Positions 1 through 64,000 of a stretch of 64,000 nt of DNA are shown piece after piece (position 1 is the stretch's first letter; each line of letters begins with the position of its first letter). A program made the translations under genes and the position numbers. The notes beneath the pieces are model-generated. The model was not told the DNA's origin. It did no database searches and saw only the letters and a program-made list of their open reading frames with translations. Source of the DNA: Lachnospiraceae bacterium (GTDB taxonomy: Bacteria > Bacillota > Clostridia > Lachnospirales > Lachnospiraceae). The stretch lies in contig JAFQCK010000166.1 of NCBI GenBank assembly GCA_017416465.1, positions 1 to 64,000 on the forward strand, in the 5' to 3' direction.

Positions 1-38
1 AAAATAAAGATATATTTTAAATAAATACAACTAAAAAG

Positions 39-90
39 ATACCCTAACAGAAATTTTATCACCAAAAGGCTTGTATTTCTGTAGGATATC
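39..90. repeat. Imperfect inverted repeat downstream of the first gene
   Basis: Two arms of about 16 bp (39-54 and 75-90) share the cores CAGAAAT and ATTTCTG with a few mismatches and can form a stem-loop. It lies downstream of the minus-strand gene that ends at 164, so it may act as a terminator, although no clean T-run follows the stem. The rest of bases 1-163 shows nothing recognisable. Confidence 0.35.
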
Positions 91-163
91 AATTTTTGTT
101 AGAATTGGGGCGAAAATCGTTATTAACCGACTACCCCTTATTTATTTTTAAATTATCTTCAAA

Positions 164-544
164 CTATTTCAATAACTCATCTGTTAATCTAATAATCTCC
201 GGTGCAATCTTTTCACGTTCCCTCTTTAAAACATAACTATACATAGGATATGCAATTGCAATAATTCCTATCCCAATTAAACCTACTATAATTCCAGGTA
301 TAAACCAAATTCCCTGCCATACCATGCAACAGCACATTCCTACACCCAATAAAAGTGTTCCTATAATTCCAAGTACTAAAGATATAACGGTTGGCTTATT
401 AGTAACACTCTCATCAAGTCTTCTTAATTGCTCCATTTTATTTTCTTCTGTTTCAACGTACTTTTTACGGATTTTTTTAATTTCTTCCTGCTCTTTTGCA
501 GAATACGTATATTTAAAAGAATCATTATTCACTTTATTCTCCAT
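164..544 (-). CDS. Small membrane protein, paralogue of the protein at 3212-3577
   Basis: A 126-residue protein with a charged, probably coiled N-terminal segment (about 1-45), two hydrophobic segments (about 52-75 and 80-104) and a charged C-terminal tail. It resembles the 121-residue product at 3212-3577 in layout and local sequence: both have a K-x-E-rich head, a glycine-rich helix, a PGII-x-G-x-IG motif, a YP-x-Y or YPIY motif and a tail ending in I-x-L-(T/S)-D. No enzymatic motif is visible. The ATG overlaps the end of the upstream membrane gene by 11 nt and has an AAGGAG site at good spacing, so it is the last gene of the two-component operon. Function unknown. Confidence 0.75.
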   Translation of the reverse strand: MENKVNNDSFKYTYSAKEQEEIKKIRKKYVETEENKMEQLRRLDESVTNKPTVISLVLGIIGTLLLGVGMCCCMVWQGIWFIPGIIVGLIGIGIIAIAYPMYSYVLKREREKIAPEIIRLTDELLK

Positions 545-1268
545 AGCTTTTCTCCTTAATTTTCTTAATTTCTTTATAAGATTTTACAATCATATATACT
601 GACATTGTAATAACTATAATGCTAACATCTGCACCGGTTAAAGCAACCATTAACCATTTATTTTTAGGCAACATATCCTGTCCAAATTGCTCAAACATTG
701 CCGTTTCAAGTGCAAGCATAGACACTAGTGATGCTGATAAAGCTATAACCTTCGTTGTTGTCATAACAGGACTATTATATTTTCTATATTTTATAAGATT
801 TATTATTGCGTTTGTTGTAATATAAAAAGTATATGCTGCCATAACATATATAAGTATACCCTTATATTCATATCCCTTGTTTTGATACAAAATCATTAGC
901 ACAGCACCTGATAAAATGAAGTTTACTAATAAAAGTATCACTGAGCAAAGAATACTGCGTTTTAATTCACCTATACGATTTTTCAAAGTCCCTACTCTTC
1001 TAATATAACGTGTAAGTAGAAATCTCATAATAGCAAGAATAACATAGTAACCTGCCAAAATTATAAACCACATTGACCTACTAAAAATAAATGAAATGAT
1101 ATTAACTCCAACATATACCAAATTAGCCGCAAGTGACAAATAATAGGCGATAATTGATGTTTTTAATCGCTTTAAAAAAATGTATATGAGAGAAATCGTG
1201 CTTATAACAGTAAGCACTATCATTAGCCATATTGGCGGAAAAATAAGTTTTTTCCATATTTTTTTCAT
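534..1268 (-). CDS. Multi-pass membrane protein of the two-component operon
   Basis: A 244-residue protein with about six to seven predicted membrane helices and short loops, a positively charged loop near residues 88-105, and a lysine-rich C-terminus. I do not recognise the family. It starts 24 nt after the histidine kinase stop and overlaps the next small membrane gene by 11 nt, so kinase, this protein and the small protein are probably co-transcribed. Such membrane proteins can be transport partners or targets of the neighbouring sensor, but nothing in the sequence proves that. It has no signal peptide separate from the first helix and no ATPase or transport signature. Confidence 0.7.
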   Translation of the reverse strand: MKKIWKKLIFPPIWLMIVLTVISTISLIYIFLKRLKTSIIAYYLSLAANLVYVGVNIISFIFSRSMWFIILAGYYVILAIMRFLLTRYIRRVGTLKNRIGELKRSILCSVILLLVNFILSGAVLMILYQNKGYEYKGILIYVMAAYTFYITTNAIINLIKYRKYNSPVMTTTKVIALSASLVSMLALETAMFEQFGQDMLPKNKWLMVALTGADVSIIVITMSVYMIVKSYKEIKKIKEKSYGE

Positions 1269-1292
1269 TCTATTTTATTCTGATTAGGCACA

Positions 1293-2375
1293 CTAAACCT
1301 CCATTTCAGCGCAATTTATCTTTATAGTAAAAGTTGAGCCTTGCCCTAGTATACTTTCTACTCCAATTTCTCCCTGCAAAATATCAATTACCTTTTTAAC
1401 AAGTGCTAATCCAAGTCCATTACCTGAAGTCGAATGTGAGGTATCACCCTGATAAAATTTCTCAAAAATGTGTTCGCCTACTTCTTTAGTCATTCCACAT
1501 CCTGTATCCTTTACTTTTATAATAGCTTGATTTTCTTTTTTAAAAAGCGATACAGACACAGTTCCACCTTTGTCGGTAAACTTAAATGCATTGGAAAACA
1601 AATTATTCCATACTAAACCTAATAACTCTGCATCTGCTTTTACTATTACATCATCTGCAATATCTGCCTCAATTTCAATTTCTTCTTTTTCCCATACACT
1701 TTCAAATTGCAATAGACATTCACAAATCTGTTCACTAAGATTAAATTCTGTACTCTCCGGATAAATCTGCTGATTTTCCAAACGATTTAATTTTAAAATA
1801 TTAGTCATCATAGACGCTAAACGCCTTGAACCCTCCGTTACACCTTTTGCATATTCCATTCGCTTTTTATCAGATAAGTCAGGTGTTTGCAGAAGCACTC
1901 CATAATTTTGAATCACAGATAACGGTGTTTTCATCTCATGAGATACATTTGCAATAAAATCTGTCCTTAGAGTTTCAACACTTCCAAGTTCTTCTGCCAT
2001 CTTATTAAAACAATCAATAATCTCATTAAAATTCTCATCACTCAAATTATTCACATGGGTTAGGCGAACACTAAAATCTCCTTTTACAACTTGTTTTGCA
2101 GCCTCTGTTATACGTTTTGTTATTCTTTCTACAGTAATTTTCCTACGAATATAATCAAGTCCTGTTATTAATGCACTCAAAAAAATAACATTTATAAAAG
2201 TAAGCCTGGCCGCTGTACCTAGGTTATTACCTGTTAATTTAATGTTCAATGTATCTGACAATACTGATATAAACAGCATATTTGTACAGGTAACAAGAAA
2301 TGCAACTAACATAAAAAACAAAAAATAATTATAAATACCTTTTATTATCTTATGTAAAATTTTTTTATTTTTCAC
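1293..2375 (-). CDS. Membrane sensor histidine kinase
   Basis: A 360-residue sensor kinase. Two membrane helices (about 15-37 and 56-75) enclose only a very short external loop, so it probably senses within or near the membrane. A HAMP-like linker (about 76-130) is followed by the H-box VSHEMKTPLS with His146 as the phosphorylation site. The N-box NNLFSNAFKF, the G1 box DTGCGM, the F-box FEKFYQ and the G2 box GNGLGL complete the ATP-binding domain. Its ATG overlaps the response-regulator stop by 4 nt, indicating translational coupling. The short extracytoplasmic loop recalls intramembrane-sensing kinases of Firmicutes that respond to cell-envelope stress, but this is inference only. Confidence 0.95.
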   Translation of the reverse strand: MKNKKILHKIIKGIYNYFLFFMLVAFLVTCTNMLFISVLSDTLNIKLTGNNLGTAARLTFINVIFLSALITGLDYIRRKITVERITKRITEAAKQVVKGDFSVRLTHVNNLSDENFNEIIDCFNKMAEELGSVETLRTDFIANVSHEMKTPLSVIQNYGVLLQTPDLSDKKRMEYAKGVTEGSRRLASMMTNILKLNRLENQQIYPESTEFNLSEQICECLLQFESVWEKEEIEIEADIADDVIVKADAELLGLVWNNLFSNAFKFTDKGGTVSVSLFKKENQAIIKVKDTGCGMTKEVGEHIFEKFYQGDTSHSTSGNGLGLALVKKVIDILQGEIGVESILGQGSTFTIKINCAEMEV

Positions 2376-3043
2376 AGTAATACCACCTTATACCCTAATC
2401 CATGAACTGTTACAATTTCAAAGGAATCACACTCTGCAAGCTTCGAACGTAATTTTGTCATATATACATCAACAGCCCTTGGCGCAGTTTCAGTATCTGC
2501 ATCCCAAAATTCGTCCATAAGCTGAGTTCTTGTAAATGTTTTTTTAGGATAAGAAAGTAATTTATATAAGATACTAAATTCTCTATTAGTCAAAGATATC
2601 TCTTCATCATTCAGATAAGTTGTATGCTCATCAGCATCCATTACAAAACTTCCAACCTCTAACTTTCTGCTTGTCGCTATTTTTGCACGACGAAGCAAAG
2701 CTCCAATCCTTAAAAAAAGCTCATCAAAATCTATAGGCTTAACCATATAATCATCTATTCCAATTCGAAATCCTCTTTGTTTCGATGCCATATCATCTCT
2801 AGCCGTCATGAACAAAATAGGTATTTCTTCATTAAGCTCGCGAACATTCTTTGCAAATTCAAAGCCATCCTCTCCCGGCATCATTATATCAGATACAATA
2901 AGGTCAATTATATTATCAGAAAGTTCATCATATGCCTCTGTTGCACTCATACAACTAATAGCTTCATAGCCACTGTGATTTAAGAATGAACAAACTGTTC
3001 TGTTTAAATCCTTATCATCCTCAACTACTAATATTTTGAACAT
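2372..3043 (-). CDS. OmpR/PhoB-type response regulator
   Basis: A 223-residue regulator with a receiver domain (acidic pair E8/D9/D10, phosphoacceptor Asp52 in the SDIMMP motif, MTA-R switch region and the PIDFDEL lysine region) and a C-terminal winged-helix DNA-binding domain carrying the FTRTQL, VDVYMTKLR and VHGLGYK signatures. The start at 3043 is chosen because GAGGTG precedes it by 7 nt; an in-frame ATG 21 nt upstream has no ribosome-binding site. It is the first gene of a minus-strand operon with kinase and two membrane proteins. Its targets are not evident, but the paralogous membrane gene at 3212-3577 immediately upstream is a reasonable candidate. Confidence 0.95.
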   Translation of the reverse strand: MFKILVVEDDKDLNRTVCSFLNHSGYEAISCMSATEAYDELSDNIIDLIVSDIMMPGEDGFEFAKNVRELNEEIPILFMTARDDMASKQRGFRIGIDDYMVKPIDFDELFLRIGALLRRAKIATSRKLEVGSFVMDADEHTTYLNDEEISLTNREFSILYKLLSYPKKTFTRTQLMDEFWDADTETAPRAVDVYMTKLRSKLAECDSFEIVTVHGLGYKVVLL

Positions 3044-3144
3044 AAATTTACACCTCACAAACATCTTTAAGATATTTTATATCATAACACTCATATGTTA
3101 AAGTTTTGTTTCTGTTTTATATTTCTTACATTTTTATTCATAAT

Positions 3145-3171
3145 AAAACGAGGCAATTATTGCCTCGCTTT
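3145..3171 (-). terminator. Stem-loop terminator after the small membrane gene
   Basis: CGAGGCAA (3149-3156) pairs with TTGCCTCG (3160-3167) over a 3-nt loop. On the minus strand it is followed by TTTTATT. It separates the gene at 3212-3577 from the two-component operon. Confidence 0.8.
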
Positions 3172-3211
3172 ATTACTTAATTTTTCATTTCTATCCTCTT
3201 TTTCAAATATT

Positions 3212-3577
3212 TTATTTCTTCATAATCTTATCGCTGAGTTTAATAATTTCATCAGCATATTTCTTTTTACGCGAACTTAAAATATTCTTATAAATAGGAT
3301 AGTTAATTATAGCCATCACCATACCGATAACACCAATTATGATGCCTGGAACCATTGAATCACCAATTCCAATTGTTTCACCAATATCTGTCATTACAAG
3401 ACTCATCCCACTGCCCATAATTATTGCTCCAATGCTACCAAACACATAAGCAAATATATTAGCCGGTCTATTAACTTTTGCATCGAGTGCTCTTAATACA
3501 TCAAGCTCTGTGTTTTCTTTTTCCATATACTGTGTACGAATTTTTTCTACCATAAAGTTCTGTGAATTATTATCCAT
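3212..3577 (-). CDS. Small membrane protein, paralogue of the protein at 164-544
   Basis: A 121-residue protein with a charged head (about 1-38), two hydrophobic segments (about 40-63 and 72-95) and a lysine-rich tail. It matches the product at 164-544 in length, topology and several local motifs (R-x-L-D-x-x-V, VPGIIIGVIG, INYPIY). It is monocistronic: a terminator follows and about 230 nt of non-coding DNA precede it. Placement of one copy at the end of the two-component operon and another just upstream of it suggests a duplicated element linked to that signalling system. Function unknown. Confidence 0.75.
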   Translation of the reverse strand: MDNNSQNFMVEKIRTQYMEKENTELDVLRALDAKVNRPANIFAYVFGSIGAIIMGSGMSLVMTDIGETIGIGDSMVPGIIIGVIGMVMAIINYPIYKNILSSRKKKYADEIIKLSDKIMKK

Positions 3578-3810
3578 TGTAATTACCTCTTTTCTCTTAA
3601 TTTAATGAGATTATAGAATTACAATGTTTTTAAATGTTTTATGAAATGTTTCTGTTTTGTTAAACTTTGGGAGTTCTATGTAGAATTTACTTTTTCATTT
3701 GTCACAATAATAAATATGCTTATTCCTGCCATATTAATAATGAAACCTGAAATTTTCGCACATGAAAGATATGCCTATATTATCCCAGAACTTATAATTG
3801 TTACTATTTA

Positions 3811-4869
3811 TTATTCAGCTTCAGGAAGTGGAAGCAATAACTCTTCAATTACAACACCAGTGCTAAACTCTACTTTAATTGCTCCACCGATTGTATCAAG
3901 ATCATATACTTTTTCCAATTCTGCTTCATCATTTGTTGTTACTCTAATAATGAGGTTGTTTGTGGTCTCATATATACCAGATGATACAACAAATGGTATT
4001 TCCTTATTTACCATTGCATTTGTTATCTTTGCCTGTAACTCTGTGAGATATGCTAATGTGTAAGTACCTTTTACGAAAGTAGTATTGTGTTCACTTCTGC
4101 CAAGTTCCTTACAAATAGCTGTTCTATTAGCTGGTGTATCTTCTGTAAGAACGATTACAAATTTTCCGTTAGCATCTGTATAGGAACCACCAAAAAACTC
4201 TGAGGTATCTTTGGTTAAGTCACTGCTATTTACTTCTTCGTTATATTCTCCCTTATTGTCTGCAGGAACATCTTCTAAATTTTCATTATAGGTCGTGCTC
4301 GTAGCTCCTTCTGCACCCAGCCAAATTGTTCCCCCATTATAAAGTTTAATGCACATTATATCCGAATTATCAACAACTAAATACACATCACCGTCACACG
4401 CGTCTGTGTTTTGGTATAATCCCGTATAATCACTAGCTCTACCTAAACACTCACTTAACTCAATGTTATTTTGATTATTTTCTAAGCCAATAGTATCAAT
4501 ATTCAAGTCCTGTATATAAATTTCATTATTATATACAATCCAACCAAGGCTATCTGACAATGACAATTCTTCAATTCTTGACTGAAGTTCATCTTGAATG
4601 TTTGCAGATTCTTCTTTGTTGTTCTGTAAATCCTCAATCTTATTATTGCTTTCGATTGGTAATGACTCAACTGTTGGTGTGTTGTCATCCTCTACTGGTG
4701 ATAAATGGGTTACCATAGAAATACATAAAACCAATAAGGCAAAGCATGCTGCAATTGTTCCCCATTTAGCCCACGCAAAATTATTTTTTCTCTTGTTGTT
4801 CATATGAGCCTCCTTAATATATTGATTGTTAATGTCACCAATCGTATCAAACAAATCTTCTTTTTTCAT
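3811..4869 (-). CDS. Anti-sigma-factor-like membrane protein
   Basis: A 352-residue protein with a short cytoplasmic N-terminus (about 1-30), a single membrane helix (about 32-53) and a long extracytoplasmic region containing a low-complexity acidic linker and a C-terminal domain of unknown function. Its ATG overlaps the stop of the sigma-factor gene in an ATGA arrangement, the usual layout for an ECF sigma factor and its membrane-bound antagonist. The cytoplasmic head would hold the sigma factor and the outer domain would sense the signal. No zinc-binding H-x3-C-x2-C motif is seen at the N-terminus, so it is not a classical ZAS anti-sigma. The role is inferred from context. Confidence 0.75.
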   Translation of the reverse strand: MKKEDLFDTIGDINNQYIKEAHMNNKRKNNFAWAKWGTIAACFALLVLCISMVTHLSPVEDDNTPTVESLPIESNNKIEDLQNNKEESANIQDELQSRIEELSLSDSLGWIVYNNEIYIQDLNIDTIGLENNQNNIELSECLGRASDYTGLYQNTDACDGDVYLVVDNSDIMCIKLYNGGTIWLGAEGATSTTYNENLEDVPADNKGEYNEEVNSSDLTKDTSEFFGGSYTDANGKFVIVLTEDTPANRTAICKELGRSEHNTTFVKGTYTLAYLTELQAKITNAMVNKEIPFVVSSGIYETTNNLIIRVTTNDEAELEKVYDLDTIGGAIKVEFSTGVVIEELLLPLPEAE

Positions 4870-5426
4870 AATACATAACCCCTTTCCGATAAGTATTCTT
4901 TAAGTTTAGAACGTAATCGATTTAATGTAACCGAGACATTGCTTTCTGTCATTTCATACCTCTTCGCAATTGATGGAATACTGTCAGAATACCAATATCT
5001 ACAAATGAATATATTTCTCTTTTTCGGTGACAAGGTATCCAGAAAAGAATTGATTTCTGCGACAAGTTCCCGCCTGTCAATTTCTTGCTCTACATCATCC
5101 AAGCCGGATACACACTCTGCAAGTTCATCAAGAACAACCGCGATTTCTCCACTTCCTCGTTTCATCACATGATTATGTTTATACTTATTAAACGCCAAAT
5201 TTCTTGTGATTTTTCCGAGAAATGCAGATAATATCGTTGGTCTTGTTGGCGGTATTGAGTTCCACGCACTTAAATAGGTATCGTTTACACATTCTTCCGC
5301 ATCTTCATTGCTACCTAGGATATTTTTTGCAATAGATGTGCAGTATTTACCATACTTCTTTGCAGTTGCAGATAATGCACTCTGATCTCTATTAAAATAC
5401 AACTGGATAATATCCTTATCGTTCAC
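4866..5426 (-). CDS. ECF-type RNA polymerase sigma factor
   Basis: A 186-residue sigma factor with region 2 (about 8-80, including the D-A-E-(E/D)-C-V-N-D-T-Y-L-x-A-W-N signature) and region 4 (about 125-180, with the SI-A-x-R-Y-x-M-T-E-S-N-V recognition helix region). Regions 1 and 3 are absent, as expected for the ECF group. The GTG at 5426 is preferred because AGGAG lies 8 nt upstream; the in-frame TTG 6 nt earlier is too close to the site. It is translationally coupled to the membrane protein that follows, which probably holds it inactive at the membrane. Its regulon cannot be deduced from this window. Confidence 0.9.
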   Translation of the reverse strand: MNDKDIIQLYFNRDQSALSATAKKYGKYCTSIAKNILGSNEDAEECVNDTYLSAWNSIPPTRPTILSAFLGKITRNLAFNKYKHNHVMKRGSGEIAVVLDELAECVSGLDDVEQEIDRRELVAEINSFLDTLSPKKRNIFICRYWYSDSIPSIAKRYEMTESNVSVTLNRLRSKLKEYLSERGYVL

Positions 5427-5543
5427 TCTCAAATCTCCTTTTCTTTTATCCCGTTCACTTATATAGACAACTTCTAAATCAAAATCTTACACTTTTTAAT
5501 AAAATTATTTTTCTATAAATTATAGCACATCTATTATAGCTAA

Positions 5544-5571
5544 GAAAACCGACTGGATTTCTCCAGCCGGC
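5544..5571 (-). terminator. Terminator after the toxin-antitoxin operon
   Basis: CCGACTGG (5549-5556) and CCAGCCGG (5563-5570) form a stem with one internal mismatch. On the minus strand the stem is followed by TTTTCTT. It would terminate the toxin-antitoxin transcript before the sigma-factor gene. Confidence 0.75.
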
Positions 5572-5657
5572 TACAGTCTTTTCTATCTATACACTTCGTA
5601 AAATTCAAAGTTTCTTCTTTATCAACTCAATCATTTACCTTCTTTTAGCACTTTATA

Positions 5658-5921
5658 TTATGTATCACTATAATGATATCTACAAGCAAGAATATAGACA
5701 TTCTTACCATCTATTTTATATATCAATCTATCCTTATCATTAATTCGTCTGCTCCAAAATCCAGACAAATTTCCGGTTAATGGTTCAGGTTTTCCGATAC
5801 CTTCATTTCCATTTCTGCATATATCCTCAATCAGCCCGTTTACCTTTTTTAATGTTTTTCTATCTTCTGTTTGCCAATAAACATAGTCTTTCCAACCATT
5901 ATTTGTAAAAACTTTATTCAT
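5658..5921 (-). CDS. yoeB: YoeB/Txe-type mRNA interferase toxin
   Basis: An 87-residue RelE-superfamily toxin expected to cleave mRNA on the ribosome. Family features visible are W-K-D-Y-x-x-W near the N-terminus, the KPEPL segment with the catalytic glutamate, the WSRRI-x-x-x-x-R-L-x-Y segment with conserved arginines, and the C-terminal C-R-Y-H-Y with the catalytic His and Tyr. Length fits YoeB (about 84-90 residues). The ATG at 5921 overlaps the antitoxin stop by 8 nt and has GAGGT 8 nt upstream; the GTG two codons earlier is less well placed. It is co-transcribed with and neutralised by the upstream antitoxin. No missing catalytic residue is seen. Confidence 0.92.
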   Translation of the reverse strand: MNKVFTNNGWKDYVYWQTEDRKTLKKVNGLIEDICRNGNEGIGKPEPLTGNLSGFWSRRINDKDRLIYKIDGKNVYILACRYHYSDT

Positions 5922-6180
5922 CCGCACTTACCTCTACAAGATTCTTGATAGAAACCTTTCCACTTTCTAACTGTGCTTTAGATTCTATTAACCAATCATA
6001 ATTTGCTTTATTTCCCATGATATAAACATTTTCCATGAGATTGTTGTATGCCTCTTCTGATAGCATAACAACATTCTTATTATCTTTTCTTGTAACAATC
6101 ATTGTCTCATAATCATCTGTTACTTTATCCATATATGCCTTCATATTATCACGAAGATTTGTATAATTAACTGCTAACAT
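5914..6180 (-). CDS. yefM: YefM/Phd-type antitoxin
   Basis: An 88-residue antitoxin of the Phd/YefM family. The N-terminal DNA-binding half has the typical pattern (N-Y-T-x-L-R-D-N-M, then T-D-D-Y-E-T-M-I-V-T-R, then N-V-V-M-L-S-E-E-A-Y). The C-terminal half binds and blocks the toxin. The start at 6180 is supported by GGAGGTG 8 nt upstream; in-frame codons further upstream would run through the promoter. The gene overlaps the toxin start by 8 nt. The operator just upstream contains the TGTACA core known for YefM-YoeB operators, so autorepression is well supported. Confidence 0.93.
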   Translation of the reverse strand: MLAVNYTNLRDNMKAYMDKVTDDYETMIVTRKDNKNVVMLSEEAYNNLMENVYIMGNKANYDWLIESKAQLESGKVSIKNLVEVSADE

Positions 6181-6204
6181 ATAAATACACCTCCACTCGA
6201 ATTC

Positions 6205-6254
6205 TGTACAGTTTTCTGTACTTTTATTATAATGTACCATTTTCTGTACGTCAA
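6205..6254 (-). promoter_or_regulatory. Promoter and YefM-type operator of the toxin-antitoxin operon
   Basis: On the minus strand TTGACG (6249-6254) and TATAAT (6226-6231) are separated by exactly 17 bp. The core GTACA, or its palindromic form TGTACA, occurs at 6205-6210, 6217-6221, 6233-6237 and 6245-6249, overlapping both promoter boxes and the initial transcribed region. TGTACA is the established core of YefM-YoeB operators, so these are the expected binding sites for autorepression. Confidence 0.88.
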
Positions 6255-6330
6255 GTTTTTATATTATTATATATACTTTTTATAGGAATATTCTTGCATT
6301 CTTGAATTATAAATCCATTAAAATACATAT

Positions 6331-7698
6331 CTATTCCAACTCCACTATCTTATATCCTTTCTTTCCGCTCTTCTTTATCTCATACATCAATTTGTCTGCT
6401 GTCTGATATAATATATCAAAACTATATTTCTTAGTTCCTGTTATACATCCAATAGATACCGAAGAATGACTTTTCGGATAATTCTCTTCTATATATTCGC
6501 AATACTTTTGTTCCAATTCTTTAAATGTTGACTCAATTAGCTCAACACTAAATCTTTCCCTAAAGAATGCAACAAATTCATCTCCACCAACACGCGCAAG
6601 CACTGTCCCTTCTTCAAAGTTTTTAGTAAGTTGTGCTGCAAAATATTTAAGAGACTCATCTCCTGCCGTATGGCTATACACATCATTTATCAATTTCAGA
6701 TTATCTATATCAAAAAAAGCAAATGAATATGCGTCTACACTTTCCAAATCATGCTCAATTGTTCTTATACCACCACCTCGATTAAATAACCCTGTAAGCG
6801 CATCATAATTTGACTCTTTAAAAAGAATTTCCTTTAATTTAGCATCTTCTGTCATATCATAAACCACACATACTATCACTTCTTTATTGTCAGGTGTAAG
6901 CATCTTTTTACCAATATCATACACATGAATATAATGTCCCTTTTTATGTTTTATTCGATATTCAATTCCATATTGGGTATCTGTACTGTAACTATTCATT
7001 ACTTCCTTATTAACCATGTCCCTGTCATCCGGATGGATGTGTGTCATACCTAATCCATCAGCATCCTTATAATATTCATCATAAGACGTATATCCTAACA
7101 TCTCTAAATACTTATCATTTATAAAGCACAAAGGAAAACCATCCTCGGCATAACCACTTATAATACCTCCCGGCATTGATTTACTCATAATATCAAATAC
7201 AATCTCTTCTGCTTTAGACTTATCAATTAAATCCTTGCCACTTAAGTAATTCACTGTCAAAAGTTCTCTTTCTTCGACGCTTTTACTTGCTTCAGATATA
7301 TGCATTGAAGTAATATTAAAACTATTCTCTGTTAGTACAAAACTACCTGTAAATCTTGTTTCATATATTATATTTTTACTATTCACGGTAATAATAATAT
7401 CAACATTTGCTAATATAATCCAACAATTTTTTGCTATTTCTTTTCCCGCAATATTCTTAACATTATATCCTAACGATTGAACAAATACCTTTAACTCTGC
7501 TCTTAATAAATCAATAAATTCTGATTTATCTACGGCAACTTCTTCTCTACCAATTCCAAAACTCAAAAAATCTTCGTCTATATAAGAAATTGTTTTTTCA
7601 TAATCTCTATCAATTAAATAACTGTCAAAAAAAGTCTTAAATGCTTTATATGCTAAATACTCTTCATATCCTTTTGTGTCATTCGTAAAACTATTCAT
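6331..7698 (-). CDS. PAS-GGDEF diguanylate cyclase
   Basis: A 455-residue soluble signalling protein in three parts. Residues about 10-145 look like an NTF2/SnoaL-like domain, about 165-290 form a PAS domain (with the GY-x-S-Y-D-E-Y and HPDDR motifs), and about 295-455 form a GGDEF domain. The intact active-site motif RVGGDEF indicates synthesis of cyclic di-GMP from GTP. No RxxD inhibitory site is evident just before it. There are no membrane helices, so the input is cytosolic. It is monocistronic, between the toxin-antitoxin operon and a small membrane gene. The ligand of the N-terminal domains is unknown. Confidence 0.92.
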   Translation of the reverse strand: MNSFTNDTKGYEEYLAYKAFKTFFDSYLIDRDYEKTISYIDEDFLSFGIGREEVAVDKSEFIDLLRAELKVFVQSLGYNVKNIAGKEIAKNCWIILANVDIIITVNSKNIIYETRFTGSFVLTENSFNITSMHISEASKSVEERELLTVNYLSGKDLIDKSKAEEIVFDIMSKSMPGGIISGYAEDGFPLCFINDKYLEMLGYTSYDEYYKDADGLGMTHIHPDDRDMVNKEVMNSYSTDTQYGIEYRIKHKKGHYIHVYDIGKKMLTPDNKEVIVCVVYDMTEDAKLKEILFKESNYDALTGLFNRGGGIRTIEHDLESVDAYSFAFFDIDNLKLINDVYSHTAGDESLKYFAAQLTKNFEEGTVLARVGGDEFVAFFRERFSVELIESTFKELEQKYCEYIEENYPKSHSSVSIGCITGTKKYSFDILYQTADKLMYEIKKSGKKGYKIVELE

Positions 7699-7729
7699 AC
7701 TAAACCTTTCCTATAAATATTCGTAACTA

Positions 7730-7957
7730 TTATATTTTTCTACTACCATCTTTATTAAAATTCTTTTTTAGTGCCATTTCAGTCAGAAAAATCGCAACCA
7801 TTAATACAACCATATGTATAGTACAAATGATGCCTCCTACAATCCCAATAGTATCTTCTGTAGAGTTAATAAAAGGAATTTGAATTATGATTGAAGGAAC
7901 TAATATTATCCAACCTAATTTCCACCACAAACGTCCGCAATATTCATGTGCAAACAT
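7730..7957 (-). CDS. Small hypothetical membrane protein
   Basis: A 75-residue protein with two hydrophobic segments (about 12-28 and 36-60) and a short basic tail. The N-terminus MFAHEYCGRLWWKLGW resembles the membrane segment seen in SdpI-like proteins, but the product is too short for a confident family call. It lies 31 nt upstream of the diguanylate cyclase start in the same direction and could share its transcript. Function unknown; it may be a fragment of a longer membrane protein. Confidence 0.5.
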   Translation of the reverse strand: MFAHEYCGRLWWKLGWIILVPSIIIQIPFINSTEDTIGIVGGIICTIHMVVLMVAIFLTEMALKKNFNKDGSRKI

Positions 7958-8048
7958 CTTAGTGCAACCTGAAAAATATTTCTTTTCTACATTTTACCAC
8001 AAAACCTATGAATCTAAAATCCCTAAAAAAATTTAATTATTAGAAGTA

Positions 8049-9071
8049 TCATAAATATTCTATCATTCCTTTACCGCCACTATAAGTAACCTTCGCCATT
8101 GCCCCATTTATAATGGTGTGCCTTGGTGGCTTATGCCCAAAATTGCAGTCAAATATCACCGGAACATCACAGTTTCCAACACCATACATTACGGCTTCCT
8201 CATAAGAGGTATCTGTGTAATCTTTATAAAACAATGGTCTTCCAAATAAAAATCCCTTTGTATATTTAAACCAACCAATCTCATTTAACTGCCATAAAAA
8301 CATCATAAGATTTTCACCACTTATGTCAAAGCTTTCAAGATACCATATAATTCCATCTTCCTTATACTTTTCGATAAATTCCAATGTTCCGTCATATTTA
8401 GTGCCTTGCAAAAATAATAAAACATCAAGGCAACCACCTATTAATCTTCCGGTAAATGTGGTTTCATCTCCGTTTTTCAATGTTTTTGAATCAAGTTTAA
8501 GAAGTACATCCGCATCCTCATTGTATCCTTCAAGACCTGTTACTCTGTCTGAAAATCCATCCTGATATTTATTGAAAGACTTTTGAACAACCTTTTTACC
8601 TTCTAACAAACTTAAATTATTCTCAATACTTTCATGCCAGCACTCCATTCCAAAATCACCAAAATTGCCTGCATAAACTGTGGCAATATCATACTTAGTA
8701 GTTAATGTATGAATTAAACCTGTATTATCAGAATATCCCTGAAACCATTTTGGATTATTTACAAATTTCTCAAAATCCACATAGCCTAACATTTCATTTA
8801 AGAAATTTCCACCCTTTGCTGAAATAATTGCAGAAATATTTTTGTCATCTAAAAGAGCATTAAACTCTTTTCCTCTTGTCAGACCATCACTGCTTCTTCC
8901 TTTATCTGCTACCTTAAACACATTATCAGTAAATATTACCTTATAACCTTTTTCTTCTAAATTCTTTTTTCCATTATTAAATCTTTTTACATCAAGTTCA
9001 TCACTAACACCATCTGAAACAGCTGTTACTGCTATTATATCTCCCTTTGATAAATACTTTGGAAATCTCAT
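8049..9071 (-). CDS. LD-carboxypeptidase family protein (peptidase S66)
   Basis: A 340-residue protein of the S66 family, which includes murein tetrapeptide LD-carboxypeptidases and the microcin-C immunity protein MccF. The start KGD-x-I-AV-x-A, the nucleophile motif GYSDNTGL with Ser114, the internal W-Y-L-E-S-F region bearing the expected glutamate and the FGHKPPR segment with the expected histidine are all present, giving a complete Ser-Glu-His triad. There is no signal peptide, consistent with cytoplasmic recycling of wall peptides or detoxification of peptide-nucleotide toxins. It ends just before addA starts downstream in the minus direction, 17 nt from the AddA stop. Substrate undetermined. 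Confidence 0.88.
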   Translation of the reverse strand: MRFPKYLSKGDIIAVTAVSDGVSDELDVKRFNNGKKNLEEKGYKVIFTDNVFKVADKGRSSDGLTRGKEFNALLDDKNISAIISAKGGNFLNEMLGYVDFEKFVNNPKWFQGYSDNTGLIHTLTTKYDIATVYAGNFGDFGMECWHESIENNLSLLEGKKVVQKSFNKYQDGFSDRVTGLEGYNEDADVLLKLDSKTLKNGDETTFTGRLIGGCLDVLLFLQGTKYDGTLEFIEKYKEDGIIWYLESFDISGENLMMFLWQLNEIGWFKYTKGFLFGRPLFYKDYTDTSYEEAVMYGVGNCDVPVIFDCNFGHKPPRHTIINGAMAKVTYSGGKGMIEYL

Positions 9072-9088
9072 AACTTTTTAACACCTTC

Positions 9089-12000
9089 CTACACTTCAAT
9101 ACTTTTTCCTAACTCAACAGAATAAATAACAGTTTCTTTCACTTCTTTTCTTAATATCTGCTCCACAGCTTTTTTATACATTTCAAGCTGTAAAACATAA
9201 TGTTTAACTAATTCCTGTTCTTCTTTTATCCTATCAGTTTTATAATCAAGAATTACAACCTTTTCATCTTCTATAAAATACGCATCAATTATACCTTGGA
9301 TTAAAACTGTATCTCCTGTCTTTTCCACATCGTTTGGTCTGATTACAGTATTTTCTTCACCAATTAATTTTGCAACTCTTTTATATTCTTCAATTTCCGA
9401 ATCAGCAAATCCGACAACAAACTGTGCTTCTCTAAAAAGCTCTCCTCTGTCATATGCATTTTTCATTCTTGTATATAATTCAGTTTTTGCAAAACATACA
9501 AAATCATTTACGTCAATACAACTTCTTTCCGTTTCGGAAATCTTTCCTTTACTTTGTAAATCATCTAAAAATGCTATAATATTTTCTTCATTAGCTTCCA
9601 TCCTGTAATCAAATAATTCAAAAATCAAATGATAAATTGTACCACGCATAGCACCGGTTATTTTTACCGAATTTTCATCTTGATTTACATTTTCCATGCT
9701 TGTATTACTCATCTCTAAAGTTTTCTCATAAAACTCCATAAAATCAAAGCTAAGCTCTTTTTGTTCTTCCAAACCGTCTTTATTTTCTATATCATAACTA
9801 ATCTTCTTAATATCGGATACACTCATCTTTGCCGGTGTATATATTTCTTTTTTATATGAATACTCAAATGATAATCTTTCATCTAAAATCTTTTTAACCT
9901 TCTCATCATACACATACTCTGTTTTAATTGTTTCAAGACTTTTAGCACTTACATCTTCAAGATATCTTTCCTTTATTTCATTTTCAAATATCTGATTTAA
10001 AGTCATTTCTCTAATATCAACATTTGCTAAAATATTTTTATTATTTCTAAGTGTCATGGCAAGAATATCAAAATAACTCTTGATATTACATACATTTCCA
10101 TAGCCTAAATATTCTCTGTCTTCCTCTATTGCAACAGAAACCTTTTCAAAATCTTCAAGGCTTTTTCCTGAAGTTGTAAAAATCAGCTTATCTCTCGCTC
10201 TTGTACAAGCCACATAAAAGATTCTCAATTCTTCTTCAATAACATTTAAACGTATCTTTTCTGATATAGCCTCCTTTGCAAAACTTTTAGAAACTATTCT
10301 CGTATCATCATCAAAATATTCGATGCCAACTCCCATATCATCAAGGATAACTGCTTTTTTAGAAGCGTCCATAAAATTAAACTTCTTCTTAACATTTGCA
10401 ATAAATACAACAGGAAATTCAAGACCCTTGCTTTTATGGATAGACATAACCTTAACTGTATTATCATTCTCGCTAATTAATGAAGCTTCACCCATATCTA
10501 TGTTGTATTTATTCATTTTTTCAATATATCTTACAAAGTTAAATAATCCTTTATAACTACCTGTTTCATAGTCAGCAGCCTTTTGCTTAAGCATTTCTAC
10601 ATTAGCAAGTCTAACCTTTCCTGATGGCATGGCAAGAATATAATTATTGTAATTTGTTTTTTCAATAATATTACTGATAAGCTCGTAAATAGAAAGATAC
10701 ATACTCTTATCCCTAAACTCATTGAGTGTATTAAAGAATGCATCAATTTTTCCAACCAAATCTTCTTTGTATACGAGTTTATTTTCTTTGCAAAATTCTT
10801 TAATTTTATCGCCTTCATTTAAATACATCTGTAGACTTTCATAAAGACTGACTTTCCTATCTGTACAAACTCTTATATTTGCTATTTCATCATCCGTAAA
10901 ACCACCAAAAACAGCTTTCAATGATGAAGCAAGCGGAATATCCTGAATCGGATTATCTATTATCTTTAAATAATTAATTATAGTCCTAATCTCAGGTGTC
11001 TCAAAATATCCGGACCTTGATTCAACAAAGAGAGGAATACCCTGTTTTGTAAATTCTTCCTGCATTACATCAACATTTTTGCCTAAACTTCTCATTAAAA
11101 TTGTTATATCAGAATAAGTTACCGTTCTGTATTCCCCTGTTTTTTTGTCACAGATAACCATTCCGTTTTTTTCATCTGTTAATTCTTTAATCCTTTTTGC
11201 TATAACCTTTGCTTCCGCTTCACTATCCGTAGCTGATAAATCCTCATCATCTTCTTTTATTGCATTTTCTTCATCATTTTCAGAATCAAAACTATTATCA
11301 GAACTTAAATCATTTTGTTCTGCTTCTTCTCTCGTATCTATTAATATTAATTCTGATTTATCATCAATTCTTGAGAATAAATTTTCATCTTCACATTCAG
11401 TATAGATTGCTCCCTGGTAAAGTTTATTCTCATCATCATAATCAATTCCACCAAACTCTTTACTCATCAACTGCTCAAAGATTTTATTAGTTGTTTCTAT
11501 AACACCATTTCTGCTTCTAAAATTCTTATCAAGAATGATTTTATAATTACTTGCATTTTCACCTAATTCATATGTGTTATATTTCTCAACAAAAATCTTA
11601 GGATTAGAACCTCTGAATCCATAAATACTTTGTTTTACATCACCAACCATAAATCTGTTACATACTCCAAATTTTTCTTTTGAAACACTTCTAAGAATAA
11701 TTTCCTGCACAAGGTTACTGTCCTGATATTCATCAATCATTACTTCCTCGAAATTATTAGAAAGTTCATCAGCAATCCTTGTAGTCTTAACTTCCCTTCC
11801 ATCATTTTCTATTAAAAGATTAATGGCATAGTGTTCAAAATCATTAAAATCAATAATGTTTTTGTCTTTCTTCTTCTTGGCAAATTTATCCATAAAAGCT
11901 ATTGTAATTTTAATATATGTTTCAATAGTCTTTTTACATTTTATCATTTCCTCAAAACTTTCTGATAACGTACCTTTAAAAAATCTTGATTTTATCTTAC

Positions 12001-12913
12001 CAATTTTATCTTTACAACCATCTCTGGTCTTTTTAATTATTTCCTTTAACCCTGCATCAACATTTTTTTCTGTAGGCATTCTTCCAAAATCAAAATTAAG
12101 ACTTGTTCTAATCGTATCAAATGTTTCTTTTGACATTGCACTCTCTATATAATTAAGTTCTTCGCTAAATTTATTAACATATTTATCAAGTCCGTCTTCA
12201 TTAGATTTATCAATTATATATTTATACGAATTAACAATTTCTTTTAAAAGCTCCTTAGTGTGATTTAAAACAAAATCCATATAAATACTTTTTTCAAATT
12301 GTTCTTTACTTTCAAAATCATACTTGGCAATTATCTCATCAAACCATACATTGGGAAATGGAAAATTAATTGTCTCTCCGTATAAATCTAAAATCATATT
12401 TTCAATCGATTCATCACCACGTTTGTTTTCAAATTGTCTCACAAATCTAAAGAAATCTTCATCACCTGATAAATAGAATTCTTCTAAAACTTCCTTAACA
12501 ACATCTGATTTTAAAAGCTCAATCTCCGTACTCTCTGCAACCCTTACAGCCGGGTCTAAATCTATCTCGTTAAAATGCTCTTTTATTAAATCAAGACAAA
12601 AACTATGTATAGTTGTTATCTTAGCATTATGAATATACGTCTGCTGTTTTTGTAAATGAGCATTATCCGGCTCATTTTCCAATTCTTTATCAATTGCCAT
12701 AAGAATTCTTTCACGCATCTCAGAAGCGGCAGCATTTGTAAATGTAACAACAAGAATCTTATCTATATCTATTGGATTGTCTTTATCAAGTATTCTTTTT
12801 ATTATTCTTTCAACTAACACTGCAGTTTTGCCCGAACCTGCCGCTGCCGAAACCAGAATATTTCTATCTCTGGCATCTATTACTTTTTGTTGTGCATCTG
12901 TCCACTTAGCCAT
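9089..12913 (-). CDS. addA: AddA: helicase-nuclease subunit of the AddAB recombination complex
   Basis: A 1274-residue UvrD-family helicase with a C-terminal nuclease. Walker A (AAAGSGKT) is at 23-30, the DEAD-like helicase motif DEYQDSN lies near residue 390, GDVKQSIYGFRG follows, and VMSIHKSKGLEF marks motif V. The C-terminal RecB-type nuclease has LDYKTDR. AddAB binds double-strand breaks, unwinds and degrades the ends and loads recombinase after a Chi-type site. The gene lies downstream of addB in the same direction (about 60 nt gap), the standard Firmicutes order. Length is normal for the family. An acidic low-complexity insert (about 515-560) separates helicase domains. Confidence 0.97.
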   Translation of the reverse strand: MAKWTDAQQKVIDARDRNILVSAAAGSGKTAVLVERIIKRILDKDNPIDIDKILVVTFTNAAASEMRERILMAIDKELENEPDNAHLQKQQTYIHNAKITTIHSFCLDLIKEHFNEIDLDPAVRVAESTEIELLKSDVVKEVLEEFYLSGDEDFFRFVRQFENKRGDESIENMILDLYGETINFPFPNVWFDEIIAKYDFESKEQFEKSIYMDFVLNHTKELLKEIVNSYKYIIDKSNEDGLDKYVNKFSEELNYIESAMSKETFDTIRTSLNFDFGRMPTEKNVDAGLKEIIKKTRDGCKDKIGKIKSRFFKGTLSESFEEMIKCKKTIETYIKITIAFMDKFAKKKKDKNIIDFNDFEHYAINLLIENDGREVKTTRIADELSNNFEEVMIDEYQDSNLVQEIILRSVSKEKFGVCNRFMVGDVKQSIYGFRGSNPKIFVEKYNTYELGENASNYKIILDKNFRSRNGVIETTNKIFEQLMSKEFGGIDYDDENKLYQGAIYTECEDENLFSRIDDKSELILIDTREEAEQNDLSSDNSFDSENDEENAIKEDDEDLSATDSEAEAKVIAKRIKELTDEKNGMVICDKKTGEYRTVTYSDITILMRSLGKNVDVMQEEFTKQGIPLFVESRSGYFETPEIRTIINYLKIIDNPIQDIPLASSLKAVFGGFTDDEIANIRVCTDRKVSLYESLQMYLNEGDKIKEFCKENKLVYKEDLVGKIDAFFNTLNEFRDKSMYLSIYELISNIIEKTNYNNYILAMPSGKVRLANVEMLKQKAADYETGSYKGLFNFVRYIEKMNKYNIDMGEASLISENDNTVKVMSIHKSKGLEFPVVFIANVKKKFNFMDASKKAVILDDMGVGIEYFDDDTRIVSKSFAKEAISEKIRLNVIEEELRIFYVACTRARDKLIFTTSGKSLEDFEKVSVAIEEDREYLGYGNVCNIKSYFDILAMTLRNNKNILANVDIREMTLNQIFENEIKERYLEDVSAKSLETIKTEYVYDEKVKKILDERLSFEYSYKKEIYTPAKMSVSDIKKISYDIENKDGLEEQKELSFDFMEFYEKTLEMSNTSMENVNQDENSVKITGAMRGTIYHLIFELFDYRMEANEENIIAFLDDLQSKGKISETERSCIDVNDFVCFAKTELYTRMKNAYDRGELFREAQFVVGFADSEIEEYKRVAKLIGEENTVIRPNDVEKTGDTVLIQGIIDAYFIEDEKVVILDYKTDRIKEEQELVKHYVLQLEMYKKAVEQILRKEVKETVIYSVELGKSIEV

Positions 12914-12975
12914 TATTTACCAGCCTTTCCATTTATTCTATCCATTTATCCGTTCATAATAATTAACAAACTATA

Positions 12976-15900
12976 TTAATCATTTCCTTCATTAAGCGTC
13001 TTTTTTCTAATTTCATTCCAAACACTTTCATTATCAAATTTGGTCAGTTCTCTCGTCTTAAATCCTTTTATTCTTTTATCAAAACCACAGACATTTTTGT
13101 AAGGACAATAATCACATGCTGAAGAATTTGAACCTGATTTAACATATGGATTTACTTCAATTTTTCCATTTATCATTTCACTTCCAAGTTCTTTCACTTT
13201 ATCATGAACATAATCCAAAAGACACTTCATTGATAAATCAGTAACATTTCCACTAGTTTTCAAAAACTCGCCTGTTTTCTTAAATCCTGCCGGAATCACC
13301 AATGATTTCCCACCTGTTTTAATCAGTTCGTCTATATCCCTGTCAAATGCTGAAAGTACATTTTCATTATCTGAAAAAATGCCATCCGGCTTTTGTCTGC
13401 CTAAAATCATATTAGCAAGAATTTCTTTATTCTTTTCTATATCTTCAGTTAGCTTAATATCTTCTGCCTTAATAATCGGATTATCAATATTATAGTAAAA
13501 CAAGCCTGCCGGAATTACATTCTTATCAGGGTTCTTATTTTCAAGATACTTAGTCACTGCCTCCATATACATTACAAGCTGTAACTGTAGGCCTTCATAT
13601 ACATCATTGATTTCAAACTTTTTAGAGCCGGATTTGTAATCAATGATTTTTACATAAATGTCATCACCATTATTATAAAAATCTATTCTGTCAATTACTC
13701 CTCTAAGTCCCATTTTTCGGCCGTCTTCAAAATCAAAATTAACACTCTCTATACCTGATTTATCTGAAAATCTCCATTCAAAAAGAGCCGGTTTAAACTT
13801 ACCTCTAACAATCTGCTCACCTAAAATCCATACCGTCTTGTTAGCAGTTCTTCTTATCTTATCAAGCATATATTCGTTTCTTCCGCTATCCGAAAAAAGA
13901 TTCGTACCTTCTAATTCGGCCGCTTCATTTACACTCTCATTTATAAGCAAAGTTCTTAATTCATCATCAATTTTGTTATAGGCAATTTTCCTGTCACGAA
14001 CCTTTGTAAAATAAAGCTCTATGGATTTATGATAAATATTTCCAATATCATTTTGCTGTATTACATACTCTTTTCTTTCCATAAGGTTTAGTCCATAGGA
14101 AACAAAATGTCTGTATGCACAGGCTGCAAATGTTTCTAATCTTGAAATAGAATTTTTCATTTCTTTTCCATACATTACATTAGCAACTGCCCTGTCTAAC
14201 TGCGACTCTTCTGCTTTATAAATAGCTGCATTAATAAGAGGCTGCATATCAATTCCAAGTTCTAAGCATTTTACATATATTTCCTTAAACAAATTCATCT
14301 GACTATCATATATTTTCCCTGAAATATAGTCATAAATATTTTCTGAAATATATGAAGCTGCAATATCCTTATTCGTAATATTTTCAGGTACTGTCTTATT
14401 ATCTGTCTTTGATTCATCTATTACATTTATGCCTCTAAACATATGAACTATACTGTTAACTAAATATGAAGGTCTTGCTGACTTCATATCACTTCCTGTT
14501 CTGTAAAATGAGATAAATAATTTCTCTGACATTTTAGTTAACAGTAAGTATAAATAAAATTTTTGAATAAACGAATTTTCCCTGACAGTTGGTGAAAGCT
14601 CAATTCCTGATTCTTTTAAAAACTCTCTTTCAGCTCTTGTTAATACACCTGAACTACCATCATTTTTTGGTATCATTCCATCATTCGCGCCAATTAAAAA
14701 CAACACCTTAATATTATTTAGTCTTGTTCTTTCAATATCTCCAACCACTACTCTATCAAGAGTAGGCGGAACAAGTCCTACCTTTATCTCTGAAAATCCT
14801 GAATCAAGCATTGCAGACAATTCTTTTGGTGTAACCTCCTCATCACCTATAAGATTTTCCATCTTAAGAAATAATTCCATAACAATCTCATAAGTCTGTC
14901 GGTATTCGTTGCCTCTTGAAATATCACCATTACTATAAAATGCTTTGGCAATAGCTTCCATTTTTCCTTTAATATCTAACTTTAGTATAATCTCTCTAAG
15001 TCCTTCAATGGAATCTTTAACCTTTGCCTGCTTATTTTTCTTATATAAATTATAAAAGTCTTCTGTGTCATCTATGAGCTTTATCCTTGCATTTTCATAG
15101 ATTTCATTTTCATCTTCGATATTTTTATTCCATTTTTTATGCCCTCTGATTCCATGGCTTATTACATAATTTTCAAGCATATCTATCTCATTTCTTAAAA
15201 GAGATGACATTCCTGCCCTCAAATATGAGAATACACTTTCGTATGAGTAATTATTTTCCACTATTTCAAATAATGCTCTGATTGTTTCTACCATTGGGTT
15301 GGTATTAACACTTCTGTTATCATCTATAAAACAAGGTATTTTATATCTATTAAAAACATTGGTAATACTGTAATTATAACTTCCTATATCAGCTGTTATT
15401 ACCGCAATATCCTTATATCTGTATCCATTTTCTCTTATTAATGTGCAGATTTTATAAGCGACATATTCTGATTCTTTAAGCATATTATCACATATATGTA
15501 TACTTATATCCTCTATCTCTTCATTAAAATATGGCTTTACTCCATATTTAAAAATATTATTCTCAAGATATTTAAGTTCTGCACTATCCTTAAGTCTTAA
15601 CAAATCATTAAGAATAATATCCGAATAAACCTCAACCCCTTCTTCTTTTGCAATATTTTTAATTCTGTTAATAGTCTTTTTACTTATATTAAAAATATCC
15701 GTTTCAGATTCTTTAAGATAATCAATTCCTTCTGTATCACGAATAGTAGCAGTAACTGTAACACTTTCAGAATACTTTAATAATCCTCTTATAACCTCAT
15801 ACTGAACAGGAGAAAATCCTGTATATTCATCTAAGGTTATGTGGCTGTTTTTTATAATTTTAGACTTAGGAATAAGTTCACATGCTTTTGTAAGAAGCTC

Positions 15901-16440
15901 CTCACTTACGATAAACTTCTCATTTATATATTCCTTAAATTTATCCGCAACAATCTTAATATCTTTTAATTTTGCACTTAAAAGTGGTTTATTCGCTATC
16001 TTTTGAAAAATTTCTTCAAATTTATCATCATTAATTCCATACTGATAAAACTCACTTATCATTGATTTCATCTCATCAATGAAATTAGTCATTTTAGTCT
16101 TATTTGCAAATACAGATAAACTCTGTTTATTTTCTTCAATTATCTTTCTAAGAATTAAACATTTTCCGGTATCATCCAAAACTGTATAAATATTCACTCC
16201 TGCTTCATCAAATAATCTTTTTGCAAGACGCTTAAAGCTGATAATGTCAATATTCATAGTTCCTTTTGCATCTGATAAATCCACGATTGTTTTCTGAGTT
16301 TCCATTGTAAACTGCTCAGGTACAATCACAAAAAAGCGTGAATCCTTATAATCCACACTCTCACTTTTCTCAAGCAGTTTTTTATACATTAATGTAGTTT
16401 TCCCGGTTCCACTTCCACCAATAATCAGTTGTAATCCCAT
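12976..16440 (-). CDS. addB: AddB: second helicase-nuclease subunit with iron-sulfur cluster
   Basis: An 1154-residue partner of AddA. It starts with a Walker A motif (GGSGTGKT, residues 8-15) in an otherwise inactive helicase fold. The C-terminal nuclease domain carries IIDYKSGS. The four cysteines of the structural iron-sulfur cluster are visible: one in the C-A-Y-R-H segment before the nuclease and three in the C-terminal C-D-Y-C-P-Y-K-N-V-C group. The length is as expected. The gene is the first of the addB-addA operon, with an inverted repeat (16469-16523) in its upstream region. Start codon and context agree with the family. Confidence 0.97.
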   Translation of the reverse strand: MGLQLIIGGSGTGKTTLMYKKLLEKSESVDYKDSRFFVIVPEQFTMETQKTIVDLSDAKGTMNIDIISFKRLAKRLFDEAGVNIYTVLDDTGKCLILRKIIEENKQSLSVFANKTKMTNFIDEMKSMISEFYQYGINDDKFEEIFQKIANKPLLSAKLKDIKIVADKFKEYINEKFIVSEELLTKACELIPKSKIIKNSHITLDEYTGFSPVQYEVIRGLLKYSESVTVTATIRDTEGIDYLKESETDIFNISKKTINRIKNIAKEEGVEVYSDIILNDLLRLKDSAELKYLENNIFKYGVKPYFNEEIEDISIHICDNMLKESEYVAYKICTLIRENGYRYKDIAVITADIGSYNYSITNVFNRYKIPCFIDDNRSVNTNPMVETIRALFEIVENNYSYESVFSYLRAGMSSLLRNEIDMLENYVISHGIRGHKKWNKNIEDENEIYENARIKLIDDTEDFYNLYKKNKQAKVKDSIEGLREIILKLDIKGKMEAIAKAFYSNGDISRGNEYRQTYEIVMELFLKMENLIGDEEVTPKELSAMLDSGFSEIKVGLVPPTLDRVVVGDIERTRLNNIKVLFLIGANDGMIPKNDGSSGVLTRAEREFLKESGIELSPTVRENSFIQKFYLYLLLTKMSEKLFISFYRTGSDMKSARPSYLVNSIVHMFRGINVIDESKTDNKTVPENITNKDIAASYISENIYDYISGKIYDSQMNLFKEIYVKCLELGIDMQPLINAAIYKAEESQLDRAVANVMYGKEMKNSISRLETFAACAYRHFVSYGLNLMERKEYVIQQNDIGNIYHKSIELYFTKVRDRKIAYNKIDDELRTLLINESVNEAAELEGTNLFSDSGRNEYMLDKIRRTANKTVWILGEQIVRGKFKPALFEWRFSDKSGIESVNFDFEDGRKMGLRGVIDRIDFYNNGDDIYVKIIDYKSGSKKFEINDVYEGLQLQLVMYMEAVTKYLENKNPDKNVIPAGLFYYNIDNPIIKAEDIKLTEDIEKNKEILANMILGRQKPDGIFSDNENVLSAFDRDIDELIKTGGKSLVIPAGFKKTGEFLKTSGNVTDLSMKCLLDYVHDKVKELGSEMINGKIEVNPYVKSGSNSSACDYCPYKNVCGFDKRIKGFKTRELTKFDNESVWNEIRKKTLNEGND

Positions 16441-16468
16441 ATTCCCTCCGACTTTACTTCGATTTAAT

Positions 16469-16523
16469 AATAGTTCAAGCTGAACTTTTGCATGATTTTG
16501 CGAATAAAGTAAACTGAACTATT
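16469..16523. repeat. Inverted repeat between addB and the divergent gene
   Basis: AATAGTTCA (16469-16477) and TGAACTATT (16515-16523) are perfect 9-bp arms around a 37-bp centre that contains GCTGAACT and TTTGCGAAT. Similar words occur at 24660-24690, so this may belong to a dispersed intergenic repeat family. It could also be an operator for either divergent gene. Confidence 0.5.
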
Positions 16524-16554
16524 TAATTTTCTTATCTACATTTTAGCATATTAT

Positions 16555-16584
16555 TTGAAATAAATTAATATATATAAATATAAT
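16555..16584 (+). promoter_or_regulatory. Possible sigma-A promoter for the gene at 16647
   Basis: TTGAAA (16555-16560) and TATAAT (16579-16584) are separated by 18 bp, about 60 nt before the start codon. The region is extremely AT-rich, so chance matches are likely. Confidence 0.45.
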
Positions 16585-16646
16585 TTATAATGTTTTAGTA
16601 ATGGTCTTTTAATAAAATTAATCTATGAAAGGAAATCGGTACATAT

Positions 16647-17309
16647 ATGAGTAACACACCTAAAATTATGGTTTTCAGATTGAAAGAATTAATTTATACT
16701 GCTATATTTATCCTTCTTGCTATACTATTAATTGTTTTTTTAGTTAAAATGTTTAATTCGGATAAAAAAGGGCACGATAATAACAATGAAACAGTAAATG
16801 CTGAAGCTTCAAAATCAGAAGGGAATAATGAAGAAAATACCGTTCCTATTGAGAACTTGAATAACAATACTTCTGAAATTGAAACAAGTAAATCAGATAT
16901 AAATAACACTGAAACTGATAATACTACTGTTAATCCAACTTCTGAAAATAATTCAAGTAGTTCTTCTATTGAAAATACTTCTCCAGAAACAGCACCACCT
17001 AAAAAAACACCAAAGAGAAATTATTCTCCCGGTGTATATACATCATCTTTGGTGTTAAATAACAGTGCTCTTGAAGTTCAGGTCAGTGTTGATTTAGACA
17101 GTATTAACTCTATCTCAATTAAAAATATGGACGAAGCTATAACTACGATGTATCCGCTTATGTCAGGTTCCATAAAAGATTTGGAAAAGCAGATTATTGC
17201 TTCGCAGTCCCTTGAAAATATTACTTACTCAAGTGAAAATCGTTATACCTATATGGTACTTCTTGATGCTATTAGCTCTGCTCTATCAAAAGCAGAAAAA
17301 TCAAACTAA
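16647..17309 (+). CDS. Membrane-anchored protein with Ser/Thr/Asn-rich linker
   Basis: A 220-residue protein with one N-terminal membrane helix (about 15-35), a long low-complexity linker rich in Asn, Glu, Ser and Thr (about 40-125), and a C-terminal folded domain (about 130-220) beginning at the YSPGVYTSSL segment. The C-terminal pattern, with a strand pair followed by a Q-I-I-A-S-Q-S segment, suggests an FMN-binding-like or related small secreted domain seen in Clostridia, but I cannot assign a family. It is expected to face outside, tethered by the helix. It has its own possible promoter and a strong terminator. Function unknown. Confidence 0.75.
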   Translation: MSNTPKIMVFRLKELIYTAIFILLAILLIVFLVKMFNSDKKGHDNNNETVNAEASKSEGNNEENTVPIENLNNNTSEIETSKSDINNTETDNTTVNPTSENNSSSSSIENTSPETAPPKKTPKRNYSPGVYTSSLVLNNSALEVQVSVDLDSINSISIKNMDEAITTMYPLMSGSIKDLEKQIIASQSLENITYSSENRYTYMVLLDAISSALSKAEKSN

Positions 17310-17344
17310 GATATTAATACAGAAGATAAAAAATCCTTCTTAAA

Positions 17345-17395
17345 TAGTTGTAGCTCTAATGATTTCAAAAAATCAATTAGAGCTACATTTTTTAA
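17345..17395. terminator. Bidirectional terminator between convergent genes
   Basis: TGTAGCTCTAAT (17349-17360) pairs with ATTAGAGCTACA (17376-17387) and is followed by TTTTTT on the plus strand. The convergent MATE gene ends at 17392, so the structure may serve both sides. Confidence 0.85.
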
Positions 17396-18726
17396 TAATG
17401 ATAAGTTTTTCTCTTTACTACCAAAAAGATAACCGTAAACACTACTGCCATCACTTCTGCAACAATAATCGATATCCATACCCCGTCAATTCCAAAAATC
17501 AAAGGCAATAACATTACCGCACTTATTTGAAATACAAGTGTACGAAGAAATGATATAATTGCAGATGTTATCCCATCATTTAATGCCGTAAAAAATCCGG
17601 AACCAAATATTGCATATCCCATAAAGAAAAATGAGAGTGCAAAAATTCTAAATCCTGAAACAGTAAGCTCCATAAGTTCCTTATCATAACCAACAAAAAT
17701 ATTAGCAAATGGCATTGCAAAAATTTCTCCTGCAATAACCATACCAATTCCAAAAATCCCTATCATTATGATACTTTTCTTAAGAAGTCCCTTTAACTCT
17801 TTATGATTACCAGCCCCATAATTATATCCAAATATCGGTGCTGTTCCAATTGAATAACCAATAAAAGCTGCTGCAAAAATCATACTAACATACATCATTA
17901 CTCCATAAGCAGCAACACCATCTTCTCCTGCATATTTTAAAAGCTGAATATTGTATAACATACCAACAATATTCATTGATACATTACTCATAAATTCTGA
18001 CGAACCATTGATACACGCTTTAAATATTATTCTACCGTGAATATTTGTTTTACCAAGCCTTAGTATACTACTATTCTTCCTAAAGAAATATATAAATGGT
18101 ATACTTCCTCCAACCACCTGACTCATCGCAGTCGCAATAGCCGCACCGACTAACTTATACTGCTGTGGTAAAAGAATAACCAAAACTGCATCTAATATAA
18201 TATTAGTTACACCGGCAAAGAGAGTCACTATCAACCCCAACTGTGGCTTTTCTGCTGTAACCATAAAACTTTGAAATAAAAACTGTAATACATTAAATGG
18301 CAATGCACACAAAATAATTCTTGCATATATTATAGCATTTTCTAATATTTCGCCCTCTGCTCCAAGAAGTGAAGCAATTGGTCTTATAAAAACAATTCCT
18401 AAAACTGCAAAAATCACACCTAAAATCAGGGTTACATATACAAATAATGAAAAATATTTATTAGCTTTTTCACTTTTTCCTTCTCCTAATGTTTTAGCTA
18501 CAATTGCAGAACCACCTGTACCAAACATAAATCCCACTGTTGCTAAAATCATAAGCAAAGGAATAACAATATTAACTGCTGCAAAAGCAGTTTTCCCTGC
18601 ATAATTTGAAACAAAAAATCCGTCAACAACACCATAAATTGATGTGAAAATCATCATTCCTATAGACGGTAATGTAAATTTAATAAGTTTACCATATGTA
18701 AAATGGTCTGAAAGTTGTATATTCAT
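17392..18726 (-). CDS. MATE-family multidrug/cation antiporter
   Basis: A 444-residue integral membrane protein with about twelve helices arranged as two similar halves, the hallmark of MATE transporters. The N-terminal F-x-x-P-S-I-G-M-M segment, the G-GSAIVAK motif at the end of the third helix and the corresponding second-half IGTAPIFGYNYGA motif fit the family. It would export toxic compounds or metabolites in exchange for Na+ or H+. It is flanked by a terminator downstream and non-coding DNA upstream, so it is probably monocistronic. Substrate cannot be predicted from sequence. Confidence 0.92.
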   Translation of the reverse strand: MNIQLSDHFTYGKLIKFTLPSIGMMIFTSIYGVVDGFFVSNYAGKTAFAAVNIVIPLLMILATVGFMFGTGGSAIVAKTLGEGKSEKANKYFSLFVYVTLILGVIFAVLGIVFIRPIASLLGAEGEILENAIIYARIILCALPFNVLQFLFQSFMVTAEKPQLGLIVTLFAGVTNIILDAVLVILLPQQYKLVGAAIATAMSQVVGGSIPFIYFFRKNSSILRLGKTNIHGRIIFKACINGSSEFMSNVSMNIVGMLYNIQLLKYAGEDGVAAYGVMMYVSMIFAAAFIGYSIGTAPIFGYNYGAGNHKELKGLLKKSIIMIGIFGIGMVIAGEIFAMPFANIFVGYDKELMELTVSGFRIFALSFFFMGYAIFGSGFFTALNDGITSAIISFLRTLVFQISAVMLLPLIFGIDGVWISIIVAEVMAVVFTVIFLVVKRKTYHY

Positions 18727-18821
18727 TTTATCCTCAATATCTTTTTAATAATTTAAAATTTTCTTTAACATCTTCTTCATTATCTTTTTACTTATACTCC
18801 CACAATACATTTTTAGCGAAG

Positions 18822-19064
18822 TCAATACTCTCTACATAGCTTTTCTAACAACTCAAAATTGTTAGTTCTTTTTGCTAACGCTGTTAAGTTACCATTGTGT
18901 ATTTTATGTCTATATACAATTTCGGCATTTTTTATTATTCTATTTTTCTGTCTATTAACCTCTCTGCTCTCAGCTTGCAATAAATATTTATAATTCATAT
19001 TTTTTTCTTTATTAATATCTATTTTCACTAATTGACTACTAGGGACCGGTATCATATTATTCAT
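18822..19064 (-). CDS. Small basic hypothetical protein of an HTH islet
   Basis: An 80-residue lysine- and asparagine-rich protein with no membrane segment and no recognisable domain. The ATG at 19064 is preferred because AAGGGG lies 6 nt upstream; an in-frame extension of 16 codons would be encoded by the terminator hairpin at 19081-19110. The amphipathic C-terminal half could form helices. It follows a resolvase-type HTH protein on the same strand, with two direct repeats and a hairpin in between. I do not recognise it; a regulatory or plasmid/transposon-derived role is possible. Confidence 0.55.
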   Translation of the reverse strand: MNNMIPVPSSQLVKIDINKEKNMNYKYLLQAESREVNRQKNRIIKNAEIVYRHKIHNGNLTALAKRTNNFELLEKLCREY

Positions 19065-19080
19065 AATAATCCCCTTATCC

Positions 19081-19110
19081 AAAAAATGACAGAGACTAAT
19101 AGTCTCTGCC
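19081..19110 (-). terminator. Hairpin with T-run between the HTH gene and the small basic gene
   Basis: CAGAGACTA (19090-19098) and TAGTCTCTG (19100-19108) are perfect 9-bp arms around one central base. On the minus strand they are followed by six T residues (19081-19086), an intrinsic terminator or attenuator positioned directly before the ribosome-binding site of the gene starting at 19064. Confidence 0.75.
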
Positions 19111-19116
19111 ATCTGC

Positions 19117-19187
19117 TAACTTGCTCATTTTAGGGCTGTGCATCACCCACTAATAACTTGCTCATTTATAAGGCTGTGCATCACCTT
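19117..19187. repeat. Two direct repeats with 37-bp period
   Basis: The word TAACTTGCTCATTT is followed after a short variable part by GGCTGTGCATCACC. It occurs at 19117-19148 and again from 19154. The copies differ only by a small insertion and substitution near the middle. They sit in the transcribed spacer after the HTH gene and before the hairpin at 19081-19110. Confidence 0.8.
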
Positions 19188-19221
19188 CTACAGATAGTAT
19201 ACTATTTCTATATTATTTTAG

Positions 19222-19500
19222 TCAAATAATTTTCAATTTTTTATTCATTTTATCATAACACGCCTTATAACGATATGCTGTTCTCCTACTAATATCACAC
19301 TCATTTGCAATCTCCATAATAGTCATACCTTTTTCATATTTCATAACAAAATCATTATAAGAAGTCATCCATGCATCATTATGTTTCTTACGTCCGGCCG
19401 GTTTTGTGTTCTTATATTTTTCTAATTCCTCACGTAATATCCTATTCTCTGTTTCCAATTCTGATATATACTTCATTGCTTTTTCTAATGTATCAATCAT
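19222..19500 (-). CDS. Coiled-coil protein with resolvase-type helix-turn-helix
   Basis: A 92-residue protein with an N-terminal coiled-coil of about 30 residues followed by a basic G-R-K-K-H linker and a helix-turn-helix (about 55-82) with the pattern MTIMEIANECDISRRTAYRY, typical of the DNA-binding domain of Hin/resolvase recombinases and related regulators. There is no catalytic serine recombinase domain. It therefore looks like a stand-alone DNA-binding protein, possibly descended from a mobile element. It starts 119 nt upstream of the 3' end of the antiporter remnant and is separated from the next gene by repeats and a hairpin. Confidence 0.65.
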   Translation of the reverse strand: MIDTLEKAMKYISELETENRILREELEKYKNTKPAGRKKHNDAWMTSYNDFVMKYEKGMTIMEIANECDISRRTAYRYKACYDKMNKKLKII

Positions 19501-19618
19501 ACTTGCTCCAATGTGCCATATTTTATTGATACTATAATAACTTTAATTTTATGTTGTGTCAAATTATTTTTGTCACATTTTTGTTTTTTCCAATCGTATT
19601 AAGTACAATTGTATTACT

Positions 19619-20390
19619 CTAGTCATCATTTTCCATTTCTAACAATTTTTTATATAATCTATCAATACAAATGGCTCCAAAAGGTGCAGTCAATAAAATA
19701 GACACTACTGCAATCGTCAAAGCTAACTCTCCACACGCTAATCCCATTGCAAGCGGTATTGTTCCTATTCCTGCCTGTACAGTCGCTTTTGGTGTATAAG
19801 CCACTACACAAAATAATCTCTCTTTTTTATTTAATTTTGTTTTAATAAGTGATACTGCTACTCCTGTCATTCGGAAAACCAAAGCTATTATTACTAAAAT
19901 AATAACCATAATTCCTGCTGACACAGCATATTTTAAATCTACTGCTATTCCTACCAATACAAATAAAAATACTTCTGCAAATAGCCATAGTTTATTATAT
20001 TTAACAGATAATCTTTTAGCTAATACATTATATTTTTGATTAATAATTATTCCCATACTCATAATAGCAAGAAGTCCTGATATCGTAACAATTCCTTCCA
20101 ATCATTTCAATGCATGCAGGTACAAAACACATAAGCACTGCTGGTCTTCCGACTTTCTTTAAATCTGAAATATTAAGTGACAATCCTGCCCTTGTTAAAA
20201 TAATTACTAAAGCAATTTGACGTAAATCTGCTGATATTAATAAAATTGATTCATCAACCAAATCAAAGCAATGTGGGCTAATTATAATTCCTGTAATAAT
20301 CATTCCTAAAATACTTGGCAGTTTCATCTTTGAAAATATCCATCCTGCTAATAAACCCAGTAATAAAATAATAGCAATACTTGTTAACAT
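19619..20390 (-). pseudogene. Cation/proton antiporter gene with internal deletion and frame shift
   Basis: Two overlapping reading frames encode the ends of one CPA-type cation:proton antiporter. Frame one (from the ATG at 20390) gives the first membrane helices, reading through AGWIFSKMKLPSILGMI, GLSLNISDLKKVGRP and FVPACIEM. The second frame (about 20100 to 19619) gives the last helices, beginning EGIVTISGLLAI and including FLFVLVGIAVDL and the conserved YTPKATVQAGIGT. Together they make only about 256 residues, while the family is about 390-400, so roughly 130-150 codons from the middle are missing and the reading frame changes at the junction near 20100. A single indel would not explain the length. 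The gene is controlled by the fluoride riboswitch just upstream. Confidence 0.8.
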
Positions 20391-20439
20391 ATAATTCCTC
20401 TTTTCTAAATTTTTTTACAATGTTTTTATTATACACACT

Positions 20440-20535
20440 AAAAAAGCTGATAGTCTCTGCGTAATATTCGCAGAAGCCATCAGCAAAATTGCGGTTTAGG
20501 GGTTATTACCCATAGGAGAGCCTCATTCCCAATGC
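20440..20535 (-). ncRNA. Fluoride riboswitch (crcB motif) with overlapping terminator
   Basis: On the minus strand the leader carries GGGAATGAGGCTCTCC, a short optional hairpin (GGGTAATAACCC), AAACCGC, and GCTGATGGCTTCT. These match the fluoride aptamer: P1 pairs GGGA with TCTC, P3 pairs GCAA with TTGC, and the pseudoknot pairs GAGGC with GCTTC. The final GCTGATGG...CTGCG element is also the 5' arm of a long terminator (20446-20484) that ends in a T-run (20440-20445). Aptamer folding and terminator formation are therefore mutually exclusive: fluoride should turn the gene on. The downstream gene is a cation/proton antiporter, a known fluoride-riboswitch partner class. Confidence 0.9.
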
Positions 20536-20539
20536 GAGT

Positions 20540-20568
20540 ATTATAATACTTTTTAATGTAATTCTCAA
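20540..20568 (-). promoter_or_regulatory. Promoter of the fluoride riboswitch transcript
   Basis: On the minus strand TTGAGA (20563-20568) and TATAAT (20540-20545) are separated by exactly 17 bp. Initiation a few bases downstream would place the RNA 5' end right at the aptamer. The rest of the spacer up to 20721 shows nothing recognisable. Confidence 0.85.
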
Positions 20569-20721
20569 CTCTTAATTTATATTATTTCAACAAAAACAAA
20601 ACAGTTCAGACTTATACCTCAAATCTGCTCCTACATTGCTTCTTTTCGATACGGCAGAGTACCATATGCAAAAATGTAAATTCTTTTTTCTTCCCTATAC
20701 CAACTTTTTCATTTTTTACAT

Positions 20722-21348
20722 TTATATTACAACACTCTCTTCTTTTACACTCTTGAAGAGTATTATTCCTTTTATTACCAATAACAAAAACGCCACAGTT
20801 ATCGCATATGGTTCTCTTGTAATTGCTAAAAACAACACCATAAAAATATTAATCCCCATAGAAATATATGTCAAAAATTTATACTTAATTTCTGTTTTAA
20901 ATTTTACCAACAATACTTTTATAATTCCAAATATAATAATAGAAACAAACATAAACCAATATACAACTCTATTAATTAATGTTATTTCTGTGTAATCAAA
21001 TAAATTAACCGAATAAATATATTCATTCATTGTTTTCGGATAAAGTGGTAAAACAATAAGTAATAAAAAACATATATCTACTATTCCAAATAACAAATCA
21101 CAGATACCACGAATGCTGGACTTGTTTTCTTTTTCCGCTATAAAAAGCAATTTTTCTACCGATAACAAATCATCAATTGATACTGAAAAATATCCGGATA
21201 TTGCCTTTAATGAGTCAATACTCGGATATCCTTTTCCCGATTCCCATTTTGAAATAGCAGTCCTTGATACAAATAAAGCCTCTGCTAATTCTTCCTGCGT
21301 AAGCCCTCTATTCTTTCTTAATTCCTGAAGTTTTTCATAAAATTCCAT
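20722..21348 (-). CDS. XRE-family transcriptional regulator with membrane domain
   Basis: A 208-residue protein with an N-terminal Cro/C1-type HTH (about 4-60: RGLTQEELAEAL, then SRTAISKWESGKGYPSI) followed by a linker and about four membrane helices. This fused type is common in Firmicutes and may sense membrane state or a partner membrane protein. The ATG at 21348 is chosen because the four upstream in-frame codons overlap the putative ribosome-binding site (AAGGAG at the end of the previous gene). It lies 8 nt after the PAP2-family gene in the same direction and is probably co-transcribed. Target genes unknown, autoregulation likely but not visible. Confidence 0.85.
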   Translation of the reverse strand: MEFYEKLQELRKNRGLTQEELAEALFVSRTAISKWESGKGYPSIDSLKAISGYFSVSIDDLLSVEKLLFIAEKENKSSIRGICDLLFGIVDICFLLLIVLPLYPKTMNEYIYSVNLFDYTEITLINRVVYWFMFVSIIIFGIIKVLLVKFKTEIKYKFLTYISMGINIFMVLFLAITREPYAITVAFLLLVIKGIILFKSVKEESVVI

Positions 21349-21356
21349 ATTAACCT

Positions 21357-22049
21357 TCACTCCTTAGCACTTTTATCGTGTATATTTTCTTTATTAAATA
21401 TCAACACAAATACTTTATACAAACAAAATAATCCTGCACTAAGCAAAATTCCACCTACAATATCCATAAACCAATGCACACCACAAATCATTCTTCCTAT
21501 TACCATAAATACCGAAAAAACAATCGAAAAAAACTGTACAATACGTTTAACAATTTCATTATCAATTCTTCTATTCACCTGCTCAATAAGTGTTGGCATC
21601 ACGCAAAGAACTAACAATGTAGTTGATGACGGGTAAGATGTTTCCATAATTCCGTTTATAAGTATAGGCCTGTAATTAATCGGTATCATTTCAAAAATTA
21701 GATATCCAAGTATTACTATAATATAATAAATTCCCAAAATTATGATATCATAATCCACTTTAAAAAGGCTTCTTCTCTTAATTAGCTGCACAAATCCAAT
21801 TCCCCCAAATACCATACATACAAATATCGGTACTAGTCCCAACCAATCTGTTATAGTATAAATTGTCATATGAACTCCGGTCAACTTATGAAACCAACAA
21901 TTAAAAGTAGCAAATCCAATATTTGTTTTATTTTGCCCAAGTGGTTGCACATCCACAATCTGTATCAATACTGTCCATGCTACAAATAAAATAATCAACA
22001 TACTCCCTACTAACAATACTCCTTTATACTCCTTTACATTCTCTTTCAT
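21357..22049 (-). CDS. PAP2-superfamily membrane phosphatase
   Basis: A 230-residue protein with about six membrane helices. The three phosphatase motifs can be traced: Y-R-P in the first, S-Y-P-S-S-T in the second (the usual PSGH has become PSST, so the catalytic histidine of that motif is missing), and G-R-x5-H-x3-D in the third, with Arg, His and Asp in place. Family members dephosphorylate undecaprenyl diphosphate or other lipid phosphates at the outer membrane face. The altered second motif leaves activity uncertain. It precedes the XRE/membrane regulator by 8 nt in one operon. Confidence 0.8.
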   Translation of the reverse strand: MKENVKEYKGVLLVGSMLIILFVAWTVLIQIVDVQPLGQNKTNIGFATFNCWFHKLTGVHMTIYTITDWLGLVPIFVCMVFGGIGFVQLIKRRSLFKVDYDIIILGIYYIIVILGYLIFEMIPINYRPILINGIMETSYPSSTTLLVLCVMPTLIEQVNRRIDNEIVKRIVQFFSIVFSVFMVIGRMICGVHWFMDIVGGILLSAGLFCLYKVFVLIFNKENIHDKSAKE

Positions 22050-22221
22050 TTTGCTTGTCCTTTCTTTTTTAATTTTGTCTTTTGACTAATTTAAAAATAA
22101 CAAAGGACATAAAAATCATAAAGTATCGACTTATCACATCTATGACACTATTCGTCACATCAGCTTTAAACCTGATAATTTGCTAATTTTAATCAGTATT
22201 CCAACCAATAGTATTTCATTT

Positions 22222-22258
22222 TAAAAAAGATATCTTTTTTATCAGATATCTTTTAAAT
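22222..22258 (-). terminator. Terminator after the NUDIX-GNAT operon
   Basis: AAAAGATATC (22225-22234) and GATATCTTTT (22245-22254) form a perfect 10-bp stem with a 10-nt loop. On the minus strand it ends in a T-rich run. Confidence 0.8.
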
Positions 22259-22284
22259 AAATTTTACTAAAATAAAAAGTCTGT

Positions 22285-22830
22285 TTAATACTTATAATTA
22301 TCACTCAAAACCAATCTGCACTGAATCCCTTCACGTCTAACCATACCATCATTACATTCATATGGTATATCTTTTTCATATTTAAAACCAAGTTTTTTCA
22401 TAACAGTGCCTGAAGCAAAATTTTCTTTTGCATATCTCCCAACTATTTGAGTAAGATTTAACTTATTTTTTGCAAATTCAATAACTTTCTCCATTGCCTC
22501 AGTTGTATAACCTTTCCCCCAAAATTTTTTGCCAAGATTATAACCTATCTCCCAACATTTAACTTCCTCTTCATAATAAATAAGAGCCGTTCCAATTAAC
22601 TCATTTGTATCTTTCAACTCAATAGCAAATCTATACCAATCCTGTTTTTCAATTTGTCCAAGTTCAAATGCTATCCACTCTTTTGTTTTATCTATATCAT
22701 TATGACTTGTCCAAAACATATATTTAGCAACATCCGGATCACTTTCCCAACAATTAAATACATTTATAGCATCCTCTGATTTAAATGGTCGTAATATTAA
22801 TCTTTCAGTTTTTAACATAGGCGTATTCAT
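22285..22830 (-). CDS. GNAT acetyltransferase (RimJ/RimL-like)
   Basis: A 181-residue N-acetyltransferase. The start T-E-R-L-I-L-R-P-F, the middle Y-N-L-G-K-K-F-W-G-K-G-Y-T-T-E-A acetyl-CoA-binding motif and the N-x-A-S-x-x-V-M-x-K-L-G-F motif near the end are characteristic of the RimJ/RimL subgroup, which acetylates protein N-termini, amino groups of small molecules or antibiotics. The ATG at 22830 has AGAGGA 7 nt upstream and lies just past the NUDIX gene, so the two are co-transcribed. Substrate unknown. Confidence 0.9.
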   Translation of the reverse strand: MNTPMLKTERLILRPFKSEDAINVFNCWESDPDVAKYMFWTSHNDIDKTKEWIAFELGQIEKQDWYRFAIELKDTNELIGTALIYYEEEVKCWEIGYNLGKKFWGKGYTTEAMEKVIEFAKNKLNLTQIVGRYAKENFASGTVMKKLGFKYEKDIPYECNDGMVRREGIQCRLVLSDNYKY

Positions 22831-22846
22831 AAATAATTCCTCTATT

Positions 22847-23347
22847 CTATACAAATACTTCCTTTATACTATCATAATGCAAGAATATTCCCTGTTTTCC
22901 AAGTTCCTCAATCTCTTCTTTTGTAGCAAGCTTATATCCTAATGTCTCTTTTTCCTGCATTTTCAACTCACTTTCTTCAAAATCCATTTCAAAGCGATAG
23001 ATATCTACAAAATAGTTATCTCCCTCTTCTAAATTTACTCTTTTATATGAAAATACATATCCACCAGCTGCATTAGATACATCTAAACCTGTTTCTTCAA
23101 ATACTTCTCTTATTACAGCTTCTTTTGATTCCTCACCAGCCATAACTCCACCGCCTGAAACTTCCCACCAGCCCGGCGCCCATGACTTTGTCATAACTCT
23201 CTGTGTAATTAAATATCTTCCATCTGTTCTTTTAATAACACCTAAAACTGTTAAATGATATTCTCCTTCTTTAAGATTCCAGTCATTTCTTTTCATTGTA
23301 CGTCCTGTTTTCTGTTTATTTTCATCATAAATATCCCAAAATTCCAT
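22847..23347 (-). CDS. NUDIX hydrolase
   Basis: A 166-residue hydrolase with an intact Nudix box (GGVMAGEESKEA then REVFEETG) that coordinates Mg2+ and cleaves nucleoside diphosphates linked to another group. The N-terminal W-D-I-Y-D-E-N-x-x-x-T-G-R-T segment resembles IPP isomerase-like/YfcD-type NUDIX proteins, but the specificity cannot be read from sequence. It is followed by a GNAT acetyltransferase 16 nt downstream, then a terminator. The start ATG has an AAGGAAG site. Confidence 0.9.
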   Translation of the reverse strand: MEFWDIYDENKQKTGRTMKRNDWNLKEGEYHLTVLGVIKRTDGRYLITQRVMTKSWAPGWWEVSGGGVMAGEESKEAVIREVFEETGLDVSNAAGGYVFSYKRVNLEEGDNYFVDIYRFEMDFEESELKMQEKETLGYKLATKEEIEELGKQGIFLHYDSIKEVFV

Positions 23348-23458
23348 TGTTAATTCTTCCTTTCATCTGTTCGTTATTTATTAATCATATATAAATTATC
23401 ATATTAGTAACCTAAATTTCTTTATCTTTTTCATATATAATATTATCATCTTAACTAT

Positions 23459-24535
23459 TTATGCTTTAATTGCCCAACGCATCTTTGTCGATTTTGCTCT
23501 TGGATTCCTTACACATTCCTCTGTCGAAGGACGAATAACATCCCTTGCAACATCAGCATACAATCCATCTTTTTTATGCATTTTAAAATATTGCTTAACC
23601 ATTCTGTCTTCCCCCGAATGGAATGTAAGTATTGCCACTCTTCCTCTCGGTGATAAAATATCCGGTAAACTATTTAAAAACGAATCTAACACTTCAAATT
23701 CACAATTAACGTCTATTCTTAGTGCCTGAAATGTTCTTTGACAGGATTTTTTCACTGCTTCTTTTCTATCTTTTTCAGGAATAAATCGAAGCGCTTTTTC
23801 TATTATTAATTTCAAATCAGTTGTTGTCTTAATTTCATTACCTTTTTTCATCTCAAGAATAATTGCTTTTGAAATCTCTTTTGCATAAGGCTCATCCGAA
23901 TTCTCAATCAACATTCCCATCAATTCATCCTGTGATACTTCTTTTAATCTTTCTGCTGCCGAAACACCTTTTTCAGGATTTAATCTTAAGTCGAGTGGTC
24001 CTTCTACTTTATATGAAAATCCTCTCTCAGGATTGTCAATCTGCATTGATGATACACCTAAATCTGCCAAAACAAAATCAAATGTTCCTGCTTCTTCTTT
24101 AAGCTTTGCAATATCTGCGAAATTCATATTCTTAATTGTAAGAATTTTCTCATCATAACCTAATGCTTCAAGTCTTTTTTTAGTCTTCTTACTTTCAATA
24201 GGGTCTACATCCAAAGCATACATATGCCCGTTACCATCAAGACATTTTAACATCTGCTCTGTATGTCCACCATATCCTAATGTAGCATCCAAACCTTTCT
24301 CTCCCGGCTGAATTTTTAAAAAATCAAGTATTTCCTTTACACATATAGAAATATGCATTCCTGCAGGTGTACTTCCTTTACTGATAACCTTTTCTATCGT
24401 ATCAGCATATTTTTCAGGATTATGCTCCTTATATTTTTCACTAAACTTTCTTGGATGAGTTCCTTTATATCTCACTCTTCTCTTATGGGGCTTATCTTCC
24501 TGTTCATTCACATAATTGTTTATATTTTCACTCAC
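23459..24535 (-). CDS. rsmH: RsmH: 16S rRNA m4C1402 methyltransferase
   Basis: A SAM-dependent methyltransferase of about 358 residues that modifies C1402 of 16S rRNA in the ribosomal P site. The SAM-binding motif G-L-D-A-T-L-G-Y-G-G-H-T, the LADLGVSSMQ motif, F-Q-A-L-R-I and I-L-T-F-H-S-G-E-D-R are visible. It has an N-terminal basic extension of about 50 residues compared with the usual 310-residue protein. The GTG at 24535 is preferred (GGAG 9-10 nt upstream); an ATG 7 codons earlier has no ribosome-binding site. It is not in a division/cell wall cluster, so this is a stand-alone copy rather than the mraW of the dcw operon. Confidence 0.92.
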   Translation of the reverse strand: MSENINNYVNEQEDKPHKRRVRYKGTHPRKFSEKYKEHNPEKYADTIEKVISKGSTPAGMHISICVKEILDFLKIQPGEKGLDATLGYGGHTEQMLKCLDGNGHMYALDVDPIESKKTKKRLEALGYDEKILTIKNMNFADIAKLKEEAGTFDFVLADLGVSSMQIDNPERGFSYKVEGPLDLRLNPEKGVSAAERLKEVSQDELMGMLIENSDEPYAKEISKAIILEMKKGNEIKTTTDLKLIIEKALRFIPEKDRKEAVKKSCQRTFQALRIDVNCEFEVLDSFLNSLPDILSPRGRVAILTFHSGEDRMVKQYFKMHKKDGLYADVARDVIRPSTEECVRNPRAKSTKMRWAIKA

Positions 24536-24609
24536 GATTTCTAATCTCCATTTCATAGTGATTTATTGCTAATAAATCATTAATCCGTATTGTATCACAC
24601 AAAAAAAAC

Positions 24610-24710
24610 TTCGTAAAGTCGGACTAATGTACTTTTTTACTACTTGCTAAATAAGTAACAGTTCAGCCCGAAAATTCGCAAAGTCGCACTAAAGTGCTTT
24701 CCCGCTACTT
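24610..24710. repeat. Two 36-bp imperfect direct repeats
   Basis: The blocks 24610-24645 and 24675-24710 share the pattern TTCG-(T/C)-AAAGTCG-(G/C)-ACTAA-x-GT-(A/G)-CTTT...CTACTT. They are spaced 65 bp apart between divergent rsmH and the protease gene. Words inside them (AAAGTCGCA, GTTCAGC, TTCGCA) recur at 16480-16520 and 31002-31012, suggesting a dispersed intergenic family. Confidence 0.6.
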
Positions 24711-24848
24711 AAATATTATTTTTTTATAAAGTCATAGTTTTTTTATATAAAATAGATATAATAAATATAAACTTAAATTTTATATGTAATCCCAGATTAT
24801 TTAAAAAGAAGTTAAGTTCGATAAAATCGCTCGGAAAAGAGGTATATT

Positions 24849-25538
24849 ATGTTTTTAGATTATTGGTATCTTGTGCTTGTTGTTCCTACACTTATTTTAG
24901 GTATGATAGCACAATACAAGGTTTCTTCAACTTTTAAAAAGTATTCAAGAGTAGCTTCAAGCAGAGGATACACTGCAAGCGAAGTAGCTAAGATGATTTT
25001 AGAACGAAACGGATTATATGATATAAGAGTCACAAGAACAAGCGGTAACCTAACAGATAATTATAATCCTCAAACTAAAACCGTAAGTTTATCAGAATCA
25101 GTTTATGACAGTCGTTCTGTTGCCGCCATTGGTGTTGCGGCTCACGAAGTAGGTCATGCAATTCAGCATGCAAAAGAATATACACCTATAAAAATCAGAA
25201 CCGCTATCATTCCTATAACAAACTTTGGCTCAAGACTTTCTCCAATTTTAATACTTTTAGGTATTCTTTTAGGTATGCAATCGCTTGCAGTATGGGGTGT
25301 AATACTTTTTTCTACAGTAGCCGTTTTTCAATTGGTTACTCTGCCTGTTGAATTTAATGCAAGCCATCGTGCACTTTTGACACTTGGTAATGATGGTATA
25401 TTGAGTCAACAGGAATTATCCGGCGCAAAAAAAGTATTAAGCGCTGCAGCTATGACTTATGTTGCTGCATTAATCACTACACTTGCTAACCTTTTAAGGC
25501 TTATTCTAATTGTTTCAGGTGGTCGCAGAAACGATTAA
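24849..25538 (+). CDS. YugP-type membrane zinc metallopeptidase
   Basis: A 229-residue membrane protease with an N-terminal helix, the zinc-binding motif H-E-V-G-H-A-I-Q-H (about 97-105) and three or four hydrophobic segments after it, including E-F-N-A-S in the region where the third zinc ligand is expected. This matches the YugP/DUF zinc metallopeptidase family of Firmicutes, with active site at the membrane/cytosol interface. Substrates are unknown. GAGG precedes the ATG at normal distance. It is followed 65 nt later by a small cysteine-containing gene in the same direction. Confidence 0.9.
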   Translation: MFLDYWYLVLVVPTLILGMIAQYKVSSTFKKYSRVASSRGYTASEVAKMILERNGLYDIRVTRTSGNLTDNYNPQTKTVSLSESVYDSRSVAAIGVAAHEVGHAIQHAKEYTPIKIRTAIIPITNFGSRLSPILILLGILLGMQSLAVWGVILFSTVAVFQLVTLPVEFNASHRALLTLGNDGILSQQELSGAKKVLSAAAMTYVAALITTLANLLRLILIVSGGRRND

Positions 25539-25603
25539 CTTGACTATAAATTTAACATGTGTTAACATATTTGTATATATAATTCGTGAACGGAGGATGC
25601 ATT

Positions 25604-25828
25604 ATGGATACATGTGAAAAACTCGAAAAATGCCCATTCTATCAAGGTAAGATGAGCATGGAATCCGGTCTGGGCCGTATGTACAAAAGAAGATATTGTG
25701 AAGGCGATAAATTACAATGTGCAAGATATCAGATTGCAACTACAGTAGGACCTGAATTTGTAAATAATAATATTTACCCTAATATGCACGATATCGCAGA
25801 AAAGATAATTGCCGAAAACAAAAAATAA
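25604..25828 (+). CDS. Small cysteine-containing conserved-type protein
   Basis: A 74-residue soluble protein with five cysteines: Cys4, a K-C-P-F-Y motif near residue 10, and two more in the segment R-Y-C-E-G-D-K-L-Q-C-A-R-Y, which together look like a metal- or cluster-binding arrangement. The ATG at 25604 has GGAGG 7 nt upstream; an apparent upstream in-frame GTG lies inside the ribosome-binding site. I do not know a function. It follows the YugP-type protease gene and ends at a strong hairpin terminator. Confidence 0.65.
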   Translation: MDTCEKLEKCPFYQGKMSMESGLGRMYKRRYCEGDKLQCARYQIATTVGPEFVNNNIYPNMHDIAEKIIAENKK

Positions 25829-25842
25829 ATATCCTCACTTTC

Positions 25843-25892
25843 AAAAATCGAGCAGAATTCTAATATTCATAGAATTACTGCTCGATTTTTTT
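25843..25892. terminator. Bidirectional terminator
   Basis: AAAAATCGAGCAG with the following ATTCTA pairs with TAGAAT and CTGCTCGATTTTT, giving a stem of almost 20 bp between convergent genes. T-runs flank both sides. Confidence 0.88.
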
Positions 25893-25964
25893 TTCGTATT
25901 TTTTACAATTATAAGTTTTTTAATCTAATTTCTTAAGAATTATTTTTCAAAGTGATACCACTCA

Positions 25965-27020
25965 TTATAGTAATAATTTGAGCAATAACATCCCTAATAA
26001 AAATATAATACTATATCCCGTAAAACTAAGAATATACTTCTTCTTATCAGCGCCCTCAGCCTTTACATAATAATCATATGATATCATACTTGCCATAGAA
26101 GCAATAAGTGTTCCAAGGCCACCTATATCAACACCTAATAATAATTCTGTCCCATTTTTCGTAAACTTTGATAACATTATCGCAGTTGGCATATTACTAA
26201 GAAATTGACTAAGAACTATACCGGATATAAATTCATTTCCTACCACTATAGTTTTTAGCTTTGAATTAATAATCGGAATTTCAGCCAAATTTCCGACAAT
26301 AAGGAATAGAATTACAAATTTAATCAAAAGGCTATAATTAATTCCTTTAAACAAACTTCTGTCACATAAAACCATACAAACTATAACCAGGAAAAAACAA
26401 ACGGCATAGTGAATTACATCTAATACTGTAAGGATAGATAAAATAAACAAAATAGAATAAATAACAGTTTTTATTATCTTGCCTTTTTTATTACCTAATA
26501 ATAAATCGTTACAATTGTCATCTACTTTTACTGTCTTAATATCAACCTTTGTTTTATCAAACATAACTAATACAAACAGAATAACTGCTGCTAATATCGC
26601 GTATGGCATAATTACTTTTGCAAAAACAGATAAATCCAAATCATAATATTGGTATAAATATAAATTCTGAGGATTACCAATAGGTGTTACCATACAACCA
26701 AGATTTGCTGCAATGGTTTCTAATACTATTATTTTAATTAATGCTTTACTTTCAACTATTTTACCAACAATCTGAATTGTAAACGGAACAATTATTATCA
26801 ATCCTACATCATTTGTAACAAACATACTCAGAAAAAAACATACATAAATTAAAGTTCCCATAAGAACCTTATAACTTCCTGCAATACTTACCAGTTTATT
26901 TGACAACAAATTAAGATAACCCAATTTATTAAATCCTTCAACTACCCCCATGAGACAAAACAAAATTACCAGTGTACCAAAATCTATTTGTTCTAAAACA
27001 TATTTACAAAAAATCTCCAC
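25965..27020 (-). CDS. SLC13/ArsB-like anion or Na+ symporter-type permease
   Basis: A 351-residue protein with about ten membrane helices. The motifs M-V-T-P-I-G-N-P-Q-N (first half) and the second-half L-S-N-M-P-T-A-I-M segment match the ion transporter superfamily that includes SLC13 dicarboxylate carriers, NhaD and ArsB. It is a little shorter than typical (about 400-430), as the N-terminal one or two helices are not seen, but the conserved core is complete. Substrate cannot be told; citrate/dicarboxylate or metal anions are possible. It lies 34 nt downstream of the SbcC-like gene and may share that transcript. Confidence 0.85.
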   Translation of the reverse strand: MEIFCKYVLEQIDFGTLVILFCLMGVVEGFNKLGYLNLLSNKLVSIAGSYKVLMGTLIYVCFFLSMFVTNDVGLIIIVPFTIQIVGKIVESKALIKIIVLETIAANLGCMVTPIGNPQNLYLYQYYDLDLSVFAKVIMPYAILAAVILFVLVMFDKTKVDIKTVKVDDNCNDLLLGNKKGKIIKTVIYSILFILSILTVLDVIHYAVCFFLVIVCMVLCDRSLFKGINYSLLIKFVILFLIVGNLAEIPIINSKLKTIVVGNEFISGIVLSQFLSNMPTAIMLSKFTKNGTELLLGVDIGGLGTLIASMASMISYDYYVKAEGADKKKYILSFTGYSIIFLLGMLLLKLLL

Positions 27021-27054
27021 TATTAGAATTCCTTTCTTTAGTACCTTATATTAT

Positions 27055-29739
27055 CTACAAAATTCTACTATTGTGACAAGTCATATAAATCACTTGATAT
27101 TCTTTAGAAATTTCTTTTAAGAGTTCTATTCCTCCCAAAATTTTTTCCTCATCTAAATTCACAAACGGGTCATCAAATACTAAAAATGGTTTCTCACCTT
27201 CATACATTGCATCTACTAAAGCCAGTCTCATACATATCCCTATCAAATCCTGAGAACCTGTACTTAAAAATTCTGTATCCCTTTGCTCACCTTTTTCTAC
27301 AACTTTAATATTAATCTTAGCATCAATTTTACAGTTATCACTCTCTTTATTTGAAAGAATTTCATAATATTTTTTGAAGCTTTCCATAATAGGATTCATA
27401 TATTTTGATGTAAGATTTTCTTTAGCTTTTTGCAGATATTCTCTTATATATTCAGCCACTTTAAGCTTTTTAGAAAGTCTGTCCTTTTCTTCTTTAAGTT
27501 CTGCCAGTAACGATGTATCTTCCATCAGTTCATCAAGTTGCTTAGTAAGTGAATCAATAACACTTTGATAATGATTAATATTATCTAAAACCTGTGTTGT
27601 CGTTTCATTAATATTTGCCTGTCTCTGCTTCAATTCTTCAATAGATTCAGAATTGTCACTTTGAGCAGATTTTCTTATATTTTCTACATCATTCTTTTCT
27701 TCAAATATATTTTTATCTTTTTCAATCCTCTTAATTTCTTCTGTAACTCTTTGATAATTTTTCAAAATAATATTAATGTCATTCAATTGTTTTACAAGAT
27801 TTTCATCAGGTGTAGCTCCTAGTTTAATTATATATTCCTTAATATCTTTTTCTATTTTTTCATACTTAGCTTTTGATGTTATATAATCTGTATTCTTGTC
27901 TTTTAATAATATATAATCTCTTAAATTCATCTGAAGCTCTTGTAATAATTTCACATAATCTTCGCTTTTAATCCTGATTTCCGAAAAATATTTTGAAAGA
28001 ATATTCTGTATATCCAAATTGATTGTTTCATACGCACTTTCATAGCCCTTCATCTCATATATCTGTTTCTTTTTAAGGAGCTCTTTATATCTCTCATAAC
28101 GAGACTTAAGACTATAAATAATATTTAATACTTCTGATTCACAATAAGTTTCTCCAAATCCTCCAATAAAACTTTTCACTTTATCTTCCGTATCCGATAT
28201 TATCTTTTCATCTTTTATTATTTCTTCTTCATACTTTACTAAACTTTCGGATTTTTCCTTAAAAATTCGTTCTCTTTCAATTCTTAGTTCTTTAGCCTTA
28301 CCTGAATTAACAAAATAAATCCCTACTCCAATAAAACCTAAAACCAAACAAAGTATTGGAACAATAATATTTAAATCTCCTACCATAAATAATACAATCG
28401 AAATAATAACGGAAATTATTCCACCAATAAAAAAAGCCTTCGAATTACTATTACCAATATTTTCATTAGAATTAAGAATACTTTCATTCTGAATTTTAAA
28501 ATTATCAAATGCAGCTTTTTTTAGTCCCAAACCTGATTTAATCTCATTTCTTGTATTCCAAGCTCTTATGTTTGCCTCAAAAGCTTCATAGCTCAAATCA
28601 TTACTTTCTGTCTTAGAATATTTATCACTTAAAAATTCAATTTCTTTTATTTCTTCGTCTGATAAATTCTCTGATGCAATACAAAGCTTTAGTTTTGATA
28701 GCTTATCAGCTTTTTCCTTACATTCTAAGATATCTGATTCACTTGGTATTTCATTTTCAAAAATCCTGTTTAAATTATATAAATTATTTTTTTCAACATC
28801 ACTAAGAATGGCATTATCCATCTTTGTTTTTAGAACAGTTAATTCTTCTGCTCTTCTTATCATATCTGTTAAATCAAACTCATTTGGTATCTCGTTCTTA
28901 AATTCAACACTTAAATCATTTGCTTCTTTTTTCTTATCAGCTAAACTTTCACATAATTTATCATAATTTTCTAATTTGGCAAGCATTTCACTATTTCTGC
29001 TTGCCTGCTCAATTTTATTTTGAATCAGAATCAATTCATTTTTATAATTTTCTCTATTATTTTTTTCATTTTCTAATAGTTCATTATTTTTAATAATTGC
29101 AGTTTCTATTTCCTTCCCACTCTCAATCCCTAAAGAAATAGTATGTATCTGTTCTTTAAGTTTATGTATCTCTCCTGTTTTACGTTTCTCTGAAAGTTTA
29201 TTTTTCATATTATCAAGTAGTTTTGCTACTTTTTCATAATTATTGATATCATCAGTATTGTCTGTAAGATTTCCAATCTTTGAATTAACACTGTCTGTAA
29301 CTCTTGTTATACAATCATTTTGTGAAATACAAGCTGTTCTTAAAAAAGATTCCCCATCTATTTTAAACAGTTCTTCTCCAATATTTTCACTAAAATCCGT
29401 TGAATCTAAATTGGTATTATCATCCTTTAATGAAAAAGTATCTTCCGACTTCTTAGTTCCGAACACCCTATACATCTCATATCTTTTTCCATTAGCTTCA
29501 AAAGTAATTCTTCCACCGTATGTTCCACCTTGCCATGGTCTGAATTTCTTTCTGTCATTATCAATTATTTTTTTTGCCGTCTCGTTAGAAAATCCGAAAA
29601 ACATTACTTTAATAAATGTTACCAGAGTGCTTTTTCCCCAACCGTTTTCCTGATTAATAACATTTGAAGTACCGGAAAAATCTATATCCAAATCACTTAA
29701 CTTACCAAAATTCTCTATGTGACAATTAATAAGCTTCAT
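27055..29739 (-). CDS. SbcC/YhaN-like SMC-type ATPase
   Basis: An 894-residue ATPase. An N-terminal half-ATPase with Walker A (G-W-G-K-S-T-L, about 34-40) and a C-terminal half with the signature STGSQDLIG and Walker B FLVFDDPFVNLDEE flank long coiled coils (about 180-440 and 530-800). Two hydrophobic helices sit in the centre (about 430-475), an arrangement typical of the YhaN type and unlike classical SbcC with its zinc hook. It presumably forms a complex with the nuclease encoded 1 nt upstream. The complex trims DNA ends or hairpins. Missing zinc-hook C-x-x-C is a family trait, not a defect. Confidence 0.9.
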   Translation of the reverse strand: MKLINCHIENFGKLSDLDIDFSGTSNVINQENGWGKSTLVTFIKVMFFGFSNETAKKIIDNDRKKFRPWQGGTYGGRITFEANGKRYEMYRVFGTKKSEDTFSLKDDNTNLDSTDFSENIGEELFKIDGESFLRTACISQNDCITRVTDSVNSKIGNLTDNTDDINNYEKVAKLLDNMKNKLSEKRKTGEIHKLKEQIHTISLGIESGKEIETAIIKNNELLENEKNNRENYKNELILIQNKIEQASRNSEMLAKLENYDKLCESLADKKKEANDLSVEFKNEIPNEFDLTDMIRRAEELTVLKTKMDNAILSDVEKNNLYNLNRIFENEIPSESDILECKEKADKLSKLKLCIASENLSDEEIKEIEFLSDKYSKTESNDLSYEAFEANIRAWNTRNEIKSGLGLKKAAFDNFKIQNESILNSNENIGNSNSKAFFIGGIISVIISIVLFMVGDLNIIVPILCLVLGFIGVGIYFVNSGKAKELRIERERIFKEKSESLVKYEEEIIKDEKIISDTEDKVKSFIGGFGETYCESEVLNIIYSLKSRYERYKELLKKKQIYEMKGYESAYETINLDIQNILSKYFSEIRIKSEDYVKLLQELQMNLRDYILLKDKNTDYITSKAKYEKIEKDIKEYIIKLGATPDENLVKQLNDINIILKNYQRVTEEIKRIEKDKNIFEEKNDVENIRKSAQSDNSESIEELKQRQANINETTTQVLDNINHYQSVIDSLTKQLDELMEDTSLLAELKEEKDRLSKKLKVAEYIREYLQKAKENLTSKYMNPIMESFKKYYEILSNKESDNCKIDAKINIKVVEKGEQRDTEFLSTGSQDLIGICMRLALVDAMYEGEKPFLVFDDPFVNLDEEKILGGIELLKEISKEYQVIYMTCHNSRIL

Positions 29740-29740
29740 G

Positions 29741-30844
29741 TTATTCCTCCATTTCTCCTGCCAATGCCTGTATACCCATTCTTATAACTTCCGCTTTCAT
29801 ATCTTCATCAAGTTCACAAGAAGCTTTTACTATTCTTACAAATTCTCCTTTTAATGACATATCAAGCATATAATCATCATAATTTACAGTTATTTTACTA
29901 TTGTCATATATTTTCACAAAAAAGTATCTGTTCTTTATTTTTTCCCAAATATAATCTATATCTTTTTCGCATTCAACCGACGTTTTTCCAATAAGCACTA
30001 CTTTCACAAGACTATTATCCGAATATGCTTCTTCGTCAAGTTCATTTTCTACTACATCCATAATCTCTGTCGTAGTCATGCAATCGGTAATATCAACTTC
30101 TTTTGTGAAAATATTTCTATATGCAAAAGGTACAAACTCACTTACAACTGTTTTCTTTTCATCATCTATATTTAAAATAACAAAACCATGCTCACCACAT
30201 TCATCAAAACCACGACCTTCAAGACATCCGCTATAACAATACTTTCCTCTTGCATCAAGACTTCCTTCTTTGTAGGCATGAATATGTCCAAGTGCAAGAT
30301 AATCTATTCCTTTGTACTTTAATGCACTAAGATTAATAATCTCTGTTTTATCTTTCCCCTGATATTCTGACTCTTGTCCGTGCAATACTACAATATTAAA
30401 TTTATCAGCATCAAGTACTAATGAATTATATAGTGAATTAGAATTCTCTTTGCCAAGCTCTGCCCCACAGATTCTTATTATGTCGCTATTTTTTGGACAA
30501 TACTCTGTCCAGTTCTCCTTGAATAATTTGAGATTATCAGGAACAGAATCTAAAGCATTTAAAAAACTATTCTCATCATGATTACCTCTCAAATAATAAA
30601 ATTCTATTTCAGGATATTTGCATATAGAATCATATACAATATTCCTTGCAGTTGCTGAAACGGTTTTAGAATCAAACAAATCTCCTGCAATAATTATAGC
30701 ATCAACACCACTATTGTAAGCATAATCAACCATTCTTACAAAAGTCTGCAATAATTCATTCTTTCTTATCTTTGCTTTTTCTTTTGATAAATTGGCTTCC
30801 ATCTTTGAATCCAAATGTATATCTGCGCAATGTAATATTTTCAT
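29741..30844 (-). CDS. SbcD/YhaO-like DNA repair nuclease
   Basis: A 367-residue metallophosphoesterase. Motifs D-I-H-L-D (about 8-12), A-G-D-L-F-D (about 53-58), R-G-N-H-D-E (about 94-99), L-H-G-Q-E (near 160) and L-G-H-I-H (near 190) supply the two-metal site of SbcD/Mre11 nucleases. A C-terminal part (about 250-367) should bind the partner ATPase. The 1-nt gap to the following ATPase gene indicates translational coupling. The pair corresponds to YhaO-YhaN of Firmicutes, a paralogue of SbcDC. It should act on DNA ends and secondary structures such as the palindromes found in this window. Confidence 0.92.
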   Translation of the reverse strand: MKILHCADIHLDSKMEANLSKEKAKIRKNELLQTFVRMVDYAYNSGVDAIIIAGDLFDSKTVSATARNIVYDSICKYPEIEFYYLRGNHDENSFLNALDSVPDNLKLFKENWTEYCPKNSDIIRICGAELGKENSNSLYNSLVLDADKFNIVVLHGQESEYQGKDKTEIINLSALKYKGIDYLALGHIHAYKEGSLDARGKYCYSGCLEGRGFDECGEHGFVILNIDDEKKTVVSEFVPFAYRNIFTKEVDITDCMTTTEIMDVVENELDEEAYSDNSLVKVVLIGKTSVECEKDIDYIWEKIKNRYFFVKIYDNSKITVNYDDYMLDMSLKGEFVRIVKASCELDEDMKAEVIRMGIQALAGEMEE

Positions 30845-30903
30845 TTTTCACCAATCCTTATTCGTAGCAATTGTATCTATAAATTAAGCTTTTGAAAATT
30901 TAA

Positions 30904-31034
30904 TTAATAAGACTTTGTGCATACTCTCACTCCGCCTATCGTACAATTCCAGCTCATTTGTTCGTCTTCGACGTACAAATAACGCCGAATTGTACGCCCA
31001 AAGTCGCAATTCGTTATGCACTAAGTCTTAATAA
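30904..31034. repeat. Large nested hairpin element of about 130 bp
   Basis: The outer arms TTAATAAGACTT-x-GTGCATA (30904-30923) and its inverse (31014-31034) enclose middle arms GTACAATTC (30941-30949) and GAATTGTAC (30987-30995), which in turn enclose ATTTGT (30956-30961) and ACAAAT (30975-30980). It is non-coding and lies between the bile salt hydrolase 3' end and the nuclease gene start. The design resembles MITE or REP-like palindromic elements. Confidence 0.75.
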
Positions 31035-31096
31035 TTTGTTTCACGATGCTTAGTATTTATAATTATATATTTTTTACTATTATACCAAAAAAAGTA

Positions 31097-32071
31097 TTAA
31101 TTTTGACAATATATATTAGATTTTTTTATTACTTCAAAAGATTTTAATTTACTGCTGTTCAAATTACATTTATTCATGTCTACCCCTGTAATCTGACTGT
31201 TATCATATGTCTTGTAATAGTATATTCCTTTTTCTAAATCCATGCATGAACTGTAAATGGTATACTCATATTTATCATTCTCTATATGAACACAACCCTT
31301 TAGTTGCTCAACTGAAGTCAAAATATGAAAAAACTGACTAATATCTTCTTCTATATTACCACCTTTAAGAATATTTGATTTTATAAATGAGGCTCTAATA
31401 AATCTTGAGACAGAAGATACATCTCCCGGTAATCCCATTGCTCCCATTCCTCTACTGTAAGCCTTTAAATCAAGATTTTTATCAAAAAAATTGTTTGGTG
31501 TCTCTTTACTTAGAGTCATATAATTATTAAGGTTAAATAATTGATAATCAAATGTAGGACTATTAGTAAGTACACCAACCGGATTATCATAAGTTTTTAA
31601 CCCACTTTTTTCACTTTCTACAACTACTGATAATTCTCCATCTGATATAAGCCAATGCATTGGTGTGAGTGGTAAATCTTCACTAAAATTAACATCAACT
31701 ATATTAATTTTCTCTAACAGCTTTTTTACTTCGTAAATATTTTTACAACTTCCTAAAATATATGGGATTAATTCGAACGGTGTAATATTTTCTTTTTCGT
31801 CATCAAACTTATTATACTTTGCATATCCCGGAAAACTCAAACCTGCCATTGCAAGTCCCTTATCATTCATTCCATCATAATAAAGCGGATAATTATCAAC
31901 CACATAAGCCATCCCGATAATTGCATAATGGCATTTTATCTCTTTTCTTTTTCTAAACTTTAATTCAAAGTTTTTAGGTGTAATTGTAACTGTTTCATCA
32001 TAAAAATATTCAAGGTCTAAATTTCTTCCAAAAAAAGATTTATGTCCCTTATAAGCTATTGCTGTACACAT
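31097..32071 (-). CDS. bsh: Bile salt hydrolase / choloylglycine hydrolase
   Basis: A 324-residue Ntn-hydrolase that removes glycine or taurine from conjugated bile acids. The nucleophile Cys2 follows Met1, and Arg16, Asp19, Asn170 (in V-L-T-N-S-P) and Arg223 (in V-S-R-F-I-R) match catalytic positions of known enzymes. The whole protein resembles Lactobacillus bile salt hydrolases, including D-Y-Q-L-F-N-L-N-N-Y and Y-Y-K-T-Y-D-N-S-Q-I. The position equivalent to the conserved Asn82 is Ser79 (A-G-L-S-F-P), the one deviation seen. No signal peptide, so cytoplasmic. It supports a gut lifestyle. A penicillin V acylase activity is less likely. Confidence 0.92.
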   Translation of the reverse strand: MCTAIAYKGHKSFFGRNLDLEYFYDETVTITPKNFELKFRKRKEIKCHYAIIGMAYVVDNYPLYYDGMNDKGLAMAGLSFPGYAKYNKFDDEKENITPFELIPYILGSCKNIYEVKKLLEKINIVDVNFSEDLPLTPMHWLISDGELSVVVESEKSGLKTYDNPVGVLTNSPTFDYQLFNLNNYMTLSKETPNNFFDKNLDLKAYSRGMGAMGLPGDVSSVSRFIRASFIKSNILKGGNIEEDISQFFHILTSVEQLKGCVHIENDKYEYTIYSSCMDLEKGIYYYKTYDNSQITGVDMNKCNLNSSKLKSFEVIKKSNIYCQN

Positions 32072-32171
32072 ACTCCCTCCCTAGTTCCAAAGACTTTATA
32101 ATATTATTTAATAATTATTACTCTTTAACAGAATCAGATGCAAAAAAGAATAATTAATAAAACTTTTAATA

Positions 32172-32960
32172 CTATCCAATACCTAGCTTTAATCTATTCA
32201 ATGCTATCTTCGCATTCTCAATCGTCTTACTCGTAAATCCCTCATTTAAAAGTTCTTCTTCTGATGCACCATTTCTTAACTCGAGGATAACCGTTACCAA
32301 ATCTTGTTGCATTCCTTCTCCATATTCCTCAACTAACTTACACATATCACCACTACCTTTCTTCTCTTTTAATACCCTAATTGCTCTACATATCTTAGGA
32401 AATCTTTCATCATTTGGTATAACTTCACTCACAAAAATTTTCATTAAATCTGCTATATCTGATTTGTCATCTACTTTAGCATTTACATACACTTCATCAA
32501 TTCCATAATTAACAATATAATTTGTTCCCTTTAATACTTTCTCTACATAATAAACTGTTTTTCCTTTTTCAAAAATATCAAAGCTAGAAATATAAATTAT
32601 GCATATATTTGGTAAATATTTATATTCTATCCCTTTTTCTGTTATATATGTATCAATATTAGCACTGTTATATCTTACTCTCTTAATATGATCATCATCA
32701 TCTGACCTTTGAACTTCAATATTGTAATATTTATTTTTCAAATCCTTACATAAAACATCCAAAACAACTGACTTTGCTATTACATTTCTTAAATTTTTCT
32801 GTGGTTTTATTTCCAATAACTTTAAACTCTTATTTTGTAAAATTATCTGCAACAATTCCTCACAGAATCCCTCCTGTTCTGCAAGTTTCTGAAAAAATAT
32901 GTCATCTATAGGTCTAAGTTTTTCTATAACCTCTTCTATACTTGTACTCTTACTTCTCAT
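32172..32960 (-). CDS. Rpn/PD-(D/E)XK family recombination-promoting nuclease
   Basis: A 262-residue protein of the Rpn (transposase_31-like) group. The segment S-V-V-L-D-V-L-C-K-D followed by Y-Y-N-I-E-V-Q-R gives the D...ExQ nuclease core of this PD-(D/E)XK branch. The start P-I-D-D-I-F-F-Q-K-L and the helical C-terminus with repeated E-E-L-L-x-x-G-F are typical. The ATG at 32960 has GGAGGT 3-4 nt upstream. Such genes occur in many copies in Lachnospiraceae genomes; E. coli Rpn proteins are DNA endonucleases. Whether this copy moves or acts in defence is not evident. No flanking inverted repeats seen. Confidence 0.85.
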   Translation of the reverse strand: MRSKSTSIEEVIEKLRPIDDIFFQKLAEQEGFCEELLQIILQNKSLKLLEIKPQKNLRNVIAKSVVLDVLCKDLKNKYYNIEVQRSDDDDHIKRVRYNSANIDTYITEKGIEYKYLPNICIIYISSFDIFEKGKTVYYVEKVLKGTNYIVNYGIDEVYVNAKVDDKSDIADLMKIFVSEVIPNDERFPKICRAIRVLKEKKGSGDMCKLVEEYGEGMQQDLVTVILELRNGASEEELLNEGFTSKTIENAKIALNRLKLGIG

Positions 32961-33152
32961 TCGACCTCCATTAGTTAAATATTCAGACTCAATACACAGG
33001 TATTTATTTATCACATTTTAACATTCATTCTTTAATCAGTCAATATTCAACATTTATTAATTCGTATAAAAAATTTTTCCGCTTTCTATAAATTCTAGTC
33101 AAATATTATATAATTTTTTCAAGATTTTTTTTCATATTGTGAAAATTTTCTC

Positions 33153-33181
33153 TTGAAAGATAGAAGACAAGCATATATAAT
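33153..33181 (+). promoter_or_regulatory. Sigma-A promoter of the CofE-like gene
   Basis: TTGAAA (33153-33158) and TATAAT (33176-33181) are separated by 17 bp, 51 nt before the start codon. Confidence 0.75.
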
Positions 33182-33231
33182 AAATATGCATTTTTTATAA
33201 TGTACTAAATTAGAATGTGAAGGTAAACAAA

Positions 33232-34422
33232 ATGGAAAGACGAGTAGGAACAGTTTCAAGAGGTATTCGCTGCCCAATTATCAGGGAAGGCGATAATTTA
33301 GTTGACATTGCCGTAACAAGTGTTATGGAGGCTGCTGCAAGCGAAGGATTCTCATTCAATGACAGAGACGTCATCTCAATAACAGAATCCATTGTTGCCA
33401 GAGCACAGGGTAATTATGCATCTGTACAGGATATCGCAGATGACGTAAGAAACAAATTAGGTGGAGAAACAATTGGTGTTATTTTCCCTATTTTATCCCG
33501 TAATCGTTTTGCAATCTGTTTAAAAGGTATTGCAATGGGTGCTAAAAAAGTAGTTTTAATGTTAAGCTATCCAAGTGACGAAGTAGGAAATGCTCTTTTA
33601 ACTTATGACCAGTTAGATGATGCAGGAATTAATCCTTACAGTGACGTATTATCTTTAGAAAGATACCGCGAATTATTTGGTGAAAACAAACATGAATTCA
33701 CAGGTGTTGACTATGTTCAGTACTACTCTGACATAATTACAGAGGCTGGTGCAGAAGTTGAAGTAGTATTTGCTAATCAGGCTAAAACTATTTTAGATTA
33801 CACAGATTGTGTATTAACTTGCGATATCCATACACGCGCAAGAACAAAACGCATCTTAAAGGCTGCCGGAGCCAAAGTAGTATGTGGTCTTGATGATATA
33901 TTAAACGCTCCTGTAAATAATAGTGGATATAATTCAAAATATGGTTTATTAGGCTCTAACAAGTCTACAGAAGATAAAATCAAATTATTCCCACAGGAAT
34001 GTCAGGACTTAGTTGAAGCTATTCAGGCAGAAATGCTTAAACAGACAGGTAAGCATGTAGAAGTTATGGTTTATGGTGATGGTGCATTTAAAGATCCACA
34101 GGGTAAGATTTGGGAATTAGCAGATCCTGTTGTATCACCTGCATTTACAAGTGGACTTATTGGAACTCCAAATGAATTAAAGCTTAAATATCTTGCAGAT
34201 AATGATTTCAAGGATTTAAGTGGTGCAGAACTTAAAGAAGCTATATCAAACAGCATCAAAGCTAAAGATTCTAACCTTGTTGGAAATATGGCTTCTCAGG
34301 GAACAACACCTAGACAGCTTACAGATTTAATTGGTTCTTTATGCGACCTTACAAGTGGTTCAGGAGATAAGGGAACACCAATTATCTTAGTTCAGGGCTA
34401 CTTCGATAACTTTACAGATTAA
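33232..34422 (+). CDS. Coenzyme F420-0:L-glutamate ligase-like (CofE family) protein
   Basis: A 396-residue protein with the CofE/FbiB ligase fold: the start G-I-R-C-P-I-I-R-E-G-D, then D-V-I-S-I-T-E-S-I-V-A-R-A-Q-G, the C-D-I-H-T-R-A-R segment and the V-M-V-Y-G-D-G-A-F metal-binding segment. CofE adds glutamate to coenzyme F420-0 via GTP. No other F420 gene appears in this window, and Lachnospiraceae are not known to make F420, so the real substrate may be another gamma-glutamyl acceptor. The ATG at 33232 is preceded by GAAGGT; an in-frame GTG five codons upstream lacks a site. It is monocistronic with a clear promoter and terminator. Confidence 0.85.
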   Translation: MERRVGTVSRGIRCPIIREGDNLVDIAVTSVMEAAASEGFSFNDRDVISITESIVARAQGNYASVQDIADDVRNKLGGETIGVIFPILSRNRFAICLKGIAMGAKKVVLMLSYPSDEVGNALLTYDQLDDAGINPYSDVLSLERYRELFGENKHEFTGVDYVQYYSDIITEAGAEVEVVFANQAKTILDYTDCVLTCDIHTRARTKRILKAAGAKVVCGLDDILNAPVNNSGYNSKYGLLGSNKSTEDKIKLFPQECQDLVEAIQAEMLKQTGKHVEVMVYGDGAFKDPQGKIWELADPVVSPAFTSGLIGTPNELKLKYLADNDFKDLSGAELKEAISNSIKAKDSNLVGNMASQGTTPRQLTDLIGSLCDLTSGSGDKGTPIILVQGYFDNFTD

Positions 34423-34455
34423 TACCCTTTATTTAAATATTAATTCAAAAAAGCA

Positions 34456-34501
34456 TAAAAAATCAACGCTATATCTTAGAAAGGTATAGCGTTAATTTTT
34501 T
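34456..34501. terminator. Bidirectional terminator
   Basis: AACGCTATA (34465-34473) and TATAGCGTT (34485-34493) form a stem flanked by A-run and T-run, between the convergent CofE-like and receptor genes. Confidence 0.85.
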
Positions 34502-34536
34502 ATAGTTTTAATTTAATTTTTCGATATAATATATTC

Positions 34537-36102
34537 CTATTTTATCATTGTTGATGAAATTTCCTGAAGTTGTTTTGCATCTTCAACAACCAAATTCATA
34601 TGATTTTTATAGCTTTCCATAGCATCCACAATTGATTCAACCACTGACTGATTTTCTTCAGATGATGCTGACATTTCTGCAATCTTATCTTTAAGACGCT
34701 CAAATATTTTATCAACATCTGACACATTTTCATTCTGTCTTTCAATATTTTCATACAATGAATCAAACTGATTAATAAGACCATCAAAACCATCTGTCAG
34801 TTCACTCATTGCATTAATAGATTCATCAATCGCAGAAACACTTTCTAACAACTGTTCTTTAGTCTGTTCTATCTGTGTCTTCATATTCTTTACAACTTTA
34901 ATAACCTGTGTTGAACAACTGTTACTATCAACAGCAAGGTCTTGAACTTTTCCGGCAACTACCGCAAATCCTTTTCCTGATTCTCCTGCTCTTGCTGCCT
35001 CAATTGAAGCATTTAAAGCAAGCATTTTTGTACTGGCATCTATATTTGTTAATCTCTCCGCAACTTTTGAAATTTCTTCAATCTGTTCTTGTAAAAGTGT
35101 AAATACACTATTAGTTTCATCTATCGTTTTCTTAACCATATTCATTGATGAATCCATCTGTGCAATATTATTCTTACTTTCTTCAAGAGAAACTTCTACA
35201 TTCTTAACTTCTCGGTTAAGCTCGCCAATATGATTTTCTGTAACCTTCATACGTTCGTGTACATCTGCACAAGTAAGCTCAACATCTTTTGTTCCCTGTG
35301 TAATATCCAGAGAACCTTTTCTAAGCTCCAACGCATTTTCCTCTAACTTATCGTTAACAACTCTCATACCATCAATTCTGCTTGATGAATTATTATAGCT
35401 TTCATTAAGTTCTTCACTTACTTTATAAATAGAGTTAAGAAGTTTTTCTGCCTCTTCTGCTCTTACCATACTCATTTCAATGAAAGCACGACCTCTCTTA
35501 ATAACAAGATTAATAACAAAGGCTGCAACATCAAAACATGCTATACACATTATGTACTGTGATAATGGGTCTGCCTTATCCGGATTAATGAAATATAAAG
35601 CGATTAAAATAATTGTTATAAGTACTGTCTGAATCTTTGTGTATAATGGCTCTAAATATAGTCCTGAAATTGCAAGCACTGCTAAAAACAACGGAAAATC
35701 GTCACTATAATAAGCTCCACTACTTATAGATATAATAAAAGTCAAAAACACGAGACATATACACATAACTAACTGTTGCTTTAATTGTGACACGTGTAAT
35801 TTTTTCATTAAGAATTGTACTAACCAGAAAACAAACAGACAAACACCAATTACAATTGCTCCCTGTAAACTTTTACTTAACACATTCTTGATAAAAAATA
35901 CTCCTGCGACTGAAAATGTCATAATTAACATTATTTTAAAAATCTTCTCTTGTGATACAGGTGGTTTTACTTCTTTTTTCCTTTCTGCCTTCTCTTCAAC
36001 AATTTTTTCTTTTTTTGTTTTTTTCTTTTTATTCTTCTCTACGCTAATACTTTCTTTTAATTCTTCAACTTCATCTTCACTTAGTTCTTTGTTATTCTCC
36101 AT
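34537..36102 (-). CDS. Methyl-accepting chemotaxis protein with six-helix membrane domain
   Basis: A 521-residue receptor. A cytoplasmic Lys/Glu-rich head (about 1-50) precedes six membrane helices (about 52-205) with only short loops, so there is no extracytoplasmic ligand domain. A coiled coil follows, with the MCP signalling tip (about 345-395) carrying L-A-L-N-A-S-I-E-A-A-R-A-G-E-S-G-K-G. The tip interacts with CheA/CheW. It probably senses membrane or intracellular state. No HAMP domain is obvious. It is monocistronic. Confidence 0.88.
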   Translation of the reverse strand: MENNKELSEDEVEELKESISVEKNKKKKTKKEKIVEEKAERKKEVKPPVSQEKIFKIMLIMTFSVAGVFFIKNVLSKSLQGAIVIGVCLFVFWLVQFLMKKLHVSQLKQQLVMCICLVFLTFIISISSGAYYSDDFPLFLAVLAISGLYLEPLYTKIQTVLITIILIALYFINPDKADPLSQYIMCIACFDVAAFVINLVIKRGRAFIEMSMVRAEEAEKLLNSIYKVSEELNESYNNSSSRIDGMRVVNDKLEENALELRKGSLDITQGTKDVELTCADVHERMKVTENHIGELNREVKNVEVSLEESKNNIAQMDSSMNMVKKTIDETNSVFTLLQEQIEEISKVAERLTNIDASTKMLALNASIEAARAGESGKGFAVVAGKVQDLAVDSNSCSTQVIKVVKNMKTQIEQTKEQLLESVSAIDESINAMSELTDGFDGLINQFDSLYENIERQNENVSDVDKIFERLKDKIAEMSASSEENQSVVESIVDAMESYKNHMNLVVEDAKQLQEISSTMIK

Positions 36103-36176
36103 AAATCTTCTCCTTTGCTTTTATTTTTTAAAATTTTTCGCCTCATATATCTAACACATATTTTACCACTTTACTA

Positions 36177-36237
36177 TATAAAGAAAAAGACTTATATTTA
36201 AAAAATCAAATTTAAATATAAGTCTTCTTTCTTTATA
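36177..36237 (-). terminator. Long palindromic terminator after the amidase gene
   Basis: Two arms of about 26 nt (36177-36202 and 36211-36237) sharing GACTTATATTTAAA and TTTAAATATAAGTC with one or two bulges form a very long stem. It follows the amidase gene in the minus direction. Confidence 0.75.
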
Positions 36238-36251
36238 AAATTCCCTAAACT

Positions 36252-37196
36252 TTATTGAAAATATTTATCTATTCCATTAGCCATTCCAAGTACTAATTTA
36301 TTCTGATAATCGTCTGTTGCAAGAAGCCTGTCTTCATCAGGATTAGACATATAACCGACTTCAACTATTGTTACCGGTACCTGACACCAGTTAATTCCAC
36401 TCATTGTATCAGTCTCCCACACTCTTTGTTTATTACAACCTGTAGCCGCTACTAATTCATCTAATACATTTTCAGACAATTCTTTACTCTTAGAATATAA
36501 TGAAGCATTATATGGATTAGATGATGTCTGACATATTGTCATTGCCCCATGAACTGACTGGTTATCAATACTATTCGCATGAATTCTTATAAATGCATCA
36601 GCATTAGCATTATTTGCAACTGCTGCCCTCTCCGAATTGCTTATATCTATGTCATGAGTATCTCTCACCATTATTACCTGATATCCACGTTTTTGTAACT
36701 CTGTTTGAAGTTTAAATGCAAGAGTAAGATTAAGTTCATATTCAGCAAGTCCTGTAACACAACCTGCTGTTCCACTTGAAACCTTAGCTTTCAATTCACT
36801 TGAACCTGGTCCTAATGGTTCTTTATCATAATTACCATGTCTTTGATGTCCTGCATCTATTACAACCAAATAGCCACTTCTATTCTCAACATCATAATTA
36901 TTATTTACCGGTTTATTTGTTATAGGTTCTGTCTGTGGCTCTGTTTGTGATTCACTCTGTGGCTCTGTCTGTGGTTCTGTTTGTGGCTCTGTTTGTGGCT
37001 CACTCTGTGACTCTGTCTGCGGTTCTGGCTGTGATTCGGTTTGTGATTCGGTTTTTAGCTCACTCTGTAATTCGGTTTGTTGCTTAGTTTCACTACTTTT
37101 TTCTTTATTGCTTGATTCTTTTTTATTTCCACAAGAGGTAATACATAATGCCATACAAATTAGTAGCAAAGTTATTGTAATATAATTCTTTTTCAT
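36252..37196 (-). CDS. Lipoprotein N-acetylmuramoyl-L-alanine amidase (Amidase_3)
   Basis: A 314-residue secreted lipoprotein. A signal peptide ends in the lipobox I-T-S-C-G (Cys about residue 22). A proline/glutamine-rich tandem-repeat linker (about 40-92) connects to the amidase domain (about 100-314). Its zinc ligands are visible: His in D-A-G-H, Glu in L-A-E-Y-E-L-N-L and His in I-R-I-H-A-N, with the catalytic Glu in V-E-V-G-Y-M-S-N. It cleaves the amide bond between MurNAc and the stem peptide. The ATG at 37196 has GGAGA 8 nt upstream, better than the ATG five codons before. The repeats have a 12-bp period and may vary in number. Confidence 0.93.
36925..37083. repeat. 12-bp tandem repeats encoding a TEPQ/TESQ linker
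   Basis: The amidase linker is encoded by about a dozen imperfect 12-nt units (four residues each: T-E-P-Q, S-E-P-Q, T-E-S-Q). The period keeps the frame, so gain or loss of units would change the spacer length without breaking the gene. Confidence 0.85.
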
Positions 37197-37217
37197 CAGT
37201 AAATTCTCCATTTCAAA

Positions 37218-37571
37218 TTAGGATTTTAAATTTTTCTCATATTCAGCTTCTTTAAATCCAATTAACACTTTATCTTCTGTAATAAGAAGTGGTCTTTTTA
37301 CTAACATTCCGTCAGTTGACAAAAGTTCAATTTTTTCATTTTCAGTCATAGATGGTAATTTATCCTTTAAAGCCATTGATTTATATATAAGTCCACTTGT
37401 ATTAAAGAACTTTTTGATTTCAACGCCACTTTTTTCATACCATTTTTTTATTTCATCAATGTTCGGATTATCTTCTTTAATATCCCTAAGTTCATACTCA
37501 ATACCATTCTCATCTAACCATTTTTTCGCCTTTTGGCAAGTACTGCACTTTGGATAACATAAAAACAACAT
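37218..37571 (-). CDS. ArsC/Spx-family thioredoxin-fold protein
   Basis: A 117-residue protein with the ArsC-like fold. The redox pair C-S-T-C (residues 9-12) lies in the expected loop after the first strand, and the C-terminal R-P-L-L-I-T segment is typical of the YffB/ArsC branch. The C-x-x-C pair differs from single-cysteine ArsC enzymes and resembles Spx/MgsR-type proteins, so it could be a reductase or an RNA-polymerase-binding regulator. The ATG at 37571 is preferred; an ATG four codons earlier is immediately adjacent to the AAGGAG site. It is 22 nt upstream of the amidase gene and may be co-transcribed. Confidence 0.88.
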   Translation of the reverse strand: MLFLCYPKCSTCQKAKKWLDENGIEYELRDIKEDNPNIDEIKKWYEKSGVEIKKFFNTSGLIYKSMALKDKLPSMTENEKIELLSTDGMLVKRPLLITEDKVLIGFKEAEYEKNLKS

Positions 37572-37753
37572 ATTCTCTCTCATCTCCTTAATAAAATTAT
37601 TAAAATTTATAATTACTTCTACTCACTATTATGATTGCATTTATTATATTTATCAAGATATTTTTAAAAATTATAGGATTCAAGTGTCATAAAAACTTTT
37701 TTTAATATAATACTCGCAATTATTATTCCCAAAAGACTTATTGCTCCTAATCT

Positions 37754-38062
37754 TTATAGTAAAATTTGTACTATAAACACACTTAATGCTGCACCCATAG
37801 CCACTGTTAATAACCCCTTCTTACAATATGCTAAAACTATAGCAACCATACAACCTATACCTGCACTCATTTTCGAGCCTGTACTGGAAAATATCGCAGG
37901 AAATGTCATTGCTGCCAAAACTGCATATGGAACATAGTATAAAAATGACTTAATCCTTACATTTGTAATTTTCTTTCTAAATACTGCCATAGGAATCATT
38001 CGAATTAAATATGTCATTACAGACATAACACCAATTCCCATTAAAATATATGATGTACTCAA
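37754..38062 (-). CDS. azlD: AzlD-like branched-chain amino acid export subunit
   Basis: A 102-residue protein with about four membrane helices. The N-terminal pattern M-T-Y-L-I-R-M-I-P and the F-L-Y-Y-V-P-Y-A-V-L-A-A-M-T segment are typical of AzlD. AzlD is the small partner of AzlC in exporting branched-chain amino acids or their toxic analogues. The azlC gene lies 125 nt upstream on the same strand; that gap holds no recognised element. Confidence 0.9.
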   Translation of the reverse strand: MSTSYILMGIGVMSVMTYLIRMIPMAVFRKKITNVRIKSFLYYVPYAVLAAMTFPAIFSSTGSKMSAGIGCMVAIVLAYCKKGLLTVAMGAALSVFIVQILL

Positions 38063-38187
38063 TCTTACTCATTTCCTTTCTTTTCAAACCAAGTTTTCAC
38101 ACGTAGCTTTGCATTTTCACGTATATTATTTTATCTCCTTTATTTATACAATAACCTACTAGTTATATTCATTTACTTCTTTAAAAA

Positions 38188-38922
38188 TTAACTTTCAATT
38201 TCTTTCGTTTCTTCAATTGGAAATAATAACGCTGCTATCATACTTACCACTATTGTAATTATAATAATTGACCATCCGCCTGATAACTTATTTATTCCCG
38301 GAATATATGTAAACAAAAGGCTTAAAATAACTGCAAGCACAACCGTAAATAATACGTTTTTATTCTCTCTTGCAGGTGGAATAATAATTGCGATAAACAT
38401 TCCATATAATGCAATGCCCATAGCATCCGATAAAGTTTTTGGCATAAATGATGTTGCAACTGCCCCCGTAAGTGTACCTAATGTCCATCCCATAACCGGA
38501 GTAAGAATTAATCCTGTCATATAATCTCCGGATAAATCCTTTTTCCTTTGAACAGAAACTGCAAATATTTCATCTGTTATTCCAAATGCAATTCCAAGTC
38601 TTTCTCTCATCTTCATCTTACTTTCAACCTTCTGAGATACTGTAAGAGACATTAGAAAATATCTTATATTAATTATAAAGGTAGTAAGTGCCAACTCTAT
38701 CATTGTTCCTTGCGCAACTAAAATATTTATTCCCGCAAACTGTCCTGCACTTGTTACATTTGTAAGAGAAATCAAAACTGCTGCCCAAATTGGTATTCCT
38801 GATAAAACTGCTGTAAGTCCAAATGCCATTGATACTGAAAAATATCCAAGACAGATGGGTATTCCGTCTTTTATTCCCTCAAAAAAATCTTTCGAAAAGA
38901 TTTTACTCATATGTTTATTCAT
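38188..38922 (-). CDS. azlC: AzlC-like branched-chain amino acid exporter
   Basis: A 244-residue protein with about seven membrane helices. The early G-I-P-I-C-L-G-Y-F-S-V-S-M-A-F-G motif, the T-S-A-G-Q-F-A-G segment and the R-Y-F-L-M-S-L motif match AzlC. With AzlD it forms an exporter of branched-chain amino acids. It is divergent from the flagellin gene. The 300-nt gap 38923-39228 contains only AT-rich DNA with a weak GAGTAA/TTACTC inverted pair near 39035-39055. Confidence 0.92.
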   Translation of the reverse strand: MNKHMSKIFSKDFFEGIKDGIPICLGYFSVSMAFGLTAVLSGIPIWAAVLISLTNVTSAGQFAGINILVAQGTMIELALTTFIINIRYFLMSLTVSQKVESKMKMRERLGIAFGITDEIFAVSVQRKKDLSGDYMTGLILTPVMGWTLGTLTGAVATSFMPKTLSDAMGIALYGMFIAIIIPPARENKNVLFTVVLAVILSLLFTYIPGINKLSGGWSIIIITIVVSMIAALLFPIEETKEIES

Positions 38923-39228
38923 CTCGTATTTATTAAATCCTCCAATAAATAGTCATTCCGATTTATGTTATCTATTTTTAAGTATTTTGTCAAGAAGCGA
39001 CACCTAATATTATGGCTTAACTGTTACAGATTGTGAGTAAAATCAAAGCCGTTACTCAAAAATTTTGTTGCTACCAAGTTTAAGTTCTGATATAATTTAC
39101 TTAGAAATATGCAATTAAAATTTACATAAGAATATGATACTTTTAATAATTTATTTAGTCATATTAATAATTTACGAAATACTAGTTTTATTACACTATA
39201 TAATCTCACTTTAGAAAGGAGGATGCTT

Positions 39229-39996
39229 ATGTATATTTCATCAATCAACAGCCAAAACACATATCAAAGTTATCAGCAATTAGCAAGTGGAAAGCGAATC
39301 AATTCAGCTGCTGATGATGCTGCCGGTCTTGCGATAGCAGAGAAATTAGAAACTCAGAGTAACGGATATGATGTTGGCAGAAACAATGCAGCTACTTCAC
39401 AGAATATGATAAATGTAGCTGAAGGTGCCTTAGGCTCTATTACAGATTCCTTACAAAGAATTCGTGAACTTAGTGTTCAGGCTTCTAATACCGCTATTTA
39501 TGGTGATTCAGAACTAAATGCCATTCAAGGTGAAATCGAACAGCTTAAACAAGGGATTTCAGATGTTGCTAAGAATACAACTTTTAACACAATGAACCTT
39601 CTTGACGGTTCTATGCCAGACTCAAACATAGCAACCAACCCTAATGGAAGTGGAATGAAAGTTGATATGCCTGATGCCACATTAGAATCTCTTGGTATTA
39701 AAGATTTTGATGTTACCGGAGACTTTGATATATCTGTTATTGACAAGGCGCTTGAAAAAGTAACATCACAGAGAAGCGAATTAGGAGCAACAACTAACAG
39801 ACTTGATAGTGCGATGAACTTCAATTCATATGCTTCATATAACTTAACAGCTTCTAAGAGTAATATTGAAGACTTAGATATGGCTAAAGCGGTATCAGAG
39901 AAAGAGAAAAGTCGTATACTTGAACAGTATAAACTAATGCTTATGAAAAAACAGATTTCATCAGCAGATGGTTATGTAAAAATGCTTAGATTTTAA
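39229..39996 (+). CDS. Short flagellin-like protein
   Basis: A 255-residue flagellin. The N-terminal D0/D1 core reads L-A-S-G-K-R-I-N-S-A-A-D-D-A-A-G-L-A-I-A-E-K, and the C-terminal coil includes S-N-I-E-D-L-D-M-A-K-A. The variable D2/D3 region is minimal. The N-terminus lacks the first 15-20 residues that form the outer part of D0 in ordinary flagellins. The ATG at 39229 has AGGAGG 6 nt upstream; an ATG two codons earlier overlaps the site. No sigma-28 promoter was identified. No flagellar assembly gene is nearby, so it is an orphan copy. Confidence 0.88.
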   Translation: MYISSINSQNTYQSYQQLASGKRINSAADDAAGLAIAEKLETQSNGYDVGRNNAATSQNMINVAEGALGSITDSLQRIRELSVQASNTAIYGDSELNAIQGEIEQLKQGISDVAKNTTFNTMNLLDGSMPDSNIATNPNGSGMKVDMPDATLESLGIKDFDVTGDFDISVIDKALEKVTSQRSELGATTNRLDSAMNFNSYASYNLTASKSNIEDLDMAKAVSEKEKSRILEQYKLMLMKKQISSADGYVKMLRF

Positions 39997-40013
39997 ATAT
40001 TTTCTTAATCAAA

Positions 40014-40071
40014 TAAAAAAGTAACATCTTCGTGGTATGAATTAGTTTATGCCCCGGATGTTACTTTTTTC
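40014..40071 (+). terminator. Terminator after flagellin
   Basis: AAAAAAGTAACATC (about 40015-40028) and GGATGTTACTTTTTT (about 40056-40070) form a long stem with a large loop and a T-run on the plus strand. The minus-strand complement could serve the convergent corA gene. Confidence 0.85.
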
Positions 40072-40125
40072 ACATTGGTAATTATTATTCTGAAAACAAC
40101 CGTTTGATATCCTAATCTTACACAA

Positions 40126-41004
40126 TTAAAACCATTTTTTACACTTAAAATATACAATTTCTATTACTACTATCAACACTGCAACTATACCTACCAGTGG
40201 ATATCCTATCTTACTTACAAGCTCCGGCATGTTTTGAAAATTCATTCCGTACCACCCTGTAATCAGAGTTAATGGCATAAAAATCGCTGTTATAACCGTA
40301 AATATCTTCATTATTTCATTTTGTCGCATTGCTATCTTTGTCTGGTTCATTTCTCTAAGTCTTATTGAGTAATCATTTAGCATTTGAACAAATGAATTCA
40401 TTCTCTCTATTTTTTCAGAAAGTATTCCAAATAAGTGTGCATTTTTTTCATCATCTTTCTTTGTTGTTATTTGCTGTAGCTTTTCACATATATCAAACAT
40501 TTGTCTGTAAAATGAAGTTAGTGATAAAAGATTTTTTCTTACAACGAATAACTCCTGCTCAAATTTATCTAAATCTTTTTTAATAATCAAGCCTTCCAAA
40601 GCTGTTAGTTTTTCGTGATATTTTTGAAGGAAAATAATATCATCTCTTACAATATTTTCCAACAAATTTAAAAGAAAACCTTCTATTATGTCATTTTCAG
40701 ATTCCTCTTCTTTTTTCATATTACTCAGATACTTTTCTACAACATTATTATCATCAAAAAATGTAACTGCTTCTTTTGATATATAGAATCCAAAGCATAC
40801 CTTTTTTGACATTTCATTTTTCTGTTTTGGAATTACAATTGTACCAATATAAGCTTCATCAATATACTCTATTTTGCAAAAATTAATATGGCTATTCAAA
40901 TTTCCCAAAAAAACATCTGCATATAACTCACCATATTTTTTGAGGAAATCTTTTTCGGAAATAATATTAATTTTTCTTAAAATTCCTTCCCTTTTTAATT
41001 GCAT
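40126..41004 (-). CDS. CorA-family magnesium/divalent cation transporter
   Basis: A 292-residue CorA-type channel with a large cytoplasmic N-terminal domain, a long helix and two C-terminal membrane helices. The signature G-M-N motif (W-Y-G-M-N-F) sits at the end of the first helix, where it forms the selectivity filter. The ATG at 41004 is chosen because AAAGG lies 7 nt upstream; a longer reading back to 41076 would pass through a perfect palindrome. It should form a pentamer for Mg2+ or related cation influx. It is separated from the cardiolipin synthase gene by a terminator. Confidence 0.9.
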   Translation of the reverse strand: MQLKREGILRKINIISEKDFLKKYGELYADVFLGNLNSHINFCKIEYIDEAYIGTIVIPKQKNEMSKKVCFGFYISKEAVTFFDDNNVVEKYLSNMKKEEESENDIIEGFLLNLLENIVRDDIIFLQKYHEKLTALEGLIIKKDLDKFEQELFVVRKNLLSLTSFYRQMFDICEKLQQITTKKDDEKNAHLFGILSEKIERMNSFVQMLNDYSIRLREMNQTKIAMRQNEIMKIFTVITAIFMPLTLITGWYGMNFQNMPELVSKIGYPLVGIVAVLIVVIEIVYFKCKKWF

Positions 41005-41048
41005 ACTACGCCTTTCATGTCGGAGCAATTTATTTGCATAGACACTGC

Positions 41049-41071
41049 GATGAAAATCATAGATTTTCATC
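41049..41071. repeat. Palindrome upstream of corA
   Basis: GATGAAAATC (41049-41058) and GATTTTCATC (41062-41071) are perfect inverted arms around a 3-bp centre, 45-67 bp upstream of the corA start. It may be an operator. Confidence 0.6.
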
Positions 41072-41073
41072 TG

Positions 41074-41113
41074 CAAAAAATAGTTGTTAAAACTTTTTTA
41101 TTTTAACAACTAT
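41074..41113 (-). terminator. Terminator after cardiolipin synthase
   Basis: ATAGTTGTTAAAA (41080-41092) pairs perfectly with TTTTAACAACTAT (41101-41113). On the minus strand it is followed by TTTTTTG. Confidence 0.85.
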
Positions 41114-41136
41114 TATGTTTAGCTATTTATTTTTTA

Positions 41137-42708
41137 TTACATCAATGGAGATATAATTTTTAACAATTTTCCAACGATTTTAATTCTAGCTTTCTCTTTT
41201 CTAACATTTTCCTTAGTTATTTGTTTACATTTATTAAGCGTTTCATTAAAATCTTCTTCTATATCTGATATGCATTCTGTCTTATACATATATGTCGCAC
41301 ACTCAAAATGGTGATATAAGCTTCTGTAATCTAAATTAATTGTACCTACAACTGCTTTTATATCATCACTAACAAATACTTTTGCATGTACAAATCCGGG
41401 GGTATATTCATATATCTTTACACCCGAAGCAAGAAGTGAGGCATAATGAGTCTTTGCAAGTGCAAACGCATATTTTTTATCAGGTATTCCCGGAAGAATT
41501 ATTTTTACATCTACTCCTCGTTCAGCAGCAAATTTTAATGCTGTTTCCATTTCACCATCTAATATGAGGTAAGGCGTCATAATATGAACATATTTAGTCG
41601 CACGATTTAATATATCCATATATACTATTTCTCCAACTTTATCGTCATCTAATGGTATATCTCCATAAGGGATAACAAAACCTTTCGTAGCATACTTCTT
41701 TTTTATATCGTAATTAAGATATTTTTCAAATTCCGGGATTCTTTCATACATATTCCACATCTGTAAAAACATTAATATAAAACTTTTTACAGCATTTCCT
41801 TTAATCATTACTGCTGTATCTTTCCAATGTCCAAATCTGTCTATCTTATTTATATATTCATCAGCAAGATTAATTCCACCTGTAAAAGCAGTATGCCCAT
41901 CAATAATTAATATTTTTCTATGGTCCCTGTAATTATAAAGTGTTGAAAAAAATGGTGTAAGCGGCGCAAAAATTCTACACTTAATTCCGAGCTTTTTTAG
42001 CATTTTAGGATAATTATGTGGTAACAATGACATTTCACAGGTTCCATCATACATTACTCTTACATCCACCCCTTCTTTAACTTTCTCTGCAAGAATTTCT
42101 AAGACTTTTCCCCACATTTCTCCTTCATCAATAATAAAGTATTCAAGAAAAATGTATTTTTTTGCTTTTCTAAGCTGTACCAAAAGTTCTTTAAACTTTT
42201 CTTCACCTGATTTAAAATATGTAACCCCTGAATTTTCATAAACCGGAAAACATCCTGACCTTGAAAGGTATTTTCCTATTGCCACCATTCCTTCATCCTC
42301 TTTAGCTAATCTTTCAATAGTAGCAGGATTCTGTGGAATTGTTTTCTTAGTATTAGATATAATTTTGTTTAATCTGTATTTTAAAGCTCTATGACCTAAA
42401 TCCATTTTTGTATACAATAAAAGTGCTGCACCAAAAATCGGAACTATCATTATTACCGCCATCCAAGTCATCTTAGCCGATGAATTCATTTCAACATTGA
42501 ATAAATATAAAAGCATAATAATAACAAAGCTACTACTGATTACTGTATAATATGGAATAAAGCTTTGGAATTTCACATAAATTCCAACTAAAATAAAAGT
42601 TTGTATCAAAAAAAACAACAGAATAATACCTATTCTGCTGAATATTCCTTTATATATTCCATGCTTACCTTTCTTTAACAGTCGTATACCAATGCTTTCT
42701 TCTTCCAT
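41137..42708 (-). CDS. cls: Cardiolipin synthase
   Basis: A 523-residue phospholipase-D-type enzyme joining two phosphatidylglycerols into cardiolipin. Two N-terminal membrane helices (about 25-75) are followed by two HKD motifs, H-R-K-I-L-I-I-D and H-A-K-V-F-V-S-D. The ATG at 42708 has AAAGG 6 nt upstream; fourteen further in-frame codons upstream lack a ribosome-binding site. The gene is monocistronic with its own terminator. Family length is normal (480-520). Confidence 0.95.
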   Translation of the reverse strand: MEEESIGIRLLKKGKHGIYKGIFSRIGIILLFFLIQTFILVGIYVKFQSFIPYYTVISSSFVIIMLLYLFNVEMNSSAKMTWMAVIMIVPIFGAALLLYTKMDLGHRALKYRLNKIISNTKKTIPQNPATIERLAKEDEGMVAIGKYLSRSGCFPVYENSGVTYFKSGEEKFKELLVQLRKAKKYIFLEYFIIDEGEMWGKVLEILAEKVKEGVDVRVMYDGTCEMSLLPHNYPKMLKKLGIKCRIFAPLTPFFSTLYNYRDHRKILIIDGHTAFTGGINLADEYINKIDRFGHWKDTAVMIKGNAVKSFILMFLQMWNMYERIPEFEKYLNYDIKKKYATKGFVIPYGDIPLDDDKVGEIVYMDILNRATKYVHIMTPYLILDGEMETALKFAAERGVDVKIILPGIPDKKYAFALAKTHYASLLASGVKIYEYTPGFVHAKVFVSDDIKAVVGTINLDYRSLYHHFECATYMYKTECISDIEEDFNETLNKCKQITKENVRKEKARIKIVGKLLKIISPLM

Positions 42709-42847
42709 AACAATCCTTTCATGCATAAGTAATTTGGGATAATTTTTCACTTTATCATATGCAATTCACATTGTTTTTTTATATTATACTATCTAAAAGT
42801 TAAAAAATAATAAAACTAAACTTAAATAATTATAAATATTATATTGC

Positions 42848-42895
42848 TGTTTAGAGCCAAGCTTGAAAACTCTATGGTTTGCTTGGCTCTGAATA
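42848..42895 (-). terminator. Terminator after the radical SAM gene
   Basis: AGAGCCAAGC (42853-42862) and GCTTGGCTCT (42881-42890) form a perfect 10-bp stem just after the stop at 42898 in the minus direction. Confidence 0.8.
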
Positions 42896-42897
42896 AT

Positions 42898-43761
42898 TTA
42901 AAATAATGTTAGTTGTTCATATTTTTCCGGAAATTCTCCCAAATACTGAAAGCATTTATCTATGTTATCTTCAATTCCATTTTCTTTACATTTTTTATGT
43001 AAAATCTGCATTAACTCTTTATGATTATCACTTGTTACTTCATATGAATTACCATATTTTTCATGATATCTTCTACTCATTCCCGGAAAATGTTTATTGA
43101 GTGAAGAATAAAAATATTCCCTATCACCTTCTCTAAGTGTTACCCCCATACCAAAACATATGATTCCATATACATTTGCCTCTATACAGTAATCTAAAAT
43201 TCCTTCTATATTTTCTTTTGTATCGTTTATAAAAGGAAGAATTGGAGATAGCCATACGATTGTTGGAATACCATTTTCATTCAATTTTTTTAGTGCTTCA
43301 AACCTCTGCTTTGTTGTACATACATTTGGCTCAATTATCTTACACAAGTCTTCATCATATGTTGTTAACGTCATTGATACCACGCATTTTGCCTTTTCGT
43401 TTATGCTTTTTAGTAAATCTAAATCTCTCAATATTCTGTCGGATTTGGTCTGAATTGCAACACCAAATTCGTATTTATCAATAAGCTCTAAGCACCTTCT
43501 GGTAATTCTAAGAGTTTCTTCACAGTGCATATAAGGGTCACTCATTGAGCCTGTTCCTATCATACATTTCTTTCGCTTTGAACGTAATGCTTTTTCAAGA
43601 AGAACAGGTGCGTTTTGCTTAACTTCTATATCTTCAAAATCGTGGGTAAATTGGTAGCAGGTACTGCGACTGTCACAATAGATACAGCCATGTGTACAAC
43701 CTCTGTATATGTTCATACCATTTGTGTGGGATAAAAGTCCCTTAGCGTTTACGAAATGCAT
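42898..43761 (-). CDS. Radical SAM protein (spore photoproduct lyase-like)
   Basis: A 287-residue protein with the radical SAM cluster motif C-T-H-G-C-I-Y-C (Cys22, Cys26, Cys29) followed by DSRS. The Y-R-G-C-x-H-x-C-x-Y-C-D-S-R arrangement matches the Rv2578c/SPL-like group, often annotated as DNA repair photolyase-related. A partial TIM barrel with E-x-x-L-R-I-T-R-R follows. Substrate is unknown. Not enough conserved lyase residues can be checked here to claim thymine-dimer repair. Monocistronic, at the edge of the defence island. Confidence 0.88.
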   Translation of the reverse strand: MHFVNAKGLLSHTNGMNIYRGCTHGCIYCDSRSTCYQFTHDFEDIEVKQNAPVLLEKALRSKRKKCMIGTGSMSDPYMHCEETLRITRRCLELIDKYEFGVAIQTKSDRILRDLDLLKSINEKAKCVVSMTLTTYDEDLCKIIEPNVCTTKQRFEALKKLNENGIPTIVWLSPILPFINDTKENIEGILDYCIEANVYGIICFGMGVTLREGDREYFYSSLNKHFPGMSRRYHEKYGNSYEVTSDNHKELMQILHKKCKENGIEDNIDKCFQYLGEFPEKYEQLTLF

Positions 43762-43858
43762 GGTTGATCCTTTCTTTTCTGTTTTTTTCTAAGGAATTTT
43801 ATGTAATAAAACATCAGAGTCTAAACTGATATTTTTTTATGTTATATATATAACAACT

Positions 43859-44150
43859 TCATAATGTTCTTTCAAAGATAGCATTATCCTTTTCAACTTT
43901 ACTCAACTTTTCTCTATAAATTGCCTCAAGATTATTCCAAAACTTAGCTGGTATTCCAAGTACAAATTCTAATCTAACAGCCACTCAGCAGTTAGCTGAA
44001 CCTCTCCATTTATAAGTTTATTAATATAATTTTCTGACATATCAAGATTTGGGGCAAACTCTTTTCGACTCATACCTTTATCATTAAGCTGCTCTTTAAT
44101 TGTTGCTCCCGGTGGTGTTGCAATAAAACTACGACTTCTTATTATGATGA
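43859..44150 (-). pseudogene. Frameshifted HigA-type antitoxin gene
   Basis: The minus strand encodes I-A-T-P-P-G-A-T-I-K-E-Q-L, then a helix-turn-helix (R-K-E-F-A-P-N-L-D-M-S-E-N-Y-I-N-K) and L-I-N-G-E-V-Q-L-T, a clear HigA antitoxin N-terminus. This frame stops at 43969-43971 after A-E-W-L-L-D. The sequence continues in another frame as V-R-L-E-F-V-L-G-I-P-A-K-F-W-N-N-L-E, the normal HigA continuation, ending at 43859. A frameshift near 43985 and lack of an ATG after the AGGAGG site (only ATC/ATA codons follow) mark it as a dead gene. No HigB toxin gene is adjacent. Confidence 0.82.
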
Positions 44151-44220
44151 TACCTCCTATTCATTTTATGTTCAGCATTTTCATCTTACAATTTAATGAA
44201 TTCTTCATTACCAAAAACAT

Positions 44221-44260
44221 CTTGTTTAAATTCTTGTTTTAAAACAAGAATTTAAACAAG
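44221..44260. repeat. Perfect 40-bp palindrome
   Basis: The 20-bp half CTTGTTTAAATTCTTGTTTT is followed immediately by its exact reverse complement, with no spacer. The motif CTTGTTTAAA recurs in the next palindrome. It lies between the broken HigA gene and the AlbA-type gene. Confidence 0.95.
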
Positions 44261-44287
44261 GTTTATCTCTTAAAAATCTTATTTCGT

Positions 44288-44315
44288 CTTGTTTAAACTT
44301 ATTTATTTAAACAAG
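44288..44315. repeat. Second palindrome with the same CTTGTTTAAA arms
   Basis: CTTGTTTAAA (44288-44297) and TTTAAACAAG (44306-44315) are perfect inverted arms with an 8-bp centre. The same arms bound the 40-bp palindrome 28 bp away, so the two probably are sites for one DNA-binding protein, plausibly the former HigA-type regulator. Confidence 0.85.
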
Positions 44316-44328
44316 AATTAAAACAATC

Positions 44329-46041
44329 TTATTTTAAAATCCAATTTGATTTTTGCTGATTATCTGAATCCGTATCAATCACACCAGCTTTTTTCATGGA
44401 TGTCAGTAAATTACGAATCTTGTTTTCCTTTTGCGTATCTGAAAGTGCATCCGGCAACTTTTCCCAAAGAAGTTTTCTTATATCTTTCTTTTTCGCAATT
44501 TTGTACTGACGCAAATATTCTACAACTAAATCCTTATAATATTTGTCATCAAATCCCTTATTCTTAATATAACTTGTACCATCGTCAATACTCTTTGCTG
44601 CTGATGCTGATAAGAATAAACTTGTAATTCTTCCTTCAACAAGTTTCGCCACTCTTAGTTTATCCGCATCCACTTTATCAATCGGAAGTCCCTTCTGTAC
44701 ACGGTCAAGCAAGAATACAGTCTGCAAATCCAAATCCTGATGTTCATACAAAATATGCATATAATTGTCATCTAATGTTTTTCCATACACAGTAACTTCA
44801 ACTTGCATCCCTGTTGAAAAATTATAATCCGGCATTGGGAAATACTTTGCCTTTTGAATATTATAAGCACGTCTTATTCCTAACGTAGCAGTATCAATCA
44901 TATGAAATGAAACCATAGACTCTGCAAGAAGTTGATTTCTGTAAAAAGGCGGATTATAACTTACTTCCAAAACATTTTCAATCTTCTGTGGAATGAAATC
45001 TCCAGGATTCGTAAACTTAATCTTATCCTCAAATTCATTAACATAAATTCTTCCACCCAATTGGTAATTAGTATGTGCAATACAATTATTCAACAACTCT
45101 CGAATTAACCAACTATTATACTGTTCTGTCTCCATTGGAAATAACGTCATCTGATTGGGCATATATCTATAAGTCAAGTTACGGACTTTTGCAAACACTT
45201 TGTCAACCACATTGATAAATGGAATCTTGAAAATTTCATAATCTTTGTCCATTCCATCCGCCCCATATAATCTCCACATAATACTTGGTACAGAAGATAG
45301 TAAATAATCATAATCTGAATCTCCTAGCAGCACCATTCCTGCGTTGGTTATTTTCCCACCAATAATCAATTTAACTTTCGAAAGAAATTGTTCGTCACTC
45401 ATTTCATCTACTTCTTTTGAAATGTGTTCTTGATTCATCTTTTCTTTATACTTTTCTCTTGCCAATGCAATTGCAGTTTTATCAAGATGATCTATAGTTG
45501 CATTCTCAATAACCTGCTTAGACCAATCTTTTCTCTCCTGTGACCTTATTGCATCAATTTTATATTGTTTTAAAGGCACAAGACTTTCACCAGACCGCTC
45601 ATAATAATTTGTTCGCCAATCAGTAGGAATACCTGTAGCTGCTGCCGGCACCTTAAACATCAATACACGATATTCCTTTCCATCAGCTACAGGATAAATT
45701 TCAACAATTTCATAAAACGTCATTCCATTTGTTGTATCTCTTGAAATTTCATATTTAAATCTTTCAAGTATACTTGAATCACCTTGTTTATATGATGTGC
45801 CCACTAAATGCTTTATTTTATTCTTCTCGCTCACACCAAAAATAAGCCAACCATATTGCTGTTGTTTTAAATTAGCCTCATTACTTAATGCCGAAAAATA
45901 TCTACCTATTTTGTCTGTATCATAATTACTTTTTGCTTCCTTGAATTCAACTGTTTCATATTCCCAACGTTCCATTAAACTCTCAAGAATCTCATAATAT
46001 TCAGCCCCCTTTACTGATTTATCATACTGAAAAAAAGACAT
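44329..46041 (-). CDS. AlbA/Schlafen-type ATP-binding protein (COG2865-like)
   Basis: A 570-residue protein. The N-terminal domain (about 20-165) has the AlbA_2/Schlafen pattern: E-T-V-E-F-K-E-A, then the Y-G-W-L-I-F-G-V-S segment. The central part (about 270-400) contains R-E-L-L-N-N-C-I-A-H-T-N-Y, the N-box of a GHKL-like ATPase in this family. A C-terminal winged-helix follows. Such proteins are annotated as RNA/DNA-binding regulators or RecG-like and recur in defence islands. The ATG at 46041 has GGAG 7 nt upstream. Exact function unknown. Confidence 0.82.
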   Translation of the reverse strand: MSFFQYDKSVKGAEYYEILESLMERWEYETVEFKEAKSNYDTDKIGRYFSALSNEANLKQQQYGWLIFGVSEKNKIKHLVGTSYKQGDSSILERFKYEISRDTTNGMTFYEIVEIYPVADGKEYRVLMFKVPAAATGIPTDWRTNYYERSGESLVPLKQYKIDAIRSQERKDWSKQVIENATIDHLDKTAIALAREKYKEKMNQEHISKEVDEMSDEQFLSKVKLIIGGKITNAGMVLLGDSDYDYLLSSVPSIMWRLYGADGMDKDYEIFKIPFINVVDKVFAKVRNLTYRYMPNQMTLFPMETEQYNSWLIRELLNNCIAHTNYQLGGRIYVNEFEDKIKFTNPGDFIPQKIENVLEVSYNPPFYRNQLLAESMVSFHMIDTATLGIRRAYNIQKAKYFPMPDYNFSTGMQVEVTVYGKTLDDNYMHILYEHQDLDLQTVFLLDRVQKGLPIDKVDADKLRVAKLVEGRITSLFLSASAAKSIDDGTSYIKNKGFDDKYYKDLVVEYLRQYKIAKKKDIRKLLWEKLPDALSDTQKENKIRNLLTSMKKAGVIDTDSDNQQKSNWILK

Positions 46042-46329
46042 ATTATCACTCCGTTTCATAAAACTAGTCACTTACTATTTTGCTTTCGTTATATATAATT
46101 TTCTCATACATACTATAGACACTACTCATTTTACTTTCAAAAGGAGTTATATGATACTATGATACCATATAAACAGACTTCTTTGTCATATTATTTTCAG
46201 AAATTGCCAAGAAAAATCTAAAAATGACAAACCTGAGTTTCCTTCTCTATTAAAAACCATATTGACCTTAATAAAACTATTCCGATTTATTTTATATTCC
46301 ACAAACTGTCTTCTTTTAATATATCTTAA

Positions 46330-46722
46330 TTACTCCTCCAACATATTCTCCACCTTCGGTATCAATCCAACATCCGCAGGTAACCATTCCACACTATACA
46401 ACTCATCTTTTGTAAGCCACTTTGCCGATTCATGTTCCTTCAAAACCAAATCTCCCGAAACAATACCACACACAAAACATTGCATACTCAAATGAAATGT
46501 CGGATAATCATATTCTACTGTATCAATTAATTTTCCAACTTCTATTTCTGTATCTAACTCTTCTAATATTTCACGTTTTAGTGCTTGTTCCCCTGTTTCA
46601 CCTTCTTCTACTTTTCCGCCTGGAAATTCCCATCCACCTTTAAATTCTCCATATCCACGCTTTGTTGCAAATATTTTATCATTATCTTTTATAATAGCTG
46701 CCACTACTTTTATCGTCTTCAT
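46330..46722 (-). CDS. NUDIX (deoxy)nucleoside triphosphate pyrophosphohydrolase
   Basis: A 130-residue MutT-like enzyme. The Nudix box G-G-K-V-E-E-G-E-T-G-E-Q-A-L-K-R-E-I-L-E-E-L is intact. The size and W-E-F-P-G-G-K motif match 8-oxo-dGTP/(d)NTP pyrophosphohydrolases. It starts 34 nt after the helicase stop on the same strand. MutT-like genes next to this helicase type are seen in other bacteria, suggesting a shared role, possibly in defence nucleotide metabolism; this link is inference. Confidence 0.88.
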   Translation of the reverse strand: MKTIKVVAAIIKDNDKIFATKRGYGEFKGGWEFPGGKVEEGETGEQALKREILEELDTEIEVGKLIDTVEYDYPTFHLSMQCFVCGIVSGDLVLKEHESAKWLTKDELYSVEWLPADVGLIPKVENMLEE

Positions 46723-46755
46723 ATTATTTAACCATACTTTCCACTTTATCTAAGT

Positions 46756-48948
46756 TTAATCATTACTTTTCAAATATTTTAATAAATCATCTCTTACTAA
46801 ATCATGCATTTTTATCTGTACTTTTGCAATCTCTTTCATTTTACCTGATTTATCTTTCTTTTCACTTTTCTCTACTTTTTCAATATCAAACTGCCCCATA
46901 TAATAGAAATCTGTACCTTCTGCATCGCTTTTCTTCACAAACATATGCTTATATCTTGCTTCACATACATCTTTCATATACTGACTGTCAGGACCTTTTC
47001 CAATCTGTGAATCCCACATAAATATCTGATTGTTAATAAACTCATCTGCATAATCCGGCTTACCACTTACATATTCTTCATTTTCTCCAGCTTCCGCCTT
47101 GTGATATGTAACAAATATACATACATTATCTTCAACACGTTTCATTCCATACATTGTTGAAGAAAAGTCCTTTCCCCAATTTAGTAATAAGCAGACATCA
47201 CGTCTTGAATATTTTTCATATAATACAAAAACTCCTCTTTTGTTTTTTTCATCACAGTAAATATCCTGATATCTTTTAAGTCCTAGCTTTAATAAATCAT
47301 TTATCTGTTTAGAAAATTCTGTGTGCTTCATTTTTTCTTCAAATGAACTTATTCTTTTTAAAAAGCTTTCATTAGATTTTTCAACATCTATTAATTCCAT
47401 TTGACTATATTTAATCAGTTCATCATCTTTACTAACAAATTTTCCTTCTAACACATCTATAGCATTATCTATCTCTTGATAATTCACAATGAATCCATAT
47501 TTTTCACTTATACTTCTTTGTATATGTGATTTACTAATCTGCTCGTTATTAGTTAATAGATTTAGTATTTCTAACTCATGAGGACGTTTTCCACTAGCAA
47601 TTGTTTTTGATAAATATTCTAATGTAATTTGTTCTTTTTCTGTAAACATTTCCAAAGAATAATCTTTTTCCATTTTATCTAAAAACACATTAAACGTTTT
47701 GTAGTTAGAAAGAATAAGCATTGGATCCACTTCACCATTCTCATAAAAATCCATAAGATACGGAATTCTTCCAAGACGATTTTTCAGATTTCTATAACTT
47801 GTTTTTATTATATCCTTAACACCTTTCATAACATCAATTGAATTAAAGATACGTTTTTTTGAAATCTCATCAAAATGAATTGTCGAAGCTCCCGGTATTA
47901 TATTATTTCCACTTGTGACATATTTTCTAATAGTATCTTTGTTATAGCTTCTATCTCCTGACAAAGCTACCGGTATCATAAAATTGTTCAAATAATTTCC
48001 TATAAAATCTAATATAACCACATATTCTTTTTCATCAAACTTTCTAAGACCTCGACCTAGTTGTTGAACAAATACAACCGGCGACTCTGTTGGTCTAAGC
48101 ATGATAATCTGATTAATTTCCGGTACATCTACACCCTCGTTAAATATATCTACTGTAAAAATATAATCCAACTGATTATCTACATCATTATCACTTGCTA
48201 ATCTTTCAATAACTCTTTCTCTTTTTTCTTGAGTATCTTCACCTGTTAAAGCTTCTGTTCTAAATCCTCTTTGATTAAATTTATCAGACAATTCTCTTGC
48301 CTCATCTTTTCTGCTGCAGAATACTAAACCTTTTACACGTTCACCACTATAACCATAAAAATTAGCTTTATCAATTATATAATCTACCCTTGCATCAGAT
48401 ATAAGCCTATTAAAGTTTTTAACCCCTACACTATCATCAAATACCACATCATTAATCTCTAATTCAGTAATTCCAAAATAATGAAACGGACATAACAAAT
48501 CTTCTTCGAGTGCCTGTTGTAACCTGATTTCATATGCTATTTGATGATTAAATATAGAATAAATATCATATTGATTTGTATCAGGTGATGCCGTCATCCC
48601 TAACCAGAAATTCGGTTTGAAATAACTCATTATTTTTTTATAGCTCTCCGCTCCTACATGATGCGCTTCATCTAAAACAATAACATCAAATTCATTTCTT
48701 CCATAAATAGTAAATATATCTTCTTTACTCATCATTTGCATAGTTGCAAATATAAAATCTGCGTCAAATTCTCTTCTATTTCCAGATACTATACCTAATG
48801 ATTTTGTTTTACCAAAAATCTTTTTATAGCTTTTTAGGGCTTGTTTTGCAATCTGTTCTCTATGAACTAGGAATAATGCTCTTTTAGGGTTTATTTCACG
48901 TAAAGCGAAGGCTGAGGCATAGGTTTTTCCGGTACCCGCTCGTGTCAA
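46756..48948 (-). CDS. DEAD/DEAH helicase of the DUF3427 type, N-terminally truncated
   Basis: A 730-residue SF2 helicase that begins directly at Walker A (A-G-T-G-K-T). Motif II D-E-A-H-H, motif III T-A-S-P, F-N-E-G-V-D-V-P and Q-L-G-R-G-L-R are intact, followed by a long C-terminal region typical of DUF3427 helicases. Family members are about 900-1000 residues, with a phospholipase-D-like nuclease domain before the helicase. That domain is absent. The frame stays open for about 50 codons upstream to a TAA near 49100 but encodes nothing recognisable; a GTG near 49070 could be used. The start is therefore uncertain and the gene may be damaged. Confidence 0.8.
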   Translation of the reverse strand: MTRAGTGKTYASAFALREINPKRALFLVHREQIAKQALKSYKKIFGKTKSLGIVSGNRREFDADFIFATMQMMSKEDIFTIYGRNEFDVIVLDEAHHVGAESYKKIMSYFKPNFWLGMTASPDTNQYDIYSIFNHQIAYEIRLQQALEEDLLCPFHYFGITELEINDVVFDDSVGVKNFNRLISDARVDYIIDKANFYGYSGERVKGLVFCSRKDEARELSDKFNQRGFRTEALTGEDTQEKRERVIERLASDNDVDNQLDYIFTVDIFNEGVDVPEINQIIMLRPTESPVVFVQQLGRGLRKFDEKEYVVILDFIGNYLNNFMIPVALSGDRSYNKDTIRKYVTSGNNIIPGASTIHFDEISKKRIFNSIDVMKGVKDIIKTSYRNLKNRLGRIPYLMDFYENGEVDPMLILSNYKTFNVFLDKMEKDYSLEMFTEKEQITLEYLSKTIASGKRPHELEILNLLTNNEQISKSHIQRSISEKYGFIVNYQEIDNAIDVLEGKFVSKDDELIKYSQMELIDVEKSNESFLKRISSFEEKMKHTEFSKQINDLLKLGLKRYQDIYCDEKNKRGVFVLYEKYSRRDVCLLLNWGKDFSSTMYGMKRVEDNVCIFVTYHKAEAGENEEYVSGKPDYADEFINNQIFMWDSQIGKGPDSQYMKDVCEARYKHMFVKKSDAEGTDFYYMGQFDIEKVEKSEKKDKSGKMKEIAKVQIKMHDLVRDDLLKYLKSND

Positions 48949-49113
48949 GGGTGTGAAGGGGATTTTTTTGAGATTTTTTCAAAAAAGATATGGTATTCCA
49001 CAAGATAGGTAACACTATTATTTTCTGTAAGAACTAACCCACAATTGAAAACGGTGGCAGGATATGACTCCTGCTTTTCAATCACCTTTAGGCTACACCG
49101 TTATAAATTTCAC

Positions 49114-50886
49114 TCAAAACGAAAATCCGAACAATCTTCCCGAGTCATCTTCTGCATCTGTCAATTCTACTGCTATTTCATTTCCCGAAATTCTATATTT
49201 GTCATCCTTTGGTATATCACTCGACAAACATGTCAATATATATTGTATATTATATTCTCTTGACACTCGTCTTACCAAATCTAAATATTTTTTTTGTTTT
49301 CTAGGATCTAATGACTCTAAACAACCATCATGGTAAATAAATCTGTAGAATGAATTCCCCATATAATTTTTAATAATTGCTAAATCAAAACATGCACACA
49401 GCAATTTTTTATATGTGTGTCCTAATCCTTCTTCTGTTTCTTCATTATCTAAATTGTAAAAGGAGGTCATAAAATCGACATTACCACTGCTGTTTATATT
49501 TAACGAAATCATTGCATTATTATCCAATATCTCGAATACATAATCGTGAAAATCTTTTCTTATGCGTTTATATATTGATGTCGACTCTTCTATTTGTTGA
49601 TGCAACAGTGCCGTTTCTTTTTCCAAACGTCCTTTTAACTTATTAATATCCTCTTGTATCAACTTTACATTATCAATACTGTTTAACTCTGCATGATACC
49701 TTTCTATTTCTCTTTCAACATTTATCAAGTCATTTCTGTAAATATTATATTTTTCAAAGGTACTTGTTCCTCTCAAAACAGCTAGTAGTTCTTTTCTTTT
49801 TTCATTCTGACTACTTAATTCTTTGTCTAGCTGCAAAAGTCTAGCTGTTTTTGATTTCTTAGCAATATCCAAATATTTCATTCGTTCTTCCGAAACCTTT
49901 TGATTGAATTCAATCAATTCCTCATACTTTTTTACCAACTGTTCAGGGAAAAGTATACCAACTTCCTTGTATATACTAAGAACCTCTTCTAAATTATAAT
50001 TTACTTTAACTTTTAAGGATTCCTCTATTTGCTGTATTTCAAATTGTAAATTGTAACGTTCTGTATTCAGCTTAGCAATTGACGTTTCTACTAATTCAAT
50101 TGCTTCCCTATTTAATCCTACTTCCTTTTGATAGAAATCAAACTTATCTAGCCAAGTTTCAATTTCTTGTTTCTTTTCATTTGCAATATCTATTAAACCA
50201 TTTATTTTATCTCTTTCACCTGCATCAACCTTAAACTCATCTTTTACCTTGTCAATTAATTGTTCTTTTATTGAAATTTCAGTTTCAATATTATACTTAT
50301 TAATCATGTGCTCGCTATTAAAGCCGAGTAATTCAAATAAAATTGGTTTCCAGTCAACATCTTTTCCTTGATGTTTTTGCAACTTGAATATATCCTTATA
50401 ATCATCCTGTGTTCTCAAAAAATAGCCTGTAGTTTTTCTGTATTCTTGATTAGATAAAATATCAAAGTTCAATAATCTATTTAAAATAATTTTAGGATTA
50501 TTTTCATCTGCTCCAGTTAATGGCATATCCTCATAATCCCAATAAATACACTCTCTTGCATCAAGAGACTCTTCATGTAGCAATATTGAAATCTTTGTAT
50601 TCTTAGCAACCGCTCGTTTTATTGTTACGTATTTACCGGAATTGAGAAGTATCTCCAAATAGAATACATAATCACTAAAAATACTTTTTTTCAGGAAGTG
50701 ACCTTTTTTCAATTCTTTTAATAACATAAAGTCAATTAATGCAATTAATGTACTTTTTCCTAAATTATGTGCATCTTGACTTAAATTTGATTCATTTGTC
50801 ACTTCACCCAAAACGACATTGAATTCCGTATTAAATTTAACCATTTTAAACTTAGCATCGGATGAATACAACTTACTTAATTTCAT
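49114..50886 (-). CDS. ABC-3C system ATPase (DUF2326, SMC-like)
   Basis: A 590-residue SMC/RecN-like ATPase. Residues 1-60 form the N-terminal half with a Walker A-type N-L-G-K-S-T-L. Long coiled coils (about 170-430) separate it from the C-terminal half (about 470-590), which includes G-L-G-H-T-Y-K-K-L-L-C-A-C-F-D and Y-H-D-G-C-L-E-S-L-D-P. This matches DUF2326 ATPases of ABC-three-component systems proposed to act against mobile DNA. Its ATG overlaps the middle-component stop by 4 nt. It probably senses invading DNA or DNA ends and activates the partner encoded upstream. Confidence 0.85.
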   Translation of the reverse strand: MKLSKLYSSDAKFKMVKFNTEFNVVLGEVTNESNLSQDAHNLGKSTLIALIDFMLLKELKKGHFLKKSIFSDYVFYLEILLNSGKYVTIKRAVAKNTKISILLHEESLDARECIYWDYEDMPLTGADENNPKIILNRLLNFDILSNQEYRKTTGYFLRTQDDYKDIFKLQKHQGKDVDWKPILFELLGFNSEHMINKYNIETEISIKEQLIDKVKDEFKVDAGERDKINGLIDIANEKKQEIETWLDKFDFYQKEVGLNREAIELVETSIAKLNTERYNLQFEIQQIEESLKVKVNYNLEEVLSIYKEVGILFPEQLVKKYEELIEFNQKVSEERMKYLDIAKKSKTARLLQLDKELSSQNEKRKELLAVLRGTSTFEKYNIYRNDLINVEREIERYHAELNSIDNVKLIQEDINKLKGRLEKETALLHQQIEESTSIYKRIRKDFHDYVFEILDNNAMISLNINSSGNVDFMTSFYNLDNEETEEGLGHTYKKLLCACFDLAIIKNYMGNSFYRFIYHDGCLESLDPRKQKKYLDLVRRVSREYNIQYILTCLSSDIPKDDKYRISGNEIAVELTDAEDDSGRLFGFSF

Positions 50887-51119
50887 ATTATCAACTCCAA
50901 CAAATCTTCTTTACTAGAATAATTTATCTTACCTAACAAAAACAAAAAATTTAATGCATTTTGAAAAACATGCTTGCTTTCTTCACCGACTTTATTCTGT
51001 ACCTGTTTCAAAGTAGCATTGTATCGCATAGCTCCATTTTCATCTAAAACTTTTATTATTATTGCCGCAACATTTAGTATGCTCATATTGTAATCTGTAT
51101 ATTTATTTGGCGTTATCAT
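50883..51119 (-). CDS. ABC-3C middle component
   Basis: A 78-residue protein starting M-I-T-P-N-K-Y and predicted to form a small winged-helix (with a hydrophobic A-L-N-F-L-F-L-L-G-K-I-N-Y ending). This size, start and position between a CTD-bearing protein and a DUF2326 ATPase match the 'middle component' of ABC-three-component systems. It should bridge the ATPase and the effector. It overlaps the ATPase by 4 nt and follows the upstream gene after 1 nt, so the three are one translational unit. Confidence 0.8.
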   Translation of the reverse strand: MITPNKYTDYNMSILNVAAIIIKVLDENGAMRYNATLKQVQNKVGEESKHVFQNALNFLFLLGKINYSSKEDLLELII

Positions 51120-51120
51120 T

Positions 51121-51675
51121 TCACTTTCTCCTTCCTATATCACAGTTCCAATACATGTAATTAAGAAAAACTACAATATTTACTGCATCAATCGTAACAC
51201 CACTAATAGCAATACGTCTTACTAATGTGCTAACTATATCGTCTAAGACTTCTTCGAAAGCACCAAATTTATCTCGCTTTGCTGTTATTGAATGTTTTAG
51301 AAAACACGCTACCTTTCTGTACTTTTTTAAAGCCTCTTTATTTTGTGGCGACTTCAAAAAGTCATCAATCTTATAAAATAACGGAAGAAAGTCATCACAT
51401 ATAACTTGAAAATACTCTGGTGATAACTTATTCAATTCATTTTTTCTTTCCTTTTCAACAAGATCGAATTCCAAATCATTATTCTCTCCATCATCAAATT
51501 CATCAAACAAATCTATATTTTCTTCAAATTGTTCAATTACATTAAATATATCTTTCTCATACACATTAATATGTATATGTTCATGATTTTGAAAATAATT
51601 TTTTATATTAACGTCCCCTTGCGCTTGTACATTGCCATTCCCATTCGATATCGTTTGTTCACTTGAATTAAACAT
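51121..51675 (-). CDS. ABC-3C component with NGNGNVQAQGD motif and C-terminal domain
   Basis: A 184-residue protein. The N-terminus has the motif I-S-N-G-N-G-N-V-Q-A-Q-G-D-V-N-I-K-N (about 9-26), a beta-rich pattern that recurs in the neighbouring membrane protein. An acidic linker follows, then a helical C-terminal domain (about 80-184) like the ABC-3C CTD that docks onto ATPase and middle component. No nuclease or toxin motif is seen, so the effector function may lie in the membrane protein encoded just upstream. Spacing to neighbours is 1-2 nt. Confidence 0.75.
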   Translation of the reverse strand: MFNSSEQTISNGNGNVQAQGDVNIKNYFQNHEHIHINVYEKDIFNVIEQFEENIDLFDEFDDGENNDLEFDLVEKERKNELNKLSPEYFQVICDDFLPLFYKIDDFLKSPQNKEALKKYRKVACFLKHSITAKRDKFGAFEEVLDDIVSTLVRRIAISGVTIDAVNIVVFLNYMYWNCDIGRRK

Positions 51676-51677
51676 CT

Positions 51678-51878
51678 TTATTCCTCATCACCTTGTACAT
51701 TTTGCTTAACATCTCCGCCAGCTTGTACATTGTTATCTCCATTGGTTATAGTTTGATTTATCGTATTTTTCATGTTTCTATTACTAATTTTTTGATTTCT
51801 TTTAATAACAATAGATGATACACCTATAATTGCAACTACCAATGCTACAATCCATCCAATTACATCCTTAACGTCCAT
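51678..51878 (-). CDS. Small membrane protein of the ABC-3C cassette
   Basis: A 66-residue protein with one N-terminal membrane helix (about 5-25), a basic segment (R-N-Q-K-I) and a tail with T-I-T-N-G-D-N-N-V-Q-A-G-G-D-V. The tail copies the motif of the next protein, so the two may interact through matching beta strands. It is the first gene of the cassette, with a GGAGG site before the ATG and a 2-nt gap to the next gene. A single-helix effector that perturbs the membrane when released or oligomerised is plausible but unproven. Confidence 0.7.
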   Translation of the reverse strand: MDVKDVIGWIVALVVAIIGVSSIVIKRNQKISNRNMKNTINQTITNGDNNVQAGGDVKQNVQGDEE

Positions 51879-51921
51879 TTTATTTCCTCCTTCTTAAACG
51901 AATACATATATTATAATTTTA

Positions 51922-52581
51922 TCATTTTTTATATTGCTTGTCATTATATTCCTTAAAATTTTCATCCCGAAACTTCCACTTAATCTCAACCCTCTCCCTA
52001 TCATACACAACAATCTCCGCCACGAAAGCATCCACGATTTCCTTGTTCAGTTTCTGCAGTTTCATCTGTCCTTCCAGCATTTCAAAACCGGTCACTTCCG
52101 GCAGGTCCACTTGAGCCATTTTGCTGACTGCTGCCTTCTGCTTTTCGATATTATCCTGCATGCGCACAAGCAACTGCTCGTAGGTCTTTTTATGTTCCAG
52201 GTAGGTTTCTCTGTCGGTCATGCCAAGCTTGTAGCTTTCGTAAGCATCACGCAAATCCTTATTGATACGCTCATAGCTTTTCTCCATATCAAGCAGATGC
52301 TTTTCTGCCAGCGCCAGGCACTGTGCCAGCTTCTCGCTCTGCATATCCACAATCTTTCTGGAGTCCACCCACATATCAATGAACAGCTGCAGGGACTTCA
52401 TCACCACCTCTTCCATAGTCGAATCAAGAACGCTGATATTGCACTTGCCATCTGCCTTATCCAGATAATGCTTGGCACAGTAATACTTCGGGCGACCGGC
52501 ATAGGAATGGGACAAACGATGCCCACAGTTACCGCATATCATTTTACCGGTCAGACACCTCCGGGAATTACAGACGGCCAC
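51922..52581 (-). pseudogene. C-terminal remnant of a large serine recombinase
   Basis: The reading frame encodes the recombinase zinc-ribbon (G-K-M-I-C-G-N-C-G-H, then Y-Y-C-A-K-H-Y-L and C-N-I) and a coiled-coil, ending in V-E-I-K-W-K-F-R-D, the usual C-terminus of TnpX/TndX-like recombinases. The catalytic and main DNA-binding domains are missing: translation upstream ends at a TGA just before the GTG at 52581. Base composition is visibly more GC-rich than the surroundings, indicating a different origin. It is evidence that the island was once carried by a mobile element. Confidence 0.85.
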
Positions 52582-52850
52582 TCAATTGTGTTCACGACGC
52601 CCTTCTCATAAGAGAAGCACTATCTCCCCTGCTTGCCTTTCGGGGACCGAGACGAAACTCTTTTCTCGCCCCTCATGGGTTATTATCCTTACGCAACATA
52701 CCTGCTCCCACATGTTCCGGACTTCCGCCCAGCCTCTCGGCCTTCATCTCTCAATCCATCAGCCTACTGATATGATAACTGTGACTTTCATCCTGCGGGT
52801 ATATGAACCGTAATTCTACTCATCTGTAACTGCTATTCAGTTGTCAAATT
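52582..52850. other. GC-rich, untranslated stretch of foreign origin
   Basis: This stretch has no open reading frame of interest and is much richer in G and C than its flanks. The minus strand shows short pairing words such as CTTCTCTTATGAGAAG, CCGAGAGGC, GGCGGAAGTCCGG and GGATGAAAGTC, which recall the structured RNA of group II intron ends, but domain V was not found. It may be an intron or transposon fragment joined to the recombinase remnant. Confidence 0.4.
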
Positions 52851-52857
52851 TCTACGG

Positions 52858-52918
52858 CTTTTCAGAGCCTATGTAAAGCATAAAACAAAACTTGATGCTT
52901 GTACATATCCTGAAAAGA
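52858..52918. repeat. Imperfect inverted repeat at the border of the GC-rich stretch
   Basis: TTTTCAGAGCCTATGT...AGCAT and ATGCTTGTACATATCCTGAAAA are related arms with a few mismatches, about 60 bp in total. It sits exactly where GC content falls back to the local level and may be an element end or terminator. Confidence 0.5.
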
Positions 52919-53051
52919 CCAATTTTCGCAAAAAACTATTCTTTTCAGTATGAATTTCTCTTTGCAGGAGTATCATACTATAGTTTTTGGAGCTTGGCTA
53001 TGGACAAGGCTGGTGTATTTTGAGGAATTTGCACCAGGAATTGGTGGGGTT

Positions 53052-53091
53052 AACTTCGGTCAAAACTTCGGTCATTTTTTTGACCGAAGTT
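53052..53091. repeat. Three copies of AACTTCGGTCA (two direct, one inverted)
   Basis: AACTTCGGTCA occurs at 53052-53062 and 53064-53074, and its inverse TGACCGAAGTT at 53081-53091, with a loop of six T between the last two. It can form an 11-bp hairpin or act as a cluster of protein-binding sites upstream of the former recombinase. Confidence 0.85.
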
Positions 53092-53137
53092 GAACTGCTT
53101 GCATTCACAACTGACTATTTTCAGGTTGTTCTTGTCT

Positions 53138-53169
53138 ATGACATTTCCATGACATTTTCTATGACATTT
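53138..53169. repeat. Three helically phased ATGACATTT repeats
   Basis: ATGACATTT starts at 53138, 53149 and 53161, so copies are 11 and 12 bp apart, near one helical turn. They are 50 bp from the AACTTCGGTCA cluster. The remainder of 52919-53323 shows no gene. Confidence 0.75.
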
Positions 53170-53323
53170 TTATTACCGTCCCAATTGCTTTCCCCTGAAT
53201 ACAAGCCTCCTATTTATGTTAGGGTTATTGTATATTTAAAAATTCATATTGCTGATTTAGAGCTTGAAAATAAGAAGTAACCTTTCGATTACTCCTTATT
53301 TGAGCCTTTACAAATTTCTTTCC

Positions 53324-53551
53324 TCATATAGTTATTTGCTTTGTGTTACATTGCAATTCCATTTTCCATTCTTGTGGAAGCATCTTTATAATATCATCAA
53401 TAATCCATTCCATATCCTCATTCTCCAATTGTTCCTTTATTTCACATATTTTCTTTTGAATTATATTCTCTGTGATATCATCATTGCCACAAAATAAAAT
53501 ACCATAAGTAGTTTTCACATCTACTACATCTACTAAATTCATCGCATACAT
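53324..53551 (-). CDS. Small acidic hypothetical protein
   Basis: A 75-residue protein without membrane segment or known motif, starting M-Y-A-M-N-L-V-D-V-V-D-V. It has a helical, acidic middle (E-I-K-E-Q-L-E-N-E-D-M-E-W-I-I-D-D-I-I). The strong GGGAGG site 7-8 nt before the ATG at 53551 supports translation. It lies between the recombinase remnant and the restriction locus. Function unknown. Confidence 0.55.
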   Translation of the reverse strand: MYAMNLVDVVDVKTTYGILFCGNDDITENIIQKKICEIKEQLENEDMEWIIDDIIKMLPQEWKMELQCNTKQITI

Positions 53552-53721
53552 ACAAATACCTCCCATTAAATATTCTTCATAAACATCACTATAGTTCCTT
53601 GTATCTCATAATTATTGTTACTATATAGTATCATTTTTATCAATATTACCACCCCAACATAAATCTTAATTTTATTTAAAATAATACATTCGAACATATG
53701 TTTTGTCAATAATTTTTTTGC

Positions 53722-53749
53722 TTACACTGCTAATATTCTTTGATATAAT
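53722..53749 (+). promoter_or_regulatory. Possible promoter of the restriction genes
   Basis: TTACAC (53722-53727) and TATAAT (53744-53749) are separated by 16 bp, 50 nt upstream of the first restriction gene. Confidence 0.55.
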
Positions 53750-53798
53750 TATTTTGTCTATTTTCGACAAATATTTTTGTTTACAAAGGAGAATTCTT

Positions 53799-54608
53799 AT
53801 GGCTTTTGATAATTCAAATATGACTCTTAGTGAAATTGAGAAACTAGAGCATAAATACCTAATGAAATACTGGTATTTCTTAAAATTCGTAGAGGATGAG
53901 ATTGTTAGAGGGATGTTATCAATGGAAGACATTCGAAATGACTGGCAAGGTTTATATGGAAACGAAGATGGAGGAATTTCGCAATTTGATGTAGGTAGCG
54001 AACGAATCGTTTACGCTCTACTTAATGGAAAAATTGCCGGACAACCTAACTCTTGTCCCGTTAGTTCTGATTTATTCTTTGAAGTAGAAGATGCTTATAT
54101 CCATATTGATTTAAAAAGTGTTACCACTAGCGAAGGTACAACTAGACAAGACAATATTGGTGATTTTAACACTTGTATTTTTGTTGGAGAAAATCAAAAC
54201 TCCTATGCTGGAACAATAATTAAAAACGGAGGACGCCCTACTGAATATCACGAAGAATATTCTCCAAATTTGCCTACCTACTATAGTAAATCCAACGGAG
54301 ACAAAAAAATAACATTAACATATTTCGTATGTCTGCTTAACAGTTCCGTCACCCAAAGATGTGAACTTATATCTATTATGAGTTTGCCTAATGGACGCTT
54401 ACAGGAACACTATGGTTCAAGACCTCTGAAAGCCGGCAAAAATCCCGGTAAAGCAAGATATAATTTCAGTGAAGTTCCTACTTTCGAACTACTTGAAGGA
54501 AATAAAAAACGTGTGCGTATAATACACAAAAACCCCAATATGTCAGATTATGTAAAAGGTAAATTGAATTTCTACTTAGAAAACTTTGACCCACAAATTG
54601 ACGAATGA
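53799..54608 (+). CDS. Probable type II restriction endonuclease subunit A
   Basis: A 269-residue protein. The segment C-P-V-S-S-D-L-F-F-E-V-E-D-A-x4-I-D-L-K-S has the D/E...D-x-K arrangement of PD-(D/E)XK nucleases. A similar segment occurs in the next gene, and the two share a later E-L-x-x-I-S-x-P-x-G-x-L block, so they are paralogues. The ATG at 53799 has AAGGAG 7 nt upstream; the hydrophobic stretch upstream in frame is not part of it. It stops 38 nt before the second gene starts. Linkage to a cytosine methyltransferase supports the restriction role. The recognition sequence is unknown. Confidence 0.75.
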   Translation: MAFDNSNMTLSEIEKLEHKYLMKYWYFLKFVEDEIVRGMLSMEDIRNDWQGLYGNEDGGISQFDVGSERIVYALLNGKIAGQPNSCPVSSDLFFEVEDAYIHIDLKSVTTSEGTTRQDNIGDFNTCIFVGENQNSYAGTIIKNGGRPTEYHEEYSPNLPTYYSKSNGDKKITLTYFVCLLNSSVTQRCELISIMSLPNGRLQEHYGSRPLKAGKNPGKARYNFSEVPTFELLEGNKKRVRIIHKNPNMSDYVKGKLNFYLENFDPQIDE

Positions 54609-54646
54609 TTATTAAACAAAAACAAACATTCTATACGAGGTGGAAT

Positions 54647-55336
54647 ATGTTAGCAAATACAGATATACAATATTTAGAGAAAAAATACTTTGAAATTTTG
54701 AGTGATTTGTTTAGCAGAAATTTAGGAGAAATAATTACTCAAATTTACAGTCAAGAATCGATTATCACACCTAGTGCAACAGCAAAATCTAATACAATAG
54801 AACATTCCGTTGAAAATATTGTAGAAGGAATTATTTTTTCCCAGCTAGGTTGGAAAGTATGTTCATTACCCGTTTCTTCAGATTCATGTTTTGAAGTTGG
54901 GGATGCCATAGTTAATATAGACGCAAAATCTATTAAAGATACTGATGGTGATGCTACTGGAAACAAAGTAAATTTACAAAGAACACAAACATCCTATTCA
55001 CATGGAAGAACTATTTCATTCACTGGGACAGGCCATACAAGGACTTGGGAACCAAAATTAAAAACATATGAAAAACATAAAATTTTTGGCGAAATTCCCA
55101 ACCTAACATATATTTTTAAAGCTATTTACTCAAATACAAATCTAGTAGAGGAATTATATCTCATTTCGATTCCACATGGACAATTGTACAATATTTTTAA
55201 GGATGATATTCTTCAAAAAGGAAGAGATCGTTATAATGGCGCCCCCACCTTAGGAAATATACGATTTCTGACAGATGAAATAATCAAAAAAAGAGGACAA
55301 GGATGGAGAGTAAAATTGCTCTTTAAAAGGAAGTAA
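54647..55336 (+). CDS. Probable type II restriction endonuclease subunit B
   Basis: A 229-residue paralogue of subunit A. It carries L-P-V-S-S-D-S-C-F-E-V-G-D-A-x4-I-D-A-K-S with the same nuclease-like D-x-K signature, and the later L-Y-L-I-S-I-P-H-G-Q-L block. Each subunit keeps its own putative active-site residues, so a heterodimer with one active site per strand is possible, or sequential duplication of one enzyme. The ATG at 54647 has GAGGTGG upstream. It ends at a bidirectional hairpin convergent with the EVE-domain gene. Confidence 0.75.
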   Translation: MLANTDIQYLEKKYFEILSDLFSRNLGEIITQIYSQESIITPSATAKSNTIEHSVENIVEGIIFSQLGWKVCSLPVSSDSCFEVGDAIVNIDAKSIKDTDGDATGNKVNLQRTQTSYSHGRTISFTGTGHTRTWEPKLKTYEKHKIFGEIPNLTYIFKAIYSNTNLVEELYLISIPHGQLYNIFKDDILQKGRDRYNGAPTLGNIRFLTDEIIKKRGQGWRVKLLFKRK

Positions 55337-55390
55337 CGAACACTTAAACTCAAAGATGTACTCATGTTACTCCCTCAACTTATGATAAAT

Positions 55391-55418
55391 AAACAGAGGT
55401 GTTTTATGCCCTCTGTTC
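55391..55418. terminator. Bidirectional hairpin between restriction and EVE genes
   Basis: AACAGAGG (55392-55399) and CCTCTGTT (55410-55417) form an 8-bp stem. It overlaps the stop codon of the EVE-domain gene. Confidence 0.7.
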
Positions 55419-55838
55419 TCTTATTCTTTGATATATTACATTATAATCATGTTCACTTAGGCATCTGAAACTTCCTTGTACCTGACTTTCCCACTTCACT
55501 TTGTTCTTGATAAACTCCAAGCCATCCCATATATCCTTTATATAGACACCTTCTGCAAAATCATCTATATATGTAATTGGCTTCGTATGAATTCTATGTG
55601 GCCATAATTCATAAAGGTCATCCCAAATAGGTTTTTCTGAGTAAAAATATTCGCCTACAACTTCAACCGCCGCCATAAACTTCGATTGCTTTGTCACACA
55701 ATATATTATCTTGTCACTAATTTCCATCTGCTGTAATGATTTTTTATTTCGTTCAGGAAATCCAGCACATGAAAACTGATTATCACTGTCCCATTCATAA
55801 TCAATTTCGTTGGTGAAATTCATATAATAATTTGGCAT
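55404..55838 (-). CDS. EVE/PUA-like domain protein
   Basis: A 144-residue protein with the EVE-type core: Y-Y-M-N at the start, I-S-D-K-I-I-Y-C-V-T-K-Q-S-K-F-M-A-A-V-E-V (about 42-62), and the W-P-H-R-I segment (about 80-84). EVE domains bind modified bases in nucleic acids and are common next to modification-dependent or R-M genes. It starts 23 nt after the methyltransferase stop and has GGAGG 8 nt upstream of its ATG, so the two are co-transcribed. A role as reader of the methyltransferase product is inferred. Confidence 0.75.
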   Translation of the reverse strand: MPNYYMNFTNEIDYEWDSDNQFSCAGFPERNKKSLQQMEISDKIIYCVTKQSKFMAAVEVVGEYFYSEKPIWDDLYELWPHRIHTKPITYIDDFAEGVYIKDIWDGLEFIKNKVKWESQVQGSFRCLSEHDYNVIYQRIREQRA

Positions 55839-55861
55839 ACTTCATTCCTCCAAATACTACA

Positions 55862-57433
55862 TCACTCATTATTTTGCAGTTCGTTGTGTTGTATGATTGC
55901 TTCACTTATACCTGTTGCAATTTTAGTTGCCAACTTAACTGGAACAGCATTACCAATCTGTGTATACATCTTATTTAAGCTACCTGTAAACTCATATTCC
56001 ACAGGAAATGTTTGAAGTATCGCACATTCTCTCGCACTCAATCTACGTTTTTTATTAACATGGATTTCTGGACTTGTTGCAGTAATTGTATCGCTTGGTC
56101 TATCCCAGTTTGTAATTCTCAAAGATTGTTCAAATTTAATTTCTTTTTCAACCAATGTTGTTACTACTTCATCATATTTGTCATCAAATCCCATAATCTT
56201 TTTTAATTCCCACCAATCTTCTGGTTTAGGGATACTTCCTGAATTATTATCTTTTCTGAACCAATGACCTGCCGTATGAGAATAACCAAAGTGTTCATCT
56301 ACACGTTTTGTAGTCCATCCTGATTTATCTCTCCAATATCTCAGATAATCACATATATCATGCTGATTAACTTCATATTTGCGTCCCCAAAATGTATCTG
56401 CTACATTTTCAGATGCAATATGATTTTTTACTGTAAACTCATCACATTCCTTGTCAATTCCAAGAATTGAATAAAAACTGTCTACATCCACTATATTAGT
56501 TTTCTTTATATGCTCTTCTAATTCTCTACGTGTTATAGTAATTCCATTTTTGGTTAATTTTTTATTTGACAAGAATCCTATTGCTTGTTCTGTAGTTATT
56601 GCTGGTAACAATCCTTCTGGACTTTCAGAAACACCTTCCACATAATGCGTTGGCACCGGATATAGATTTTCTACTCCTATTCTGTTGCCTATAATAACAA
56701 CTCTTTCTCTTGCCTGCGGAACACCGTATTCAGCCGCATTTAATATACGAGCGTCAACTTTATAACCAATTACTTTCCCCTCATTATCTTTTAGGTTTTC
56801 AAAGTCCTTTTTAATCATATCAAATACTTTTCCACCTTCGATAGACAAAAGTCCTTTTACATTTTCCGCCACAAAGAATTTAGGCTTTTTATCAGAAATC
56901 ACTCTAAGCATTTCTTTATATAAGAAATTTCGCTTATCTTCCATGGAACGTCTTGTATTAGCTACAGAAAATCCCTGGCAGGGGAAACCTCCTATTATAA
57001 CATCCGGATTATCTGGAATATCATCACTTGAAATTTTCGTAATGTCACCATGTAAAATATGCTTCCCTACATTTTTTCTATAAGAATTTACTGCTTCCTC
57101 AAAAAAATCATTTGCCCAAATAATCTCAAATCCCGCATTAATAAAACCAATATCCATTCCACCAGCTCCTGAGAACATCGAAACAACCTTAAGTTTATTA
57201 GGGTCATTTTGAACAACAAACTCTTCATTTTCATCCTTTACAAGTTCAACAATATCACTGATATCACATTGTAAGGTATCACAAATTTTTACAAGAACAT
57301 CTGAACTAACCATTTCCTGCTTGCCAATTTTTGCAAGAGTACTGCTGCTAATTTTTGCCTGTTGACGCAAATCTGTCTTTGTCATCTTCCTATCTATCAA
57401 AATTTTCAATAGCTTATCATAACAAGCTTTCAT
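55862..57433 (-). CDS. DNA (cytosine-5) methyltransferase with N-terminal HTH
   Basis: A 523-residue modification enzyme. An N-terminal Cro/C1-type HTH (about 10-65) is followed by the m5C catalytic motifs: I (F-S-G-A-G-G-M-D), IV with the catalytic cysteine (G-G-F-P-C-Q-G-F-S), VI (A-E-N-V-K-G-L), VIII (Q-A-R-E-R-V-V-I-I-G) and X (I-G-N-A-V-P). A long region between VIII and IX, with G-Y-S-H-T-A-G-H-W-F-R, contains the target recognition part. The HTH allows autorepression, and a palindrome overlaps its promoter. It protects host DNA from the two nuclease-like proteins convergent with it. Confidence 0.93.
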   Translation of the reverse strand: MKACYDKLLKILIDRKMTKTDLRQQAKISSSTLAKIGKQEMVSSDVLVKICDTLQCDISDIVELVKDENEEFVVQNDPNKLKVVSMFSGAGGMDIGFINAGFEIIWANDFFEEAVNSYRKNVGKHILHGDITKISSDDIPDNPDVIIGGFPCQGFSVANTRRSMEDKRNFLYKEMLRVISDKKPKFFVAENVKGLLSIEGGKVFDMIKKDFENLKDNEGKVIGYKVDARILNAAEYGVPQARERVVIIGNRIGVENLYPVPTHYVEGVSESPEGLLPAITTEQAIGFLSNKKLTKNGITITRRELEEHIKKTNIVDVDSFYSILGIDKECDEFTVKNHIASENVADTFWGRKYEVNQHDICDYLRYWRDKSGWTTKRVDEHFGYSHTAGHWFRKDNNSGSIPKPEDWWELKKIMGFDDKYDEVVTTLVEKEIKFEQSLRITNWDRPSDTITATSPEIHVNKKRRLSARECAILQTFPVEYEFTGSLNKMYTQIGNAVPVKLATKIATGISEAIIQHNELQNNE

Positions 57434-57450
57434 ACGTTACTACTCCTTTA

Positions 57451-57495
57451 TAATTAAGATAACTTAATTATAGCACCTTAGTTCAAGTGCGTCAA
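57451..57495 (-). promoter_or_regulatory. Promoter and probable operator of the methyltransferase gene
   Basis: On the minus strand TTGACG (57490-57495) and TATAAT (57467-57472) are separated by 17 bp. Immediately downstream, and overlapping the -10 box, the palindrome TAATTAAG-TTAT-CTTAATTA (57451-57470) forms a likely operator for the methyltransferase's own HTH. A space of about 10 bp follows to the AAAGGAG site. Confidence 0.82.
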
Positions 57496-57673
57496 ACAAA
57501 ATGTTCGCTGCATCAAATATTTTCTCTGTTGCTTTGGAACTAAAAAATCACAACCACTACAATCTAACCACTACAGTCTAAGCGTTTTTATTTAGACCTA
57601 CCAGAACAAGACTCATTATTATTTTTCAAAAAATTCGATATAAAATACTCTATACCGAATCCTTTTTCTCTCA

Positions 57674-59323
57674 CTACTCCCCACTCTTCCTTATCCTATC
57701 CCTAACCTCAAGTACCATCCCCGGCGATACCGACAACTCATCCACTCCCATCTTTACAAACTCCTCCGTAAGTTCCAAATCTGCTGCCAATTCCCCACAT
57801 ATTCCAACAAAGCATCCTTCCTTATGCCCATTCTCCACAACCATTTTAATCATTCTTAAAATCGCCTCATGATGTGGATTGTAAAACTCATCAAGCTTAG
57901 GATTTTGTCTGTCAATCGCCAATGTATACTGTGTCAAATCATTTGTTCCAATACTAAAGAAATCTACTTCTTTAGCAAGCAAATCACTTATCATAACCGC
58001 AGCAGGTGTCTCAATCATAATTCCAATTTCAACATCGCCATACGAAATAGACGCATTATCTAATTCTTCCTTCACTTCATCAATAATTTCTTTAATACGT
58101 TTCACTTCTGACACTGATGTAATCATAGGAAACATTACTGAAATCTTTCCAAATGCACTCGCCATGTAAATTGCCCTTAACTGTGTTTTAAAGATTTCAA
58201 CTCTATCTAAACATATTCTTATTGCTCTATATCCAAGTGCCGGATTTTCTTCAGGTTCTATATTAAAATAATCCGCCTTCTTATCTGCACCAATATCAAG
58301 TGTTCTTATTATCACACGTTTTCCAGCCATATTTTCTGCAACTGTTTTGTATGCATTAAATTGCTCATCTACAGTTGGATAATCATTGCTTTCCAAATAT
58401 AAGAATTCACTTCTAAAAAGTCCAATCCCTTCTGCATCATTAGACATTGCACTCATCACATCCGCTACACTTCCGATATTGGCATAAAGCATTATTTCTT
58501 TTCCATCCAAAGTAACTGTTGGTTTTCCTTTTAATTCCAAAAGTAACCTCTTCTTTTCTCTAGCTTTAGCCTGCATATTTTTATACTTTTTAATTGTCTT
58601 TTCATCAGGCTCGATAATTAATATTCCTTCGTATCCATCTACTATCGCCGGCATTCCTTCAATATCATCACTAAAATCAGTTCCAATAAGAGCCGGAATA
58701 TTCATCGTCCTTGCTAAAATTGCAGTATGAGAATTAGCTGAACCTTTTCTTGTGACAAATGAAAGTACCTTTTTTTTATCAAGTTGAACTGTTTGACTAG
58801 GTGCTAAATCATCAGCCACAATAATTACAGCATCACTATTATCAACTATATTTTCTTCAAATTTTTCAAACTTCTTATCAACATTTTCGTTTATCCCCAA
58901 CAAAATATTAATTACTCTGTTTGAGATATCTTTGACATCTGCTGCCCTTTCTCTCATATATTCATCTTCCATTTCACTAAACATTCGTGAAAAATTATCA
59001 CTTGTACATGCAACGGCATATTCTACATTAATTTTCTGCGATGAAATAATATGAAAAACAGACTCAATGTAATCTAAATCCTCTAACATCATCTGATGAA
59101 CTTCAAAAATTGCGGCATTATCTTTTCCAACATTAACAACTGCCTTATCATACAAATCTTTAAGCTGTAATTTAGCTTTATTTTTCGCATCTTCAAAACG
59201 GTTGATTTCACTATCTACATCCTTGATGTGATATCTCTTAACTGTACTATCAATATTACCATATACTTTAATTTTACCGATAGCAATTCCGCCAAATACA
59301 CTTTTCCCTTGAAATTTCTCCAT
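57674..59323 (-). CDS. ptsI: PTS enzyme I
   Basis: A 549-residue phosphoenolpyruvate-protein phosphotransferase. The active-site histidine lies in G-S-A-N-S-H-T-A-I-L-A-R, the domain arrangement (HPr-binding/phosphohistidine N-domain, PEP-binding C-domain) is complete, and the L-F-R-S-E-F-L-Y and S-I-G-T-N-D-L-T-Q-Y motifs of the PEP-binding domain are present. It passes phosphate from PEP to HPr. It is the last gene of the fru operon. Placing HPr and enzyme I inside a fructose operon is unusual and suggests a dedicated or the sole general PTS set. Length is slightly below the typical 570-575. Confidence 0.95.
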   Translation of the reverse strand: MEKFQGKSVFGGIAIGKIKVYGNIDSTVKRYHIKDVDSEINRFEDAKNKAKLQLKDLYDKAVVNVGKDNAAIFEVHQMMLEDLDYIESVFHIISSQKINVEYAVACTSDNFSRMFSEMEDEYMRERAADVKDISNRVINILLGINENVDKKFEKFEENIVDNSDAVIIVADDLAPSQTVQLDKKKVLSFVTRKGSANSHTAILARTMNIPALIGTDFSDDIEGMPAIVDGYEGILIIEPDEKTIKKYKNMQAKAREKKRLLLELKGKPTVTLDGKEIMLYANIGSVADVMSAMSNDAEGIGLFRSEFLYLESNDYPTVDEQFNAYKTVAENMAGKRVIIRTLDIGADKKADYFNIEPEENPALGYRAIRICLDRVEIFKTQLRAIYMASAFGKISVMFPMITSVSEVKRIKEIIDEVKEELDNASISYGDVEIGIMIETPAAVMISDLLAKEVDFFSIGTNDLTQYTLAIDRQNPKLDEFYNPHHEAILRMIKMVVENGHKEGCFVGICGELAADLELTEEFVKMGVDELSVSPGMVLEVRDRIRKSGE

Positions 59324-59417
59324 ACTCTACCTCATTTATATGCAACTTTTCAGAAAACATCCGTTATCACATAAATGAGAAACAACTATTTTCTAAAATC
59401 TGCATATCTCCAAACGG

Positions 59418-59675
59418 TTACAAATTTTTCTTCAAAAACTCCTCTATCTGTTCAGCTGCTTTTTCCTCATCTTCACCCTGAACAGTGACATAAATCTCGT
59501 CATTCATCTTGGCACCTAATGACATAATACCAAATATCCTTTTTGCATCAGCTGATTTCCCCTTAGTTTCAATCGTTATATCTGATAAAAATGATTTACA
59601 TAATTTTACCAATTCTCCTGCTGGTCTTGCATGAATCCCTTCTGAATCCTTTATGACATAACTAAATTTCTTCAT
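59418..59675 (-). CDS. HPr-like phosphocarrier lacking Ser46
   Basis: An 85-residue HPr. His15 in G-I-H-A-R-P-A-G receives phosphate from enzyme I and passes it to FruA. The position of the regulatory Ser46 (normally K-S-I-M-G) is Arg46 in A-K-R-I-F-G-I-M-S-L-G. It therefore cannot be phosphorylated by HPr kinase at that position and could not serve as CcpA co-repressor. The ATG at 59675 has GGAGGAG 5 nt upstream. It lies between fruA and ptsI; the 94-nt gap after it shows no clear terminator. Confidence 0.93.
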   Translation of the reverse strand: MKKFSYVIKDSEGIHARPAGELVKLCKSFLSDITIETKGKSADAKRIFGIMSLGAKMNDEIYVTVQGEDEEKAAEQIEEFLKKNL

Positions 59676-59730
59676 ATTCTCCTCCATTTCTGCGCAATTT
59701 ATTTGCAAAGAACAATTTTTTTGCACCTTT

Positions 59731-61638
59731 TTAATCCACCACATTTTTCTTAAACACCCCAAGTAACACTGCACCAACAACAGTTCCCACAACCAAAGCT
59801 ACCAAATAATACAACCAATTTCCCATTACAGGCACAACAAATATCCCTCCATGAGGTGCCATCAAAGTACAATTAAACAACATTGACAATGCTCCTGCGA
59901 TTGCTGAACCTATTGTACAAGCCGGTATTACTCTTAACGGGTCCGCTGCCGCAAATGGAATTGCTCCCTCTGTAATAAACCCAAGTCCCATCACAAAATT
60001 TACAGGTCCTGCTTTTATTTCCTCCACTGTAAATTTGTTTCTAAATAAAAGTGTTGCAAGAGCAATCGCACAAGGCGGAACCATTCCTCCAATCATAACT
60101 GCTGCCATAATATCGTAATTTCCTGCTGCGATAGATGCTGTTCCAAATACATAAGCAGCTTTATTAACAGGACCGCCAAAGTCGATAGACATCATTCCAC
60201 CAACTACAATTCCAAGAAATATTTTACTGGTTCCAGACATTGAACTTAATGCATTATTTAGTGATGTGTTTAATGCTCCAACAGGTGGCTCAATAAAAAA
60301 TCTCATAGCCAGTCCTATTAGTAAAATACCAAATACCGGATACAAAAGAACCGGTTTCATTCCCTCAAGACTATCAGGCAATATTGAAAAAACTTTCCTT
60401 AAAAATATAATAATCAACCCTGCTAAAAAACCTGCTACAAGTGCACCTAAAAAACCTGATTTTCCTACCGAAGCAATATAACCACCAACTATACCCAGTG
60501 CAAGCCCCGGTCTGTCAGCAATACTCAACGCAATAAATCCGGCTAAAATCGGTAGCATAAAACTAAATGCATAGCCACCAATTTCTTTAAAAGTTGCAGC
60601 CCATTTTGTAATCGTACCGAAGTTTCCTCTTTCAGCTTCCGAAAGTGCATCCAAATCAACAAATATTCCATCAATTAAAAAAGCAAGTGCAATAAGAATT
60701 CCTCCACCCACTACAAATGGAAGCATATGAGAAACTCCATTCATAAGATGGGTATAAATCTGATGACCTAGTGAATGTTTTTCACCCTTTGATATATTTT
60801 TTGATATATTTTTTGATATATTCTTTGATGATAATTCTTTATTGCCTAACTCAAAAATAGGAACTTCTCCATCTATTGCTCTATCAATTAATTCTTCAGC
60901 CTTACTTATTCCATCCGAAACCTGACAATTGATTACTTTTTTTCCTGAAAATCTGTCCATAGGCACTTTAGTATCAGCCGCTACAATTATGCAATCTGCA
61001 TCATTAATTTCTTCCTCTGTTAAAACATTTTTAGCCCCGCCTGAACCTCTGGTCTCAACCTTAATTTGGATATTCTTCTTCTTTGCCGCTTTTTGAAGTG
61101 CCTCTGCTGCCATATAGGTATGAGCTATCCCTGTGGGACAACCTGTAACTGCAAGGATTCTTGTAAAATGTTTTTCATCTCTCATTCTTTCTGCTTCATC
61201 AATAATACTTAAAAACTCTTCTTTGCTCTTTGCATTCTTCAATTTCATAGTAAAATTTTCATCCATAAGAAGAACTGATAGTCTGCTAAGCACATCAAGA
61301 TGAACATTATCCTTGCTATCCGGTGCTGCAATTAAAAATACAAGCCTTACAGGTTCTCCATCAAGAGAATCAAAATCAACTCCCTCTTTAATAACCATTG
61401 CAGCAAGTCCCGGAGATTTTACCGCTCTACTTTTTGCATGTGGTATTGCAATCCCTTCACCAATACCTGTTGTTCCTTCTTTTTCTCTTATATAAATACC
61501 ATTCCTATATGCTACTTTATCTTCAATATTTCCGCCTTTACACATAAGATCAACCATCATATCAAGCGTTTCCGTCTTAGTTTTTGGTTTTCCATCAAGG
61601 TTAATACTATCAATATTTAAAAGATTAGTTATCCTCAT
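59731..61638 (-). CDS. fruA: PTS fructose transporter subunit IIABC
   Basis: A 635-residue fusion. The IIA domain (about 1-145) has G-I-A-I-P-H-A-K with its phosphohistidine; the IIB domain (about 160-260) has V-T-G-C-P-T-G-I-A-H-T with the phosphocysteine; the IIC part (about 295-635) has eight to ten membrane helices. It imports fructose as fructose 1-phosphate. The IIB-IIC linker contains a threefold I-S-K-N repeat encoded by a 12-bp tandem repeat. It follows fruK after 95 nt and precedes HPr by 55 nt, all on one strand. Confidence 0.95.
   Translation of the reverse strand: MRITNLLNIDSINLDGKPKTKTETLDMMVDLMCKGGNIEDKVAYRNGIYIREKEGTTGIGEGIAIPHAKSRAVKSPGLAAMVIKEGVDFDSLDGEPVRLVFLIAAPDSKDNVHLDVLSRLSVLLMDENFTMKLKNAKSKEEFLSIIDEAERMRDEKHFTRILAVTGCPTGIAHTYMAAEALQKAAKKKNIQIKVETRGSGGAKNVLTEEEINDADCIIVAADTKVPMDRFSGKKVINCQVSDGISKAEELIDRAIDGEVPIFELGNKELSSKNISKNISKNISKGEKHSLGHQIYTHLMNGVSHMLPFVVGGGILIALAFLIDGIFVDLDALSEAERGNFGTITKWAATFKEIGGYAFSFMLPILAGFIALSIADRPGLALGIVGGYIASVGKSGFLGALVAGFLAGLIIIFLRKVFSILPDSLEGMKPVLLYPVFGILLIGLAMRFFIEPPVGALNTSLNNALSSMSGTSKIFLGIVVGGMMSIDFGGPVNKAAYVFGTASIAAGNYDIMAAVMIGGMVPPCAIALATLLFRNKFTVEEIKAGPVNFVMGLGFITEGAIPFAAADPLRVIPACTIGSAIAGALSMLFNCTLMAPHGGIFVVPVMGNWLYYLVALVVGTVVGAVLLGVFKKNVVD
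60791..60826. repeat. Three 12-bp tandem repeats in fruA
   Basis: The unit GATATATTTTTT occurs twice and once as GATATATTCTTT. It encodes I-S-K-N three times in the linker between IIB and IIC. The period preserves the frame. Confidence 0.85.
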
Positions 61639-61733
61639 TTATACTCTCCCATTTTTCCAGAAATATTTTCTTATTTTAGGGTATAAAAATCCCCTTATTA
61701 GTTAATTTATACTCTTAGCCAATTTACAAACTC

Positions 61734-62651
61734 TTAATATAATTTACCAAAAGTTTTTGTAATTAGTCTCTCCACCTCTTCCCTCGTTGCCAGTTCTTTT
61801 GAAAATGCACTTGCACTTCCTGTAGCAATTCCCATTTTTAATGCATAATCATAATCCTTTTTTTCAAGATATCCTACTATAAATCCTGCAACCATTGAGT
61901 CCCCTGCTCCAACAGTATCAATAACTTTGCCATCCGGTGCTTTACAACTTAAAACTCTTCCATCATCAGTAAATAGTATTGCCCCATCTTTACCTCTTGA
62001 TACTAAAACATTTTTCGCTCCCATATTTATGAGCTCTCTACCATAATGTATAATCTTTTCTTCACTATCCACTGTCACACCAAATATCTCTTCAATCTCA
62101 TGATTATTAGGTTTTATCAAAAATGGTCTGTATTTTAATACATTTACCAAAAGCTTTCCTGTTGCATCCACCACAGTTTTTATATTCTTTCCTTCAAACC
62201 TTTTTAATATATCCATATATATTGAATCGGGTAATGACTTTGGAATACTTCCCGCCAAAACAAGAATATCGTCTTCATTAATTCTATTAAGAATTTTATA
62301 CAAATCATTTAATGCATCAGAAGAAATTAAAGGACCTGTTCCATTAATTTCACTTTCAGTTTCAGTCTTTATCTTTACGTTAATCCTTGAAAATCCATCT
62401 TTCAAATGGATAAATTCTGTATTACAACCAATATGCTTTAATCTCTCTTCAATCTCAATCCCCGTAAATCCCGCAACAAATCCGAGTGCGGTATTTTCCA
62501 CCCCCAGATTGTTAAGGACTATTGAAACATTAATTCCTTTTCCACCAACATTAATCTTTTCAGATTGTGTTCTATTTACTTTTCCCTGATTAAATTCATT
62601 AAGATTCATCACATAATCAAGTGACGGATTAAAAGTTACTGTATATACCAC
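61734..62651 (-). CDS. fruK: 1-phosphofructokinase
   Basis: A 305-residue PfkB-family kinase converting fructose 1-phosphate to fructose 1,6-bisphosphate. N-P-S-L-D-Y and N-V-G-G-K-G-I-N-V-S near the start, K-P-N-x-x-E in the middle and the C-terminal D-T-V-G-A-G-D-S-M-V-A-G with the catalytic aspartate are intact. The GTG at 62651 is used: GGAGGG lies 7 nt upstream, and the codons before it overlap the cre-like site. It is first in the fruK-fruA-HPr-ptsI operon. No DeoR-type repressor precedes it in this window. Confidence 0.95.
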   Translation of the reverse strand: MVYTVTFNPSLDYVMNLNEFNQGKVNRTQSEKINVGGKGINVSIVLNNLGVENTALGFVAGFTGIEIEERLKHIGCNTEFIHLKDGFSRINVKIKTETESEINGTGPLISSDALNDLYKILNRINEDDILVLAGSIPKSLPDSIYMDILKRFEGKNIKTVVDATGKLLVNVLKYRPFLIKPNNHEIEEIFGVTVDSEEKIIHYGRELINMGAKNVLVSRGKDGAILFTDDGRVLSCKAPDGKVIDTVGAGDSMVAGFIVGYLEKKDYDYALKMGIATGSASAFSKELATREEVERLITKTFGKLY

Positions 62652-62666
62652 GTTAAACCCTCCATT

Positions 62667-62680
62667 TGTAACCGTTTCCA
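62667..62680. promoter_or_regulatory. cre-like catabolite-repression site
   Basis: TGTAACCGTTTCCA fits the CcpA-binding consensus TGWAANCGNTNWCA at all fixed positions except one W (13 of 14). It is 16 bp upstream of the fruK start, where a bound repressor would block transcription. A weaker relative (TGTAACCGTTTGGA, two mismatches) occurs on the minus strand at about 59410-59423, near the HPr stop. Confidence 0.7.
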
Positions 62681-62725
62681 GCTTTGAAGATTTCAAAAAA
62701 GTAACAGTTATGAACCATTTTTACA

Positions 62726-64000
62726 TTATTTAATTTTAGCGAGTTTTCTATTTCCGTAAATAATTACAACTGCCATACTGCTTAATAATACAAACAATAT
62801 ATAATTACTTTCATCGCCTGTAACCGGTGCTTTATTTGAATTTTCAGACTCATCTGATTTATCACCACTCTGATTACCATTATTTTGATTGCCGTTATTT
62901 ACATCATTTCCTGCGTTGTTATTATCCTGATTATTATTCTGACCATTATTTTCTAAATCATTCTCATCTTTATTTTCTTTATCAGCCTCTGTTAAAATCT
63001 TAATTCTTCCTTCTCCATAAGGATTTGCATAAATACTGTCAGCTTTAATATGACCGTTAAGGTTATCGCTGATATACATAATAAGTGTTTCGTTATCAAG
63101 TAATACTTCATCTTTTAAAATATTACAGTCCATAAACATTGTAAATCCATCGCCGCCATTCTTTAACATATAGTTATTGGCAGCTAATTTATATGTTTTG
63201 TTAACATCTAATGGCTGTCCTGCAACCTTTACATTCTTTACTCTATATTCGCCTTTAACTCTAACAAATTCATCTCTCTCATTACATTCAACTGTGGATT
63301 CTATTGTTGTATCGATTTCATAAGTTAAACCTGATACCTGAAGAAATCCGCCATTTTCACTTACTCCTACAGATAAAGCACCCATTTCAAGTGCATCTAA
63401 AATCTTTTGTCCACTTGCTTCAATCATACAGATTGAATTTCCAAAAGGATTTACATTAATAATATCTCCATACGAAATATCACCTTTTTTAACATCAACT
63501 CTTACTCCTCCACCATTTGCAAATCCTATATCAGCTCCCATAATTATTCTGTATGCATCAGCACACAAATCTCCAAGATTAGTTTCTTTGCTTCTAACCA
63601 TACGCTCCCCTGTTGCCGGGTCATAAATAACCAAATCAACATCAGTTGTGGCAACAATTTCATTAACCATATCTTCAAATTCTTTTGTAATATTATTAAC
63701 AAATTTTAATGTTTCTTCATCTTCAGTTTCAATCTCTGTTACAAGACCTGTTTCAATGGTTCCATCTTCTTTTATTACAAGCTTACCAAGTGATGCAAGT
63801 TTTGTTCCTGTTGAACAGATTTTAACGTCATTTCCTTCCTTGTCAGAGAAAATATCACCTTCAATTGTACTATGTGAATGTGCATCTAAAAATGCATCAA
63901 GTCCTGTTACATTATTTACAATATCTTCTGATGTCCATGGCTTACATTCTTCTTCAATTCCTGCATGTCCGATTGCTATTACATATTCAGCACCCTCTGC
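62726..64000 (-). CDS. Cell-wall-anchored 5'-nucleotidase/2',3'-cyclic phosphodiesterase (5' part missing)
   Basis: Partial at the right window edge; the frame is open for 424 codons to the stop. The visible part begins in the metallophosphatase domain (I-G-H-A-G-I-E-E-E and D-A-H-S-H-S-T-I-E-G-D) and continues into the 5'-nucleotidase C-terminal domain (N-L-G-D-L-C-A-D-A, G-F-A-N-G-G-G-V-R and N-P-F-G-N). An Asn/Gln-rich linker leads to A-P-V-T-G-D-E, a sortase-type signal, a hydrophobic helix and a basic tail. It would hydrolyse extracellular nucleotides on the cell surface. The remaining N-terminus with its signal peptide lies outside the window. Confidence 0.92.
   Translation of the reverse strand, partial: AEGAEYVIAIGHAGIEEECKPWTSEDIVNNVTGLDAFLDAHSHSTIEGDIFSDKEGNDVKICSTGTKLASLGKLVIKEDGTIETGLVTEIETEDEETLKFVNNITKEFEDMVNEIVATTDVDLVIYDPATGERMVRSKETNLGDLCADAYRIIMGADIGFANGGGVRVDVKKGDISYGDIINVNPFGNSICMIEASGQKILDALEMGALSVGVSENGGFLQVSGLTYEIDTTIESTVECNERDEFVRVKGEYRVKNVKVAGQPLDVNKTYKLAANNYMLKNGGDGFTMFMDCNILKDEVLLDNETLIMYISDNLNGHIKADSIYANPYGEGRIKILTEADKENKDENDLENNGQNNNQDNNNAGNDVNNGNQNNGNQSGDKSDESENSNKAPVTGDESNYILFVLLSSMAVVIIYGNRKLAKIK

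What the first reader, a model, noticed from the sequence alone, without database searches (positions are those of the whole stretch)
49114..51878. Four-gene ABC-3C type cassette with a duplicated NG-x-x-NVQA-x-GD motif
A DUF2326 SMC-like ATPase, a 78-residue middle component, a CTD-bearing protein and a single-helix membrane protein are packed with gaps of 1-2 nt and one 4-nt overlap. Seen directly: the CTD protein (NGNGNVQAQGDV) and the membrane protein (NGDNNVQAGGDV) share a motif. Known: ABC-three-component systems pair ATPase, middle component and effector against mobile DNA. Inferred: the effector here is split into a CTD adaptor and a separate membrane protein that dock through the shared motif, with membrane damage as output.
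Basis: partly seen in the sequence, partly recalled or inferred. Interest (0 to 1): 0.88.

Follow-up and report, generated by a model that had tools for sequence, protein, structure and literature searches.

The report
Defence cassette with matched-motif membrane partner
A bacterial cassette of a DNA-sensing defence family lacks the usual DNA-cutting part and instead has a tiny membrane protein whose tail carries the same short motif as its neighbour, which suggests that the two stick together to harm the membrane when an invader is sensed.

Summary
The cassette (51878 to 49114, minus strand) is an ABC-3C (Lamassu-superfamily) operon: DUF2326 ATPase, middle component 8, a CTD12 protein and a 66-residue single-helix membrane protein. 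The CTD12 protein has no effector domain, only a 39-residue extension with the motif.

Of 40 loci with an ATPase of this clade, 35 could be classed. In 26 CTD12 is fused to a nuclease. In 9 it stands alone, and all 9 have an abutting small upstream gene whose tail matches the CTD12 protein's N-terminus; 0 of 26 fused ones do. The motif differs between loci but matches within each: own-partner pairing is the best of 40,320 assignments over 8 loci. Eight of the 9 small proteins have a hydrophobic helix; L039 does not. On the ATPase tree the split state needs at least three changes.

Best reading: nuclease output was replaced, more than once, by a membrane effector recruited through a homotypic motif, analogous to amyloid signalling (BASS) of bacterial NLR systems. 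Docking, amyloid nature and membrane damage are inferred, not shown. New variant of a known kind. The founding ABC-3C and BASS papers (both 2020) were not held.

The parts
51916..51944 (-). promoter-like site (ATGACA-17-TAAAAT, TG before the second hexamer) upstream of the first gene
   Evidence: consensus scan; 12 such sites in the region against 18.9 expected in shuffles, so weak evidence
51678..51878 (-). 66-aa single-helix membrane protein, proposed effector
   Evidence: hydrophobic 19-mer with mean hydropathy 2.74; no significant Pfam family
51804..51860 (-). predicted transmembrane helix (residues 7-25); the 12 residues after it have net charge +5, so the tail is predicted cytosolic
51708..51743 (-). 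motif copy 1, NGDNNVQAGGDV (residues 46-57; aligned block residues 36-57)
51121..51675 (-). 184-aa stand-alone CTD12 protein, proposed adaptor
   Evidence: PF20279 2.6e-19
51610..51645 (-). motif copy 2, NGNGNVQAQGDV (residues 11-22; aligned block residues 1-22)
51133..51558 (-). CTD12 domain (residues 40-181)
50883..51119 (-). middle component 8 (78 aa)
   Evidence: PF20295 6.3e-11
49114..50886 (-). SMC/Rad50-like ATPase with C-terminal DUF2326 (49117-49530), proposed sensor
   Evidence: PF10088 1.8e-26; PADLOC PDC-M68B 1.4e-54

Best explanation
This is a split-effector ABC-3C (Lamassu-superfamily) defence cassette. The DUF2326 ATPase with middle component 8 senses invading DNA and holds the CTD12 protein. 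In most relatives seen here CTD12 carries a fused nuclease; in this one the nuclease is replaced by a short N-terminal docking motif. The same motif sits on the cytosolic C-terminal tail of a separately encoded single-helix membrane protein. On activation, CTD12 proteins are released or clustered and their motifs stack with, and perhaps template, the tails of the membrane protein. Clustering of the helices then permeabilises or depolarises the membrane and stops the infected cell. Shown here: gene families, operon layout, recurrent co-occurrence, within-locus matching of the motif, predicted topology. Inferred: sensing, release, docking, the stacked or amyloid nature of the contact, membrane damage, defence.
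For: Families. Of 40 loci with an ATPase of this clade, 9 have stand-alone CTD12 (window, L010, L013, L019, L036, L039, L041, L042, L049), 26 have CTD12 fused to a nuclease (22 Mrr-like, 4 HNH-like by signature) and 5 could not be classed. A small upstream gene, abutting or overlapping, with a matching tail: 9 of 9 split, 0 of 26 fused (best z 2.4 among 73 upstream ORFs with any start codon). Fisher 1.4e-8, or 3.2e-7 with near-copies dropped (8 against 20); these treat loci as independent, which the tree shows they are not wholly. The motif differs between loci, yet cognate pairing is the single best of 40,320 assignments of 8 loci, and of 720 in a six-locus subset. A scan of 242 adjacent ORF pairs in 34 loci, not restricted to the cassette, gave 16 with score at least 35; all 9 split pairs are among them. 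In the related loci L041 and L049 motifs are more alike within a locus (86, 106) than between loci (52-58). Membrane anchors of L013, L019 and L036 are alike (z 9-13) while the L036 motif differs and follows its own CTD12. Flank charge puts the tail in the cytosol in the 7 non-redundant proteins with a helix. Published: on activation Lamassu LmuA is liberated and forms a homo-tetramer (PMC12409362, passage citing preprints), a natural seed for motif clustering.
Against: No structure, interaction or phenotype data. L039 has no clear transmembrane helix and the weakest match (z 3.9, equal to a spurious pair in L021; 9 of 2000 shuffles as high). L013's pair (z 5.0) is no higher than a spurious CTD-to-middle-component pair in L020 (z 5.0), and L013's CTD12 fits the tail from L019 (48) better than its own (39). 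L049's match is also perfect at DNA level over 62 nt, so part of the matching may come from recent duplication or exchange. A single helix in 66 aa need not form a pore: it could be only an anchor. The RHIM core [IV]Q[IVL]G (recalled) is not met (VQAG, VQAQ).
Confidence: 0.6

Rival explanations
1. Membrane tether: the small protein only holds the sensor complex at the membrane, and an unknown cellular factor or the ATPase itself is the output.
For: The small protein is little more than an anchor plus motif; in L039 the helix is replaced by a segment that looks amphipathic (by eye), fit for surface attachment.
Against: Small gene and fused nuclease exclude each other (9 of 9 against 0 of 26), as expected if the small protein takes over the nuclease's role.
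Confidence: 0.22
2. Inhibitor or antitoxin: the small protein binds the CTD12 protein through the motif and keeps the system off until infection disturbs the membrane.
For: The small gene comes first in the operon, and a matched pair would also suit a regulator and its target; a phage repressor and its neighbour (L037, L045) carry similar matched motifs.
Against: It would leave the cassette without any recognisable effector, as CTD12 (residues 40-181) and the motif fill the 184-aa protein.
Confidence: 0.1
3. The matching motifs are only a by-product of how the split arose (duplication of a linker segment between two adjacent genes or in a former fused gene) and have no docking role.
For: L049 has an exact 62-nt direct repeat, one copy in each gene, at spacing 82. 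In L013 and L019 motifs are not clearly more alike within than between loci (39, 60 against 28-47).
Against: In the seven other loci 30 of 78 codons for identical residues differ, so the protein was kept while DNA drifted. In the L041/L049 clade, both already split, motifs are more alike within than between loci.
Confidence: 0.12

Closest known systems
ABC-3C / Lamassu (DdmABC) systems
   Same: SMC-like ATPase, middle component and CTD protein in one operon (PMC10586767 section 9; PMC12409362 passages)
   Different: The effectors described there are domains at the N-terminus of the CTD protein; here the effector candidate is a separate membrane protein and the CTD protein carries only a short motif
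BASS amyloid signalling pairs (NLR with N-terminal motif, BELL membrane protein with C-terminal motif)
   Same: Adjacent or overlapping genes, motif at the N-terminus of the sensor side and the C-terminus of a protein with a hydrophobic helix, several motif families (PMC7889193 and PMC8086366 passages)
   Different: No NLR here; the sensor is an SMC-like ATPase; no BELL domain recognised; amyloid formation untested
Nuclease-protease pairs in Lamassu, AVAST and Hachiman
   Same: A separately encoded executor sits upstream of the core gene and is controlled by a module at that gene's N-terminus (PMC12799240 passages)
   Different: There coupling is by proteolysis of a pro-nuclease; here by a matched short motif, with a membrane protein
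Lamassu-Mem (name recalled; a search for it found no use of the term)
   Same: Membrane output in a Lamassu system (recalled)
   Different: Recalled as a membrane segment on LmuA itself, not a separate matched gene

Membership tests
ABC-3C / Lamassu | SMC/Rad50-like ATPase with a family C-terminal domain | tested here: met
   DUF2326 PF10088 1.8e-26, PADLOC PDC-M68B 1.4e-54
ABC-3C / Lamassu | small middle component between CTD gene and ATPase | tested here: met
   MC8 PF20295 6.3e-11, gene in the middle position
ABC-3C / Lamassu | third protein with an ABC-3C C-terminal domain | tested here: met
   CTD12 PF20279 2.6e-19
ABC-3C / Lamassu | effector domain fused N-terminal to the CTD (usual; I do not know it to be universal) | tested here: not met
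   only 39 residues precede CTD12 and no domain was found; CTD proteins of similar size in 8 further loci, one of them also scanned with Pfam (L036)
ABC-3C / Lamassu | defence against phage or plasmid | not testable with these tools
   needs experiment
BASS amyloid signalling | matched motif at N-terminus of sensor side and C-terminus of effector side in adjacent genes | tested here: met
BASS amyloid signalling | NLR (STAND NTPase) as sensor | tested here: not met
   no STAND or NLR domain listed for any of the four proteins at E up to 1
BASS amyloid signalling | BELL domain in the effector | tested here: inconclusive
   no Pfam family over its cut-off for the 7 of 9 small proteins scanned (L039 and L042 not scanned); no BELL model was looked for
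BASS amyloid signalling | motif forms amyloid and templates its partner | not testable with these tools
RHIM | core [IV]-Q-[IVL]-G (pattern recalled) | tested here: not met
   V-Q-A-G and V-Q-A-Q in the window; the aligned blocks of the other seven loci do not fit it either (by eye)

The most novel reading that the evidence does not exclude
SMC-type DNA sensors of the Lamassu superfamily repeatedly swapped their nuclease for a prion-like, motif-templated membrane executor. Amyloid-type signalling would then not be confined to NLR systems of filamentous bacteria but be a general plug that connects a sensor to a membrane effector, kept matched by co-evolution and by exchange of sequence between the two adjacent genes.
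Probability: 0.35. Interest if true: 0.9.

Novelty: new variant of a known kind. Interest (0 to 1): 0.74.

Why it matters
It would add a new kind of output (a separately encoded, motif-recruited membrane protein) to a family of DNA-sensing defence systems, and give eight diverse natural motif pairs on which the specificity of homotypic signalling in bacteria can be tested. A 2021 review asks whether signalling amyloids exist in pathways that do not depend on NLRs (PMC7889193, passage); this locus would make that question directly testable.

Tried and rejected
Rejected: chance similarity of the motif. Rejected: a pairing peculiar to the window (8 further loci). Rejected as a strict claim: RHIM membership (core not met). 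Left open: amyloid nature.

Led nowhere: tblastn of the 66-aa protein in plasmids (no match); CTD12 and ATPase in the phage collection (no match); CTD12 and ATPase single-sequence scans of viral contigs (no relative); DNA of L010 in E. coli genomes (no match); PDB profile searches with ATPase and CTD12 (no E-value below 0.028); literature search for motif letters (noise in the 15 of 68 listed). CTD12 family search: 3 of 299 and 2 of 397 genomes at E 0.001, of which 1 and 1 over the family cut-off, both the window's own genome; the weak matches in three other genomes (L003, L004, L006) were not followed. Holin and spanin profiles matched L036's small protein only weakly (E 0.0024 and 0.0094).

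Genome searches with the ATPase: 7 of 398, 1 of 13, 3 of 391 and 2 of 398 genomes at the limits used (samples overlap). Only the window's genome and L013 belong to this clade; L014-L018, L052 and L053 are distant DUF2326 loci with other partners and were not counted, nor were L055 and L056 (22-23% identity). L050, L051, L057 and L058 are second copies of loci already counted.

Rows dropped before the counts: L009 (CTD12 gene in two frames), L033 (CTD12 truncated), L043 (contig begins at the middle component), L046 (interrupted), L047 (contig begins inside the CTD gene; labelled as nuclease type in the tree by its likeness to L048). Of 24 plasmid records with CTD12 I fetched 5, and none of the further records. 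Segments for one search were cut by hand (tail after the helix; N-terminal extension before CTD12). A first Fisher value with 21 fused groups was replaced by one with the 20 groups counted. An argument from reading-frame remainders was dropped: it holds by construction.

Full report
What is there. On the minus strand, 51878 to 49114, four genes are packed with 2-nt and 1-nt gaps and one 4-nt overlap. In order of transcription they encode a 66-aa protein, a 184-aa protein, a 78-aa protein and a 590-aa ATPase. Profiles identify the last three as CTD12 (PF20279, 2.6e-19, residues 40-181), middle component 8 (PF20295, 6.3e-11) and DUF2326 (PF10088, 1.8e-26) of ABC-three-component systems; the ATPase also matches the PADLOC defence candidate PDC-M68B (1.4e-54). 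The 66-aa protein matches no Pfam family significantly and has one strongly hydrophobic segment, residues 7-25. A promoter-like site lies at 51944-51916, but such sites are no more frequent here than in shuffles.

The motif. The aligned block is 22 residues, 14 identical; 0 of 2000 shuffles reach its score. A search of the own genome assembly with the 66-aa protein finds one other match only, the N-terminus of the CTD12 protein (E 0.023).

Relatives. Nine have a stand-alone CTD12 protein of 176-204 aa. Twenty-six have CTD12 fused to a nuclease: 22 with an Mrr-like D[GS]GxD...QAK signature and 4 HNH-like (for L048 Pfam confirms both Mrr_cat and CTD12). Five could not be classed (L009, L033, L043, L046, L047). 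In each of the nine split loci a small gene abuts or overlaps the CTD12 gene upstream (gap +4 to -14), and the end of its product resembles the beginning of the CTD12 protein. None of the 26 fused loci has this: among 73 upstream reading frames, with any start codon, the best z is 2.4, while the seven split loci in the same scan give 4.3 to 12.8 (window and L013 have z 8.0 and 5.0). Some fused loci do have a hydrophobic or signal-peptide-like frame upstream (L026, L028, L029, L031, L032), but without a matching tail. Fisher p is 1.4e-8, or 3.2e-7 when near-copies are dropped (8 of 8 against 0 of 20); loci are not fully independent, so these overstate. In the annotation of L010 the small gene is only a hypothetical protein, next to the named ABC-three-component gene.

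The motif is matched, not fixed. The letters vary widely: GKENTVVGRD with GKNNKSAGRD (L013), GTNNRIAGRDIND with GNNNRVAHRDINE (L019), GDESPIQ with GDYSPIQ (L036), KNNSVSIINN with NNNSVAAVNN (L010), NNSNSNIVINGDQNINN with NNLNSNIVVGGNQTINN (L041), and 20 identical residues in L049. Over eight loci (L042 left out as a near-copy of L041), pairing each tail with its own CTD12 partner is the single best of 40,320 assignments (sum 517; non-cognate pairs average to 230), and the best of 720 when L041 and L019 are also dropped. Each cognate is first in its row and 7 of 8 are first in their column; the exception is L013, whose CTD12 fits the L019 tail better (48 against 39). Shuffles reach the cognate score 0 of 2000 times in six loci, 1 in L010 and 9 in L039. 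A scan of 242 adjacent pairs of ATG reading frames in 34 loci, including the whole minus strand of the window, gave 16 pairs with score 35 or more. All nine split pairs are among them, z 13.9 to 5.0 and L039 at 3.9. The others are two phage repressor pairs (L037, z 14.1; L045, z 7.9) and five weak ones, of which one in L020 also reaches z 5.0 and one in L021 z 3.9. So the test alone would not single out L013 and L039; their gene layout does.

Protein-level constraint and exchange. Of 98 codons for residues identical in both copies 30 differ, none of them among the 20 of L049, so in seven loci the protein was kept while DNA drifted. L049 instead has an exact 62-nt direct repeat, one copy in each gene, which points to recent exchange or duplication. 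In L041 and L049, both already split, motifs are more alike within a locus (86, 106) than between loci (52-58); in L013 and L019 this is not clear (39, 60 against 28-47).

Anchor and topology. The helix regions of L013, L019 and L036 are clearly alike (z 9 to 13), although L036 lies in another part of the ATPase tree and has a different motif, matched to its own partner. In the seven non-redundant proteins with a helix the residues after it carry net charge +1 to +5 and those before it -1 to +1, which predicts a cytosolic tail. L010's 89-aa protein appears, by eye, to have two hydrophobic segments. L039 has no convincing helix.

Evolution. On a tree of 36 ATPases the split state needs four changes, at least three forced by well-supported branches; the nuclease-type loci L047 and L048 group with the window, L013 and L019 (92/85, not starred), inside a starred set of eight that also holds L005 and L039. 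The tool warns of long branches (L010, L036, L005), so exact placement is unsure.

Mechanism. Published work states that on activation the Lamassu effector LmuA is freed and forms a homo-tetramer that switches on its nuclease (PMC12409362, passage citing preprints), and that in some Lamassu systems a separately encoded upstream nuclease goes with a protease fused to LmuA (PMC12799240, passages). The layout here fits a parallel: freed or clustered CTD12 proteins present their motifs, these stack with the tails of the membrane protein, and clustered helices damage the membrane. The arrangement of motif ends is that of BASS pairs, where NLRs carry the motif N-terminally and BELL proteins C-terminally (PMC7889193, passages). 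Docking, templating, membrane damage and defence are inference. Rivals (tether, inhibitor, by-product of gene splitting) are set out separately.

Novelty. Searches of the held library for ABC-3C, DUF2326, Lamassu with membrane or split effectors, and amyloid signalling with defence (listings), and passages of ten papers, with one section of one of them in full, showed no description of a motif-matched membrane partner in an ABC-3C system. The founding ABC-3C paper (NAR 2020) and the BASS paper (J Mol Biol 2020) are not held, nor are two Lamassu structure papers, so prior mention cannot be excluded.

Noticed in passing
L037 3912-4361 and 4369-4704; L045 3897-4370 and 4357-4704: A phage HTH repressor (profiles) and the next gene share the same kind of motif, for example GHNNIVAGRDV at the repressor's C-terminus and GDNNTVAGRDV at the neighbour's N-terminus (z 14.1 and 7.9). 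The motif may be a general pairing module outside defence.
   Followed up: partly
L049 5156-5217 and 5238-5299: Exact 62-nt direct repeat at spacing 82 that places the same motif in the small membrane gene and in the CTD12 gene.
   Followed up: partly
window 46756-48948: Helicase with DUF3427 that matches a type IV restriction enzyme profile only from position 250 of 953; the reading frame begins close to its nucleotide-binding motif, so the N-terminal part seems missing next to the cassette.
   Followed up: no
window 51922-52581: Fragment with a recombinase zinc-ribbon domain (PF13408) directly upstream of the cassette, which suggests arrival on a mobile element.
   Followed up: no
window 53703-57433: A C-5 cytosine methylase (55862-57433) lies near an opposite-strand ORF with a weak restriction-enzyme match (53703-54608, PADLOC REase_II 8.9e-6): a possible type II restriction-modification set.
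   Followed up: no
L039 5045-5209: The only one of the nine split loci whose small protein lacks a clear transmembrane helix (mean hydropathy 0.36-0.51).
   Followed up: no
window 44329-46071: Protein with Schlafen/AlbA_2 and HATPase_c_4 domains a few genes from the cassette.
   Followed up: no
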